Source: Umezawaea endophytica
GTDB taxonomy: Bacteria; Actinomycetota; Actinomycetes; Mycobacteriales; Pseudonocardiaceae
Direction of reading: 5' to 3'
Assembly (NCBI RefSeq): GCF_025061645.1
Contig: NZ_JANYMP010000004.1
Span: forward strand, 257,031-303,104
DNA length: 46,074 bases
The position numbers and the translations under genes were made by a program. Under the pieces are notes generated by a model, which was not told where the DNA came from, searched no databases, and saw only the letters and a list, made by a program, of their open reading frames with translations. Below, piece after piece: positions 1-46,074 of this stretch. The stretch's first letter is position 1; each line of letters begins with the position of its first letter.

Positions 1-109
<109 letters not shown>

Positions 110-245
110 AGCGGGGAAGGGTGGAGGGGCAAGGGCGAGAACGGAGAGCGAGGGTGGAGCGCCAAGAGAGAAGAGAGAAAAGAGAGGGCAGAGGGCCAAG
201 GGGGAAGAACGGAGGGCGAGGGCGGAGAGTGGAAGGTCTAGCGAC
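110..245. repeat. degenerate purine-rich tract flanking the tandem repeat
   Basis: This stretch is almost entirely A and G on the plus strand, with imperfect GAGAGCGG, GGAGGGCGAG and AAGAGAGA-type words. It looks like a decayed extension of the adjoining 7-bp array. No gene is seen between here and base 370. Confidence 0.6.
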
Positions 246-313
246 AAGAGTCGTGTGTCCGTCGCCGTCGAGTAGTGCGAGGCTTTGACCTGCGGGTGTG
301 CTGCTAGAAGCCT

Positions 314-389
314 GTTCGGTCCCGAACCGTGACCACGCGCGGGGTAGGGGGTGGTGGCAGGATGCGGGAGTGGATGTTCGGTCTCGGAA
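314..389 (+). promoter_or_regulatory. two similar imperfect palindromes at the start of the RsbQ-like gene
   Basis: GTTCGG-TC-CCGAAC at 314-327 is a perfect 6-bp inverted repeat. A related copy, GTTCGGTCTCGGAAC, lies at 375-389, just inside the proposed coding start. Similar palindromes flanking a start codon suggest an operator. No regulator is identified, and the second copy may be constrained only by coding. Confidence 0.3.
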
Positions 390-1176
390 CAACGTCGTGG
401 TTACGGGTCGTGAGGGTGGGCCTGTGGTTGTGCTGGCTCACGGGTTCGGGTGTGATCAGAACCTGTGGCGGCTGGTGGTCCCGGTGTTGGCCGAGCACTT
501 CCGGGTTGTGCTGTTCGATCACGTCGGGGCCGGTCGGTCGGATCTGGCGGCGTGGGACGAGCGGCGGTACTCCTCGCTCGACGGGTACGCCGAGGACGTG
601 GTGGAGGTGTGTCGCGACCTGGACGTGGGGCCGGTCGTGCTGGTCGGGCACTCGGTGAGCGCGATGATCGGTGTGCTGGCCGTGGTCGCGGAACCTGATC
701 TGTTCTCCGGGTTGGTGCTGCTCACGCCGTCGCCCCGCTACGTCGACGACGGCGACTACCGCGGTGGGTTCAGCGCCGCCGACATCGATGAGCTGCTGGA
801 GTCGCTGGACAGCAACTACCTGGGCTGGTCCGCCGCGCTGGCGCCGGTGATCATGGGCAACCCGGATCGCCCCGAGTTGGGGGAGGAGCTGGAGAACAGC
901 TTCTGCCGGACGGACCCGAAGATCGCGCGGGTGTTCGCGCGCGCCACGTTCCTGTCGGACAACCGGGCCGACCTGGAGTCCGTCTCCGTGCCGTCGCTGG
1001 TCGTCCAGTGCGCCCACGACGCCATCGCCCCGCCCGAGGTCGGCGCGTTCGTCCACGACCGGATCCGCGGCAGCGAACTGGTCACGCTGGACGCCACCGG
1101 CCACTGCCCGCAGCTCAGCGCGCCCGCGGAGACCGCGGCGGCGATCATCCCGTTCGCCGCGAGAGTGGGCGGATGA
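370..1176 (+). CDS. RsbQ-like alpha/beta hydrolase
   Basis: A 268-aa alpha/beta hydrolase close to RsbQ, the Bacillus protein needed for the energy-stress phosphatase RsbP. The GTG at 370 is chosen because the product then begins like RsbQ (RNNVVVTG, then VLAHGFGCDQNLWR) and has the usual family length; a GGCAGG ribosome site lies 9 bases upstream. The in-frame GTG at 298 would add 24 residues of unlikely sequence. The nucleophile is Ser in GHSVSAM, the acid is Asp in CAHDAIAP and the base is His in DATGHCPQ. The stop overlaps the next start as ATGA, so it is translationally coupled to the PAS-PP2C phosphatase, as in rsbQ-rsbP. By analogy it makes or delivers a small hydrophobic ligand to the partner PAS domain; that ligand is unknown. 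Confidence 0.85.
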   Translation: MDVRSRNNVVVTGREGGPVVVLAHGFGCDQNLWRLVVPVLAEHFRVVLFDHVGAGRSDLAAWDERRYSSLDGYAEDVVEVCRDLDVGPVVLVGHSVSAMIGVLAVVAEPDLFSGLVLLTPSPRYVDDGDYRGGFSAADIDELLESLDSNYLGWSAALAPVIMGNPDRPELGEELENSFCRTDPKIARVFARATFLSDNRADLESVSVPSLVVQCAHDAIAPPEVGAFVHDRIRGSELVTLDATGHCPQLSAPAETAAAIIPFAARVGG

Positions 1177-2354
1177 CCGGGGACCGGATCGGAGCACTGC
1201 CTCAGGAGAGCCTGGAAGACCTCTACGACCACGCGCCCTGCGGGTACCTGTCGACGTCGTTGGACGGGCGGATCGTGCGGGTCAACGCGACGCTGCTGTC
1301 GTGGCTCGGCCACTCCCGCGAGGAGGTCGTGGGCGGGCGCCGGTTCGCCGACCTGCTGACCGTCGGCGGCCGGATCTACCACGAGACGCACTTCGCGCCG
1401 TTGCTGCGGATGCAGGGCGAGGTCGGCGGGGTCGCGCTGGAGCTGGTGGCCTCCGACGGGCGCAGGCTGCCCGTGCTGGCCACGTCCGTGCTGAAGCACG
1501 ACGAGGAGGGTCGGCCCGCGCTGATCCGGACCACCCTGTTCGACGCCCGCGACCGCCGCGCGTACGAGCAGGAGCTGCTGCGGGCCAGGCAGCAGGCCGA
1601 TGGCGAGCGGGACCGCTACCAGCGGCTGGCCACGACCCTCCAGCGGTCGCTGCTGCCGCCCGCGCTGCCCCGCGTGCCGGGGGTGGAGACGGCCGCGTAC
1701 TACCACGCGGCGTCCGTCGACGAGGTCGGCGGCGACTTCTACGACCTGTTCCCGCTGACCAGGGACCGGTGGGGGCTGTTCCTCGGTGACGTGTGCGGCA
1801 AGGGCGCGGGCGCCGCGACCATCGCCTCGGTCGCCCGGTACACGCTGCGCGCCGCCGCCGTGCAGGACTCCGACCCGCGGGCCGTGCTGCGGACCCTGAA
1901 CACCGTCCTGGGTCAGGAGGACGGCCACCGGTTCTGCACGGTGCTGTTCGGCCTGCTCACGCCCACCGCCGACGGCTGCACCGTCGCACTGGCGGGTGGT
2001 GGGCACCCGCCTGCCCTGCTGCTGCGCGCGGACGGCACGGCCGAACCGCAGGACCTCGTGGGCGGCCAGTTGGTCGGCCTGCTGTCGGACGCCTGCTTCA
2101 CGGCCCGCACCGTGACCCTCGGGCCCGGTGACACGCTGCTGTTCTACACCGACGGGATCACCGAGGCGCGGGTCGCCGCGGACCGCTCCCGGTACGGCGA
2201 CGAGGCCCTGCTGGAGTTCGCCGCCGCGCTCGCGCCCCGTGGCGCGGCCGACACCGTGACGGCCGTCCGCGAGCTGCTGACCGGGTTCGGTCCCGGTGTC
2301 GACGACGACACCGCCGTGCTGGCGCTGGGAGTGCCGCCGGTCAGCCGTTCCTGA
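1173..2354 (+). CDS. RsbP-like PAS-PP2C serine phosphatase
   Basis: A 393-aa cytosolic regulator. Residues about 12-130 form a PAS-like sensor domain (HAPCGYLSTSLDGRIVRVN; IRTTLFDARDRR). A short coiled coil follows, then a PPM/SpoIIE-type phosphatase domain from about 165. Metal-binding aspartates are visible in EVGGDFYDLF, LFLGDVCGKGAGAA, FYTDGITEA and DDDTAVLAL, so it should be active. The ATG lies inside the stop of the RsbQ-like gene. In Bacillus, RsbP dephosphorylates the STAS antagonist RsbV and so frees sigma B. The actinomycete substrate is probably a STAS protein; a candidate is encoded at 12438-12806, but nothing here proves the link. The 3' end overlaps the opposing gene by 14 bases. 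Confidence 0.88.
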   Translation: MTGDRIGALPQESLEDLYDHAPCGYLSTSLDGRIVRVNATLLSWLGHSREEVVGGRRFADLLTVGGRIYHETHFAPLLRMQGEVGGVALELVASDGRRLPVLATSVLKHDEEGRPALIRTTLFDARDRRAYEQELLRARQQADGERDRYQRLATTLQRSLLPPALPRVPGVETAAYYHAASVDEVGGDFYDLFPLTRDRWGLFLGDVCGKGAGAATIASVARYTLRAAAVQDSDPRAVLRTLNTVLGQEDGHRFCTVLFGLLTPTADGCTVALAGGGHPPALLLRADGTAEPQDLVGGQLVGLLSDACFTARTVTLGPGDTLLFYTDGITEARVAADRSRYGDEALLEFAAALAPRGAADTVTAVRELLTGFGPGVDDDTAVLALGVPPVSRS

Positions 2355-2817
2355 TCTCCGGCCGCGGGACGCCGTCGACGCAGCGCAACCGGACCTCCAC
2401 CCGCGCGCGGCCCGAGGTGAACCTGATCGACGGGTGGTCGTGGCCCGACTCGGCGCGCGACTGGAAGCCCTGCGCGGGCGTGGTGGACACGATCCGGACC
2501 TGGTCGCCGTCGCAGCGGGCGATGACCGACCCGCCCCGGCTGTTCACGACGGTCGGCTCGACCGCCGGGGTGGTCGTGGTCGGTGCCGGGGTGGACGACG
2601 GCGTGGGCGGGGGGTCGGAAGTCCTCGTGGTGGCCGGGAACGCCGACAGCCTGGCGTCCACTTCGGACTGGCTCAGCGGCTCCTGGCCTGCGCCGACGAT
2701 GCCGCTGCCGATGGCGTTCACGGCGGTCATCCCGACCACCGTCGCGGCCCCGAGCGCGGCCACCCACGCGAGCGCCACCGTGAGCGCCCTCGTGCGTCCG
2801 GACCAGGGACTGGACAT
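2341..2817 (-). CDS. small exported or membrane-anchored protein of unknown function
   Basis: A 158-aa protein with a basic N-terminus (SPWSGRTR), one hydrophobic segment at about residues 10-35 (signal peptide or anchor), a Pro/Thr/Ser linker at about 65-90 and a small C-terminal domain with two cysteines (IARCDGDQVRI and VEVRLRCVDG). It is divergent from the response regulator at 2909 and shares its promoter region, so it may be a target of that system. I recognise no family. The cysteines could form an extracytoplasmic disulfide. Confidence 0.7.
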   Translation of the reverse strand: MSSPWSGRTRALTVALAWVAALGAATVVGMTAVNAIGSGIVGAGQEPLSQSEVDARLSAFPATTRTSDPPPTPSSTPAPTTTTPAVEPTVVNSRGGSVIARCDGDQVRIVSTTPAQGFQSRAESGHDHPSIRFTSGRARVEVRLRCVDGVPRPEIRNG

Positions 2818-2840
2818 GGGGCCAGTATGCCGTCGGGGAT

Positions 2841-2870
2841 CGTTAAGGCGCTCCTAACGGACTCCTAAGG
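2841..2870. promoter_or_regulatory. direct repeats in the divergent promoter of the two-component system
   Basis: CTCCTAA occurs at 2851-2857 and again at 2862-2868, one DNA turn (11 bp) apart, next to CGTTAAGG at 2841-2848. OmpR-type regulators bind tandem half-sites at this spacing. The site lies between the exported-protein gene and the response regulator gene. A similar CGTTAA word lies before the PepSY-like gene, near 4864-4869. Autoregulation is inferred. Confidence 0.45.
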
Positions 2871-2908
2871 CGACCGCGCGACCGCCGTCCGTGGCCTACC
2901 GTTCGGGC

Positions 2909-3592
2909 ATGGCCCAGGTGCTGCTGATCGAGGACGACCCGCGGATCCGCACGGCGCTCATCCGCGGGCTCGCGGACCGCGGCCACGCCGTGACCTGGGC
3001 GCCGACCGCGCTGGCGGGCTTGGAGCAGGCCGTCGGCGACCGGCCGGACCTCGTCGTGCTCGACCTCGGCCTGCCCGACCTGGACGGTGTCACGGTGCTG
3101 CGGATGCTGCGCGGGGTCAGCCGGGTCCCGGTGGTCGTGGCCACCGCGCGGGACGGCGAGGACGAGATCGTCGCCGTGCTCGACGCGGGCGCGGACGACT
3201 ACCTGGTCAAACCGTTCGGCGCGGCGCAGCTCGACGCCCGCATCCGGGCGGTGCTGCGGCGCGGCGGTGAGCACGTGGAGGACGGCGCGGTCGTAGTCGG
3301 CGGGCTGCGGATCGACCCGAGGTCCCGCCGGGCCAGCCTGGACGGCCGCGAACTCGACCTCACGCCGCGGGAGTTCGACCTGCTGCACTACCTCGCGAAC
3401 CGCGCGGGCGAGGTCGTCGGCAAGCGCGAGCTGCTGACCGAGGTGTGGCGGCTGCCCTACGGCGGCCCGGACAAGACGGTCGACGTCCACCTGTCGTGGC
3501 TGCGCCGCAAGCTCGGCGAGACCGCGCAGGACGTCCGCTACCTGCACGCCGTGCGCGGGGTCGGGGTCCGGCTCAGCGCGCCGGGGGAGTGA
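2909..3592 (+). CDS. OmpR/PhoB-family response regulator
   Basis: A 227-aa regulator. The receiver domain (about 1-115) has the acidic pocket IEDD, phospho-acceptor Asp52 in VVLDLGLPD, Thr in VVATARD and Lys in LVKPFG. The winged-helix DNA-binding domain (about 130-225) has LTPREFDLLHYL and VDVHLSWLRRKLGE. The ATG at 2909 gives the normal MAQVLLIEDD start; the GTG at 2891 would add six residues with no reason to prefer it. Its cognate kinase starts 6 bases after the stop. Probable targets are its own promoter, the divergent 158-aa protein gene and the downstream PepSY-like gene. The signal is unknown. Confidence 0.93.
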   Translation: MAQVLLIEDDPRIRTALIRGLADRGHAVTWAPTALAGLEQAVGDRPDLVVLDLGLPDLDGVTVLRMLRGVSRVPVVVATARDGEDEIVAVLDAGADDYLVKPFGAAQLDARIRAVLRRGGEHVEDGAVVVGGLRIDPRSRRASLDGRELDLTPREFDLLHYLANRAGEVVGKRELLTEVWRLPYGGPDKTVDVHLSWLRRKLGETAQDVRYLHAVRGVGVRLSAPGE

Positions 3593-3598
3593 CCGCGC

Positions 3599-4858
3599 GT
3601 GCGACGACGGGTGCTGCTGCTGGTCGGGGCGACCACCTCGCTGGTGCTGGTCGCGTTCCTGCTGCCGCTGGCGCTGCTGATCCGCGACGTGGCCGCCGAC
3701 CGGGCCGTGCAGGCGGCGACCGTGCGCGCCCAGTCGCTCAGCGCGCTGGTCGCCACCACGGACGCGGCCGCGCTGTCGTTGAGCGTGCGGCAGGTCGACA
3801 CCGACGCCACCGTGTTCCTGGCCGACGGCACCACCCTCGGGGCGGCCGCGGACCGGACGTCGTTGGTGGAACTGGCCTTTCACGGGACCAGCGCGTCCGG
3901 TGACGTGCCTGGGGGCCGCGAGATCGTGTTCGCGGTCGCGGGCCCGACCACGACGATCGGGGTGATCCGCACGTTCGTGCCCGACGCGCGGCTGTCGGCG
4001 GGCGTCGGCCGGGCGTGGCTGCTGCTGATCGGGCTGGCCGTGGTGCTGCTCGCGGTGAGCCTCGTGGTCGCGGACCGGCTGGCGCGGTCGCTGGTCCGGG
4101 CCACCATCTCCCTCGCCGCCGTGTCGCACCGGCTGGCGCGCGGCGACCTGGACGCGAGGGCCGATCCGGCCGCGCCCGCGGAGATCGGTGTCGTGGCGAC
4201 CGCGCTCAACGGGCTCGCGGGCCGCATCGCGGACCTGCTGCGCGAGGAGCGGGAGACCATCGCCGACCTGTCGCACCGGGTCCGCACCCCGCTGATGGCG
4301 TTGCGCCTGGACGCCGAGGCGCTGGCCGGTCCCGACGACGCCGAGCGCATCGGCTCCGGCGTCGACGCCGTGCAGCGGGCCGTCACCCAGGTGATCGAGC
4401 AGGCCCGGCGGCGCGGGGTCGACCCGGCGGGTAGCAGCGACGCCGCCGAGGTGGTGCGGGAGCGGGTCGCGTTCTGGCTCGTGCTCGCCGAGGACACCGA
4501 CCGCCGGGTCGGCGTGGACGTGCCGGACGGGCCGCTCCCGGTCGCCGTGGCGCGGGCGGACCTGGAAGCGAGCGTCGACGCGCTGCTGGGCAACGTGTTC
4601 GCCCACACCCCGGACGGCACGGACTTCCAGGTCGCGCTGTGGGCGGGTGCCGACGGCGGCGCGCGGCTGGTCGTCGCCGACGCCGGACCGGGGATGGACG
4701 CGACCGCCGTGCGGCGCGGGACCAGCGGGTCCGGCTCCAGCGGGCTCGGGCTGGACATCGTGCGGCGCACGGCGGAACAGGCGGGCGGCGGGCTGCGGAT
4801 CGGCGCCTCGGAACGCGGTGGCCTGCTGGTGACCGTCGACCTCGGACCGCCCGCTTAG
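3599..4858 (+). CDS. HAMP-containing sensor histidine kinase
   Basis: A 419-aa membrane kinase. Transmembrane helix 1 is at about residues 4-27, an extracytoplasmic sensor region spans about 30-135 and helix 2 is at about 138-160. HAMP and dimerisation domains follow, with phospho-acceptor His226 in ADLSHRVRTPLMALR. The ATPase domain has the N-box (LLGNVFAHTP), G1 (VADAGPGMD) and G2 (GSSGLGLDIVRR). All catalytic motifs are present. It follows its response regulator by 6 bases in the same operon. The organisation resembles actinomycete envelope-stress kinases of the CseC type, but the sensed signal cannot be read from sequence. Confidence 0.92.
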   Translation: MRRRVLLLVGATTSLVLVAFLLPLALLIRDVAADRAVQAATVRAQSLSALVATTDAAALSLSVRQVDTDATVFLADGTTLGAAADRTSLVELAFHGTSASGDVPGGREIVFAVAGPTTTIGVIRTFVPDARLSAGVGRAWLLLIGLAVVLLAVSLVVADRLARSLVRATISLAAVSHRLARGDLDARADPAAPAEIGVVATALNGLAGRIADLLREERETIADLSHRVRTPLMALRLDAEALAGPDDAERIGSGVDAVQRAVTQVIEQARRRGVDPAGSSDAAEVVRERVAFWLVLAEDTDRRVGVDVPDGPLPVAVARADLEASVDALLGNVFAHTPDGTDFQVALWAGADGGARLVVADAGPGMDATAVRRGTSGSGSSGLGLDIVRRTAEQAGGGLRIGASERGGLLVTVDLGPPA

Positions 4859-4944
4859 GGACCCGTTAACCGTCCGACAGCGCGCCGCTAGGCCACCGCC
4901 CGGCACCGTCGGTCCTGTCCAGCCACAACGGAGAGGGGCCGATC

Positions 4945-5466
4945 ATGTCGAACCGGAACAGGGCCGTGCTGGTGGGCGGAACGCTCGTGCTGCTGGTGGC
5001 CGCCGGGACCGCGGCGGCGGTCGCGGGCGCCGACGACAGCGGCACGACGAGTCCCACCGCGACGTCCATCTCGGTCAAGCCGACCACCTCGTCCGCCACG
5101 TCGTCCTCCGGGACGTCCACCTCCACGACGTCGTCCTCCACCACGTCCACCTCCACGACGGCGGCCCCCTCGTCCGAGGTCGCCGGGGGTGTGACCGCGG
5201 AGGAGGCGGGGCGGATCGCGCTCGACGAGGTCGGCGGCGGCAGCGTCGTGGGCACCGAGCGGGAGTTGGAGCACGGCCGGTGGGAGTGGCACGTGCGGAT
5301 CGAGTGGAGCGGCGGGCGCTGCGACGTCAGGGTGGACGAGGAGACCGGGACCGTGCGGCCCGGCGACGATTCCGGTCACCGGGGCCGTCGCGGTGACGTC
5401 CACCGCGGTCACGGGGGCCGCGACGACGGTTCCGCCCACCGGGGTCGAGGTGGTGACGACCACTAG
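4945..5466 (+). CDS. exported PepSY-like protein with Ser/Thr-rich linker
   Basis: A 173-aa protein with an N-terminal signal or anchor (RAVLVGGTLVLLVAAGTAAA), a long Ser/Thr linker at about 35-75 and a PepSY-like fold at about 80-145 (VTAEEAGRIALDE; EWHVRIEW; VRVDEETGTV). The tail is rich in His, Arg, Gly and Asp. The start is supported by GGAGAGGGG upstream of the ATG. It lies downstream of the two-component genes with an 86-bp gap containing CCGTTAACC, so it may be both target and accessory of the kinase. The charged tail could bind metal or cell-wall polymers, but this is not shown. A hairpin terminator follows directly. Confidence 0.75.
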   Translation: MSNRNRAVLVGGTLVLLVAAGTAAAVAGADDSGTTSPTATSISVKPTTSSATSSSGTSTSTTSSSTTSTSTTAAPSSEVAGGVTAEEAGRIALDEVGGGSVVGTERELEHGRWEWHVRIEWSGGRCDVRVDEETGTVRPGDDSGHRGRRGDVHRGHGGRDDGSAHRGRGGDDH

Positions 5467-5473
5467 TCGATCA

Positions 5474-5506
5474 CGGCGAAAGGCCTGGACAGCGGGCCTT
5501 TCGCCG
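5474..5506 (+). terminator. hairpin terminator after the PepSY-like gene
   Basis: A perfect 12-bp stem (CGGCGAAAGGCC and its complement) encloses a 9-base loop, starting 8 bases after the stop codon. There is no long T-run, as usual in high-GC actinomycetes. Confidence 0.8.
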
Positions 5507-5678
5507 GTTCGCGGGCCCATGGGTGTCCACAAAGGACTGTCGCCGTCGTTCTGGGCGGTTCGCCGATCACCCTGTTGGCGGTTGCCCCCGCCGTGCGAGA
5601 ATTGCATATTGCGAGCCTTCGCACGAAAAGTGTCGGTCGCGCCACGACCTGGGGGTTTCGGCCAAGACCGCGGATCCG

Positions 5679-7796
5679 GTGGACGAGGTGGCGACAGCGC
5701 GGGACAAGGTTGAACTCAGGGGTGTGCGACTGCTCACCAGCGCCTTCGCCTGGATGGTCGGGCTGGCGCTGGTGGTGGCTCTCGTGTTCACCGGGCGGGG
5801 GCCGCTGCACTACCCGCTGGTGCTGCTGGCCGTGGTCGTCCTCGGAACCTGGCTGGTGAGTCCGGACGGGGACGCGTGGTGGGTGTCGGCCGCCGAGGGT
5901 GTGGTCGCCGTGTCCGCGTTCCTCGTGCTCCCCGGCCCGCAACCGGTGATCGGGTTCCTCTTCGGGGTGACCGTGCGGCGGTCGCTGCGGGGCGGGACGG
6001 CGTGGTTCCCGCTCAAGGCGACTCCCGCGCTGCTGGGGTACGTGGTCGGGCTCGGCGCGGCCATGACGCTCGACCTCGGCTCCCGGCCGGTGGGCGTCGA
6101 CTCGCTGGTGGGGGCGCTCATGCCGCTGGTGGGGCTGGTGATCGGCTCGGGCGCGCTGTACAAGGTGGTGGGCGCGGCCAAGACCGCCGACTCCGCCCGC
6201 CGGACGCTCTCGGCGGTCGTGCAGGCCAGCCCGGTCGGCCTGGTGCTCCTGGGCGACGACGGCGTGCCCCAACTGCACAACGACCGGGCGCGGACGCTCC
6301 TCGACTGGTCCGGGCCGGGCGCGGTGCCGTGCCCCCACGGCCCGGACATCACCGCGTGCGGACGCGGGTGCGGCACCGCCTCGGCGGACCCGGTGGAGGT
6401 GCGGGTCGGCAGGACCGGGGTCCTCGCGCTGCACCCGATGCCCGTCGACCCGGACCGCACGCTGGTCGCCGTGGTGGACGTGAGCGCCCGCACCCACCGC
6501 GAGGAGGCCCTCCGCACCCGCTCCGAACGCGACGAGCTGACCGGGCTCGTCGGCCGCTCGCACTTCCTGCACCTCGTCGAGCAGGCCGTGCCCGGTGGGG
6601 GCGGCCCCGTCGGCCTGCTGGTCATCGACCTCGACCAGTTCAAGGAGATCAACGACACCGAGGGCCACGAGGCGGGCGACGAGTACCTGATGTCGGCCGC
6701 CGACCGCATCCACTCGGCCGCGGGCCCCGGCGCGGTCGCCGCGAGGATCGGTGGCGACGAGTTCGCCGTCCTGGCCCCCGGCCACGACGCGGACGCGTGC
6801 GTCGGGCTCGGTGAACGGGTGCTGGCCGCGCTGGCCGAACCGCTGTCCGCGTTCGGCTACGAGCTGGTGATCCGCGCCAGCGTCGGGATCGCGGTGTCCG
6901 ACGGCGAGGGCTCCGCCACCGACCTGCTCCGCGACGCCGACACCGCCATGTACGTCGCCAAGCGCGAGGGCGGCGCCCGCCACCGGCTGTTCCACCCGGA
7001 GATGGGCGAGGAGGTGCTGGCGAGGCAGCGCGACAAGGTGGACCTGCGCGCCGCCATCGACAGCGGCCAACTGGTCCTGCACTACCAGCCGATCGTCGAC
7101 CTGGCGACCGGCCGCGTGACCGGCGCCGAAGCGCTCGTCCGCTGGCAGCGCCCCGGCCACGGGCTGCTGGGCCCGATGGAGTTCATCGGGCTCGCCGAGG
7201 AGACCGGCCTCATCGTGCCGCTGGGCAACCGGGTGCTGCTCGACGCGTGCGAGCAGGCCGTGCGCTGGCAGGACCGGTCCATCGGCGTCACGGTCAACGT
7301 GTCGACCCGCCAGCTCTCCCAGGCGGGTTTCCTGGACACCCTCGACGAGGTGCTCACCACGACCGGGCTGCGCCCGAAGGGGCTGACGATCGAGGTCACC
7401 GAGTCGGTGTGGGCTGACGAGGTCGCCATGCGCACGCTGATGGCGGTCCGCGACACGGGGGTGCGCGTGGCACTGGACGACTTCGGCACCGGCTACTCGT
7501 CGCTGAGCTACCTCCAGCGCTACCCGTTCGACGTCGTGAAGATCGACAAGTCGTTCACCGCGGAACTGGGCGAGTCAGGCCGCACCGCGGGCGTCGTCCG
7601 CTGCATCATCGACCTCACCAGGGTCCTCGGCGCCGTGGCCGTGGCCGAGGGCATCGAGACCCCCGCCCAGGCCGAGTGGCTGAGGGTCGCGGGCTGCGAC
7701 TACGCGCAGGGGTACCTGTTCGGCAAACCCGACATGGCGGAGAACTGGGACGTGCAGCCGTCGGTGGTGTGGGCGGCCGAGCACGACCGGACGTGA
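5679..7796 (+). CDS. membrane-bound diguanylate cyclase/phosphodiesterase (GGDEF-EAL)
   Basis: A c-di-GMP metabolism protein of about 705 residues. Five or so membrane helices occupy about 10-165, a degenerate PAS-like domain follows (about 175-280), then GGDEF (about 290-450; intact GGDEF at 358-362 in ARIGGDEFAVL) and EAL (about 460-700). EAL catalytic residues are present: EAL at 484-486, VNVS, IEVTES, DDFGTGYS, KIDKSF and AEGIET. Both activities are therefore plausible. The PAS-like region has Cys218, Cys227 and Cys231, a possible metal or redox site. The GTG at 5679 is chosen because upstream frame sequence is unlike protein; GTG 5688 is an alternative. It is a single gene ending in a hairpin. 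Confidence 0.88.
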   Translation: MDEVATARDKVELRGVRLLTSAFAWMVGLALVVALVFTGRGPLHYPLVLLAVVVLGTWLVSPDGDAWWVSAAEGVVAVSAFLVLPGPQPVIGFLFGVTVRRSLRGGTAWFPLKATPALLGYVVGLGAAMTLDLGSRPVGVDSLVGALMPLVGLVIGSGALYKVVGAAKTADSARRTLSAVVQASPVGLVLLGDDGVPQLHNDRARTLLDWSGPGAVPCPHGPDITACGRGCGTASADPVEVRVGRTGVLALHPMPVDPDRTLVAVVDVSARTHREEALRTRSERDELTGLVGRSHFLHLVEQAVPGGGGPVGLLVIDLDQFKEINDTEGHEAGDEYLMSAADRIHSAAGPGAVAARIGGDEFAVLAPGHDADACVGLGERVLAALAEPLSAFGYELVIRASVGIAVSDGEGSATDLLRDADTAMYVAKREGGARHRLFHPEMGEEVLARQRDKVDLRAAIDSGQLVLHYQPIVDLATGRVTGAEALVRWQRPGHGLLGPMEFIGLAEETGLIVPLGNRVLLDACEQAVRWQDRSIGVTVNVSTRQLSQAGFLDTLDEVLTTTGLRPKGLTIEVTESVWADEVAMRTLMAVRDTGVRVALDDFGTGYSSLSYLQRYPFDVVKIDKSFTAELGESGRTAGVVRCIIDLTRVLGAVAVAEGIETPAQAEWLRVAGCDYAQGYLFGKPDMAENWDVQPSVVWAAEHDRT

Positions 7797-7825
7797 CCGG
7801 GCCCGCCGGACCCGGTCACGTCCGG
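7787..7825. terminator. bidirectional terminator between convergent genes
   Basis: A perfect 15-bp inverted repeat with a 9-base loop (7802-7810). Its left arm contains the stop codon of the GGDEF-EAL gene and its right arm ends 3 bases before the 3' end of the opposing beta-helix gene. A second small palindrome, GGTCAC-GGG-GTGACC, lies at 7826-7840. Confidence 0.8.
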
Positions 7826-7827
7826 GG

Positions 7828-10800
7828 TCACGGGGTGACCGCGATGTTGGTCAGGCCCTTTACCGCGCCGGACGCGGTGTTGGACGCGTGCACGACGTTG
7901 GGCATCGCCGCGCACTTGGACACCGAACTGATGTTGATGGCGTACTGGCCCACGCCGCCGAGGTCGGAGCGGTTGTCGCGCCACACGTTGCCGCACCCGT
8001 TGGGGAACGCGGGCGTGGTGCTGGTGTTGTGGGTCTCGTACCCGTTGGCGAACACGCCGGGAGCGCGGAACGTGCCGGTGTTGGCCTCGATGCGGTAGCC
8101 GACGCCCTTGACGTCGATCCAGGAGTCAGCCGAGTTCTGGCCGGTGACGCCCTGGCCGTCGAAGGTGTTGCCGCGGATGACGCCCTCGTGGGTGCCTTCC
8201 TTGACGTCGATCGACTCGGCCGCGACGTTCGGGCCGATCCTGTTGTCGAGCACCTGGATCCGGTCGCTCCGGTCGACGCCGCCGGTGTTGCCGTGGCAGG
8301 CCCAGTTGGAGTTGGCGGAGCCGAGGTAGACGCCCTCGCCGTAGCCGGGCTGGACGAGGCCGGTGTCGGTGATGGTGGACCCGCGCAGGACGCCGTCGGC
8401 GGAGGAGCGGCGGAAGTGGACGGCCTCCTCGTCGACGTGGTGCACGGAGACGGCGTCGATGGTGGTGTGGTGGGAGTTGTCGAGCACGATGCCCTTCTTC
8501 GACTCCCGCACGGTGAACCCGGTGAGGTTCCAGTACGGGGAGTCGAACAGCCACAGGCCGTAGCCGGAGTCCCAGCCCGCGGTTGGCACGGGGCAGGACG
8601 GGGCCTCGCCGGACGGGCCGTCGTTGATGATGACGGCGGTCGACGGGCCGCTCAGGGTGATCCGCTGCGCCGCCGTGCCCGCGCGGCCGTCGACGGCGAA
8701 GGAGCCGCGGTAGGTGCCCGCCGCCAGCCGGATCGTCTGACCTGGGGAGGCGGTGGCCAGCGCGGCCTGGAGCTGCGCCGCCGTGGACACGTCGACCGTC
8801 GCGCCACCGCCACCGCCACCGCCACCGCTGCCTCCGCCGTCGCAGGCGACGCCGTCGACCGTGCAGGTCGTGGGCAGGCCGGTGCCCGAGGCGTTGAAGC
8901 CGAACTTGGCGGTGGCACCGGGTTTGACGGCGCCGTTGAAGGTCGCGTTGGTGAACCTGTGGTGTTGGCCGGTGGTGGTGCGGACGGCGTTCCACGAGCT
9001 GGTGATCGTGGTGCCGGAGGGGAGGTCGAACTCCACGGCCCACGACGTGGTCGCGGTGGGGCAGCCGTTGGTGAGCACGACGTCGGCGCCGTAGCCGCTG
9101 CTCCACACCGAGGTCCGGGTGACGGTCGCGGTGAGGCAGCCGGTCGACGGCGGAGTGGTGGTCGTGGTCGTGGTGGTGGTCGTCGTGCTGGACGTGGTGG
9201 TCGGCGGGGCGCCGCCCACCGACCTCAGGAACAGCGACGACGCCGTGTCGGTCCTGCTCGCGTCCACGCCGTGGCCGCCGGTGTAGTCGCGCTGCTCGTT
9301 GGTCGCCCAGTCCGCGATCGGCGTGCCGCCGACGTCCAGGTGCTGGTAGCCGGTGCCGTTCCAGCCGAACTGGTAGACCCTGGTGCGGTCGGCGTAGTAC
9401 GCGGTGAACGGGCCGCCGGTCGCCTGCTGCTTGGTCATCGCGTTGTTGAAGAAGACGTTGCGCGGCCCCGAGGCGCCGGACCACTTGACGGCCTTCTGGC
9501 CCGCGCCCCACCAGATCGGGAACCAGTTGGAGGTGTCCGGCCCGCCGCCGCCCTCCTCACCGCAGTTGGCGCGGCAGTTCGCCGAGCGGTGCGCGTAGGG
9601 GACGCGGACCGTGTTCAGCTCGAACAGGTTGTTGCGCTCCCAGCCGCCGTGCAGGTTCAGGTCGGAGTCGAAGTCGTTGCCGATCACGACGTTGCCCGAC
9701 GCGGACCACTGGAACGTGAAGTGCCGCAGCTCGCGGGAGGTGTTGCCCGCGTAGAGCGAGTCCCACACGCGCGAGCCGCGGAAGTACCCGTTGCCGCCCT
9801 TGCCCTTGTTCCACGAGCCCACCAGTTCGTTGTCCACGACCTGGAGGTTCTTGGCCTCCTCGGTGACGATCGGGTGCGACCCGGTCATCTCCGCCTTGAC
9901 GCCGCGCACCCAGGAGTTGGCCGCCCACTTGAAGACGATGCCGTGCATCTCGGCCGCGGGCGCCATGTTGCCGTAGTTGTTCACCGAGTCGGCGCGGTCC
10001 AGCCCCGGCATCGCCTGGGTGAAGCCGAAGTCCTCGAAGCCGACGCCGACGACCGGGTCCACCAGCGGGGCGGCCTTCGAGTCGTAGGCGGCGCCGTCGA
10101 TCGGCGCCGAACCGTCCGAGGTGGACGTGATCGGGACGTCGTACTCCAGCGGCTTGTCCACCGTGACGGTCTTGTTCGCCGCGTCGACGGCGGTCACCGT
10201 GAAGATCTGGGCCCGCATGTGCATGTTCAGCATCGGGAACGCCGTGCCGGTCGCCTTCTGCTGCTCGTAGAACTTGACCGAGTTCGCCGCGCGGACGTTG
10301 AGGAACGAGCCGACCGCCATCGCGGACGTGTTCGCGTTGGTCGCCAGGTAGACGGTCCGGTCGCCCTGCCTCGCGGCGTACGCGGTCTCACCCGGTTTCG
10401 CCCGCAGCTTCGCGCCGGACTTCCAGTGCACGTTCACCGTGCCCTCGAAGATGTCCTTGCGGTTGGCGGGAGCCGAGGCGTACGCGCTCGCGTAGGCCGG
10501 GTGCACCTCGCGCGACTGGACGCGGAACAGGCCGCGGCCCGGCCACAGCCAGCCGCCCTTGCCCTCGCCCGCGGTCATGCCGTCCTCGTCCCAGTCCGAC
10601 CCGTCCTCGGTGAGGGTGTCGTACAGGGTGTTCGCGTCGGGCCGGTACACGATCCTCGTCGCCGCCGCGCCCGCTCCGCGGATGATCAGGTAGTCCGCGT
10701 CGACGTGCAGTTCGCGCGACACCGCCAACTCGCCCGCGGGCAGCGTGATCAGGCTCAGCTTCCCGTAGCCCGCGGACGGCGAGCAGGTCGACTTGATCGA

Positions 10801-11136
10801 GTCGATGGCCGACTGGATGCCCGCGGAGTCGTCCACGCCGTCGTCCGGGCGGACGCCGAACTGGCCCGCGAGTTCCGCCGCGGTGATCCGGCAGGCCTCG
10901 GCGGGGTTGGTCTCCGCTGCTCCGGGGAGGTTCTGGCCACCCCGGTACCCGGCCCTGCTCCAGTCGTACAGGCCGCTCACGGGGGCCCGGCGGTTGTCCG
11001 CCGAGGTGTTCAGCCCGGTGAGCGCACCGGCTCCGGGCGCGGCGCCCGCGGCGTTCACCAGGACGACCCCGGCCGCGGCGAGCGAGCCCACCAACCCGAG
11101 CACGGCGGCTCGGCGCAGGCGATGACTTCGGGACAC
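7828..11136 (-). CDS. secreted two-domain beta-helix protein with central CBM2, putative polysaccharide-degrading enzyme
   Basis: A 1102-aa secreted protein. The GTG at 11136 has a GGAGG site 5 bases upstream and a signal peptide directly after it (residues about 1-36, ending NAAGAAPG). Residues about 75-640 look like a pectate-lyase-type right-handed beta-helix (DDSAGIQSAID, LPAGEL, IIRGAG, many short Asn-rich turns). A Thr-rich linker follows, then a family 2 cellulose-binding module (about 663-760: SVWSSGYGADVVLTNG, WAVEFDLPSGTTITSSWNA, CTVDGVACDG), a Gly linker and a second beta-helix (about 775-1102, starting AAQLQAALATASPGQTIRLAAGTYRG). Substrate is probably plant-wall polysaccharide. 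Catalytic residues cannot be named, and lyase or hydrolase activity is open. Confidence 0.82.
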   Translation of the reverse strand: MSRSHRLRRAAVLGLVGSLAAAGVVLVNAAGAAPGAGALTGLNTSADNRRAPVSGLYDWSRAGYRGGQNLPGAAETNPAEACRITAAELAGQFGVRPDDGVDDSAGIQSAIDSIKSTCSPSAGYGKLSLITLPAGELAVSRELHVDADYLIIRGAGAAATRIVYRPDANTLYDTLTEDGSDWDEDGMTAGEGKGGWLWPGRGLFRVQSREVHPAYASAYASAPANRKDIFEGTVNVHWKSGAKLRAKPGETAYAARQGDRTVYLATNANTSAMAVGSFLNVRAANSVKFYEQQKATGTAFPMLNMHMRAQIFTVTAVDAANKTVTVDKPLEYDVPITSTSDGSAPIDGAAYDSKAAPLVDPVVGVGFEDFGFTQAMPGLDRADSVNNYGNMAPAAEMHGIVFKWAANSWVRGVKAEMTGSHPIVTEEAKNLQVVDNELVGSWNKGKGGNGYFRGSRVWDSLYAGNTSRELRHFTFQWSASGNVVIGNDFDSDLNLHGGWERNNLFELNTVRVPYAHRSANCRANCGEEGGGGPDTSNWFPIWWGAGQKAVKWSGASGPRNVFFNNAMTKQQATGGPFTAYYADRTRVYQFGWNGTGYQHLDVGGTPIADWATNEQRDYTGGHGVDASRTDTASSLFLRSVGGAPPTTTSSTTTTTTTTTTTPPSTGCLTATVTRTSVWSSGYGADVVLTNGCPTATTSWAVEFDLPSGTTITSSWNAVRTTTGQHHRFTNATFNGAVKPGATAKFGFNASGTGLPTTCTVDGVACDGGGSGGGGGGGGATVDVSTAAQLQAALATASPGQTIRLAAGTYRGSFAVDGRAGTAAQRITLSGPSTAVIINDGPSGEAPSCPVPTAGWDSGYGLWLFDSPYWNLTGFTVRESKKGIVLDNSHHTTIDAVSVHHVDEEAVHFRRSSADGVLRGSTITDTGLVQPGYGEGVYLGSANSNWACHGNTGGVDRSDRIQVLDNRIGPNVAAESIDVKEGTHEGVIRGNTFDGQGVTGQNSADSWIDVKGVGYRIEANTGTFRAPGVFANGYETHNTSTTPAFPNGCGNVWRDNRSDLGGVGQYAINISSVSKCAAMPNVVHASNTASGAVKGLTNIAVTP

Positions 11137-11344
11137 ACGTGCCTCCAAGGAGGGAGATGTCGGACCTCGGACGTGTGGCGGCTCACATCGTGGAGTTGCA
11201 GTGTGGGGAGCGCTCGACGCTCCGGTCAATGATTGCGCGGAAATTCGCGACGAGTTCAAGTACGCGAATGGTCAGGTATGTGAAATAGGTAAATCGAGGT
11301 GGTCTAACTAGCTTATTGCTACGCCATTCAAATTGGTGAAAGAG

Positions 11345-11368
11345 CAGGTGAGAACCGGTTTCTACCTG
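11345..11368. promoter_or_regulatory. 24-bp imperfect palindrome upstream of the beta-helix gene
   Basis: Outer arms CAGGT and ACCTG surround a perfect AACCGGTT core. It sits in a comparatively AT-rich stretch (about 11230-11420) about 210 bp upstream of the GTG. Size and symmetry suit an operator for a dimeric regulator. The regulator is not identified. Confidence 0.35.
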
Positions 11369-11385
11369 CAGGCATAGGTAGTAGA

Positions 11386-11410
11386 ACGGGAAATGTGGTC
11401 TATTTCCCGT
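11386..11410 (-). terminator. hairpin downstream of the single-receiver gene
   Basis: ACGGGAAAT and its exact complement form a 9-bp stem with a 7-base loop. It lies 19 bases beyond the stop of the minus-strand receiver gene, so it probably ends that transcript. It is also upstream of the beta-helix gene and could act in its leader. Confidence 0.5.
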
Positions 11411-11428
11411 GGTTAGGTGAAGGTGTTC

Positions 11429-11881
11429 TCAGCTCGGGCGTGCGATGACCGTGATGAAGAAGTCGTCGATCTGCCGAACGGCGGCGACGAACGCGTCGAA
11501 GTCGACCGGTTTCGTCACGTACGCGTTCGCGTGGAGCTGGTAGCTGCGCAGCACGTCCTCGTCGGCGCCGGACGTCGTCAGCACGACCACCGGGATGCGG
11601 CGGAGGTCCTCGTCCTCCTTGATCTCGGCGAGGACCTCGTGGCCGTTCATCCTGGGGAGGTTGAGGTCCAGCAGGATCAGGTCCGGCCGGGGCGCCTCCG
11701 CGTGCACGCCCTCGTGGCGCAGGAACTCCAGCGCCTCGACGCCGTCGCGCACCCGGTGCAGGCGGTTGGCCACCTTGTGGCGCTCGAACGCCTCCACGGT
11801 GATGAGGGCGTCACCCGCGTCGTCCTCGACCAGGAGGACGTCGATCGCCGATGCTGCGGAAACCATCACGGCGCAGTCCAT
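11429..11881 (-). CDS. single-domain response regulator (Rcp1-like receiver)
   Basis: A 150-aa protein that is only a receiver domain, with no output domain. It has LLVEDDAGDA, phospho-acceptor Asp in LILLDLNLPRMNG, Thr in VVLTTSGADED and Lys in YVTKPVDF. The EDDAGD start and the REG-like insert with VANRLHRVRDGVEAL are typical of the phytochrome-associated Rcp1 group, which receive phosphate from large sensor kinases or pass it on in relays. No kinase gene is adjacent, so it is an orphan here. The ATG at 11881 is used; the ATG at 11866 is equally possible. Confidence 0.88.
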   Translation of the reverse strand: MDCAVMVSAASAIDVLLVEDDAGDALITVEAFERHKVANRLHRVRDGVEALEFLRHEGVHAEAPRPDLILLDLNLPRMNGHEVLAEIKEDEDLRRIPVVVLTTSGADEDVLRSYQLHANAYVTKPVDFDAFVAAVRQIDDFFITVIARPS

Positions 11882-11948
11882 TCCAGGGGTGCGGCACGGG
11901 CCCTGTGCGCCATCGTGCCACGTCGGGGCGGACGGCGAAGGGGGCGGT

Positions 11949-12296
11949 TCACCCCTGGTCGGCGTTCGTCCCCCGCGGGCGGGCCCGCTTCAGCTCCTCG
12001 TTGACCCGCAGCGCCTCGGTGAGCTGGTCCTCCAGGACGACGATCCGGTACGCCGCGTCGACCGCGGTGCCCTGGTCCACGAGTTCCCTGACCCGCCCCG
12101 CGAGCTTCAACTGGTAGCGGGAGTAGCGGCGGTGGCCGCCCTCGGACCGCTGGGGGGCGATCAGCCCGGCGTTGTCGAGGCTGCGCAGGAACACCTGCGT
12201 CACGCCGAGGATCTCGGCGGCCCGGCCCATCGAGTAGGCGGGGTAGTCGTCGTCCTCGAACCTGCTCTCCGCGCTGGGATCGGGTGTGGGGTCCAC
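11949..12296 (-). CDS. MerR-type helix-turn-helix regulator
   Basis: A small DNA-binding protein (115 aa from the GTG at 12296, which has GGAAGGA just upstream; a TTG at 12344 would add 16 residues without a clear ribosome site). The MerR-type winged helix is YSMGRAAEILGVTQVFLRSLDNAGLI followed by RSEGGHRRYSRYQ. A short coiled coil (VVLEDQLTEALRVNEELKRA) probably dimerises it. There is no metal-binding cysteine set or ligand domain, so it is not a classical metal sensor. It is divergent from the STAS gene, with a 15-bp palindrome in between, so it probably controls that gene and itself. Confidence 0.82.
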   Translation of the reverse strand: MDPTPDPSAESRFEDDDYPAYSMGRAAEILGVTQVFLRSLDNAGLIAPQRSEGGHRRYSRYQLKLAGRVRELVDQGTAVDAAYRIVVLEDQLTEALRVNEELKRARPRGTNADQG

Positions 12297-12375
12297 GGGT
12301 CCTTCCGGGTCGCGCGAGCGGTACTTCGCGTCGCTGGTGAACAAACTCTATGCTTGGCGCGCATCAATGTCTACC

Positions 12376-12390
12376 ATCTCCACTGGAGAT
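12376..12390. promoter_or_regulatory. 15-bp perfect palindrome between the MerR-type and STAS genes
   Basis: ATCTCCA-C-TGGAGAT is a perfect 7-bp inverted repeat around one base. It lies in the AT-richer divergent promoter region, where a MerR-type dimer would be expected to bind. A related TCCAC-A-GTGGA lies at 12833-12843, just after the STAS gene. Confidence 0.5.
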
Positions 12391-12437
12391 TTTCGGGACG
12401 CGGGCCGCCGGGTCCGCCCGGACGAGGAGAGGTCGTC

Positions 12438-12806
12438 ATGCGCACGGTCCCCGGACAGGACTCCGACGCGGATCTTCCGCGCTTGCGCGTGCACCACCAG
12501 GAAGCGCGGGGCGCGGTGGTGGTCGCGGTCGTGGGCGACGTCGACATGAACACGGTGCCGGAACTGGAGGATCGGCTCGTCGCGGTCGGGCGGCCGGAAG
12601 TGCCGCTGGTCCTCGACCTGACGGGGGTGACGTTCCTCGACTCGACCGGCCTCAGCGCGCTCGTGCGCTGCCACCAGCGGGGGCTCGGCGGCGGCGGGTT
12701 CCGCCTCGTGGTGGCGAGCCGCGCGGTGGCCCGGCCGCTCTCGCTCACCGCGCTGGACGGCCTGTTGGACATCTACCCGACGGTGGACGCCGCGCTGGCG
12801 GCCTGA
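12438..12806 (+). CDS. STAS-domain anti-sigma factor antagonist
   Basis: A 122-aa protein made of one STAS domain, as in RsbV and SpoIIAA. The phosphorylatable Ser/Thr region is intact: VLDLTGVTFLDSTGLSALVRC. A GAGGAGAGG site precedes the ATG. Such proteins bind an anti-sigma kinase when unphosphorylated and release a stress sigma factor; PP2C proteins such as the one at 1173-2354 reset them. No RsbW-type kinase or sigma-B-type factor is encoded in the window, so its partners are elsewhere. It is divergent from the MerR-type gene. Confidence 0.88.
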   Translation: MRTVPGQDSDADLPRLRVHHQEARGAVVVAVVGDVDMNTVPELEDRLVAVGRPEVPLVLDLTGVTFLDSTGLSALVRCHQRGLGGGGFRLVVASRAVARPLSLTALDGLLDIYPTVDAALAA

Positions 12807-13081
12807 CCGGGGGTCTGCGTGCGGGCCGCGAGTCCACAGTGGAGGATGAGGTGGTGGCAGTCTGCGGCCGTTCGCCATCCGCGGCCGCGCCGCCACTCGC
12901 CGCGCGCACGCCTTGTCCTCGAACAGGACCAGACCTGTCGGGGCAGTGGTCCAGTCCGTCGCCGAACTCGCTGGACCTTGCCCGCTGGGCAAGATCGACC
13001 GAGAACGGGTCGCGGTTTGGTAACCTGTGAACACCCGGTTGTCACGGGGTGACGTGCCGTGGGTGGCGAGGAGGCCGGTAG
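12807..13081. other. intergenic region before the AfsR-like gene
   Basis: No gene is supported in these 275 bases. They hold TCCAC-A-GTGGA at 12833-12843 and the inverted repeat GTCAC-GGG-GTGAC at 13041-13053, near the TTG start of the regulator. The palindromes may be promoter-proximal binding sites. Confidence 0.4.
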
Positions 13082-15946
13082 TTGACGGACAGCGGTGTCG
13101 CGCGGGTGCGCTTCACCGTGCTGGGGCCGGTCCGGGCGTGGCGCGACGACGTCGAGATCGACCTCGGGGCACCGCAGCAGCGCCTCGTCCTGGCCTTCCT
13201 GCTCGCGGGCGGTGGCAGGCCGGTGAGCCTCGGCGAACTGGTCGACCTGATGTGGGACGAGAGCGCCCCGACCAGCGCTGTCAACGTGGTGCACCGGTCC
13301 GTCGGGCTGCTGCGCCGGATGCTGGAGCCGGGGCTGCCGCCGCGAGCGGCCGGGACGTGGCTGCTCCGCAAGGCGGGCGGCTACCAGCTCGGCGTCGACG
13401 AGGGGTCGCTCGACCTGCTGCGGTTCCGCGCGCTGGCCGCCGAGGCGGGCCGCCTGGTCTCCTCCGGTGACCACGCCGGCGCGGTGCCGGTGTTCGCGGA
13501 GGCGCTGACGCTGTGGCGGGGCCGGTGCGCCGACGGTCTGGACGTGGGGTCGCGGGCCGCCGCGCTGTTCACCGCGATCGACAACGAACGGCTCGCGCTG
13601 GCCAGGGACGCCGCCGAGATCGCGCGCGAAGCCGGGATGGCGGAGGAACTGCTGCCCGCGCTGCGGGCCGTGGCGGCCCAGGCCAGGTTGGACGAAGCGC
13701 TCCAGGCGCAGGTGATGCTGCTGCTCGCGGCGGCGGGCCACCAGGCCGAGGCGTTGGGCATCTACCAGGTCGTGCGCACGCACCTGTCCGACGAGCTGGG
13801 CATCGGGCCCGGTCCGGCGCTGCGCGAGGCGCACCACCGGGTACTGGCGCAGGAGGTCGTGCCCGACCAGCCGGAGCACGTGCGGCCCGAGACGCCGCCC
13901 GTGTTCCGCGCGGGCCTGCGCCCGGCGCAACTGCCGTCGGACCTGCCCGCGTTCACCGGCCGCCGCGCGGTGCTGGCCGAGCTGAGCGCGCTGGCGTCCG
14001 TGGACCCGACCACCTCGGGGTCCACGGTGATCTGCGCGATCGACGGGATGCCGGGCACCGGGAAGACCACCCTGGCGGTGCGGCTCGCGCACTCGCTGGC
14101 CGACCGGTACCCCGACGGGCAGCTCTACGTGAACCTGCGCGGGTTCGACCTCAGCGGTGAGGTGATGGACCCCGCCGAGGCGCTGCGCGGGTTTCTCGGC
14201 GCGCTCGACGTGCTCCAGACGCGGATGCCGTCCACCGTGGACGAGCAGGCGGGCCTGTACCGCAGCCTCACGGCGGGCAAGCGGATGCTCGTGGTGCTGG
14301 ACAACGCGCGCGACGCGAACCAGGTCCGCCCGCTGCTGCCGGGGTCGGCGAGCTGCCTGGTGATCGTCACCAGCCGCGACCGGCTGACCGGGCTGATGGC
14401 GACCGACGGGGCGCACCTCGTGTCGCTCGACGTGCTCTCGCCGGAGGAGGCCAGGGAGAACCTGGTGCGCCGGATCGGCGCCCGCCGGGTCGGGGCGGAA
14501 CCGCGGGCGGTCGACGACGTCGTCCGGTTCTGCGCGGGCCTGCCGCTCGCGCTCAGCCTCGTCGCCGCGCGGGCCGCCGCCCACCCCGGCTTCCCGCTGG
14601 CCGCCATCGCCGACGAGCTGAAGGACACCGAGGGCAGCCTGGACGCCTTCGGCGACGGCAGCAGCGGTGACGTGCGGACCGTCTTCTCGTGGTCCTACCG
14701 GATGCTCGGCGACCGCGCCGCGCGGCTGTTCCGCCTGCTGTCGCCGCACATCGGACCGGACATCTCGCTCGCCGCCGCCGCCAGCCTGCTCGGCGCGGAC
14801 GTCAAGGAGACCCGCGGCCTGCTGGTCGAACTCGTCCGCGGCAGGCTGGTCACCGAGCACGTGCCGCGCCGGTTCGCCGCCCACGAGCTGATCCAGGTCT
14901 ACGCCGCCGAGCTGAGCCGGGACCTGGACTCCGACGCCGACCGCGCCGCGGCGCTGGACCGGCTGCTCGACCACTACCGGCAGACCGCGCACCGGGCCAA
15001 TCTGCTGCTCAAACCGAGGATGGTGCCCGAGCCGCCCGCCGAGCCGCTGCCCGGCGTGCGACCGGAGGTCGTCGAGGACGACGAGCAGGCCACCCGGTGG
15101 ATGACCGCGGAGCACCAGGTCCTCACGGCCGCCGTCCGGTACGCCGTCGCGAACGGCCGCCCCGCCTACGCCAGGGGTCTCGCGCTGTCGATGCAGCAGC
15201 ACTTCCAGTACCAGGGCCTGTGGCACGAGTGGGACGCGACGATGTCCGCCGTGGTCGCCGCGTCCGAGATCGAGGGCGACCCGCTGGGCCGCGCGCTCGC
15301 GATGCGCAGCCTGGCGGGCGCGCGCCACTACCTCGGCCGTCCCGCCGAGGCCGTGGCGCTGCTGAACCGCACCCAGGAGATCTTCCGCGACCTCGGCCTG
15401 AACTACGAGCAGGCCCACGTGCACAGCGGGCTCGGGTCCATCCTCGCCCGCGGCAACAAGTTCGCGGAGTCCGCCCACCACCACGAGCGGGCCCACGCGC
15501 TCTACCTGGAGGCGGGCGACCTGTACGGCCAGGCGAACTCGTTGCAGGGCATCGCCTGGGCGCGCGGCCACCTCGGGGACCACGTCGACGCCGTCTCGCT
15601 CAGCAGGCAGGCCATGACCGTCTTCCGGGAGTTGGGCGACGGCAACGGCGAGGGCAACTGCTGGGTCGTGCTCGCCGAGTCGTACCGGCTGCGCGGTCGC
15701 TACGACCGGGCCATCGCCTACCGGGAGCGGGCCATCGCGCTGTACCGCAAGGCGAACATCCCGGTGTACGAGGCCGAGGAACTGATGGAGCTGGGCGACA
15801 CCATGATGGAGGCGGGAGACCGGTCGGGCGCGCGGGAGTCGTGGCTGCGGGCGTTGGCGATCCTGGAGGAGCTCAAGCTCCCCGCCACGCAGCAGATCAC
15901 CGACCGGCTGCTGGGCCTGGACCACGCGCGGCAACCCGCGGGCTGA
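13082..15946 (+). CDS. AfsR/SARP-family regulator (wHTH-BTAD-NB-ARC-TPR)
   Basis: A 954-aa pathway-type regulator. A winged-helix domain (about 8-95: VRFTVLGPVRAWRDD; PQQRLVLAFLLAGGG) is followed by the BTAD domain (about 100-250; LLAAAGHQAEALGIYQ, LSDELGIGPGPALREAH). The STAND NTPase has a P-loop at 322-330 (GMPGTGKTT) and later ADP-binding elements. C-terminal TPRs occupy about 660-950 (NYEQAHVHSGLGSILARG; GQANSLQGIAWARGHLGD). The TTG at 13082 is supported by GAGGAGG 8 bases upstream. Such proteins usually activate secondary-metabolite or developmental genes. No biosynthetic cluster is in the window, so its target is unknown. It ends 12 bases from the opposing lipoprotein gene. Confidence 0.9.
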   Translation: MTDSGVARVRFTVLGPVRAWRDDVEIDLGAPQQRLVLAFLLAGGGRPVSLGELVDLMWDESAPTSAVNVVHRSVGLLRRMLEPGLPPRAAGTWLLRKAGGYQLGVDEGSLDLLRFRALAAEAGRLVSSGDHAGAVPVFAEALTLWRGRCADGLDVGSRAAALFTAIDNERLALARDAAEIAREAGMAEELLPALRAVAAQARLDEALQAQVMLLLAAAGHQAEALGIYQVVRTHLSDELGIGPGPALREAHHRVLAQEVVPDQPEHVRPETPPVFRAGLRPAQLPSDLPAFTGRRAVLAELSALASVDPTTSGSTVICAIDGMPGTGKTTLAVRLAHSLADRYPDGQLYVNLRGFDLSGEVMDPAEALRGFLGALDVLQTRMPSTVDEQAGLYRSLTAGKRMLVVLDNARDANQVRPLLPGSASCLVIVTSRDRLTGLMATDGAHLVSLDVLSPEEARENLVRRIGARRVGAEPRAVDDVVRFCAGLPLALSLVAARAAAHPGFPLAAIADELKDTEGSLDAFGDGSSGDVRTVFSWSYRMLGDRAARLFRLLSPHIGPDISLAAAASLLGADVKETRGLLVELVRGRLVTEHVPRRFAAHELIQVYAAELSRDLDSDADRAAALDRLLDHYRQTAHRANLLLKPRMVPEPPAEPLPGVRPEVVEDDEQATRWMTAEHQVLTAAVRYAVANGRPAYARGLALSMQQHFQYQGLWHEWDATMSAVVAASEIEGDPLGRALAMRSLAGARHYLGRPAEAVALLNRTQEIFRDLGLNYEQAHVHSGLGSILARGNKFAESAHHHERAHALYLEAGDLYGQANSLQGIAWARGHLGDHVDAVSLSRQAMTVFRELGDGNGEGNCWVVLAESYRLRGRYDRAIAYRERAIALYRKANIPVYEAEELMELGDTMMEAGDRSGARESWLRALAILEELKLPATQQITDRLLGLDHARQPAG

Positions 15947-15958
15947 CGCGCCGCGCGG

Positions 15959-16570
15959 TCAGTGGGACTTGGGCTCGTGGCAGCTACCCTCACCGGTCGG
16001 GCCTTCGACGAAGACCCGGACGTGGCCGGGGGTGAGGTCGCCCAGCACGCACGTGCGGGTCCCGAGCGTCGCGTTGTAGTAGATCATCGGCGGTTGCCCG
16101 TCGAAGCGCTGCTCGACCAGTTCGACCATGGTGTCGGCGGGCAGACCCGCGTCGACCAGGGCCTTGCGGGCGCTGTCGGTGGTGAAGTCGCCCTTGGCGC
16201 ACAGCGCTTCCAACAGCGGGAGGACCTTGTCCGCGGCTTCGACGCCTCGTGCTCGCTCGTCCGGCGTGAGCGGGCGCCGCTGCTTCCAGGCGTTGTTCTC
16301 CGCCTGGTGCGGTGCGACGTCCGGCGCGGGCCTGCCGGTGCCCGCGGTGGTGGGCGCCGGGGTAGTGGGTGTCGCGGCTGGTGGGGCGGTGACATCGCCG
16401 GGGCAGGTGGTCGGGGTCGTCGGAACCCAGGTCGGGGCCGCGGACCTGCTGACGCTCAGCACAGGCCCGTCACCACCGCCGTCGGACGCCACGGGGGTGC
16501 GGCTCGCGCACCCGGAGGCCAGCAGGAGCGCGGCGCAGAGGACCAGCGTTCGGCTCGCGGTGATCGACAT
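15959..16570 (-). CDS. lipoprotein of unknown function
   Basis: A 203-aa exported protein with a lipobox (LLLASGC; lipidated Cys21). A Pro/Thr-rich disordered stretch follows (about 45-90), then a small C-terminal domain (about 105-200) containing DERARGVEAADKVLPLLEAL, MIYYNATLGTRTCVLGDL and a final GEGSCHEPKSH. The two late cysteines may form a disulfide. I do not recognise the family. It is convergent with the AfsR-like gene and separated from the HxlR gene behind it by 56 bases. Confidence 0.75.
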   Translation of the reverse strand: MSITASRTLVLCAALLLASGCASRTPVASDGGGDGPVLSVSRSAAPTWVPTTPTTCPGDVTAPPAATPTTPAPTTAGTGRPAPDVAPHQAENNAWKQRRPLTPDERARGVEAADKVLPLLEALCAKGDFTTDSARKALVDAGLPADTMVELVEQRFDGQPPMIYYNATLGTRTCVLGDLTPGHVRVFVEGPTGEGSCHEPKSH

Positions 16571-16626
16571 GGCCCCGACTGTGGCACGGCGACGCGGTCC
16601 CCCGGAGGAGAACGGGAACTTCCGCG

Positions 16627-17094
16627 CTACGCGGGGTAGGCCGCCGTGCGGAGGAACGCGACGTCCTCGGTGCCGACCTCGCGGCCGGACTCGTCGACGA
16701 AACCGACGTGGGCGGGGCGGTCGCTGTCGCGCACCCGGCGTTCGATCGTGGGTCCGTTCTCGTGCGGGACGTGGCGGTCGCCCCACTGCTGGAGTGCGCC
16801 GATCACCAGCTTCAGCTCCCGGCCCGCGTCGGTGAGGTGGTAGGCGTCCCGCGGCCTGCTGCCCGGCTCCTGGTAGGGCTCGCGGGTCATCACGCCGTAC
16901 TCCACCAGCGTCGCCAGTCGCGCGGTGAGGACGTCCGGCGCGATCCCCAGCGAGTCCTTGAACTGCGCGAACCGGGTGGAGCCCGAGAGGGCGTCGCGCA
17001 GGATCAGGAACGTCCAGCGCTCGCCGAGCACACCGAGACTGCGCGCGATCGAGCACGTGGAGTCCAGCATCTTCGGGGTCGCCATGAGACCCAT
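16627..17094 (-). CDS. HxlR-family transcriptional regulator
   Basis: A 155-aa winged-helix regulator: CSIARSLGVLGERWTFLILRDAL, FAQFKDSLGIAPDVLTARLATLVEYGVM and DAYHLTDAGRELKLVIGALQQWGDRH are the standard HxlR core. The C-terminus extends about 40 residues beyond the core. Start is either ATG 17094 or ATG 17085; AGGATGGG sits well for the second. It diverges from the SDR gene, and two inverted repeats lie between them, so it probably represses the SDR gene and itself in response to a reactive small molecule. Confidence 0.88.
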   Translation of the reverse strand: MGLMATPKMLDSTCSIARSLGVLGERWTFLILRDALSGSTRFAQFKDSLGIAPDVLTARLATLVEYGVMTREPYQEPGSRPRDAYHLTDAGRELKLVIGALQQWGDRHVPHENGPTIERRVRDSDRPAHVGFVDESGREVGTEDVAFLRTAAYPA

Positions 17095-17098
17095 CCTA

Positions 17099-17147
17099 CA
17101 CCTGGGTTGCGCTTTCCAATCCAGGTGCTAAGTTGGAAAAACCAACT
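17099..17147. promoter_or_regulatory. two inverted repeats in the HxlR/SDR divergent promoter
   Basis: CACCTGG (17099-17105) pairs with CCAGGTG (17121-17127) around a 15-base spacer. AGTTGG (17131-17136) pairs with CCAACT (17142-17147) around AAAAA. The second lies 15 bases before the SDR start codon. Both suit a dimeric HxlR protein. Confidence 0.5.
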
Positions 17148-17162
17148 CAGACTGGAGTCGTC

Positions 17163-17861
17163 ATGGATCTCGCAGGCCGCACCGCACTCGTCACCGGCGC
17201 CAACCGCGGACTCGGCAGGCACCTCGCCGAGCAGCTCCTCGAGCGGGGGGCCACGGTCTACGCGGGTGCCCGCAACCCGGCGTCCGTCGACCTCCCCGGA
17301 GCCATCCCGATCGCGCTCGACGTGACCGACCCGGAGTCGATCGCCGCCGCCGCGCGCGCCATCAAGGGGTTGTCCGTGCTGGTCAACAACGCGGGCTCGT
17401 CCACGGGGGCCTCGGTGGTCGTGGGCCCGCTGGAGGACGTCCGGCGGGAGATGGACGTCCACTACTTCGGCACCCTCGCGGTGACCAGGGCGTTCGCCCC
17501 GCAGCTCGCCGAGCACGAGACCAGCGCCGTGCTGAACGTGCTCTCGGTCCTGTCCTGGGTCAGCGGCCCGACGGTCTCCGCCTACGCGGCGGCGAAGTCG
17601 GCCGAGTGGTCGCTCACCAACGCGCTGCGCAACGAGCTGGCGGCACAGGGGACGCAGGTCACCGGGCTGCACGTCGGGTACATGGACACCGACATGGCCG
17701 CGCACGTCACCGGCGCCAAGAGCGACCCGGCGGCCGTCGCCGAGCAGGCGCTGGACGGCGTCGCGGCGGGTGAGCCCGAGGTGCTGGCCGACACGCTGAG
17801 CCGTCACGTCCAGCGGAACCTGGCGGGCGGCGTCGCCGCGCTCTACCCCCTGACCGCCTGA
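17163..17861 (+). CDS. short-chain dehydrogenase/reductase
   Basis: A 232-aa classical SDR. The cofactor motif is TGANRGLG at about residues 12-19, the structural motif is NNAGS and the active-site pair is Tyr/Lys in SAYAAAKSA with an upstream Ser in LSVLSWVS. NARNP after the second strand suggests NADP(H) preference, which is uncertain. The ATG at 17163 gives the expected MDLAGRTALVTG start. It is divergent from an HxlR regulator that likely controls it. Its end overlaps the opposing second HxlR gene by 19 bases. Substrate is unknown. Confidence 0.9.
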   Translation: MDLAGRTALVTGANRGLGRHLAEQLLERGATVYAGARNPASVDLPGAIPIALDVTDPESIAAAARAIKGLSVLVNNAGSSTGASVVVGPLEDVRREMDVHYFGTLAVTRAFAPQLAEHETSAVLNVLSVLSWVSGPTVSAYAAAKSAEWSLTNALRNELAAQGTQVTGLHVGYMDTDMAAHVTGAKSDPAAVAEQALDGVAAGEPEVLADTLSRHVQRNLAGGVAALYPLTA

Positions 17862-18214
17862 CCGTCGAACTCGTCCCGCGCCTCCAGCACCTCCGGGATG
17901 TGCTCCTCCGCCCAGCGGGCGAGCGCCTCCAGCGGACCGTGCAGCGTGTGGCCGAGCGGCGTCAGCTCGTACTCGACCCTGGGCGGCACCTCGGCGTAGG
18001 CGGTGCGCCGCAGCAGCCCGTCGCGTTCGAGGTCGCGCAGCGTCGAGGTGAGGACCTTGCCACTGATGCCGTCCAGGGCCTCGCGGATCCCGCCGAACCG
18101 CTGGGGCCCGTCGGCCAGGGTGATCACGATCATCGCGGTCCACTTGTTCGCGATGCGGGCCAGCGACGTGCGCGACGGGCACGTCCGGGACAGCACGTCC
18201 CACTTCGGTGACAT
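17843..18214 (-). CDS. HxlR-family transcriptional regulator
   Basis: A 123-aa HxlR protein of the short, standard form: CPSRTSLARIANKWTAMIVITLADG, FGGIREALDGISGKVLTSTLRDLERDGLL and VEYELTPLGHTLHGPLEALARWAEEH. A Cys near the N-terminus (SRTCPSRT) matches the redox- or quinone-sensing cysteine seen in many HxlR members. It diverges from the SnoaL-like gene, with overlapping palindromes between them, so it is probably an autorepressor and repressor of that gene. Confidence 0.9.
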   Translation of the reverse strand: MSPKWDVLSRTCPSRTSLARIANKWTAMIVITLADGPQRFGGIREALDGISGKVLTSTLRDLERDGLLRRTAYAEVPPRVEYELTPLGHTLHGPLEALARWAEEHIPEVLEARDEFDGQAVRG

Positions 18215-18234
18215 AGGTCGCACCCGTCCATTGG

Positions 18235-18257
18235 TTACCTTGAGGTAATTGATTACC
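18235..18257. promoter_or_regulatory. two overlapping palindromes, putative HxlR operators
   Basis: TTACCT-TG-AGGTAA (18235-18248) and GGTAAT-TG-ATTACC (18244-18257) are both perfect 6-bp inverted repeats with a TG spacer, and they share five bases. They lie 20 bases upstream of the HxlR start and 44 bases upstream of the SnoaL-like start. The shared half-site predicts two dimers side by side. Confidence 0.65.
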
Positions 18258-18301
18258 GAAAGGAACCATAGCTCCCTGCAACGACAACAGGGAGGCACCA
18301 C

Positions 18302-18697
18302 ATGTCCGATTCGACCACCGCCGTCGTCCGGCAGTACTTCGACGCGCTCGCCGCGGGCGACCTCGACACCGTCGGGGCGCTGCTGGCGCCGGACGTCGTC
18401 TGGCACCAGCCGGGCGCGAACCGCTTCTCCGGCGAGCGGTCCGGCTCTGGCGAGGTGTTCGCCATGATCGGCGGGATGGTGGAGATCAGCCGCGGCACCT
18501 TCCGGATCGACCGGGTCGACCACGTCATGGGCAACGGCGACCTGGTCGCCGCGACCATCCACTTCGTGGCCGAACGGGACGGCGCGTCGCTCGCGCTCGA
18601 CGGCGTCGACCTGCTGCGGGTCGTCGACGGCGTGATCGTGGAGGTGTGGCTGTTCGGTGCCGACCAGGACGCCGAGGACGCCTTCTGGGGCAGGTGA
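18302..18697 (+). CDS. SnoaL-like/NTF2-fold protein
   Basis: A 131-aa NTF2-like protein: VVRQYFDALAAGDLDTVGALLAPDVVWHQPG at the N-terminus and a later LVAATIHFVAERDGASLALDGVDLLRVVDG are typical of SnoaL-like ketosteroid-isomerase-fold enzymes. A clear GGGAGG precedes the ATG. Placement under an HxlR regulator suggests a role in handling a reactive or xenobiotic small molecule. Activity cannot be assigned. Confidence 0.88.
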   Translation: MSDSTTAVVRQYFDALAAGDLDTVGALLAPDVVWHQPGANRFSGERSGSGEVFAMIGGMVEISRGTFRIDRVDHVMGNGDLVAATIHFVAERDGASLALDGVDLLRVVDGVIVEVWLFGADQDAEDAFWGR

Positions 18698-18766
18698 TGT
18701 GCCGGTTCCGGACCCGCGTCGGATGATGGTGTCCGTCGTGCGGGGAGGTCCGAGCTGAACACCGTC

Positions 18767-19999
18767 GTGTCCGTGGTGCTGCTGGTGGCGGTACTGGCGT
18801 TCGCCGTCGTCCGGCCTCGGGGCTGGCCGGAGGCCGTGGCCGCGGTTCCGGCCGCGCTGGTCGTGCTGGCCACCGGGGCCATCTCGGTGCCGCACGCGGT
18901 CGCGGAGGTCGAACGGCTGGCGCCGGTCGTCGCCTTCCTCGCCGCGGTGCTGGTGCTCGCCCGGCTGTGCGCGGACGAGGGGCTGTTCGAGGCGGCCGGG
19001 TCGCTCATGGCCCGGCTGTGCTCGGGCAGCCCGAAGCGCCTGCTGGGGTCGGTGTTCGGCGTGGCGGCGGCGATCACGGCCGTGCTCAGCCTGGACGCCA
19101 CGGTCGTGCTGCTGACGCCCGTGGTGTTCGCCACCGCCTCCCGCCTGGGCGCCCGGCCGAAGCCGCACGTGTACGCGTGCACGCACCTGGCCAACTCGGC
19201 GTCGCTGCTGCTCCCGGTGTCGAACCTGACCAACCTGCTGGCGTTCACCGCGGCGGGCATCTCGTTCACCCGGTTCGCCGGGCTCATGGCGCTGCCGTGG
19301 CTCGCGGCCATCGCCGTGGAGTACGCGGTGTTCCGGCTGTTCTTCGCCTCCGACCTCGCGGCGGGCGCGGACGCCGGACTGCCGGTGCCCCCGCGGAAGG
19401 CGCCGACGTTCGTGCTCGTCGTGCTGGGACTGACCCTGGTCGGGTTCGCCGTCACCTCACCGCTGGGCGTCGACCCGGCGTGGGCGGCGTTCGGCGGGGC
19501 GCTGGTGCTGGGCGTGCGAGCCCTCGTGCGCCGCACGACCACCCCCCGCGCGCTGTTCGGGTCCACGAGCGTCCCGTTCCTGGTGTTCGTGCTGGCACTG
19601 GGGGTCGTGGTCCGCGCGGTCGTCGACAACGGCCTGTCCGACGCCGTCGGCCACCTCATCCCGACCGGGAGCACGCTGCTCGCGCTGCTCGGGTTGGCCG
19701 CCGTCGCCGCAGTGCTCGCGAACCTGATCAACAACCTGCCCGCGGTGCTGGTGCTGCTCCCGCTGGCGGCCTCCGGCGGGACCGGCGCCGTGCTGGCGGT
19801 GCTCATCGGGGTGAACATCGGCCCCAACCTGACCTACGTCGGATCGCTGGCGACCCTGCTGTGGCGCCGGATCCTGCACCAGCACGACACCAGCGCGGAC
19901 CTCGGCGAGTTCACCAGGCTCGGCCTGCTCACCGTGCCGGTGTCGCTCGTGCTCGCCGTTCTGGGACTGTGGGCGGGTCTGACCGTGATCGGAGGCTGA
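18767..19999 (+). CDS. SLC13/ArsB-type membrane transporter
   Basis: A 410-aa protein of about ten membrane helices with the ArsB/NhaD/SLC13 duplicated layout. The signature segments are LSLDATVVLLTPVVFATASRLG and, in the second half, LANLINNLPAVLVLLPLAASG followed by GVNIGPNLTYVGSLATLLWRR. The Asn-rich hairpins (LANSASLLLPVSNLTN; NLINNLP) form the ion site in this superfamily. It could export arsenite or move carboxylates; no arsR, arsC or metal-sensing gene is adjacent. The GTG at 18767 is used, but a CTG at 18755 in frame follows GGGGAGG at ideal spacing. The Usp gene starts one base after its stop. Confidence 0.85.
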   Translation: MSVVLLVAVLAFAVVRPRGWPEAVAAVPAALVVLATGAISVPHAVAEVERLAPVVAFLAAVLVLARLCADEGLFEAAGSLMARLCSGSPKRLLGSVFGVAAAITAVLSLDATVVLLTPVVFATASRLGARPKPHVYACTHLANSASLLLPVSNLTNLLAFTAAGISFTRFAGLMALPWLAAIAVEYAVFRLFFASDLAAGADAGLPVPPRKAPTFVLVVLGLTLVGFAVTSPLGVDPAWAAFGGALVLGVRALVRRTTTPRALFGSTSVPFLVFVLALGVVVRAVVDNGLSDAVGHLIPTGSTLLALLGLAAVAAVLANLINNLPAVLVLLPLAASGGTGAVLAVLIGVNIGPNLTYVGSLATLLWRRILHQHDTSADLGEFTRLGLLTVPVSLVLAVLGLWAGLTVIGG

Positions 20000-20000
20000 T

Positions 20001-20483
20001 GTGGACGTCGTCGTCTGGATCGTCGAAGGCACCTGGCGGGCCTGCGCGCACGCCGCGCGGACGTTCGCCCCGCCGTCGTCGAGGATCGTGCTGCTGCACG
20101 TCACGGCACCGGACGTACCCGGTGCGGCGCACGGGGCGTTCGCGGGCCTGCTCGGCCGCGGCCACCCCGAACGCGATCCCGGCCACCAGGTGGAGGAGTT
20201 GGCGGAGGTCGCCGCGCAGCACCTGCTCGCCGTGGCCGCCGCCGAACTGGACCTGCCCGCCACCGCGGTGAACCGCCACGGCCGCCCGGAGGAGGAGGTG
20301 ATCGCCGCCGCGGAGGGCGCGGGCCTGCTGATCATCGCCCGCGACGGCGACCGCACCCGCCTCGGCCCGAAGAGCCTCGGCCACGCCACCCGCTTCGTCG
20401 TCGACCACGCCCCGTGCCCGGTGCTGCTGGTGTGGCCGGAACAGGCGCCCGGCATCGCGTCGATCCCACCGCCACCCCGGTAA
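20001..20483 (+). CDS. universal stress protein (UspA fold)
   Basis: A 160-aa single Usp domain: IVLLHVTAPD near the N-terminus, HLLAVAAAELDLP and ADGAGLLIIARDGD-type strand, then SLGHATRFVVDHAPCPVLLVWPE, the typical C-terminal strand. The usual ATP-binding GxxGxxxxxxxGS is altered to RDGDRTRLGPKSLG, so nucleotide binding is uncertain. The GTG starts one base after the transporter stop, so the two are co-transcribed. Usp proteins often regulate the transporters they accompany. Confidence 0.85.
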   Translation: MDVVVWIVEGTWRACAHAARTFAPPSSRIVLLHVTAPDVPGAAHGAFAGLLGRGHPERDPGHQVEELAEVAAQHLLAVAAAELDLPATAVNRHGRPEEEVIAAAEGAGLLIIARDGDRTRLGPKSLGHATRFVVDHAPCPVLLVWPEQAPGIASIPPPPR

Positions 20484-20495
20484 AACGCGTGCGCT

Positions 20496-20514
20496 CCCGC
20501 GGTCGTGGCGGGAC
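20496..20514 (+). terminator. weak hairpin after the Usp gene
   Basis: TCCCGC and GCGGGA form a 6-bp stem with a 7-base loop in the 40-base gap before the HEAT gene. It is too short to be sure it terminates. Confidence 0.3.
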
Positions 20515-20523
20515 GATCCCGGC

Positions 20524-21867
20524 GTGAAGACCTCCGACCCGCGCGGCGACGAGCTGCTGGAGCACCTGCTCGCGGCCGAGTCGCCCGACGTCCTCGCCTC
20601 GGCGTCGGCGAGCACCTGGCTCGCGGTGGACGAAGCCGTCCGCTACTGCCAGTGGGACCAGCCGACCTTGGCGGACGTGCTGGAGGCGCGGCGCGCGACC
20701 GGTCGGGCCGGTGCGTTGGACCGGGTGCTGGCGGCGTGCGACCGGCGCGGGTGGGCGCGCGAGGCGGCGGTCGTGGACATCGTGGAACGCGGGGAGTCGC
20801 CGCAGGCGCTGGCGTTGCGGGCTGCGGACCGGGTGCCGAAGGTCCGCGACCGGGCGCGGGCCGCGTGCGAACCGCTGCTGGACAGCCCGTCGGTGGTCGA
20901 GGTGGCGCCGGTGGCGTTCGCGCTGCGGGACCACCCCCTCGGGGCGTGGCTCGCCGAACGAGTGGAGTCCGCGCTGCGCTCGGCGACGCCCGCCGTGCTC
21001 GCGGTCGCGCGGGAGGCCGCCGACGTGCCGGCCCGCCGCTTCGCCTACGACGTGGCGCTGGAGCGGGGGATCCTCGACCTGGATGCGGTGCTGCGCGGGG
21101 CGTTGCGCGGCGAGGACCGGCCGATCCGCGTCCGGTGCGCGGAGGCCGCGACGCGGCTCGCCGCCGACGTCGACGACGTGCGCGTGCTCCTGACCTGCCG
21201 GGCCGCCTGCGTGCGGGCCGCCGCCGTGCGCGCGATCGGGCAGGAGGAGCACGCGGTGGCGGCGTTGACCGATCGCAGCGCGCGGGTCCGGACCGTCGCC
21301 CGGAGCCTGGTCGACGACCCGGCCGCGCACTGCCGGGCCCGGCTGCCGGAGGCGCTGCTCGGCCTGGGGGAGACCGGGGTCCCGGCCGACGCCGACCTGG
21401 TGCGGCCGTGGCTGGCGCACCCGAGTTCGCGGGTCCGCGCGGACGCGGTCCACGCGCTGCTGCGGTTGGGCGCGGTGGACGTGACCCGCTTCGAGGCGAT
21501 GCTGACCGACCCGTCGGGGGCCGTCACCCGTGCCGTGACGCGGGCGCTGCGCCGTCACGCCGAGGCACTCGACCAGGACCGCCTGGTGGACCTGCTGCTG
21601 TCCGACGCCCGGAACGTGCGGACGGCGGCATACCGCCTGCTGGTGGCGAGCGACGCCTGGCACCGCCTGCTGGCCGATCTCGTGCTGGTGGCCCGCGACC
21701 CCGAACGGCGGGTGCGCGCGGCGGCGGACCTGCGGGTCTGGCTCTCGGACGCGCGGCAGACGGCGTCCCCGCCGCCGAACGCGGCCGACCTGCGTCGGGC
21801 GCTGGGCGCGGCCGAGCCGTGGCTCGATCCGGTGCTGCTGGAGGAGTTGGCGGCCGTCAGCGGATGA
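20524..21867 (+). CDS. HEAT-repeat protein
   Basis: A 447-aa all-helical protein built of degenerate HEAT-like repeats of about 30 residues, seen as ALRAADRVPKVRDRARAACEPLL, PSSRVRADAVHALLRLG, PSGAVTRAVTRALRRHA and DARNVRTAAYRLLVASD. There is no signal peptide and no catalytic motif, so it is probably a cytosolic scaffold. A ribosome site before the GTG is poor. It may form a transcription unit with the transporter and Usp genes (40-base gap). Its end overlaps the opposing hydrolase gene by 11 bases. Confidence 0.8.
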   Translation: MKTSDPRGDELLEHLLAAESPDVLASASASTWLAVDEAVRYCQWDQPTLADVLEARRATGRAGALDRVLAACDRRGWAREAAVVDIVERGESPQALALRAADRVPKVRDRARAACEPLLDSPSVVEVAPVAFALRDHPLGAWLAERVESALRSATPAVLAVAREAADVPARRFAYDVALERGILDLDAVLRGALRGEDRPIRVRCAEAATRLAADVDDVRVLLTCRAACVRAAAVRAIGQEEHAVAALTDRSARVRTVARSLVDDPAAHCRARLPEALLGLGETGVPADADLVRPWLAHPSSRVRADAVHALLRLGAVDVTRFEAMLTDPSGAVTRAVTRALRRHAEALDQDRLVDLLLSDARNVRTAAYRLLVASDAWHRLLADLVLVARDPERRVRAAADLRVWLSDARQTASPPPNAADLRRALGAAEPWLDPVLLEELAAVSG

Positions 21868-22663
21868 CCTCCTCGATCAGCGCGTTCACCTCGACCGGGT
21901 TCTCCAGTGCGGCGAGGTGGGCGGTGTCGTCGAGCACGACGAACCGGGCGCCGGGGATCGCGTCGGCCATGACGCGGGTCTCGGCGACGGGGAACGTGGC
22001 GTCCTCGATGCCCGCGACCACGACGACCTTCGCCCGGATCTCGGCGGCCAGCGCGCGCTGGTCGGGGCGGCGCGGCACGACGCTCGTGACGGCCCAGCGG
22101 GCGGAGGCGATGTCGACCCGGCCGAGAGCGGCCCTGATCGTCTCGACCACCTGGGGGCGTTCGGCCTTGGTGGTCGGGCCGACGAACGCGTCGACGCACG
22201 GTCCCACCAGCGGCCCGCGGATGCCGCCCGCCAAGCGGGCCGCGCGGGTCAGGAGACCGAACTCGACCTTCTGCCGGAAGGGCGCGCGGGACACCGTGCA
22301 GTTCATCAGCACGGCCGTGCGGACGCGGTCCGGGAACCGGGCGGCGAAGGTGGCGCCGATCATCCCGCCCCACGAGTTGCCGACGTAGTCGGCGTCGGCC
22401 GCGCCGACGTGGTCGAGGACCTGCGCGACGACGTGCGCGCACTCGGAGAACTCGAACAGGCGGGTCAGCGGTTCGCTGCCGCCGTGACCCGGCGGGTCGA
22501 CCAGCACGACCCGGTGGGTGGCCGCGAAGTGCTCCGCCTGCGCCGCCCACATGGTCCCGTCCATCAGCAGGCTGGGCCAGAACACGATCACCGGTCCGGC
22601 ACCGCCGACCCGGATCCGGATGCGGCCCAGCACCGTCGGCACGTCCTGCTCCACGAGTTCCAC
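21857..22663 (-). CDS. alpha/beta hydrolase
   Basis: A 268-aa alpha/beta-hydrolase-fold enzyme. It has the oxyanion-side motif WPSLLMDGTMW, VDPPGHGGSEP, nucleophile Ser in GNSWGGMIG, acid Asp in AGIEDATFP and base His in DDTAHLAALENP. The sequence is of the 3-oxoadipate enol-lactonase/haloperoxidase-like type, but substrate cannot be read from it. The GTG at 22663 lacks a strong ribosome site. A terminator hairpin behind its start belongs to the next gene. Confidence 0.87.
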   Translation of the reverse strand: MELVEQDVPTVLGRIRIRVGGAGPVIVFWPSLLMDGTMWAAQAEHFAATHRVVLVDPPGHGGSEPLTRLFEFSECAHVVAQVLDHVGAADADYVGNSWGGMIGATFAARFPDRVRTAVLMNCTVSRAPFRQKVEFGLLTRAARLAGGIRGPLVGPCVDAFVGPTTKAERPQVVETIRAALGRVDIASARWAVTSVVPRRPDQRALAAEIRAKVVVVAGIEDATFPVAETRVMADAIPGARFVVLDDTAHLAALENPVEVNALIEEVIR

Positions 22664-22698
22664 CAGCGGAGCATCGTTGATTCCACGCCGACAGGCAA

Positions 22699-22726
22699 CG
22701 GGGGCGGGCCCGTGAGCCCGCCCCCG
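22699..22726 (-). terminator. hairpin terminator of the VWA gene
   Basis: CGGGGGCGGGC and its complement form a perfect 11-bp GC stem with a 6-base loop, 7 bases beyond the stop of the minus-strand VWA gene. It would also insulate the alpha/beta hydrolase gene. Confidence 0.8.
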
Positions 22727-22732
22727 AGGGGT

Positions 22733-24367
22733 CTACTCCACGACCACCTGGAACTCGACACCGCCGATGTCGCCGGTCTCGTCGAACTGCGCGACGTGCT
22801 GCACGAACTCGCCGCGCTGCTCACCGGTGAACAGCAGCTTCGTCTCGAACCGCTCACCGGGGCCGACCAGCAGCCCCGAGATCCGGCTCTGCCTCGGGTC
22901 GGCCACCAGCAGCGAGGTCTCGCCGACCTGCTTGACACCGACGCCCTGGCCGCCGCCCTGCTTCCACCGCTCGAACAGCCTCGGACCGAGGTCGACCACC
23001 AGCGTGCCCGCGCCGATGAACGGCTTGGCCGGGCTGGTGAACACGAGGTCCGTCTTGATCCGCTCGAGGGTGCCGTTGCCGACGGTGAACGGCGCGGTGC
23101 CGACCTGGCCCGGCTTCACCCGGATCGAGTCCACGTTGCGCCAGGCGATGTTGTTGTTGTTCTTGGCGTTGAGCACCGTGTTGGACACCTCGGCGAACGT
23201 CATCGGGTCCGTCGCCGACACCCACCGCGCGAGCAGGCAGAAGTGACCCGGCCCCGGCACGTTCACCCACGGGATCTTCACGACCGTGGCGCCCGCGGGC
23301 ACCGAGAGGCTCTGCTGCCCGATCGCCGTCCAGTCACCGCCGGTGGCCGCGTTCCACACCGCCGCGCCGCCCTGCGCGGTGTAGTAGACCTTCAGCGTCC
23401 CGAGTCCGGGACCACTGCCGTACGGGCCGGGGTTGTGCAGTTTGACGTGCACGTAGCTGGTCGACCCGACCACCGGCTGGCTGCCGGGGCAGTCCGCCGC
23501 CGTCGGGCACACCTTGATGTCCGGGCTGCTCCACACCGATCCGCTCGGGTTGGGTTCGACCCCGGTGTCGGACGCTTGGTCGTGCATGAACACGTCCGTC
23601 TGGCGGCAGTCGCTCAGGAACCGCTGGATCGCCGTGGCGGTCCCGGTGCCGTCGGGTTGCGCCTGCACGTACGTGCCGCCGGTCGTCGTCGCGTAGTTCT
23701 GCATGATCGGCGTGATCGTCGGGGTGTAGGCCGCCGACGTGGGCACGTAGACGGCGGAGATCTTGATGCCCGCGCCGAGCGCCTCGGTCGCGCGCGTCGC
23801 CGCGTTCACGTCGTCCGTGCCCGCGGTGTAGGTGTCGTCGAACCCGCCCGGCCGCGCGTCGGTCACGAGCACGACGAACTTCGTCGCGTTCGACCGCCAC
23901 ACCCCGGAGAAGTTCCCGGCCTGCGGCCGCCCGAGCGCGGGCAACCGGTTGACGACCGTGTTCACCGCCTCGTCGGACGCCTCCGGCTCAGCACCACCAC
24001 CGCCGGCGGCCAGCACGTTCGTCACGTAGTTCGTGACCGGCCCCGCGTTGCCCGGCGCGAGGTCGTTCACCACGGTGATGTCGTCCTTGAACGTCACCAG
24101 CCCCAACTGGTAGTCACCGCCCGACGCCGCCACGACGTCGCTGACGATGCTGTTGATGCCGGTCTTGATGTTGGCGATCGTGCCGCCCATGCTGCCGGTG
24201 TCGTCCAGGACGAACGCCACGTCCAGCGGACCGCACCGGGTGGCCGCCGCCGCACCGGGGGCCGCCGTGGTGACAGGGGTCGAGACGACAGAGCCCAGCA
24301 CGGCCACCACCGAGCAGGCCAGCGCGCCGAGAACGCGCCGTCGTCCACGTTGACGAACGGAATCCAT
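22733..24367 (-). CDS. secreted von Willebrand factor A domain protein
   Basis: A 544-aa exported protein. The ATG at 24367 is followed by a basic signal peptide (SVRQRGRRRVLGALACSVVAVLG; cleaved near TTAAPG). A VWA domain occupies about residues 48-260, with the metal site in FVLDDTGSMGG (a DxTxS form of the DxSxS MIDAS) and VVLVTDARPGGF. The rest (about 275-544) is a beta-rich extracellular region, with disulfide candidates in DIKVCPTAADCPG and FCLLARWV. VWA domains bind proteins or extracellular matrix. No chaperone ATPase is nearby, so it is not a MoxR system. It may have a surface-binding or adhesion role. Confidence 0.83.
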   Translation of the reverse strand: MDSVRQRGRRRVLGALACSVVAVLGSVVSTPVTTAAPGAAAATRCGPLDVAFVLDDTGSMGGTIANIKTGINSIVSDVVAASGGDYQLGLVTFKDDITVVNDLAPGNAGPVTNYVTNVLAAGGGGAEPEASDEAVNTVVNRLPALGRPQAGNFSGVWRSNATKFVVLVTDARPGGFDDTYTAGTDDVNAATRATEALGAGIKISAVYVPTSAAYTPTITPIMQNYATTTGGTYVQAQPDGTGTATAIQRFLSDCRQTDVFMHDQASDTGVEPNPSGSVWSSPDIKVCPTAADCPGSQPVVGSTSYVHVKLHNPGPYGSGPGLGTLKVYYTAQGGAAVWNAATGGDWTAIGQQSLSVPAGATVVKIPWVNVPGPGHFCLLARWVSATDPMTFAEVSNTVLNAKNNNNIAWRNVDSIRVKPGQVGTAPFTVGNGTLERIKTDLVFTSPAKPFIGAGTLVVDLGPRLFERWKQGGGQGVGVKQVGETSLLVADPRQSRISGLLVGPGERFETKLLFTGEQRGEFVQHVAQFDETGDIGGVEFQVVVE

Positions 24368-24898
24368 CAGACCATCTCTTCTCACTCGGGCGACCGGGTG
24401 CAAGGCCCGCTTCGCTGCTCCGAACGCGATCGTTGCGATCACGTGAGGCGGATGGGGGAGGAGAGGGGGAAATACGGTGAATACGGTTTTGGGCATTGGT
24501 TTCGGGAATGGTATAGCCCGGAATTGTGGATGAACGGACCGTTCGGCCTATCGCATTCGTTCGCGTTGTCAGATGTTCGGTCACCAGAGCTGTTGTGGCG
24601 GCCGTCGGTGCCATCCCGACGGCCGCCACCACGGCCAAGGCGACCGTGCCTGTCCCGTGGAGAAGAATCCGGGTGCTTGTCGCCCTATTTCAGTGGCGGC
24701 CACGGCATTCGGGGGACTTCTGGTGGGCTGAACGTGGCCAGATTTGCCCAGTCCAAACGAAATGGGCACGGCGGGTCGCGAAAGTGGATGATTCTTTCGC
24801 CTTGGAGAGGTATTGATTCATCCGAAGGTCCATCGCCCCGGTCGACCCGTGGTGATCGCCGTCATCCGGGGTGCGTTCGCCTGGCACCGGGACCAGGC
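24368..24898. other. gene-free region with two hairpins
   Basis: 531 bases, lower in GC than the surroundings from about 24465 to 24840. It holds a direct repeat AATACGGTG/AATACGGTT (24471-24488), a perfect 14-bp stem with a 7-base loop (24595-24629) and a 7-bp stem GCGAAAG/CTTTCGC (24778-24800). The second hairpin could end the minus-strand operon, whose stop is 98 bases away. The 14-bp hairpin belongs to no obvious gene. Short frames here lack ribosome sites and protein-like composition. Confidence 0.55.
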
Positions 24899-25450
24899 TC
24901 AGCGCCTGGGTCTGGCCAGTGCGTAGGTGGTCGTGCCGACCACGCCCAGCACGCCCGCCGTCCACGCGGCCGGGGTGTTGTCCGGGGCCTGGAACAGCCA
25001 CGTCGCCACGTGCACCGGTACCTCGTCCGAGCGCGGGATGAAGAAGGAGATGGCGAACCAGCCCAGTGGGAGGGTCCAGGCGTGTTGGCCGCCGAACGCG
25101 GCCGCCGCGAGTGCGGCCAGGCCTGCGAGGCCCGCGCCGGCGCGGAGCACGAAGGCGGCTGGGGCCAGGTCGGTGGTGAAGGCCAGGAGTAGGGCGCTCG
25201 CGACCGCGGCGATGAGGACCACGTGCGCCACACGGCGGGGGAACCAGCGGATGGCGGCCGTGCGGTCCAGGTGGGGGTCCTGGCCGGTGAGGCCGATGGC
25301 CAGCACGCCCACGGCCGACACCACGGACAGCGCGGCCATGGCGGGGTTCGGGGGGTCGGTGATGGCCCACACGGCGAACGTGGTGACCAGGGCCGACGCC
25401 AGTGCCACGGGGATCTGGCGGGAGCGGGCGTAGAGGGTCAGCCACCTCAT
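24899..25450 (-). CDS. multi-pass membrane protein of the ECF/ABC operon
   Basis: A 183-aa protein with about five membrane helices (IPVALASALVTTFAVWAI; MAALSVVSAVGVLAIGLTG; VAHVVLIAAVASALLLAFT; AGAGLAGLAALAAAAFGG; AWTAGVLGVVGTTTYAL). Its ATG overlaps the stop of the permease gene (ATGA), so it is coupled to it. It is probably an accessory subunit of the ABC exporter. No family is recognised. Confidence 0.82.
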   Translation of the reverse strand: MRWLTLYARSRQIPVALASALVTTFAVWAITDPPNPAMAALSVVSAVGVLAIGLTGQDPHLDRTAAIRWFPRRVAHVVLIAAVASALLLAFTTDLAPAAFVLRAGAGLAGLAALAAAAFGGQHAWTLPLGWFAISFFIPRSDEVPVHVATWLFQAPDNTPAAWTAGVLGVVGTTTYALARPRR

Positions 25451-26790
25451 CGGGTCAGCGCCTCCAACTGGTCGCCCTCGCACGAGACGCCGATCTCGCG
25501 GGCGGCTTGGACGCGGGCGAGCTGGTCGGGTTCCGGCAGGGCGCGGAAGGTGTTCCACGTCCGTTCGGCCTCCGGCATCGACCCGGTGTTGAGGTAGGAG
25601 GACCTCGCCAGGGGCTTCAGCTCGCCGGTGAAGTACGCCGCGGTCACCAGGCGGGCCGTGTGCTCGCGCTGCACGCTCTCGCCCGCGGTGTTGAAGCTGT
25701 AGCACGACGGGACGCCCGCGCCCGCCACGAGGAGGCGGGTGAGGTCGGCGGCGGGGAGCTGGTTCGCCCGCACCGTCTCGAACACGACGGTCACGGCGTC
25801 CGCGGTGCGGGGCCGTCCGGTGAGGTCCGGGACCTCACCGGTGAACTCACGGACGGTGGTCGGCGGGTCGGGGAGCTTCGCCAGCATCCGCAGCGCCTCG
25901 GTGCCGGGGCCGGTCAGCGAGGCCAGCCGCGCCTCCTGCATCCGCGACACGCACACCGGGCCGTCGCACACCTGCTCCATGGCGGCGGTGTCGACGACGT
26001 AGGTGGTCGCCGGGGTGGACGGCAGCACGGCGAGCGCGAGCGCGACTCCCAGCGCCACCGGCACCAGGGCGGCCAGCCGGGTGCGCAGGGTGGTGGCGAC
26101 CATCAGCAGGATACCGGTCGCCGCCAGACCGGCCAGCCAGAGGGCCTGGCCCGCGGTCGCGGCGGTGGAGACCGTGGTGAACACGCTCTTCATCGAGAAC
26201 AGGGCGGGGGAGAGCAGCGCGACCTGGTTGGGGATGCCGTTCCCCTCGATCGACAGCGGGATCGTCACCACCAGGGCGACCACGAACAGCAGCGGCGGGA
26301 CCAGCGGCGACGGGATCGCCCGAGAGACGCCCATGCCGAACCACGCCCCAGCGACCAGGCCGAGCACGCCCACGAGGGTCGCGGGCAGCCAGGAGAAGGA
26401 GACGTAGCCGCCGCCCGCGACCGCCTGCACGCCGCCGAAGGCGAACAGCACCGCGTACGCGAGGGTCAGCGCCAGGCCGATCGCGAAGCCGGTCTGGGCG
26501 ACCCGGTGCAGCGCGGGCCGCGGGGTGGAGCCGAGCAGCTCGGTCATGCCCGACCGGTGGTCGCGCAGGCCCTGGATCGCGCCCGCGCCGATCGCCAGCG
26601 GCCACAGGAACACCAGCATGAACCGCACCCAGTGGGAGGTCGTGGTGAGCTGCTCGGTCCACGCGACCGTGCCCTTCGTCCACGGCGCGCTGAACAGGTA
26701 GAACATGCCGAGCGCGACCAGCACGACGATCGCGCTGATCCACAGCGCCACGGAGCGCCGCAGTTCGACACCGAGGATCCGCCGGTTCAC
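25447..26790 (-). CDS. ABC transporter permease with C-terminal soluble domain
   Basis: A 447-aa protein: about six to eight helices in residues 1-270 (ALWISAIVVLVALGMFYLF; FMLVFLWPLAIGAGAIQGL; LVPPLLFVVALVVTIPLS; ALVPVALGVALALAVLP), then about 175 mostly polar residues (VCDGPVCVSRMQEARLASL, DAVTVVFETVRANQ, ASCYSFNTAG-like), likely extracytoplasmic. It is coupled by 4-base overlap to both the ATPase gene before it and the membrane protein gene after it. Substrate unknown; a type of exporter or membrane-lipid/peptide handling system is likely. Confidence 0.83.
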   Translation of the reverse strand: MNRRILGVELRRSVALWISAIVVLVALGMFYLFSAPWTKGTVAWTEQLTTTSHWVRFMLVFLWPLAIGAGAIQGLRDHRSGMTELLGSTPRPALHRVAQTGFAIGLALTLAYAVLFAFGGVQAVAGGGYVSFSWLPATLVGVLGLVAGAWFGMGVSRAIPSPLVPPLLFVVALVVTIPLSIEGNGIPNQVALLSPALFSMKSVFTTVSTAATAGQALWLAGLAATGILLMVATTLRTRLAALVPVALGVALALAVLPSTPATTYVVDTAAMEQVCDGPVCVSRMQEARLASLTGPGTEALRMLAKLPDPPTTVREFTGEVPDLTGRPRTADAVTVVFETVRANQLPAADLTRLLVAGAGVPSCYSFNTAGESVQREHTARLVTAAYFTGELKPLARSSYLNTGSMPEAERTWNTFRALPEPDQLARVQAAREIGVSCEGDQLEALTR

Positions 26791-27578
26791 CAGCTACCCC
26801 TTCCCTGGTTGAGGAGCGCGGTGTAGCCGCGTTCGATGGGGCTGTCGCCGACGTGCTCGGACGTCCCGGCGGCGGCCAGTTGGGCGGGTGTGCCCTGGAA
26901 GACGAGCTTGCCGTCGGCGAACAGCACGACGTCGGTGCACGCGGCGGCGACATCCTCGACCAGGTGGGTCGAGACGACGACGCAGCTCTCGGTGCCGAGT
27001 TCCTGGAGGAGTTCGCGGAAGCTCAGCCGCTGCGCCGGGTCGAGACCGGCCGTCGGCTCGTCGAACAGGAGGATCGTCGGGTCGTTGACGATCGCCTGCG
27101 CGATCCCGGCCCGCCGCACCATGCCCCCGGACAGCGTCTTCATCCGGTCGTCGGCGCGGTCGGCGAGACCGACCCGCTCGACGGCCCGCTGCACCGCGGC
27201 CGGGATGTCCCGCTTCGGCATCTCCTTGAGCCACGCCATGTACTCGACGAACTCGCGGACCGTGAAGCGCTTGTAGTACCCGAACTCCTGGGGCAGGTAC
27301 CCGATCCGGCGGCGCAGCTCGCGCTGGTCGGCACGTCCCCCGACGGCCGTGCCGAGCAGGTCGAGCGCGCCACCGGCCGGGCGGAGCACCGTCGCCAGTG
27401 CTCGGATCAGGGTGGTCTTGCCCGCGCCGTTCGGCCCGAGCAGCCCGTGCACGCCGGTGCCGAGCGACAGGTCGAGCCCGTCGACGGCGACCTTGCGCGC
27501 GCCGGCGCGGACCACCAGCCCGGATGCTTTGATCTCCCACGCGTAGGTCGTGGGTGCGGTGTCCACCGCGTTGGTCAT
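26787..27578 (-). CDS. ABC transporter ATP-binding protein
   Basis: A 263-aa ATPase with Walker A GPNGAGKTT, Q-loop GYLPQEFGYY, signature LSGGM, Walker B ILLFDEPTAGLD and H-loop VVSTHLVEDV. The pattern is that of exporter ATPases of the CcmA/DrrA/NatA group. The ATG at 27578 has AAGGGG upstream; an in-frame ATG at 27593 overlaps the anti-sigma stop and would add five residues. It energises the neighbouring permease. Confidence 0.93.
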   Translation of the reverse strand: MTNAVDTAPTTYAWEIKASGLVVRAGARKVAVDGLDLSLGTGVHGLLGPNGAGKTTLIRALATVLRPAGGALDLLGTAVGGRADQRELRRRIGYLPQEFGYYKRFTVREFVEYMAWLKEMPKRDIPAAVQRAVERVGLADRADDRMKTLSGGMVRRAGIAQAIVNDPTILLFDEPTAGLDPAQRLSFRELLQELGTESCVVVSTHLVEDVAAACTDVVLFADGKLVFQGTPAQLAAAGTSEHVGDSPIERGYTALLNQGRGSW

Positions 27579-27589
27579 CTTGTTCCCCT

Positions 27590-28390
27590 TCATCGGTGTG
27601 CGCCCAGGTCCGCGTAGGCGCCCCTGCGGACGGCCACGACGAGTGCCCCGAGCACGAAGAGCGCGCCCCACACGGGAAGTCCGTTGTGGTGCAGGGCGAA
27701 GGACGGTTGCGCCATGGCCACGCTCGGCGCGATGATCACGGCGGCCCACACCGCGATCAGGCCCGCGGCGGCGCGGGTGACGCCGACCAGGCCGCCGAGC
27801 GCGAGCGTGCCGGTGGTGAAGGCCAGGCACGGCAGCAGCCAGAGTGCGGTGGACGTGCCCGAGCCCGCGAACAGCAGCGTCGGGATCACCACCAGCAGCA
27901 CCGACACCGTGCGCCGCAGCAGCAGGTAGAGGCCTGCCCGAGGGGTCGACGCGACGATCTCGTGCATCGGGTCGAGTGCCTTCGCCCACGACACCGCCAC
28001 GCCGAGCACCGGCAGCACGGGCGCGAGGAGCAGCACCACCGACACCTCGTTGTCGGGCGACCGGGCGAACCGGTCGAACAGCAGCGCCACGAGCGTCACC
28101 GCCGTCGTCATCACCAGCCACGGCACCATCGCCGGGGTGGTCCACCCGGCGAGCCCGCGCAGCGGGTTCCACCGGGGTCGGGCCTTCGGCGTGAGCTGCG
28201 GCTCCAGGTCGGTCCACACGGCCTGGACCAGCGCGGCCGTCGACCCCTCGACGACGTCCGCCAGTCGTGCCCGGCACACCGCGCACGACTCAAGGTGCGA
28301 TTCGACCGCCCACACCTCGTCGGCCGGGATGTCCACCTCGCCCCGCGCGTAGCGGCTGACGAGCCGCTCACTGGGGTGTTCCACGGTCAT
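27590..28390 (-). CDS. membrane-bound zinc-finger anti-sigma factor
   Basis: A 266-aa protein. The N-terminal anti-sigma zinc finger has His32-x3-Cys36-x2-Cys39 (VESHLESCAVCRARL). The rest carries about six membrane helices (MVPWLVMTTAVTLVALLF; SVVLLLAPVLPVLGVAV; VLLVVIPTLLFAG; LPCLAFTTGTLALGG; GLIAVWAAVIIAP; WGALFVLGALVVAVR), unlike the single anchor of most anti-sigma factors. Its ATG overlaps the ECF sigma stop. It should hold the sigma factor inactive at the membrane. The polytopic part may sense the membrane state or the ABC transporter. Confidence 0.87.
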   Translation of the reverse strand: MTVEHPSERLVSRYARGEVDIPADEVWAVESHLESCAVCRARLADVVEGSTAALVQAVWTDLEPQLTPKARPRWNPLRGLAGWTTPAMVPWLVMTTAVTLVALLFDRFARSPDNEVSVVLLLAPVLPVLGVAVSWAKALDPMHEIVASTPRAGLYLLLRRTVSVLLVVIPTLLFAGSGTSTALWLLPCLAFTTGTLALGGLVGVTRAAAGLIAVWAAVIIAPSVAMAQPSFALHHNGLPVWGALFVLGALVVAVRRGAYADLGAHR

Positions 28391-28947
28391 GACAGCGCCT
28401 CCCGCATCGCGATCCGTGCCCGCCTCGCGCGGGTCTTGACGGTGCCCTCGGGCACCCCGAGCAGGACCGCGGTCTCCCGGACGGTCAACCCGTCGAGGAC
28501 CATGGCCTGGAGCACCTGCCGCAGTTCCGGCGCGAGCCGCCGCAGCGCGTCACCCACCTCGTCACCGACCACGGTGGCCAGCACCTCGTCCTCCGCCGCG
28601 GCCGTGGCGGGCTCCTGAGCCGCCGCGACCGGGGGTTCGGCGTGGTGGGCGCGTCTGCGGAACGCGTCGATGAGGCGTCTGGCCGCGATCGTCCACAGCC
28701 AGCCGACGGCCGTGCCGCCCGTGGCGGCGCCGGAGAAGGCGTTCGCCGCGCGCCACACGGACAGGTAGGTCTCCTGCATGACCTCGGCGACGATCTGGTC
28801 GTCCGCGCAACGGCGGCGCAGGCGTACCGCGATCCAGGGCGAGGTGCGGCGGTAGAGCTCCTCGAAGGCGGCCCGGTCGCCCTTGGCGACGAGCCGTACG
28901 AGGTGCTCCTCGTCGCGGTTGCTCAGCTTGGTCCTGATTGGTCCCAC
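28387..28947 (-). CDS. ECF-type RNA polymerase sigma factor
   Basis: A 186-aa sigma factor with region 2 (AFEELYRRTSPWIAVRLRRRC; VMQETYLSVWRAANAF; GWLWTIAARRLIDAFRRRA) and region 4 (RQVLQAMVLDGLTVRETAVLLGVPEGTVKTRARRARIAMRE). The GTG start is poorly served by a ribosome site, yet it lies exactly where transcription should begin from an ECF-like promoter (28955-28981), so the message may be leaderless. It is the first gene of a five-gene coupled operon with its anti-sigma factor and an ABC system, which suggests it controls its own operon. Confidence 0.92.
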   Translation of the reverse strand: MGPIRTKLSNRDEEHLVRLVAKGDRAAFEELYRRTSPWIAVRLRRRCADDQIVAEVMQETYLSVWRAANAFSGAATGGTAVGWLWTIAARRLIDAFRRRAHHAEPPVAAAQEPATAAAEDEVLATVVGDEVGDALRRLAPELRQVLQAMVLDGLTVRETAVLLGVPEGTVKTRARRARIAMREALS

Positions 28948-28954
28948 ACCCCGC

Positions 28955-28981
28955 TAGACGCCGAATCCCGGTGGGAGGTTC
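28955..28981 (-). promoter_or_regulatory. ECF-type autoregulatory promoter
   Basis: On the minus strand, GAACCT (-35) is followed after 15 bases by CGTCTA (-10), a classic ECF sigma factor pattern. Seven bases separate the -10 from the GTG, so the predicted start of transcription coincides with the start codon. Confidence 0.65.
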
Positions 28982-29084
28982 TCGGGAGAAGGTGTCATGG
29001 GTCACATGGTGGGGCGGGGTGGTTCACCCGAATCGGAGGGTGGAGAGGGGGAGTTCTTGTCGGACCCCGTGCGTAGGTTGTGTG

Positions 29085-29146
29085 TCGGGGGGGTCCTGGG
29101 GAGTGGGGGACGCCTGGTTAGGGGTGGGTGGGGCTTGGGTGGGGGG
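29085..29146 (+). other. G-run cluster, potential G-quadruplex
   Basis: The plus strand carries eight runs of three or more G, including GGGG-T-GGG-T-GGGG-CTT-GGG-T-GGGGGG at 29121-29146, which meets the usual four-run short-loop rule. It lies in non-coding DNA between the ECF sigma gene and the LacI gene. Confidence 0.6.
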
Positions 29147-29177
29147 TCGGTCGTCACCCCGCTCGCTTGATTGTCTC

Positions 29178-29236
29178 CATGCCCGTTTTGGTTTGTCAAG
29201 GCGGGAAAGATGCCTTGACAAACCAAAACGGGCATG
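29178..29236. repeat. perfect 25-bp inverted repeat with 9-base loop
   Basis: Arms at 29178-29202 and 29212-29236 are exact complements, beginning CATGCCCG and ending CGGGCATG, with TTTTGGTTTGTCAAGG inside. The arms are only about half G+C, well below the surroundings. The nearest gene ends are 228 bases (LacI 3' end) and 230 bases (ECF 5' end) away. It could be a strong terminator for the LacI transcript or a dispersed palindromic element. Confidence 0.85.
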
Positions 29237-29321
29237 AGGGCGCTTCGGATCGGGGTGGCGCCCTGGGTCTGGGTGACTGGTGGCCTGGGTGCTGCCGTGG
29301 GGCCGGGATGGGCCGGGTGGC

Positions 29322-29460
29322 GTTGCTGCGCTGGCGACGGTGGTGGGGCGGGTGGCGTTGCCGCGTTGGGCGGTGATGGTGGGCCGGTTCGCGTTGCCGT
29401 GTTGGGCCGTGGTGGGTTCGGGGGCGTTGCTGTGCTGGGCCGTGGTGGGTGTGTGGACGT
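29322..29460. repeat. degenerate tandem repeat of 33-36 bp
   Basis: Four imperfect units begin with GTTGCYGYGYTGG-like sequence at 29322, 29357, 29393 and 29426, and a partial fifth begins at 29459. It lies just after the LacI stop and encodes no supported product on either strand. It resembles a minisatellite. Confidence 0.6.
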
Positions 29461-29464
29461 TGGG

Positions 29465-30466
29465 TTATCTGGTGCTTTCCCGGATTTCCAGTGAGAACGG
29501 GGTCTGCACGTCCTCTGGGGCGAGGTTTTGGCCGCCGTTGATGTTGATGCGGCGGCGGATCAGGTCTACCGCGCTGTGGGCGATGGCGGCCTTGTCCGGG
29601 GCGATCGTGGTCAGCGAGGGCATGCTGTAGGCGCTTTCCTCGTTGTTGTCGAAGCCGACCACCGCCACGTCTCTCGGGACGCTGACGCCGTGTTCCGCTG
29701 CCGCGCGCAGGGCGCCTATGGCCAGCAGGTCGTTGAAGCAGAAGACGGCGTCCGGTGGTTCCGGTAGTGACAGGAGGTGGGCCATGGCGTCTGCGCCGTC
29801 TCGGCGGTGGTAGTTGAGCGCCTGGACGATGTACTCGTGGCGCAGGGGGAGGCCCGCCGCGGTGAGTGCTGCGCGGTAGCCGTCCAGGCGTTGGGTGGCG
29901 GTGCCGCGGTACGGGTGGGCGCCGATGGCGGCGATCCTGCGGCGGCCGAGCTCCACCAGGTGGCTGGTGGCGACGGTGGCGGCGAGGACGTTGTCGATGC
30001 CCACGTGGTCGATCGGTACGTCTACCGAGTGCTCGCCGAGCATGACCACCGGGATGCCGGGGTCCAACTGGTCGAAGTCCCTGGCGTGCAGGGCTTCCGG
30101 GCTGACGATGGCCGCGTCGATCATGTGCGGGCCCAGTGCGGCGAGGGTGGAGCGTTCGCGGTCCCTGGTGCCCAGCGTCTGTTCGATGAGGACGTTCCAC
30201 TCGTGTTCCCCGGCGGCTTCCAGCACCAGTCCGGCCATCTCGCCGAAGTAGGGGATGCTCAGCTCGGGCAGCACGAGGGCGAGCGAGCCGGTCCGGCCGC
30301 GGCGCAGGTTGCGGGCGCCGATGTTCGGGCGGTAGCCGGTCGTGGCCAGGGCCTCCTCGACGCGGCGGCGGTTGTCCGGTTTCACGAACTCGTAGCCGTT
30401 GACCACGTTCGACACCGTCTTGACCGACACACCGGCGAGCCTGGCGACGTCCTTGAGCGTGGCCAA
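29465..30466 (-). CDS. LacI-family transcriptional regulator
   Basis: A 333-aa repressor. The helix-turn-helix is TLKDVARLAGVSVKTVSNVVNG with hinge YRPNIGARNLRRGRTGSLAL; the sugar-binding core includes IPVVMLGEHS, HVGIDNV, RRRIAAIGAHPYRGTATQRLDGYRAAL and VAVVGFDNNEESAYSMPSLTT. The TTG at 30466 is preferred because GGGAGG lies 6 bases upstream and the product then starts like other LacI proteins; an ATG at 30502 would add 12 residues. It diverges from the sugar-import operon and a palindromic operator lies between them, so it is the likely repressor of that operon and perhaps the GH2 gene. Confidence 0.92.
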   Translation of the reverse strand: MATLKDVARLAGVSVKTVSNVVNGYEFVKPDNRRRVEEALATTGYRPNIGARNLRRGRTGSLALVLPELSIPYFGEMAGLVLEAAGEHEWNVLIEQTLGTRDRERSTLAALGPHMIDAAIVSPEALHARDFDQLDPGIPVVMLGEHSVDVPIDHVGIDNVLAATVATSHLVELGRRRIAAIGAHPYRGTATQRLDGYRAALTAAGLPLRHEYIVQALNYHRRDGADAMAHLLSLPEPPDAVFCFNDLLAIGALRAAAEHGVSVPRDVAVVGFDNNEESAYSMPSLTTIAPDKAAIAHSAVDLIRRRININGGQNLAPEDVQTPFSLEIRESTR

Positions 30467-30530
30467 CAACGGCCTCCCATCGGCGTCGGTAGTGGGGAAC
30501 ATAACGAATCCTAGCGGGTTCACCAGGGTC

Positions 30531-30557
30531 TTTACAACGTTGTACCAACGATGTAAA
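30531..30557. promoter_or_regulatory. LacI-type operator between the regulator and the importer operon
   Basis: TACAACGTTGTA at 30533-30544 is a perfect 12-bp palindrome with the central CG typical of LacI operators. TTTACA (30531-30536) and TGTAAA (30552-30557) form an outer inverted repeat that could hold a second dimer. It lies 58-84 bases before the binding-protein start. Confidence 0.7.
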
Positions 30558-30614
30558 TCTGTTGTCGCCCAGTCTCCGTGACGGGGCTCACGCCGTCCGA
30601 CCGAGGAGCCACCG

Positions 30615-31694
30615 ATGTCCACGCCGCCCGTGCGCCGAACCAAAGCCGCCCTGCTCGCGGTCACCACGCTCACCGTCGCGCTGACGGCCTGCACCAGCCG
30701 TGAAGCCGAGTCCAACAGCCAGTCCAGTGCCGGACCGGCCGCGTCCGCCGCCGCGTCCCAAGCATCGGGTCCCGGCTGCACGCTTGACAAGACCGGATAC
30801 CCGAAGGTGGACGTGAAGTCCGCGATCGTCGGCTTCTCGCAGTCGGAGAAGGAGGCGAACCCGTTCCGCACCGCCGAGACCCAGTCCATCAGGGACGAGG
30901 CGGCGAAGCTGGGCATCGCGAACGACAAGCTGCTGGTCACCAACGCCCAGAGCGACCTGAACAAGCAGATCAGCGACATCAAGTCCATGCTGGACCGGGG
31001 CGCGCAGTTGCTGATCGTGGCGCCGCTCAACTCCGACGGCCTCCAGCCCGCGTTCGACGCGGCGAAGGCCAAGAAGGTCCCGGTCGTGACGATCGACCGC
31101 AAGGTGACCTCCGCGCCCTGCACCGACTACCTGACGTTCATCGGCTCGAACTTCGTCGAGCAGGGCAAGCGCGCCGCGGTGGAGATGGCCCGTGTGACGG
31201 GCGGGACGGGCAAGGTCGCGATCCTGCTCGGCTCGTCGGGCAACAACGTGACCACCGACCGCGCCAAGGGCTTCAAGGACGAGCTGGCCAAGACCCCCGG
31301 CCTGACCGTGGTCGCGGAGCAGACCGGTGAGTTCGACCGGTCGAAGGGCCAGGCCGTCATGGAGCAGCTCATCCAGAGCAACCCGGACATCACCGCCGTG
31401 TACGCGTTGAACGACGAGATGGGCATCGGTGCCGTCACCGCGCTCAAGGGCGCGGGCAAGGTGCCCGGCAAGGACGTCAAGATCGTCTCGATCGACGGCA
31501 CCAAGAACGCGGTGCAGCTCATCGCCGACGGCAGCTACAACGCGGTCGTCGAGTCCAACCCGCGCTTCGGCCCGCTGTCCTTCAAGGTCCTCCAGGACTT
31601 CGCGGACGGCAAGGAGATCAGTGAGAACGTGGTGATCTCCGACGACCAGTACGACGAGACCAACGCGAGCGCCAAGCTCGGGAACGCGTACTGA
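30615..31694 (+). CDS. sugar ABC transporter substrate-binding lipoprotein (YtfQ-like)
   Basis: A 359-aa lipoprotein with lipobox LTAC (Cys26), an Ala/Ser linker and a periplasmic-binding-protein domain of the ribose/galactofuranose type (SAIVGFSQSEKEANPFRTAET; GAQLLIVAPLNSDGLQPAFDAA; VPVVTIDRKVTS; IVSIDGTKNAVQLIADG). The GFSQ opening and the following gene order (one double-domain ATPase, two permeases) match the E. coli YtfQ-YtfR-YtfT-YjfF galactofuranose importer. Sugar identity is inferred from this and the GH2-AbfB gene downstream. It is the first gene of the operon, controlled by the LacI operator upstream. Confidence 0.9.
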   Translation: MSTPPVRRTKAALLAVTTLTVALTACTSREAESNSQSSAGPAASAAASQASGPGCTLDKTGYPKVDVKSAIVGFSQSEKEANPFRTAETQSIRDEAAKLGIANDKLLVTNAQSDLNKQISDIKSMLDRGAQLLIVAPLNSDGLQPAFDAAKAKKVPVVTIDRKVTSAPCTDYLTFIGSNFVEQGKRAAVEMARVTGGTGKVAILLGSSGNNVTTDRAKGFKDELAKTPGLTVVAEQTGEFDRSKGQAVMEQLIQSNPDITAVYALNDEMGIGAVTALKGAGKVPGKDVKIVSIDGTKNAVQLIADGSYNAVVESNPRFGPLSFKVLQDFADGKEISENVVISDDQYDETNASAKLGNAY

Positions 31695-31696
31695 CC

Positions 31697-33208
31697 GTGA
31701 ACCCTGTGCTGGATGTAACGGACGTCGTGAAGGAGTTCGTCGGCGTGCGAGCGCTCGACGGGGTGTCGTTCACGGTGCGGCCGGGGGAGGTGCACGCCCT
31801 GGTCGGGGAGAACGGCGCGGGCAAGTCCACGCTGATCAAAGTGCTCACGGGCGTGCACCGCCCCGACTCCGGCGAGGTCCGGCTGCGGGGCGAGGTGGTG
31901 TCCTTCGACCGCCCGGTTCGGGCGCAGGAGGCCGGGATCTCCACGATCTACCAGGAGGTCAACCTCGTCCCGCTGATCAGCGTGGCGGCCAACGTCTTCC
32001 TCGGCCGCGAGCCGCGAACCCGGTTCGGGCTCGTGGACTGGGCGAGGATGAACCGCGACGCCAAGGAACTGCTGTCGGGGTACGGCATCGAGACCGACGT
32101 GAAGCGTCCACTCGGGACGCTCAGCGTCGGCGCGCAGCAGATGGTCGCGCTGGTGCGGGCCGTGTCCACGGACGCCGACGTGGTGATCATGGACGAGCCG
32201 ACGTCGTCGCTGGAGCCGCGCGAGGTCGAGACGCTGTTCTCGGTCGTCGAACGGCTGCACGAGAAGGGCATCGCGGTCGTCTACGTCAGCCACCGGATGG
32301 ACGAGCTGTACCGGATCTGCGACCAGGTCACGGTGCTGCGGGACGGGAAGATGGTCCACACCGGACCGTTGAACGACCTGTCCCGCATCGAGCTGGTGGC
32401 GATGATGCTCGGCCGCAGCGTCAGCGACATCCGCGAGCACGGCGCGACCGCGTTCGGCGAGGACCACAACGCCGGGAAGGAACCGCTGCTGAGCGCGGAG
32501 AACCTGTCCAGCGGGGTGCGGCTGAACGACGTGTCGCTGTCGATCCGGCCCGGCGAGGTCGTCGGCCTCGCCGGGCTGCTCGGCTCGGGTCGAACGGAGA
32601 CCGCGCGGGCCATCGTCGGCGCCCTGCCGCTCGACGGCGGCACCGTGCTGGTCGGCGGCAAGGCGTTGAAGGCCGGTGACGTCGGCGCGGCGATGCGCGC
32701 GGGCATCAACATGCTGGCCGAGGACCGCAAGGCCGAGGGGATCATCCCCAACCTGTCCGTGCGGGAGAACATCGTGCTCGCCGCGCTGCCCCAGCTCTCC
32801 CGCTTCGGCGTGATCAGCAGGGAGAAGCAGGACCGGATCGTCGACACCTTCGTGAAACGCCTGCGCATCAAGGTGTCCAACCCCGACCAGCTCGTGTCGG
32901 AGCTGTCCGGCGGCAACCAGCAGAAGGTGCTGCTGGCCCGCTGGCTGTGCACCAAGCCGAAGGTCCTGCTGCTCGACGAGCCCACCCGCGGCATCGACGT
33001 CGGCGCCAAGGCCGAGGTGCAGGCGCTGATCGACGAACTCGCCCAGGAAGGCTTGGCCGTGCTGCTGATCTCCTCGGAGATGGAGGAACTGCTCGACGGG
33101 GCTGACCGGCTGGTCGTGCTCAAGGACGGGGCCGTGGTGGGTGAGCTCTCGGGTGACGACCTCACCCAGGACAAGGTGCTCGCCGCCATCGCGGGGGAGG
33201 CGCCGTGA
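31697..33208 (+). CDS. sugar ABC transporter ATPase, two NBDs (YtfR/RbsA-like)
   Basis: A 503-aa protein with two nucleotide-binding domains. The first has Walker A GENGAGKST, a variant signature (GTLSVGAQQM) and Walker B VVIMDEPTSSLE. The second has a degenerate P-loop (GLLGSGRTET), a full signature LSGGNQQKVLLARWL and Walker B VLLLDEPTRGIDVG. This asymmetry is normal in monosaccharide importer ATPases. The GTG starts 2 bases after the binding-protein stop, and the end overlaps the first permease gene. Confidence 0.93.
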   Translation: MNPVLDVTDVVKEFVGVRALDGVSFTVRPGEVHALVGENGAGKSTLIKVLTGVHRPDSGEVRLRGEVVSFDRPVRAQEAGISTIYQEVNLVPLISVAANVFLGREPRTRFGLVDWARMNRDAKELLSGYGIETDVKRPLGTLSVGAQQMVALVRAVSTDADVVIMDEPTSSLEPREVETLFSVVERLHEKGIAVVYVSHRMDELYRICDQVTVLRDGKMVHTGPLNDLSRIELVAMMLGRSVSDIREHGATAFGEDHNAGKEPLLSAENLSSGVRLNDVSLSIRPGEVVGLAGLLGSGRTETARAIVGALPLDGGTVLVGGKALKAGDVGAAMRAGINMLAEDRKAEGIIPNLSVRENIVLAALPQLSRFGVISREKQDRIVDTFVKRLRIKVSNPDQLVSELSGGNQQKVLLARWLCTKPKVLLLDEPTRGIDVGAKAEVQALIDELAQEGLAVLLISSEMEELLDGADRLVVLKDGAVVGELSGDDLTQDKVLAAIAGEAP

Positions 33209-34170
33209 GCGCCACCACCCTGGCCCCGGCAGGCTTCGACCGGGCGCGCGCGGCGCGGTGGTTGCAGGAGTACGGCGTCTACGTCGCGGTCGTCGCGCTG
33301 CTGCTGTTCAACGTGTTCTTCACCGCGAACTTCCTGACGCTGGGCAACTTCCGCACGCAGCTCGTGCAGGCGGCGCCGGTCTGCATCGTGGCGCTGGGCA
33401 TGGCGCTGGTGATCGGCACCGAGGGCGTCGACCTGTCGGTCGGCGCCGTGATGGCGCTCGCCGCGTCGTTCATCCCGCTGTACCTGGGCGCGGGCCCGAT
33501 CCCCGCCATCCTCATCGCGCTGGTGGTCGGGCTCGTGGCAGGCACGTTCAACGGCTTCCTGGTCGCCCACCTCGGCATCCAGCCGATCGTGGCGACACTG
33601 GCGCTGCTGGTCGGCGGGCGCGGGCTCGCGCTCGTGATAGCCGAGGGCCAGCTCGTGCAGTTGCACGACAAGACGTTCCTCGAGCTGGGCGACGGCGACC
33701 TCGCGGGCATCCCGATCAGCGTGTGGATCGCGGGCCTGCTGTCGGTCGTGATGGCGCTGCTGGTCGGGCGCACCACGTTCGGCCGCAGGCTGGTCGCGAT
33801 CGGCGGCAACCGCACGGCGAGCGGGCTGGCAGGCCTGCCGGTGAAGTCCGTGCTGGTCGGCGTGTACGCGATCTGCGGCCTGCTCGCGGCCGTGGCGGGC
33901 GTGCTGGCGACCGCCCGGCTCGGCGCCAGCGACCCGGCCGACATCGGGCTGCTGATGGAGCTGTCCGCCATCACCGCGGTGGTGGTCGGCGGCACGGCGC
34001 TCACCGGCGGTCGGGTGCGGATCGTCGGAACGGTGTTCGGCGTGATCCTCATGCAGTTGGTGCGCGCCACGCTCATCAAGCACAACCTGCCCGACTCGAC
34101 CGCTCAGATGGTCCAGGCCGCGATCATCATCATCGCGGTGTACGTCGCCCGTGAACGGAGCACCCGTTGA
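33205..34170 (+). CDS. sugar ABC transporter permease 1
   Basis: A 321-aa permease of the branched-chain amino acid/ribose type, about eight to ten helices. It has EGVDLSVGAVMALAA and LVGGRGLALVIAEGQ, and late ITAVVVGGTALTGGRVRIVGTVFG, the family loop that contacts the ATPase. GTG overlaps the ATPase stop; the next permease overlaps its end. It pairs with permease 2 as YtfT and YjfF do. Confidence 0.92.
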   Translation: MSATTLAPAGFDRARAARWLQEYGVYVAVVALLLFNVFFTANFLTLGNFRTQLVQAAPVCIVALGMALVIGTEGVDLSVGAVMALAASFIPLYLGAGPIPAILIALVVGLVAGTFNGFLVAHLGIQPIVATLALLVGGRGLALVIAEGQLVQLHDKTFLELGDGDLAGIPISVWIAGLLSVVMALLVGRTTFGRRLVAIGGNRTASGLAGLPVKSVLVGVYAICGLLAAVAGVLATARLGASDPADIGLLMELSAITAVVVGGTALTGGRVRIVGTVFGVILMQLVRATLIKHNLPDSTAQMVQAAIIIIAVYVARERSTR

Positions 34171-35168
34171 CCGCCGTGATCACCGATCCTCCGGACACCA
34201 CCGCCTCCACGACCCGGCGCGAGCTGATGACCGGCGTCCTGCAACGGCAGGGCGCCGCCATCGCGCTCGTGCTCGTGGTGGCCGTGGCGTGGTTCTCGTT
34301 CCCGCGCTTCGGCAGCCTGGACAACCTCCGGGACCTGGCGTTGCAGAGCTCGTTCCTGGCGGTGATCGCGCTCGGCATGACGTTCGTGATCATCACCGGC
34401 GGCATCGACCTGTCCGTCGGCTCGGTGTACGCGCTCGGCGGCGTGCTCGCGGCCTACGGCTCGCAGTACGGGTTCCTGGTCGCGCTGGCGCTGCCGCTCG
34501 CGGTGTGCGGGCTGATCGGGTTCGTCAACGGCGTGCTGGTGGCCAGGACGAAGATGGCGCCGTTCATCGTCACGCTGGCGTCTCTGCTGTTCGCCCGCGG
34601 GTTGCTGCTGGCGATCACCGACGAGGGCTCGAACACCTACCGCGTCCCGGCCGACTCGGCGTTCATCGAGCTGGGCCGCGGCACGATCGGCGGGTTCGGG
34701 TACCCGGTGTTCATCGCGGCGGTGCTGTGCGTGATCGGCGGGATCGTGCTGCGGCGCACCAGGTTCGGCCAGTCGGTGTTCGCCACCGGTGGCGCCGAGC
34801 AGTCGGCGCTGCTGATGGGTCTGCCGGTGGCGCGCACCAAGATCACCGTGTACACGATGAGCGGTGTGCTGTCCGGTCTGGCGGGCGCGCTCACCGCCGC
34901 CTACCTCCAGTCCGGTGTCACGGTCATCGGCGTCGGCACCGAGCTGGACGCCATCTCGGTCGTCGTCATCGGCGGCACCCTGCTGACGGGCGGCGCGGGC
35001 ACCGTGCTCGGCACCGTCATCGGCGTGGGGCTGCGCAACGTCATCCAGAACATCATCAACCAGATCGGCACCCTCGACAGCAACTACCAGTCAGTGGTCA
35101 GCGGCGCGTTCCTGCTCGTCGTCGTGATCCTGCAACGGTCCCTCGCCAGAACGAAACCCCGACGATAG
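34167..35168 (+). CDS. sugar ABC transporter permease 2
   Basis: A 333-aa permease homologous to the previous one: ITGGIDLSVGSVYALGGVLA, PFIVTLASLLFARGLLLAI and ISVVVIGGTLLTGGAGTVLGTVIGVGLRN. The TTG start overlaps the stop of permease 1 and has CGGAG upstream. Two distinct permeases rather than one is a hallmark of the galactofuranose-type importer. The GH2 gene follows after 59 bases, probably in the same operon. Confidence 0.92.
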   Translation: MTAVITDPPDTTASTTRRELMTGVLQRQGAAIALVLVVAVAWFSFPRFGSLDNLRDLALQSSFLAVIALGMTFVIITGGIDLSVGSVYALGGVLAAYGSQYGFLVALALPLAVCGLIGFVNGVLVARTKMAPFIVTLASLLFARGLLLAITDEGSNTYRVPADSAFIELGRGTIGGFGYPVFIAAVLCVIGGIVLRRTRFGQSVFATGGAEQSALLMGLPVARTKITVYTMSGVLSGLAGALTAAYLQSGVTVIGVGTELDAISVVVIGGTLLTGGAGTVLGTVIGVGLRNVIQNIINQIGTLDSNYQSVVSGAFLLVVVILQRSLARTKPRR

Positions 35169-35227
35169 GAGGTCCCGCTCCACCAGCACGGCCCGGCTGC
35201 GTTCCCCTGCGAAGTCTTGGAGCCACC

Positions 35228-37987
35228 ATGTCCACGTTCCGACGCGTCCTGAGCGTCGTCACCGCCTTATTCGTCGCGACCACCACCGCGGTCGCCGTCG
35301 CACCACCGGCTTCGGCTGCCGTCTGGCAGCCGAAGCCGTTCCAGCTCACGACACCCTGGACCAGCCAGGTGTCGCCCACCAACGCCCTGCCCGAGTACCC
35401 GCGCCCGCAGTTGCAGCGCACGGAGTGGCTGAACCTCAACGGGGTGTGGGAGTTCGCCGGGGCCCCCAACCTCGACTCGCCGCCCATCGGCAGGCCGCTC
35501 GCCGAGGGCGTGCTGGTGCCCTACCCGATCGAGTCCGCGCTGTCGGGGATCAAGCGGCACGAGGACAACATGTTCTACCGCCGCACGGTCACCGTGCCGA
35601 CGGCGTGGAGCGGTCGCCGGGTCAACCTCAACTTCGGCGCCGTCACGTGGGAGACCCGCGTCTGGGTCAACGGCGTCCGCGTCGGCGCGACCCACACCGG
35701 CGGCTACGACGCGTTCACCATCGACATCACGTCCGCGCTGAAGGCGGGCGAGAACGAGATCATCGTCGGCGCCCGCTCGACGATCGACGGCAGCCTCTAC
35801 CCGATCGGCAAGCAACGCCGGAACCCCAGCGGCATCTGGTACACCGCCGCGTCCGGGATCTGGCAGACCGTGTGGCTGGAGCCGGTCAACGCGGCGAGCA
35901 TCACCCGGCTCGACACCACGCCGGACGTCAACGCGGGCGTGCTGGACCTCGTCGTGCAGGGCACCGCGGGGATGCAGGCGCGCGCGGAGGTGGTGAGCGG
36001 CGGCCAGGTCGTCGGTACGGCGACCGGTGCGACCGGCGCCCACCTGCGCGTCCCGGTGCCGAACGCGCGGCTGTGGTCGCCGGACGACCCGTTCCTCTAC
36101 GACCTGCGGGTGACCCTGCTGGGCACCGGGGGAGGGGACGCCGTCGTCGGCTACTTCGGCATGAGGTCGGTCGGCAAGGCGATGATCGGCGGTGTGCTGC
36201 GGCCGACGCTGAACGGCAAGTTCGTGTTCCAGCTCGGCACGCTCGACCAGGGCTACTGGCCCGACGGCATCTACACCGCGCCGACGGACGCGGCGCTGCG
36301 GTTCGACCTGGAGCGCCAGAAAGCGTTGGGCTTCAACATGGTCCGCAAGCACATCAAGGTCGAACCGGCCCGGTGGTTCTACCACGCGGACCGGCTCGGG
36401 CTGATGGTGTGGCAGGACATGCCCGCGCTCGACTCCGTCGACGACACCCCGGTCGCCAGCCACGCCAACTACGAGTCGGAGCTGCGCCGGATCGTCGACC
36501 AGCTCAAGGGGATCACCTCGATCGTCCAGTGGGTCCCGTTCAACGAGGGCTGGGGCGAGTACGACAACGGCCGCATCGTCGACCTGGTGCGCTCGATCGA
36601 CAGCACCAGGCTGATCAACCACAACTCCGGGTCGAACTGCTGCGTGTCGGACCCGGAGCCGTCCAACGGCGACGTGATCGACGACCACGCCTACCAGATC
36701 TCCACCGGCACCAGGCTCCCCACGGCCACGCGGGTCGCGGTGCTCGGCGAGTACGGCGGTCTCGGCAGGGCGATCCCCGGCAGCGAGTGGCAGCCGGGAG
36801 CCGGGTTCGCCTACGGCGCGCTGTACCCGGACGAGTCGTCGCTGACGAACCGGTACGTGGACATCACCAAGGAGGTCGGCAAGTTCGTGCACACGCGCGG
36901 GCTGTCGGGGTCGGTCTACACCGAGCCGTACGACGTCGAGAACGAGGTCAACGGCTTCTACACCTACGACCGCCGGGTGCTGAAGATGAACGAGGCGCGG
37001 GTGCGCGAGGTGAACCAGCGGGTGCTGGCCCTGGCGCGCGGCACCGAGGTCGGGCGCGGCGAGCTGGTGTCGCTGCGGGTGACCACCCCCGGTTACACCG
37101 ACCGGTTCCTGCGCCACTCCGACGCGCTGGCGCGCACGGACGTGATCAACGACGGCAGTTCGGACGTGGCCAAGCAGGACGCCACGTTCTGGGCCCGCCC
37201 TGGGCTCTCGAACTCGGCCTGCCTGTCGTTCGAGTCGCGCGACTTCCCCGGCAGGTTCCTGCGGCACTCGAACTTCCGGGTCCGCAACGACCAGAACGAC
37301 GGGTCGTCGGTGTTCGCGGGCGACGCCACGTTCTGCGCCCGCGAGGGAGCGGGCGGCACGGCGCTCGAGTCGGCCAACCTGCCCGGCTACTTCATCCGGC
37401 ACTACAGCGAGGCCGTCTACCTTGCCCGTTCCAGCGGGGCGAACCCGTGGGACGGCGGGGGGACGTTCACGGCCGACAGCACGTGGGCCGCGACGTCCGG
37501 CATCTGGCGCAGCGGCGCTGACCTGCCGCTGGACCAGGCCAGGTCGTTCCGGGTCACCACGCCGGGCTACACCGACCGGTTCCTGCGCCACCAGGCCGAC
37601 CTGGCGCGCACGGACGTGGTGAACGACGCCAGCGCGGCGCTGCTCAAGTCCGACGCCACGTTCGTCGTCCGCCGCGGTCTGGCGAACTCGACGTGCTACT
37701 CGTTCGAGTCGCGCAACTACCCCGGTCGCTTCCTGCGACACGCGGACTTCCGCGTCCGCCTGGCGGCCAACGAGAACACCGACCTGTTCCGGCTGGACGC
37801 GACCTTCTGCGCCCAACCGGGGACGGGCGGCGTCCGGCTCGCGTCGGCCAACGAACTCGGCACCAACGTGAGGCACTACGGCGAAGCCGTGTACGTCGCG
37901 TCGAGCGGCGGCGCCCACGCGTACGACAACCCGTCGTCCTACGACCAGGACACGAGCTGGGCCGTGGCCAACCCCTGGGCTCCCTAG
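35228..37987 (+). CDS. secreted GH2 glycosidase with two AbfB (CBM42) domains
   Basis: A 919-aa secreted enzyme. A signal peptide (about 1-31, ending PPASAA) follows the ATG, which has GGAG upstream. Residues about 60-330 are the GH2 sugar-binding and jelly-roll domains, and about 340-600 the TIM barrel: acid/base Glu440 in WVPFNEGWGEY and nucleophile Glu508 in VLGEYGG. Two AbfB arabinofuranose-binding domains occupy about 613-760 and 771-918, both opening with VTTPGYTDRFLRH. CBM42 modules bind furanosyl side chains, and the upstream importer is of the galactofuranose type. So a beta-galactofuranosidase or arabinofuranosidase is more likely than an ordinary beta-galactosidase. This is inference. 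The end overlaps the opposing TPR gene by 4 bases. Confidence 0.88.
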   Translation: MSTFRRVLSVVTALFVATTTAVAVAPPASAAVWQPKPFQLTTPWTSQVSPTNALPEYPRPQLQRTEWLNLNGVWEFAGAPNLDSPPIGRPLAEGVLVPYPIESALSGIKRHEDNMFYRRTVTVPTAWSGRRVNLNFGAVTWETRVWVNGVRVGATHTGGYDAFTIDITSALKAGENEIIVGARSTIDGSLYPIGKQRRNPSGIWYTAASGIWQTVWLEPVNAASITRLDTTPDVNAGVLDLVVQGTAGMQARAEVVSGGQVVGTATGATGAHLRVPVPNARLWSPDDPFLYDLRVTLLGTGGGDAVVGYFGMRSVGKAMIGGVLRPTLNGKFVFQLGTLDQGYWPDGIYTAPTDAALRFDLERQKALGFNMVRKHIKVEPARWFYHADRLGLMVWQDMPALDSVDDTPVASHANYESELRRIVDQLKGITSIVQWVPFNEGWGEYDNGRIVDLVRSIDSTRLINHNSGSNCCVSDPEPSNGDVIDDHAYQISTGTRLPTATRVAVLGEYGGLGRAIPGSEWQPGAGFAYGALYPDESSLTNRYVDITKEVGKFVHTRGLSGSVYTEPYDVENEVNGFYTYDRRVLKMNEARVREVNQRVLALARGTEVGRGELVSLRVTTPGYTDRFLRHSDALARTDVINDGSSDVAKQDATFWARPGLSNSACLSFESRDFPGRFLRHSNFRVRNDQNDGSSVFAGDATFCAREGAGGTALESANLPGYFIRHYSEAVYLARSSGANPWDGGGTFTADSTWAATSGIWRSGADLPLDQARSFRVTTPGYTDRFLRHQADLARTDVVNDASAALLKSDATFVVRRGLANSTCYSFESRNYPGRFLRHADFRVRLAANENTDLFRLDATFCAQPGTGGVRLASANELGTNVRHYGEAVYVASSGGAHAYDNPSSYDQDTSWAVANPWAP

Positions 37988-40900
37988 ACAGGGCTATGAC
38001 CGGTAGTGGTGGTGCCGTGTCCGCCGTCCACGGCACCACCACCTCCTTCCTCCAAGTCGTCTCCTGTCAGGGAGAGGGCGCGCGCCGCCTCCTCGACCAC
38101 GTGGTCGAGGCCGTCGAGGATGCCGCGGAGCTGGATGCCGATCATCGCGGCCTTGGCGCCGGTGGCGGGATCCCTGTGGGGTTCCAGCGTCGTCAGTTCG
38201 ACCAGTGCCGTGGCGACCAGTCCGCGCTTCTTGGCGGGCGTCACGCGGTCGAGTTCATCCACCGCGCGCTTCACCAGCATGTCCACCTGCCGGACGTCGT
38301 TCCTCGCCAGGCTGAGCAGCACCAGGTTCAGCAGGACGTTCGCGGTCTGGTGGGTCGCGCCGAGCGCCCGGAGGAAGGCCGATCCCGCCTCCTCCGTTCT
38401 CCCCGTCCTCATCAGGCACCAGCCCAGCAGGTTCAGGTCCAGCGCGTTGAGGTGCACTCGACCGGCCAGCCGGTCGACCACCGCTTCGAAGGAGGTGGTG
38501 GCCTCGCCGTGCTCACCGACGGCCATCAGGCACTCGGCCAGTTCCGTCGTGATCGACAAATCTGCGGGCCACCTGCTGTGGGCCTGGCGAGCCCTCTGCA
38601 CGGCCAGGTCGTGCGCTCCGGCCATGCGTGCGGACTTGATCGACAGCCAGGCGGTCTCGGCTCGGGTCACCTGGACGTCCAGCGCGTGGGCCGCGGCGGC
38701 GTCCCACGCGCCCGCGTGCGACCAGATCATGGCCATCGCCGCAGGTGCCGCGCCGTCACCGCGACTGCGGAGCTGCGCGGCCGCGGCCACTGCCTCGTCC
38801 CAGGCGTCGACCGCGAGCAGCCCGGTGATCGCCTTGACGAGGTCGACCGACGCCGTGGCAGTCTTGAACGCCTCGCTGAAGGTCTGCGCGGCCCGGAGCG
38901 ACTGGCCGACGACCAGTTGCGTCCAGCCGATCCTCGTCAACGTCTCGGCGTCGTCTCCGAGTTCGGCGACCGACTCCTCCAGCGCCGAGAGCGTGGAGGC
39001 GTACTCGCCCAGCCTGTAATGCCCGATCGCCTTGTTCAGGTAGTGGTCCCGGTCAGCGGTCCCGTCGTGCTCGGCGTTGCCGAGCAACCGCCGCACCGAC
39101 TCGACCGTGCCGTGATCCGCCTCGAGGACCAGCAGTCGGCTCACCGCGAACCCGTGGTGAGGGTCGACCGCGACCGCGCGGTCGAGGAGGTCGCGCGCCG
39201 CGTCGACGTGACCGTCGTCGAGTTCCACGGTACCCATCACCGCCAGTACGTAAGCGCTGTCCGGATCCCGGTCGAGGGCGGCCTTCGCGAGTTCCCGAGC
39301 CCTTCCCCGATCGCCCTGAATACGGTGGACCTCACCGAGCGCGGCGAGGGCGACGGGTGGGGGATCGGCCTCCTGCGCGAGGCGCTCCAGTTCGGTTTGC
39401 GCTTCACGCAGGCGTTCGAGGCGCCAGAGGACGTCGATCCGCTTCCACTGGAGGTCCTTGTCGACCGCTAGCAGGTCGGGATGTTCGCCCAGCACCGCCA
39501 ACGCCTCGTCCAAGTGGCCGAGCGCCCGCAGCACGTCCACGTGCCCGTGCACCAACCGGGGGTTGAGTGCGTTCAGCCGCCGTGCCTTGGCGTAGAGGGC
39601 GTCGGCCTCGCCCCAGAGGCGGTGCTCGGCGGCGAGGCGTGCACGCCGTTCGGCGATGAGCCGGACGTCACCACCGGAGTCCAAGATCTTCGCCAGCACG
39701 GTGCGCACCACGGTGTCCGCGTCGGACCACACGTGGCCCGTGAGTGTGTTGAAGAGTTGGTCGAGGACCCACTCGTCCTCGGGCGCGTGCGCCGCGGCCT
39801 CGGCCAGTGACGCCACACCTCTCTCGACGTCGTGGAGGGCGATTAGCGATCGCCCTCGACCCACCAAGGCGTCGCTGTACGTCGGTTTGATCCGCAGCGC
39901 CCGGTCGAAGGCTCGCACCGCGTGCTGGTGCCGCCCCGCTCTGCGGTGCACTTCGCCCGACAGCGCGTGGGCCCGCACGTTGTCCGGTTCCTCGCGTAAC
40001 GCCCGTGTGATTGCCTCCTCGGCGGTGAGAATGCCGTCCGGCTTCTCCGCCAGCGCCTGTTCGGCCAGCCACAGCAGCGCGGTGACGTTGTCCGGATCAC
40101 GTTCGAGCACCTTCTTGAACGCGGTTCGCGCCTCCGCGACGTGGTCGAGCACGTCGTGCGCCAGTGCCAGCGACACCGCCATCCACCCCGGTGCCTTGTC
40201 GGGGTCCACCGAGGTGAACCACTCCAGGGCTGTGGCCGCGTTGCCGCGCAGCAGCGCGACCTCGCCCTGGCGTGCCGTCAGTAGCGGATCAGCGCTGGAG
40301 TGCTTCGCAGCCTCGGCGAGGTCGCGCTCGGCGGCGGCGTAGTCCTTGAGCAGGACGTGGGCCCGTCCCCGTAGGTGCGCGGGAGCGGGGGCGTTGGGCG
40401 CGAACAGGACGGCCTTGTCCAGCGTGGTCACGGCATCCCGCACCCGGCCGATGCTGATGAGGACCTCACCGAACCGGGTCAGCACCCACGTGTCCTCGGG
40501 TAGATCGGCGATCACCGCGTCCACCAGCCCCGGATCCTCCTCCAGGCTCCCCGCGCTGTGCCGGGCTATGGCGATCAACGCCCGGCCGAGCGACGGTCTC
40601 CGGGAGATGATCGGCCTCGCCGAGTCGACCGCCCCGCTGAAGTCGTTCGAGCCGAGGAACAGCCGGGTGCGCACAGTGAGCGCGTCCGGTTCCTCGTCGT
40701 CCTGCGCCAACGCCTCGGTCGCGAGGCGGTTCGCGTCCTCTTCGCGTCCTCCGTCCAGCGCCAGACGTGCTGCCATCGCCAGCAGCGACGGGTTACCTGG
40801 CCACTTCAACAGCCCTCGCTCCACCATCGCGACAGCGGCTTCGGGCCCCTCGACGGCGTTGACGACCGCGGCCAAGGCGGCCAGCCGCTGAGCGGTCGGC

Positions 40901-41235
40901 TCTGCTTGATAGGCCGTGTCGAACAGGTGTACCGCCGACGTGAGGGCGCCCTGCTGCCTGCGGGACAGGGCCAGCGCCGTCCACGTCTCGGCGCGGATCC
41001 GGCGGGAGGCCGCGAGTGCGAGCGACGCGAGCCTCGACTCGACGGCCTTCGGCAGCCCGGCGGACGTCAGCCCGCGGACCAACTTGGTGAGGACACTGGT
41101 GGCGACCTCCTCATGCCCCTCGCGCACGGCCTCGGTCGCCTCCTCCAGGCGGAGACGCGAGACCGGTGGGTCCGCGGGTCGCTGCTGAGCCCACGCCAGG
41201 ACGTTGATCGCGTCGGGTTCTCGGTACAGGGTCAC
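37984..41235 (-). CDS. large TPR-repeat protein
   Basis: A 1083-aa cytosolic protein made almost wholly of tetratricopeptide-like repeats: for example GRVRDAVTTLDKAVLFAPNAP, DHVAEARTAFKKVLERDPDNV, GRHQHAVRAFDRALRIKPTYSD, GHVDAARDLLDRAVAVDPHHG, SLRAAQTFSEAFKTATASVD. There is no signal peptide, membrane helix or enzymatic motif. The C-terminus is an acidic/Gly/Thr tail (GDDLEEGGGG). The GTG at 41235 begins 2 bases after the stop of the peptidase-like gene, with AGGTGG upstream, making it the last gene of a four-gene operon. It is probably a scaffold or target-recognition subunit. No known system with this exact composition is recognised. Confidence 0.85.
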   Translation of the reverse strand: MTLYREPDAINVLAWAQQRPADPPVSRLRLEEATEAVREGHEEVATSVLTKLVRGLTSAGLPKAVESRLASLALAASRRIRAETWTALALSRRQQGALTSAVHLFDTAYQAEPTAQRLAALAAVVNAVEGPEAAVAMVERGLLKWPGNPSLLAMAARLALDGGREEDANRLATEALAQDDEEPDALTVRTRLFLGSNDFSGAVDSARPIISRRPSLGRALIAIARHSAGSLEEDPGLVDAVIADLPEDTWVLTRFGEVLISIGRVRDAVTTLDKAVLFAPNAPAPAHLRGRAHVLLKDYAAAERDLAEAAKHSSADPLLTARQGEVALLRGNAATALEWFTSVDPDKAPGWMAVSLALAHDVLDHVAEARTAFKKVLERDPDNVTALLWLAEQALAEKPDGILTAEEAITRALREEPDNVRAHALSGEVHRRAGRHQHAVRAFDRALRIKPTYSDALVGRGRSLIALHDVERGVASLAEAAAHAPEDEWVLDQLFNTLTGHVWSDADTVVRTVLAKILDSGGDVRLIAERRARLAAEHRLWGEADALYAKARRLNALNPRLVHGHVDVLRALGHLDEALAVLGEHPDLLAVDKDLQWKRIDVLWRLERLREAQTELERLAQEADPPPVALAALGEVHRIQGDRGRARELAKAALDRDPDSAYVLAVMGTVELDDGHVDAARDLLDRAVAVDPHHGFAVSRLLVLEADHGTVESVRRLLGNAEHDGTADRDHYLNKAIGHYRLGEYASTLSALEESVAELGDDAETLTRIGWTQLVVGQSLRAAQTFSEAFKTATASVDLVKAITGLLAVDAWDEAVAAAAQLRSRGDGAAPAAMAMIWSHAGAWDAAAAHALDVQVTRAETAWLSIKSARMAGAHDLAVQRARQAHSRWPADLSITTELAECLMAVGEHGEATTSFEAVVDRLAGRVHLNALDLNLLGWCLMRTGRTEEAGSAFLRALGATHQTANVLLNLVLLSLARNDVRQVDMLVKRAVDELDRVTPAKKRGLVATALVELTTLEPHRDPATGAKAAMIGIQLRGILDGLDHVVEEAARALSLTGDDLEEGGGGAVDGGHGTTTTGHSPV
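38006..38042. terminator. terminator hairpin inside the 3' end of the TPR gene
   Basis: A perfect 14-bp stem with a 9-base loop begins 18 bases after the GH2 stop. It lies within the last codons of the opposing TPR gene (encoding the Gly/His/Thr-rich tail), so it can end the GH2 transcript. Confidence 0.7.
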
Positions 41236-41237
41236 GT

Positions 41238-42104
41238 TCAGGCCACCTGGCGTCGCTTGGACCACCGCGACTTGATGTCGTCGGCAACTCGGAGTGGCTC
41301 GGCGTTGTCGACGAGCCTGCGCTGCCACGCCGCTGTCAGCACGTCGGGGACCTCGTCCTCCTGGATCGGTGTGGCACCGGTGTCGCCGTCGTCGCCCAAC
41401 GACCCGTACCACTGCTGGGAGGCCTTCCACCGGTCGTTGTCGTACGGAGGGAAGATCATCATGAGTCCTTCGAAACTCTCCACGGTTCGCTGGACGAAGT
41501 CGTCCAGCCAAGTGTTCTCCGGGATGAAGTGGTCCGCTGCTTCATGCTGGACGGACAAACCGGCGTGGGCCCTCACGGCGGTGTCCCAGATCGTCGTGAG
41601 GCGCGCCACGACGTCGGTGAAGTCCCCTCCGCGGTCAGGTGCCGTCGGACGTTCCCGCCCCAACGTCGCGATGATCACCCGAGCGCGGTCCACGTCACGC
41701 GGTTCGTTGGCCTCCGAGGGCTTGTCGCGCCCAGGGTTCAACCGCAGCAGCAGCGACGCGCACGCATAGGACAGCCCGAGCGTGTAGGTCGCGAACACGT
41801 CCGCCAGCAAGTGCTGGACGTACTCCACACTGGGACTGGGGACACCGGCCTGCGGAGCCGCGGCGAAGCCCTCGACGAGCTGCTTCAGGTCCCCGCCGCA
41901 CTCCTTTTTCGCGTATGCCAGCCCGACTTCGTGGCCCACCAGCGGGATGCCCCAGATCGACCAGTCCGGGAAGCCGAGCAGTACGACGCTGTCGAGTGCG
42001 TTGCCCAGACCGGCGTGCCGTGCGGGCAGCGGGAGCGACCGACCGGTCGCCACTCTGAACCGTGTGAGCAGGGCGTCGGTCATCTCGCAAACACGATCGT
42101 CCAA
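41238..42104 (-). pseudogene. 3' part of a frameshifted coiled-coil/degenerate metallopeptidase gene
   Basis: This frame encodes the C-terminal 289 residues of a peptidase-like protein, opening LDDRVCEMTDALLTRF. It is homologous to the HEFGH protein upstream but its zinc site is altered: GHEVGLAYA replaces AHEFGHHAA, and HLLADVFAT replaces ELVADAVAT. It would be catalytically inactive. The TTG at 42104 has no ribosome site, and an ATG at 42080 is also unlikely as a start. The real N-terminus is in another frame at 42106-42666; removing one T from the TTTT run at 42103-42106 joins them into a 475-aa protein. Whether the shift is a sequencing error, a mutation or recoding cannot be told here. 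TPR gene follows after 2 bases. Confidence 0.75.
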
Positions 42105-42105
42105 A

Positions 42106-42666
42106 ACGGGTGTCGCGAACCGTCAAGCCGCCCAAGAAGTCCACGTACTCGATGAAGACCGGACGTGCTACCTGGTCCAGAAGCTCCTGGTACGCGGCCC
42201 AATGCTCCCTGCGATCGGCAGGGGGAGCGCCGCCGACATTCGCGCGCAACTCGTGCAACTCGGCCATGAGTTCGTTGCACCGGCGGCTCAGGCTCGTCCG
42301 CAGCACCTCCGACCGGTCGTGGAGGCTGACGGCCGTGGCCAACGCGGAGTCCAGGTGCGTGCTCGTGGTGCGGAGGTTTTCGGTGACGGTGGCGATCAGT
42401 TCGGGCAGTTTGCTGATGTCCTCGTCCAGCTCGTAGGTCGTCTCCGCGAGCAGCTTGCCGATCTTGGCCTCGTTGTTCATGGCCGAGTTGAGGGCGGTCA
42501 GTTTGTCCTTGACCGCCCTCCAGGCACGGGCACCGTCCTTGAGGCTGGTCCGCGCTTGCTCCAGCAACGTGCCCCGCTCCTGGGCGCTGTCGACGGCGCT
42601 GCGGACCTTCTTGATGTCGAGTTCCAGCGCGTTCAGCCGCACGATCAGCAGATCCGGTGTCGTCAA
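42106..42666 (-). pseudogene. 5' part of the frameshifted coiled-coil/degenerate metallopeptidase gene
   Basis: This frame encodes 187 residues: a start at TTG 42666 (GGAGGAG just upstream; overlapping the peptidase gene stop), then long amphipathic helices (LNALELDIKKVRSAVDSAQ; LLAETTYELDEDISKLPELI; SLSRRCNELMAELHELRAN) that look coiled-coil. The frame formally continues to 41695, but the protein beyond residue 187 becomes Arg-rich and unlike its neighbours, while the +1 frame takes up the homologous sequence. See the 3' part for the join. The helices may oligomerise the protein or bind the membrane partner. Confidence 0.75.
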
Positions 42667-43763
42667 CGGGCTCCTCCAGTGGCGATCGACCGGCAGTAGG
42701 ACAGTGCGAGGTCGGCCACCGCGGACTCGTCCTCCCCGATGTGGGCCAGCCGCCAGCGCCACACGCCGTCGAGGACAGCGAGGACGCTCGCATCCGCGGG
42801 TGGTTCGGGATCCAGCTGAGCCAACCTGTGCGCCACGTCGATGGCCGCGTCGGCGTCCCGGTAGACGAGTCCCGGCCGATGGCGCACGATCGAGACGACC
42901 GTCCGCTCAGCCGCTTCGGCGGCGGCGGGCGCGGGTGGGCACAGGGTGCGGAACAGGCTGTTCTCGACAGCCCTGACCGTGGTGAGGTGCGCGTCCCGGT
43001 AGCGGTGGAGCCCGGTCGCGGCGGTGAGCGCCTCCAGCACGGCCCCCATCGTCGCCACCCGGTCCCTCCACGACGGGTGGGTGCTGGTCGTCGCGGAGGC
43101 CCGTCCGCCGTCGGACGTCCTCAGGCACAGCGTGGCGATCGGGTAGGTGGGGCCGAGGCACGTGGTGGCGACCGCGTCGGCGACGAGTTCGTTCGCGTGG
43201 CTCCGCGCCTTGTCGAGATCCCCGCCGATCGTTCCTGCGACCGAATCCACCACGTCCTGCAACGGTCGCGAATCCCTCAGGGCCGGGTCCAGGTGCGGTA
43301 GTCGGGCGGCGGCGTGGTGACCGAATTCGTGAGCGAGGAACGGCAGGTCCCACACCCTGGTGCCGGGAAAGCGCAGAGAGATCGTCGAGCGGTCCTCGTC
43401 GATCGACTCCAATTCCTGCGTGTGACCCAGCACGACGCCGGGAAGCCCGGCGGTGGACGTTAACCGGGAAAGCAGAAAATCGGCCACTTCGAACACGCCA
43501 GAATCCAATTTCGCGTCCTGGAGCAGTCGATTCATCCCGAGCGCCAGAACCTCCCGGACCAGGGGATCCGCGTCCCTGGCCGAGGCGTGCCACGTCGACC
43601 AGTCGGTGCCGCTCCGTGTCGTCAACGACTGCGCCTCGACCCGGTCGGTGAGGCCGGTGAGGCCTGTAGTCGTGTGGTCGAGGAAGCGGGCCAAGTCCTC
43701 CATCCGGGCGTTCTCCGCGGCGATTCGGAATCGGAGCACGGCGTCCAGATCAAGAAGGGGCAT
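42663..43763 (-). CDS. HEFGH zinc-metallopeptidase-like protein
   Basis: A 366-aa cytosolic protein. The zincin motif is His145-Glu146-Phe-Gly-His149 (FLAHEFGHHAA), with a probable third ligand Glu192 in HANELVADAVATTCLG, a gluzincin pattern like that of ImmA/IrrE or M48 peptidases. Residues 1-90 are helical (AAENARMEDLARFLDHTT). A later region (TSTHPSWRDRVATMGAVLEALT) resembles the HPS...R segment seen downstream of the active site in M48-like peptidases. ATG 43763 has GAGGA upstream and overlaps the previous gene by 14 bases. It is the catalytic candidate of the four-gene operon; the next gene is a zinc-site-defective paralogue. Substrate unknown. Confidence 0.82.
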   Translation of the reverse strand: MPLLDLDAVLRFRIAAENARMEDLARFLDHTTTGLTGLTDRVEAQSLTTRSGTDWSTWHASARDADPLVREVLALGMNRLLQDAKLDSGVFEVADFLLSRLTSTAGLPGVVLGHTQELESIDEDRSTISLRFPGTRVWDLPFLAHEFGHHAAARLPHLDPALRDSRPLQDVVDSVAGTIGGDLDKARSHANELVADAVATTCLGPTYPIATLCLRTSDGGRASATTSTHPSWRDRVATMGAVLEALTAATGLHRYRDAHLTTVRAVENSLFRTLCPPAPAAAEAAERTVVSIVRHRPGLVYRDADAAIDVAHRLAQLDPEPPADASVLAVLDGVWRWRLAHIGEDESAVADLALSYCRSIATGGAR

Positions 43764-44793
43764 GGTGGTCCTCGACGAGCAGGCGGACACCCCGCACGCG
43801 GCCTGGCAGGTCGGTGGCACCGGTGTGGTCGCGCCCCGCCAGCACGAGCGCGGCCAGCACGAGCACGAGGCCCGTGGACGTCAGCGCTGCTGCTTGGGGA
43901 AGGGTGATCTGCACTAGTGCCAGCACGCCCGCCAACCCGGTGATCACGACAGCGATGCGGCCCAAGATGGTGCAAACCTTGTCGAAGGTACGGACGAGGT
44001 CGCCCAACCGGCGTGCCACCAGTCGCTTCTCGGCGCCCACCGGTTCGGTGAGCCCTTTGCCGACCGAGGTCGCCCCGATGGCCCATCCCGCGATGACCGT
44101 GCCGTCCTCCCCCCGGCCCAGCCGGGTCAGCACCTCGTCGAGGTCGGCGCGGAGCCGCTCGACCGCGGTGAAGTCCGCCAACCTCAGGAGAAGGCTGAGA
44201 CCTCGGCGGATCGCGCGCAACGCCAGCGTGAGCAGCCGGCTCGGCGTCGCGACGTCCAAGTCCGTGACGAGGTCGCGCAGCACCGTGGGCACTTGGTCGA
44301 CGACCGGCCGGAAGGTCTTGTCCAGCAGGGAGGTCGTTACCTCCGCCGCAGCGGTGGACAGCGAGTCCAGCGACTCCCGCGCCACCTCTAGCACGGACCG
44401 GTCCGCGTCACCAGTGCCGTCGAACCCGCGGATCGGGCCGGACTCGCGACCCACGTTCTCCAAGACGTCTGACGTGAACGCCAACGAGGCGGCCGCGGAT
44501 TGGAGTTCTCCCACCCGCGCGGGGTCGATCAGCACCCCGTCGGCGACGCACAGCGTGGCGCCGATCGAGAGCTGCGCGAGCGCGGACTCCAGCAACTCCT
44601 GGTCGCTCGGTTCGGCGACGGGAGCGAATCCGCGGGTGGAGTCCCCAACCGTCCTCTTCGCGTTCGACTCGAGCCGGTCGAACGCCAAACCGACGTCGTA
44701 CCCGTCCGTCCTGATCGCGTGGACGAGGGTGTTCGCGGCAGAGGCGACAGACCGCGTGCTTTCTGCAGACGAAGCGTTCGTCGTGGTATCCAT
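43750..44793 (-). CDS. protein with two C-terminal membrane helices, first gene of the peptidase operon
   Basis: A 347-aa protein: an N-terminal helical region rich in Ser/Ala, central segments (SIGATLCVADGVLIDPARVGELQ; VARESLDSLSTAAAEVTTSLLDKTF; RLRADLDEVLTRLGRGEDGTVIAGW) and two hydrophobic helices near the C-terminus (TILGRIAVVITGLAGVLALVQI; ALTSTGLVLVLAALVLAG). There is no signal peptide, so most of it should be cytosolic and tethered. A strong GGGAGGTAAC precedes the ATG. It probably brings the peptidase proteins to the membrane. No family is recognised. Confidence 0.8.
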   Translation of the reverse strand: MDTTTNASSAESTRSVASAANTLVHAIRTDGYDVGLAFDRLESNAKRTVGDSTRGFAPVAEPSDQELLESALAQLSIGATLCVADGVLIDPARVGELQSAAASLAFTSDVLENVGRESGPIRGFDGTGDADRSVLEVARESLDSLSTAAAEVTTSLLDKTFRPVVDQVPTVLRDLVTDLDVATPSRLLTLALRAIRRGLSLLLRLADFTAVERLRADLDEVLTRLGRGEDGTVIAGWAIGATSVGKGLTEPVGAEKRLVARRLGDLVRTFDKVCTILGRIAVVITGLAGVLALVQITLPQAAALTSTGLVLVLAALVLAGRDHTGATDLPGRVRGVRLLVEDHHAPS

Positions 44794-45106
44794 CGGCTGT
44801 TACCTCCCTTTCGCCGGAGCGGAGCCAATTGTTCCGCGTTCGCTTCCGGCGATTCAGGGCTATCATCGCGCACTTACGACTCCCTGTTACGACAGATTTT
44901 TGCTGTCACCTGATCGAGTGCTCTCATTGGCTTGAGATTACCGATTTTTGCGGATTACTTCGTGATTTATGCCGATTCGGTTGCGGACAATCGGGTCGGG
45001 TGTACCGCTGAAAGGGGGGAGTTGCGGCTCACGTGTGAATGACCGTACGACCAATTGGTGGCCACCCTGTGTCGCGCGGGTCCCCGGTGCCGGCAGGCTG
45101 GGCCAC
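44794..45106. promoter_or_regulatory. AT-rich divergent promoter region of the peptidase operon and the oxidoreductase
   Basis: A 313-base gap, notably AT-rich at 44860-44990. GACAG-ATTTTTG-CTGTC (44891-44907) and CCG-ATTTTTG-CGG (44941-44953) are two hairpins with the same loop, and GATTTTTGC is thus a 9-bp direct repeat at 49-bp spacing. ACCAATTGGT at 45050-45059 is a 10-bp palindrome before the oxidoreductase gene. These are candidates for regulator binding; no regulator is encoded next to them. Confidence 0.45.
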
Positions 45107-46057
45107 ATGGTCGACAAGCCAGTGAAGCTGGGCATCATCGGACTCGGCGCCATGGGTGGACGGGTGTTGGACGTGGCCGCGGAGCACGCGGACCTGGAGG
45201 TCGTGCGCGCCTGTGACCTCGATCAGGCGACGCTCGACCGGGTGGCCGCGGCGCACCCGGAGATCGCCGTGAGCCGGGACCCGGCGGACGTGCTGGGCGC
45301 CTCGGACGTGGAGGCGGTCTACCTCGCCACGCCTCCCGCTTTCCACGCGGAGCTGACCGTGGCGGCGCTGGGGGCGGGCAAGGCGGTGTTCTGCGAGAAG
45401 CCGCTGTCGGTCAGCGCGGAGGACGGGCGGACGATGCGGGACGCGGCCGCGGCGAGCGGGCTCGCGACGGCGGTGAACTTCGCGCTCTCGGACCGGGACG
45501 TCGTGCTGGAGGTCGAGCGGGCGCTGGCCGCCGGTGAGGCGGGCGAGGTGCTCGGCGTCGACGTCCGGCTCCAGTTCCCCCAGTGGCCCCGCGAGTTCCA
45601 GGCGGACGCGGCGTGGCTGGACGGGCGGCAGCAGGGCGGGTTCGTGCGGGAGGTGTTCTCGCACTTCGCGTACCTGACGGACCGGCTGCTGGGGCCGTTG
45701 CGGGCGGTCGACGTGAGCGCCGACTTCCCCGCCGAGGGCAGTGAGGTGGCCGCGCGCGGGCTGCTGCGGGCCGGCGACGTGCCGGTGCACTTCACCGGGG
45801 TCGCGGGCGTCGCCGGACCCGAGGTGTACGAGTGGGTCCTGTGGGGGACGCGCCGGTCGTACCGGCTGCGAGACTGGGCGAGGCTGGAGGTCTTCGAGGA
45901 CGGCTCCTGGAACCCCGTCCCCAGCCGCCGGAGGGGCTCGGACGCCTCGCGCCTCGGCCTGTTCGCCGAGGCCGTGCGCGGGACCGGCTCGCCGAACCTG
46001 GCGGGCTTCGACATCGCCCTGCGGGTGCAGGAGGCCGTGGAGGCGTTCCACGCGTGA
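45107..46057 (+). CDS. Gfo/Idh/MocA-family oxidoreductase
   Basis: A 316-aa NAD(P)-dependent sugar or inositol dehydrogenase-like protein. The Rossmann motif is KLGIIGLGAMGGRV, followed by VVRACDLDQ, VYLATPPAFHAEL and the active-site EKP in AVFCEKPLSVSAEDG. The later FVREVFSHFAYLTDRLLG holds the candidate catalytic His. The ATG at 45107 gives the normal start; the preceding frame to 44969 is not protein-like. Substrate unknown; it diverges from the peptidase operon and could be unrelated to it. Confidence 0.9.
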   Translation: MVDKPVKLGIIGLGAMGGRVLDVAAEHADLEVVRACDLDQATLDRVAAAHPEIAVSRDPADVLGASDVEAVYLATPPAFHAELTVAALGAGKAVFCEKPLSVSAEDGRTMRDAAAASGLATAVNFALSDRDVVLEVERALAAGEAGEVLGVDVRLQFPQWPREFQADAAWLDGRQQGGFVREVFSHFAYLTDRLLGPLRAVDVSADFPAEGSEVAARGLLRAGDVPVHFTGVAGVAGPEVYEWVLWGTRRSYRLRDWARLEVFEDGSWNPVPSRRRGSDASRLGLFAEAVRGTGSPNLAGFDIALRVQEAVEAFHA

Positions 46058-46074
46058 ACCCGCGGTGGGGGGGG

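Follow-up and report, generated by a model that had tools for sequence, protein, structure and literature searches.

A four-gene operon on the minus strand

The window, a 46,074-nucleotide stretch of the Umezawaea endophytica genome, carries a minus-strand operon of four genes with intergenic gaps of -14 bases between genes 1 and 2, -4 bases between genes 2 and 3, and +2 bases between genes 3 and 4. This arrangement agrees with the original prediction, made by a model from the sequence alone, of four same-strand genes that overlap or lie 2 bases apart. The genes and the motifs of gene 2 are as follows.

Gene 1, 43750..44793, minus strand: 347 aa; C-terminal hydrophobic hairpin after a soluble-looking N-terminal part; probable membrane anchor
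Gene 2, 42663..43763, minus strand: 366 aa; zincin-like peptidase; zinc-site motifs complete, judged from invariant residues
HEFGH motif of gene 2, 43317..43331, minus strand: read from the sequence; positions invariant among aligned copies
ELVAD of gene 2, 43176..43190, minus strand: E192 is the predicted third zinc ligand, from aligned copies
HPSWRDR (HPx4R) of gene 2, 43059..43079, minus strand: M48-type active-site-plug motif, from aligned copies
Gene 3, 41238..42666, minus strand: coiled-coil-like N-terminal region followed by a zinc-site-defective paralogue of gene 2; frame-shifted near 42,104-42,110
Gene 4, 37984..41235, minus strand: 1083 aa; TPR protein, from matches to many TPR models

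Genes 1-3 did not reach the curated Pfam and NCBIfam cut-offs. Gene 1 had no match in Pfam, NCBIfam or PADLOC, and its profile gave a single chance-level match (E 0.45) when compared with the PDB; homologues at 24-46% identity are present in three other genomes (loci L009, L010 and L011). A simple hydropathy scan placed hydrophobic stretches of gene 1 at residues 280-298 and 296-314, toward the C terminus, with a borderline stretch at 71-89 and none at the N terminus, and the three homologues showed two, two and one such stretches. The C-terminal stretches (280-314) suggest that gene 1 is probably a membrane anchor with a C-terminal hairpin, as expected of the membrane-tethered protein originally proposed. 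In the same scan, genes 2-4 of the window likewise lacked a hydrophobic stretch at the N terminus. Gene 4 matched TPR_19 best (E 3e-38), bearing out its description as a TPR protein, and its homologues are 1060-1159 aa in length and 24-36% identical.

Gene 2 encodes a probable zinc protease

Gene 2 of the window carries the sequence HEFGHH. Residues H145, E146, H149, E192, D196, H229, P230 and R235 were invariant in all four cassette copies of gene 2 and in 11 of 11 rows of an alignment of a wider peptidase family (described below); an HExxH motif with a downstream Glu ligand, one criterion for M48 peptidases, was likewise present in all four copies and all 11 rows. In M48 peptidases, an HPx4R motif located 30-140 residues after HExxH serves as an active-site plug (PMC7950410). 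The HPSWRDR sequence of the window follows HExxH at this M48-type spacing (H149 to H229), and HPx4R was found in 16/16 rows other than gene 3, and in 0/4 gene 3 rows, of the alignment behind our tree. The completeness of the zinc-site motifs in 4/4 copies suggests that gene 2 is probably a zinc protease, consistent with the earlier view of an apparently active, HEFGH-bearing peptidase-like protein.

We were also interested in whether gene 2 could be assigned to M48 itself. No copy of gene 2 matched PF01435 (Peptidase_M48) at E up to 1. In a profile-profile comparison with 16 M48 sequences, gene 2 reached a probability of 73.9 and a score of 43.4 (at most 18.2 in 30 shuffles and 25.2 for reversed profiles), with the comparison set restricted to sequences showing HPx4R, a choice that favours M48. 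Such comparisons with M48 returned 0.1 for gene 3 and 3.1-3.8 for the wider peptidase family. The joint family score was 32.1 for M48 and 34.1 for M78 (a set of five sequences), so that M48 performed no better than the control, which weakens a specific M48 assignment of the wider family. For a further control family, M56, no member was found in the four genomes searched for one. The gene 2 profile had no match in the PDB, and the fold remains putative because the single structure prediction, an AlphaFold2 model built on an alignment of only the window's two paralogues, came out at a mean pLDDT of 38.6 (pTM 0.29).

Five weak matches were obtained elsewhere, of which only that in genome G730 was retained. 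Three (G425, G429 and G587) were discarded owing to stop codons within the matched stretch, and one (G659) was confined to model positions 322-371 and did not reach the zinc motif. The sole match of a scan of genome contigs, in Sphingosinithalassobacter, was judged by eye to be another, M48-like protein that has the motif in common with gene 2 but lacks the cassette.

Gene 3 is a zinc-site-defective paralogue with a frame break in the window

Gene 3 is a true paralogue of gene 2, as indicated by a profile-profile probability of 98.5% over 279 columns, and the two genes retrieve each other in sequence searches. The zinc site was lost in 4/4 copies of gene 3. The original prediction of a zinc-site-defective paralogue was thus correct with respect to both paralogy and loss of the site, but not with respect to an intact gene: in the window, the N-terminal part and the paralogous domain lie in different frames, with homology switching near 42,104-42,110. 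We rejected a programmed frame shift because the three other genomes each carry gene 3 as one uninterrupted frame (457-474 aa). The break may be a genuine mutation or may stem from the assembly. Models of SMC/Rad50 and JetC gave weak coiled-coil-type matches to the N-terminal part of gene 3, with E no lower than 0.003.

The four genes are inherited sporadically as one unit

A search with gene 2 among 390 genomes of the family found four genomes, from four genera, and each had all four genes in an identical order; a search with gene 3 among 386 genomes recovered the same four. The four genes therefore form one conserved unit. Co-occurrence, which the original prediction had suggested checking, held in every carrier, and gene 2 was never encountered without its three partners in the four genomes found. 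In one carrier, G319, the four genes alone separate an M16 peptidase gene from a DUF456 gene, and the stretch between these flanking genes leaves only ~300 bases besides the cassette. The two flanking genes adjoin each other in G306 and G321, and other genes occupy the corresponding site in G323. Both congeners examined lacked the cassette beside the Gfo/Idh orthologue and had no gene 2 match. In our tree, gene 2 (support 100/99) and gene 3 (84/81) copies showed the same internal order, and together they formed one side of a branch (99/99) that separates them from 12 other members. We conclude that inheritance of the cassette is sporadic, with presence or absence as a unit.

Third-position GC was 0.85-0.89 in the cassette genes of the window vs. 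0.92-0.96 in three window neighbours; in the other genomes, it ranged from 0.85 to 0.94 and did not clearly set the cassette apart. No match was found in plasmids searched with gene 2 of the window and of L010, in phage searches, in viral contigs compared with profile A1, the G730 protein and alignment A6, or in 394 genomes of the class, a set that contained no positive control.

The original prediction had suggested looking for proximity to defence islands. As a partial check, we compared 10 chosen flanking proteins with PADLOC, and none matched at E up to 1e-5, so no defence gene was recognised among them; in a nearly identical set of 10, those named by Pfam were mostly metabolic, regulatory or transport proteins. 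Nor was a nuclease, NTPase or Argonaute recognised within the cassette. Genes 1-4 of the window yielded no PIWI match and no PADLOC pAgo match, and Pfam and NCBIfam gave no NTPase match above cut-off and no match to a trypsin- or caspase-type protease or an MBL-type nuclease. The impression that no named system has such a composition was upheld in the libraries searched.

The peptidase has distant relatives beside Argonaute genes

Profile-profile comparison showed genes 2 and 3 to be distantly related to an unnamed family of zincins that adjoins Argonaute genes. The scores were 62.6 for gene 2 and 67.4 for gene 3, with maxima of 17.3 and 17.0 in 40 column shuffles each, and the two genes combined scored 95.8 (probability 97.7) against the Argonaute-linked peptidases, which share 11-17% identity with gene 2. 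All 11 plasmid records examined, spanning Cyanobacteriota, Bacteroidota, Pseudomonadota and Halobacteria, had a family member beside an Argonaute, and two Argonaute-based searches gave back the same plasmid records. One relative is fused to a dCTP-deaminase-like (DCD) domain and has a CHAT gene nearby. The curated libraries searched held no name for the cassette peptidase or for the wider-family members tested. In the open-licence PMC full text, we found no paper on a pAgo with a metalloprotease and Cas4, nor on pPRPIWI. The suspected link to conflict thus gained support from the peptidase's distant relatives, which lie with immune genes, rather than from the cassette itself. The original prediction had missed both this wider family and the frame break in gene 3.

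The cassette resembles long prokaryotic Argonaute loci with a Cas4-like nuclease (PADLOC pAgo_II, Aga_Cas4-like_Nuc) and haloarchaeal pAgo loci in that a distantly homologous peptidase sits in a tight gene cluster, but it has no recognised Argonaute or nuclease. The plasmid loci also differ in that a small gene (112-150 aa) precedes the peptidase, beside which neither a TPR gene nor a further copy of the peptidase is annotated; gene 1 showed no homology to this small gene (score 15.1, probability 0.3; shuffles up to 12.9).

A possible conflict cassette built on a zinc protease

Because the distant relatives of the protease adjoin bacterial and archaeal immune genes, the cassette may be an undescribed defence system. 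We favour, with a probability of roughly 55%, the interpretation of the operon as a horizontally acquired, self-contained conflict cassette with a zinc protease at its core, anchored in the membrane and gated by a TPR protein. Gene 2 would be the active protease, and the gene 3 pseudopeptidase probably pairs with it as a gate. The gene 4 TPR scaffold probably holds this pair and recognises a trigger or substrate, and gene 1 would tether the complex to the membrane. The HPx4R plug, together with the pseudopeptidase and TPR partners, would restrain the resting protease until a cue from an invader releases it to cut a protein of the cell or of the invader; gene 1 itself may be the target. Speaking against a conflict role are the lack of a recognised defence gene near the cassette and of a recognised nuclease, NTPase or Argonaute within it, the remoteness of the Argonaute-linked kin, the broken gene 3 in the window, the restriction of the four known copies to one family and the unclear GC contrast in the other genomes.

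The combination of HExxH, Glu, HPx4R and a TPR partner recalls M48 metallopeptidases, including BepA (M48 plus TPR), and the operon could instead encode a regulated membrane quality-control or developmental protease complex, BepA-like in logic and with no conflict role. The zinc motif with HPx4R, the TPR and membrane partners and the mostly metabolic, regulatory or transport flanking genes would suit such a complex, but we consider it unlikely given the presence of the cassette in only 4/390 family genomes of four genera, its all-or-none occurrence at one site and the immune genes adjoining its outside kin. BepA also carries protease and TPR on one secreted polypeptide, whereas the cassette encodes them in separate genes, in a unit that includes a dead paralogue. 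Sporadic, unit-wise inheritance, the side-by-side active and inactive copies and the small upstream gene of the plasmid kin would also be expected of a module of the selfish or addiction type, the element being maintained by a poison-restraint set made up of the protease and its partners. For an addiction module, however, components such as a 1083-aa TPR protein and a membrane protein are large, and no mobility genes adjoining the cassette were noticed by eye, leaving this a less probable explanation still.

The least probable of the alternatives is a peptide-maturation or export cassette in which a peptide destined for secretion or signalling is trimmed by the protease. PMC7159879 describes zincins of actinobacteria that lie beside conflict genes and process small peptides of the FxSxx type, and a short precursor gene may have escaped notice because our ORF listing began at 90 aa. 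However, the unit has no recognised transporter or modifying enzyme, and the interval in G319 spares only ~300 bases beyond the four genes. Compatible with all of these readings, and a real if minority prospect, is that the unit is decaying in the window and may no longer function. The frame break, set beside three intact gene 3 copies in other genomes, points this way; on the other side, the remaining three genes are intact, the L009 copy still shares 55% identity with the second part of gene 3, and assembly error is possible because the assembly is in 65 contigs.

The favoured conflict cassette has partial parallels among known systems. Nuclease-protease pairs with trypsin-like or caspase proteases have been repeatedly acquired by antiviral systems, some of whose loci include TPR genes (PMC12799240); the cassette shares the recurrence of a protease module in unrelated immune contexts but has a protease of another class and no recognised MBL-type nuclease. 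Proteases, inactive enzyme copies and TPR also feature in the NTP-dependent multi-gene conflict systems of multicellular bacteria (PMC7159879), from which the cassette differs in having no recognised MoxR, vWA, STAND or other NTPase.

More tentatively, the cassette could belong to an unrecognised family of immune proteases found across bacteria and haloarchaea, of which it would be a self-sufficient branch lacking Argonaute. The family would plug into long Argonautes, a DCD fusion and perhaps also ubiquitin-like conjugation; the cassette would use a TPR sensor and a duplicated, dead protease that gates its live counterpart at the membrane. If so, prokaryotic immunity would have a general proteolytic switch in this family. 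Should its members be immune proteases, some long Argonaute loci would include a proteolytic step not mentioned in the PMC passages we found, and the cassette would be a compact Argonaute-free version in which the active and dead copies are genetically separable. The cassette permits a direct test of the gating of a bacterial immune protease by a pseudopeptidase.

A compact four-gene cassette

The cassette consists of four genes on one strand:

44793-43750, minus strand: gene 1, probable membrane protein
43763-42663, minus strand: gene 2, zincin-like peptidase, carrying HEFGHH
42666-41238, minus strand: gene 3, zinc-site-defective paralogue, frame-shifted in the window copy
41235-37984, minus strand: gene 4, TPR protein

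These genes form an operon, and the measured gaps from gene 1 to gene 4 (-14, -4 and +2 bases) agree with the original prediction of overlaps or a 2-base gap. Hydropathy analysis of gene 1 placed two hydrophobic stretches in its C-terminal part and a borderline one at 71-89. The predicted TPR identity of gene 4 was confirmed by a profile match; a sub-threshold PADLOC PrimPol match (E 0.0011) fell inside the TPR region.

Gene 2 was found in four of 390 genomes searched in the host family, and a search of 386 genomes of that family with gene 3 of another cassette (L009, in genome G319) recovered the same four carriers; with the best four or five candidates per genome scored in these searches, the carrier counts are at least four. 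The carriers represent four genera, and one of them, G218, has an estimated contamination of 7%. The proposed neighbourhood check for co-occurrence found all four genes in every carrier, in identical order and strand, with gaps of -14 to +7 bases. We conclude that the four-gene unit is real and compact. No known description of such a cassette was found, and the portions consulted of PMC4158269, PMC10653904, PMC12988326 and PMC13092281 contained no cassette-like system.

Searches of wider genome sets, which overlap one another, yielded few additional sequences. Gene 2 had matches at E up to 0.01 in six of 396 genomes of the phylum, of which the window genome and G730 were kept, and a class-level search of 394 genomes gave no match at 1e-5. 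A profile of the wider peptidase family matched three of 341 genomes of the phylum at 0.001: the window genome, G657 and G730.

Gene 2 retains a putative zinc site that gene 3 has lost

In all four copies of gene 2, residues H145, E146, H149, E192, D196, H229, P230 and R235 are present. The order HExxH, Glu, HPx4R is the same as that given for M48 peptidases in the BepA paper (PMC7950410), which also describes the M48 HPx4R loop as an autoinhibitory plug. When compared with 16 M48 sequences drawn from four host-family genomes, the profile of gene 2 reached a probability of 73.9 and that of gene 3 one of 0.1; the wider peptidase family showed no preference for M48 over M78. In the PDB, no chain reached E 10 or better against the profile of gene 2. 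Genes 1 to 3 of the window matched no Pfam or NCBIfam model at cut-off, and their homologues matched no Pfam model (Pfam was run on window proteins and homologues, NCBIfam and PADLOC on window proteins). We call gene 2 a putative zincin with an M48-type motif set.

Gene 3 is a paralogue of gene 2: the two profiles matched over 279 columns with a probability of 98.5%, the gene 3 alignment including both pieces of the window copy, of which one ends in a tail read out of frame. All four gene 3 copies lack the second His of HExxH and two lack the first, and the His of HPx4R is likewise gone from all four while the Arg is retained. The Glu ligand position holds His in the window copy, Gln in L009 and Ala in the other two (L010 and L011); the window His means that a weak metal site is possible there. 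Below threshold, the best matches for genes 1 to 3 were of coiled-coil type and fell in the N-terminal part of gene 3 (Pfam DUF7217, E 0.0016; NCBIfam SMC, 0.003; PADLOC DruC, 0.0031).

Paralogy and ligand loss stand as predicted for gene 3, with one correction: the window copy is not an intact gene. Its N-terminal part lies in a frame open down to 41698 and its paralogous-domain part in another frame, open from 42122 to 41241, with homology switching frame near 42,104-42,110. The gene is uninterrupted in the other three cassettes. Since the window assembly comprises 65 contigs, the break could be an assembly error.

In a tree with 12 relatives (midpoint root, for drawing purposes only), gene 2 sequences grouped with support of 100/99 and gene 3 sequences with 84/81, the latter clustering together in 88% of the bootstrap trees. 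The two groups are adjacent, share an identical internal order and are jointly supported at 99/99 against the relatives. The cassette has been inherited as a unit, and the simplest reading of the sequences is that one duplication preceded the split of the four cassettes, both copies having been retained together since.

Distant plasmid relatives of the peptidase adjoin Argonaute genes

The weak match in G730 is a 376-aa protein with HEMAH, EEIACD, GPAY and HPPDHIR. This protein retrieved five plasmid records, and a Runella and a Natrinema protein seven each, for 11 distinct records (five bacterial, six haloarchaeal). Against this plasmid/G730 family, gene 2 scored 62.6 (probability 94.5; best of 40 shuffles, 17.3), gene 3 scored 67.4 (95.2; best of 40 shuffles, 17.0) and both together 95.8 (97.7). 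The kinship is distant, with wider family members 11-17% identical to window gene 2. Eleven columns are invariant in the 11-row alignment of gene 2 with this family: P133, H145, E146, H149, E192, D196, G204, H229, P230, R235 and W335.

In all 11 plasmid records (L085-L089, L090, L091 and L096-L099), from bacteria and haloarchaea, two genes adjoin a prokaryotic Argonaute: one for a zincin of ~350-410 aa, the other small (112-150 aa). All five bacterial loci carry, on one strand, a Cas4-like nuclease, a long Argonaute, the small gene and the peptidase, preceded in four by an annotated HTH or sigma-factor gene; PADLOC assigned every Argonaute to pAgo_II and every nuclease to Aga_Cas4-like_Nuc. 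In the six haloarchaeal loci (counted at the first place only in Halorussus and Halosimplex), the small gene and peptidase are followed by a PADLOC-recognised pAgo on the opposite strand, with other genes intervening in Natrinema. One plasmid peptidase and two small proteins tested matched no PADLOC model, and two plasmid-locus small proteins matched no Pfam model. Reverse searches at E up to 1e-10 with the Runella and Haloplanus Argonautes recovered exactly the five bacterial and the six haloarchaeal plasmids, respectively; this reverse result covers kin of the two query Argonautes within a single plasmid collection rather than Argonautes in general.

No Argonaute was found in the stretches of G657 and G730 examined (16-17 kb each). 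In G657 (L100:6922-8853), the peptidase relative is fused to a dCTP-deaminase-like DCD domain (PF22769, E 5e-34), with a CHAT-domain gene ~2.4 kb downstream. Near the G730 relative (L084:7618-11894), the opposite strand carries one gene matching Multi_ubiq (E 2e-5) and another for a ThiF protein, the latter also matching JAB below threshold.

The consulted portions of PMC6299218 and PMC2743648 mention Cas4-family nucleases next to Argonautes. In the main texts of these two papers and of PMC10620215, "peptidase" is absent, and "protease" appears a single time, in PMC10620215, where it names a reagent. Rare zincin-like domain fusions are reported for another PIWI family, pPIWI-RE, by authors unsure whether they are annotation artefacts (PMC3702460).

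A conflict role is likely

The original prediction favoured regulated proteolysis or a conflict-type complex, and we consider a conflict role for the cassette likely. In such a complex gene 2 would cut protein, gene 3 would gate gene 2, gene 4 might present or sense, and gene 1 would serve as an anchor. Several published systems offer points of comparison: conflict systems in which proteases and TPR accompany an NTPase core, with peptide processing by a zincin as an add-on (PMC7159879), an M48-family gene inside a phage-defence island (PMC12255303), and protease modules that move between unrelated immune systems (PMC12799240), to which the cassette peptidase family is parallel in logic. Counting against the proposed mechanism are the distance of the kinship to the Argonaute-linked peptidases, a failed structure model, the broken gene 3 of the window genome, and the lack of any recognised nuclease or NTPase within the cassette. 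The suggested proximity to defence genes was not borne out either, as none of 10 chosen flanking proteins matched PADLOC.

Presence and absence at possible insertion sites

The cassette is present or absent as a unit. In G319 it sits between genes encoding an M16 peptidase and a DUF456 protein, the matched parts of which lie ~20 bases apart in G306 and ~325 bases apart in G321 (first 60 DUF456 residues unmatched), both lacking the cassette; in G323 the gap is occupied by other genes. Across the loci compared (L076-L078 and L009), this place holds no extra gene in two species and differing genes in two others, and may be an insertion hot spot. In both congeners of the window strain examined, the Gfo/Idh orthologue has no adjoining cassette.

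Third-position GC was 0.85-0.89 in the window cassette genes vs. 0.92-0.96 in three neighbours. In the three remaining genomes the cassette genes gave 0.85-0.94, so composition is weak evidence; the values for L9 pnp and L11 amt, apparently out of frame, were left out of the comparison. Of the window Gfo/Idh gene (45062-46054), ~654 bases are repeated just past the window end (G000:C4:303113-303772) with 100% protein identity, either a recent tandem duplication or an assembly artefact.
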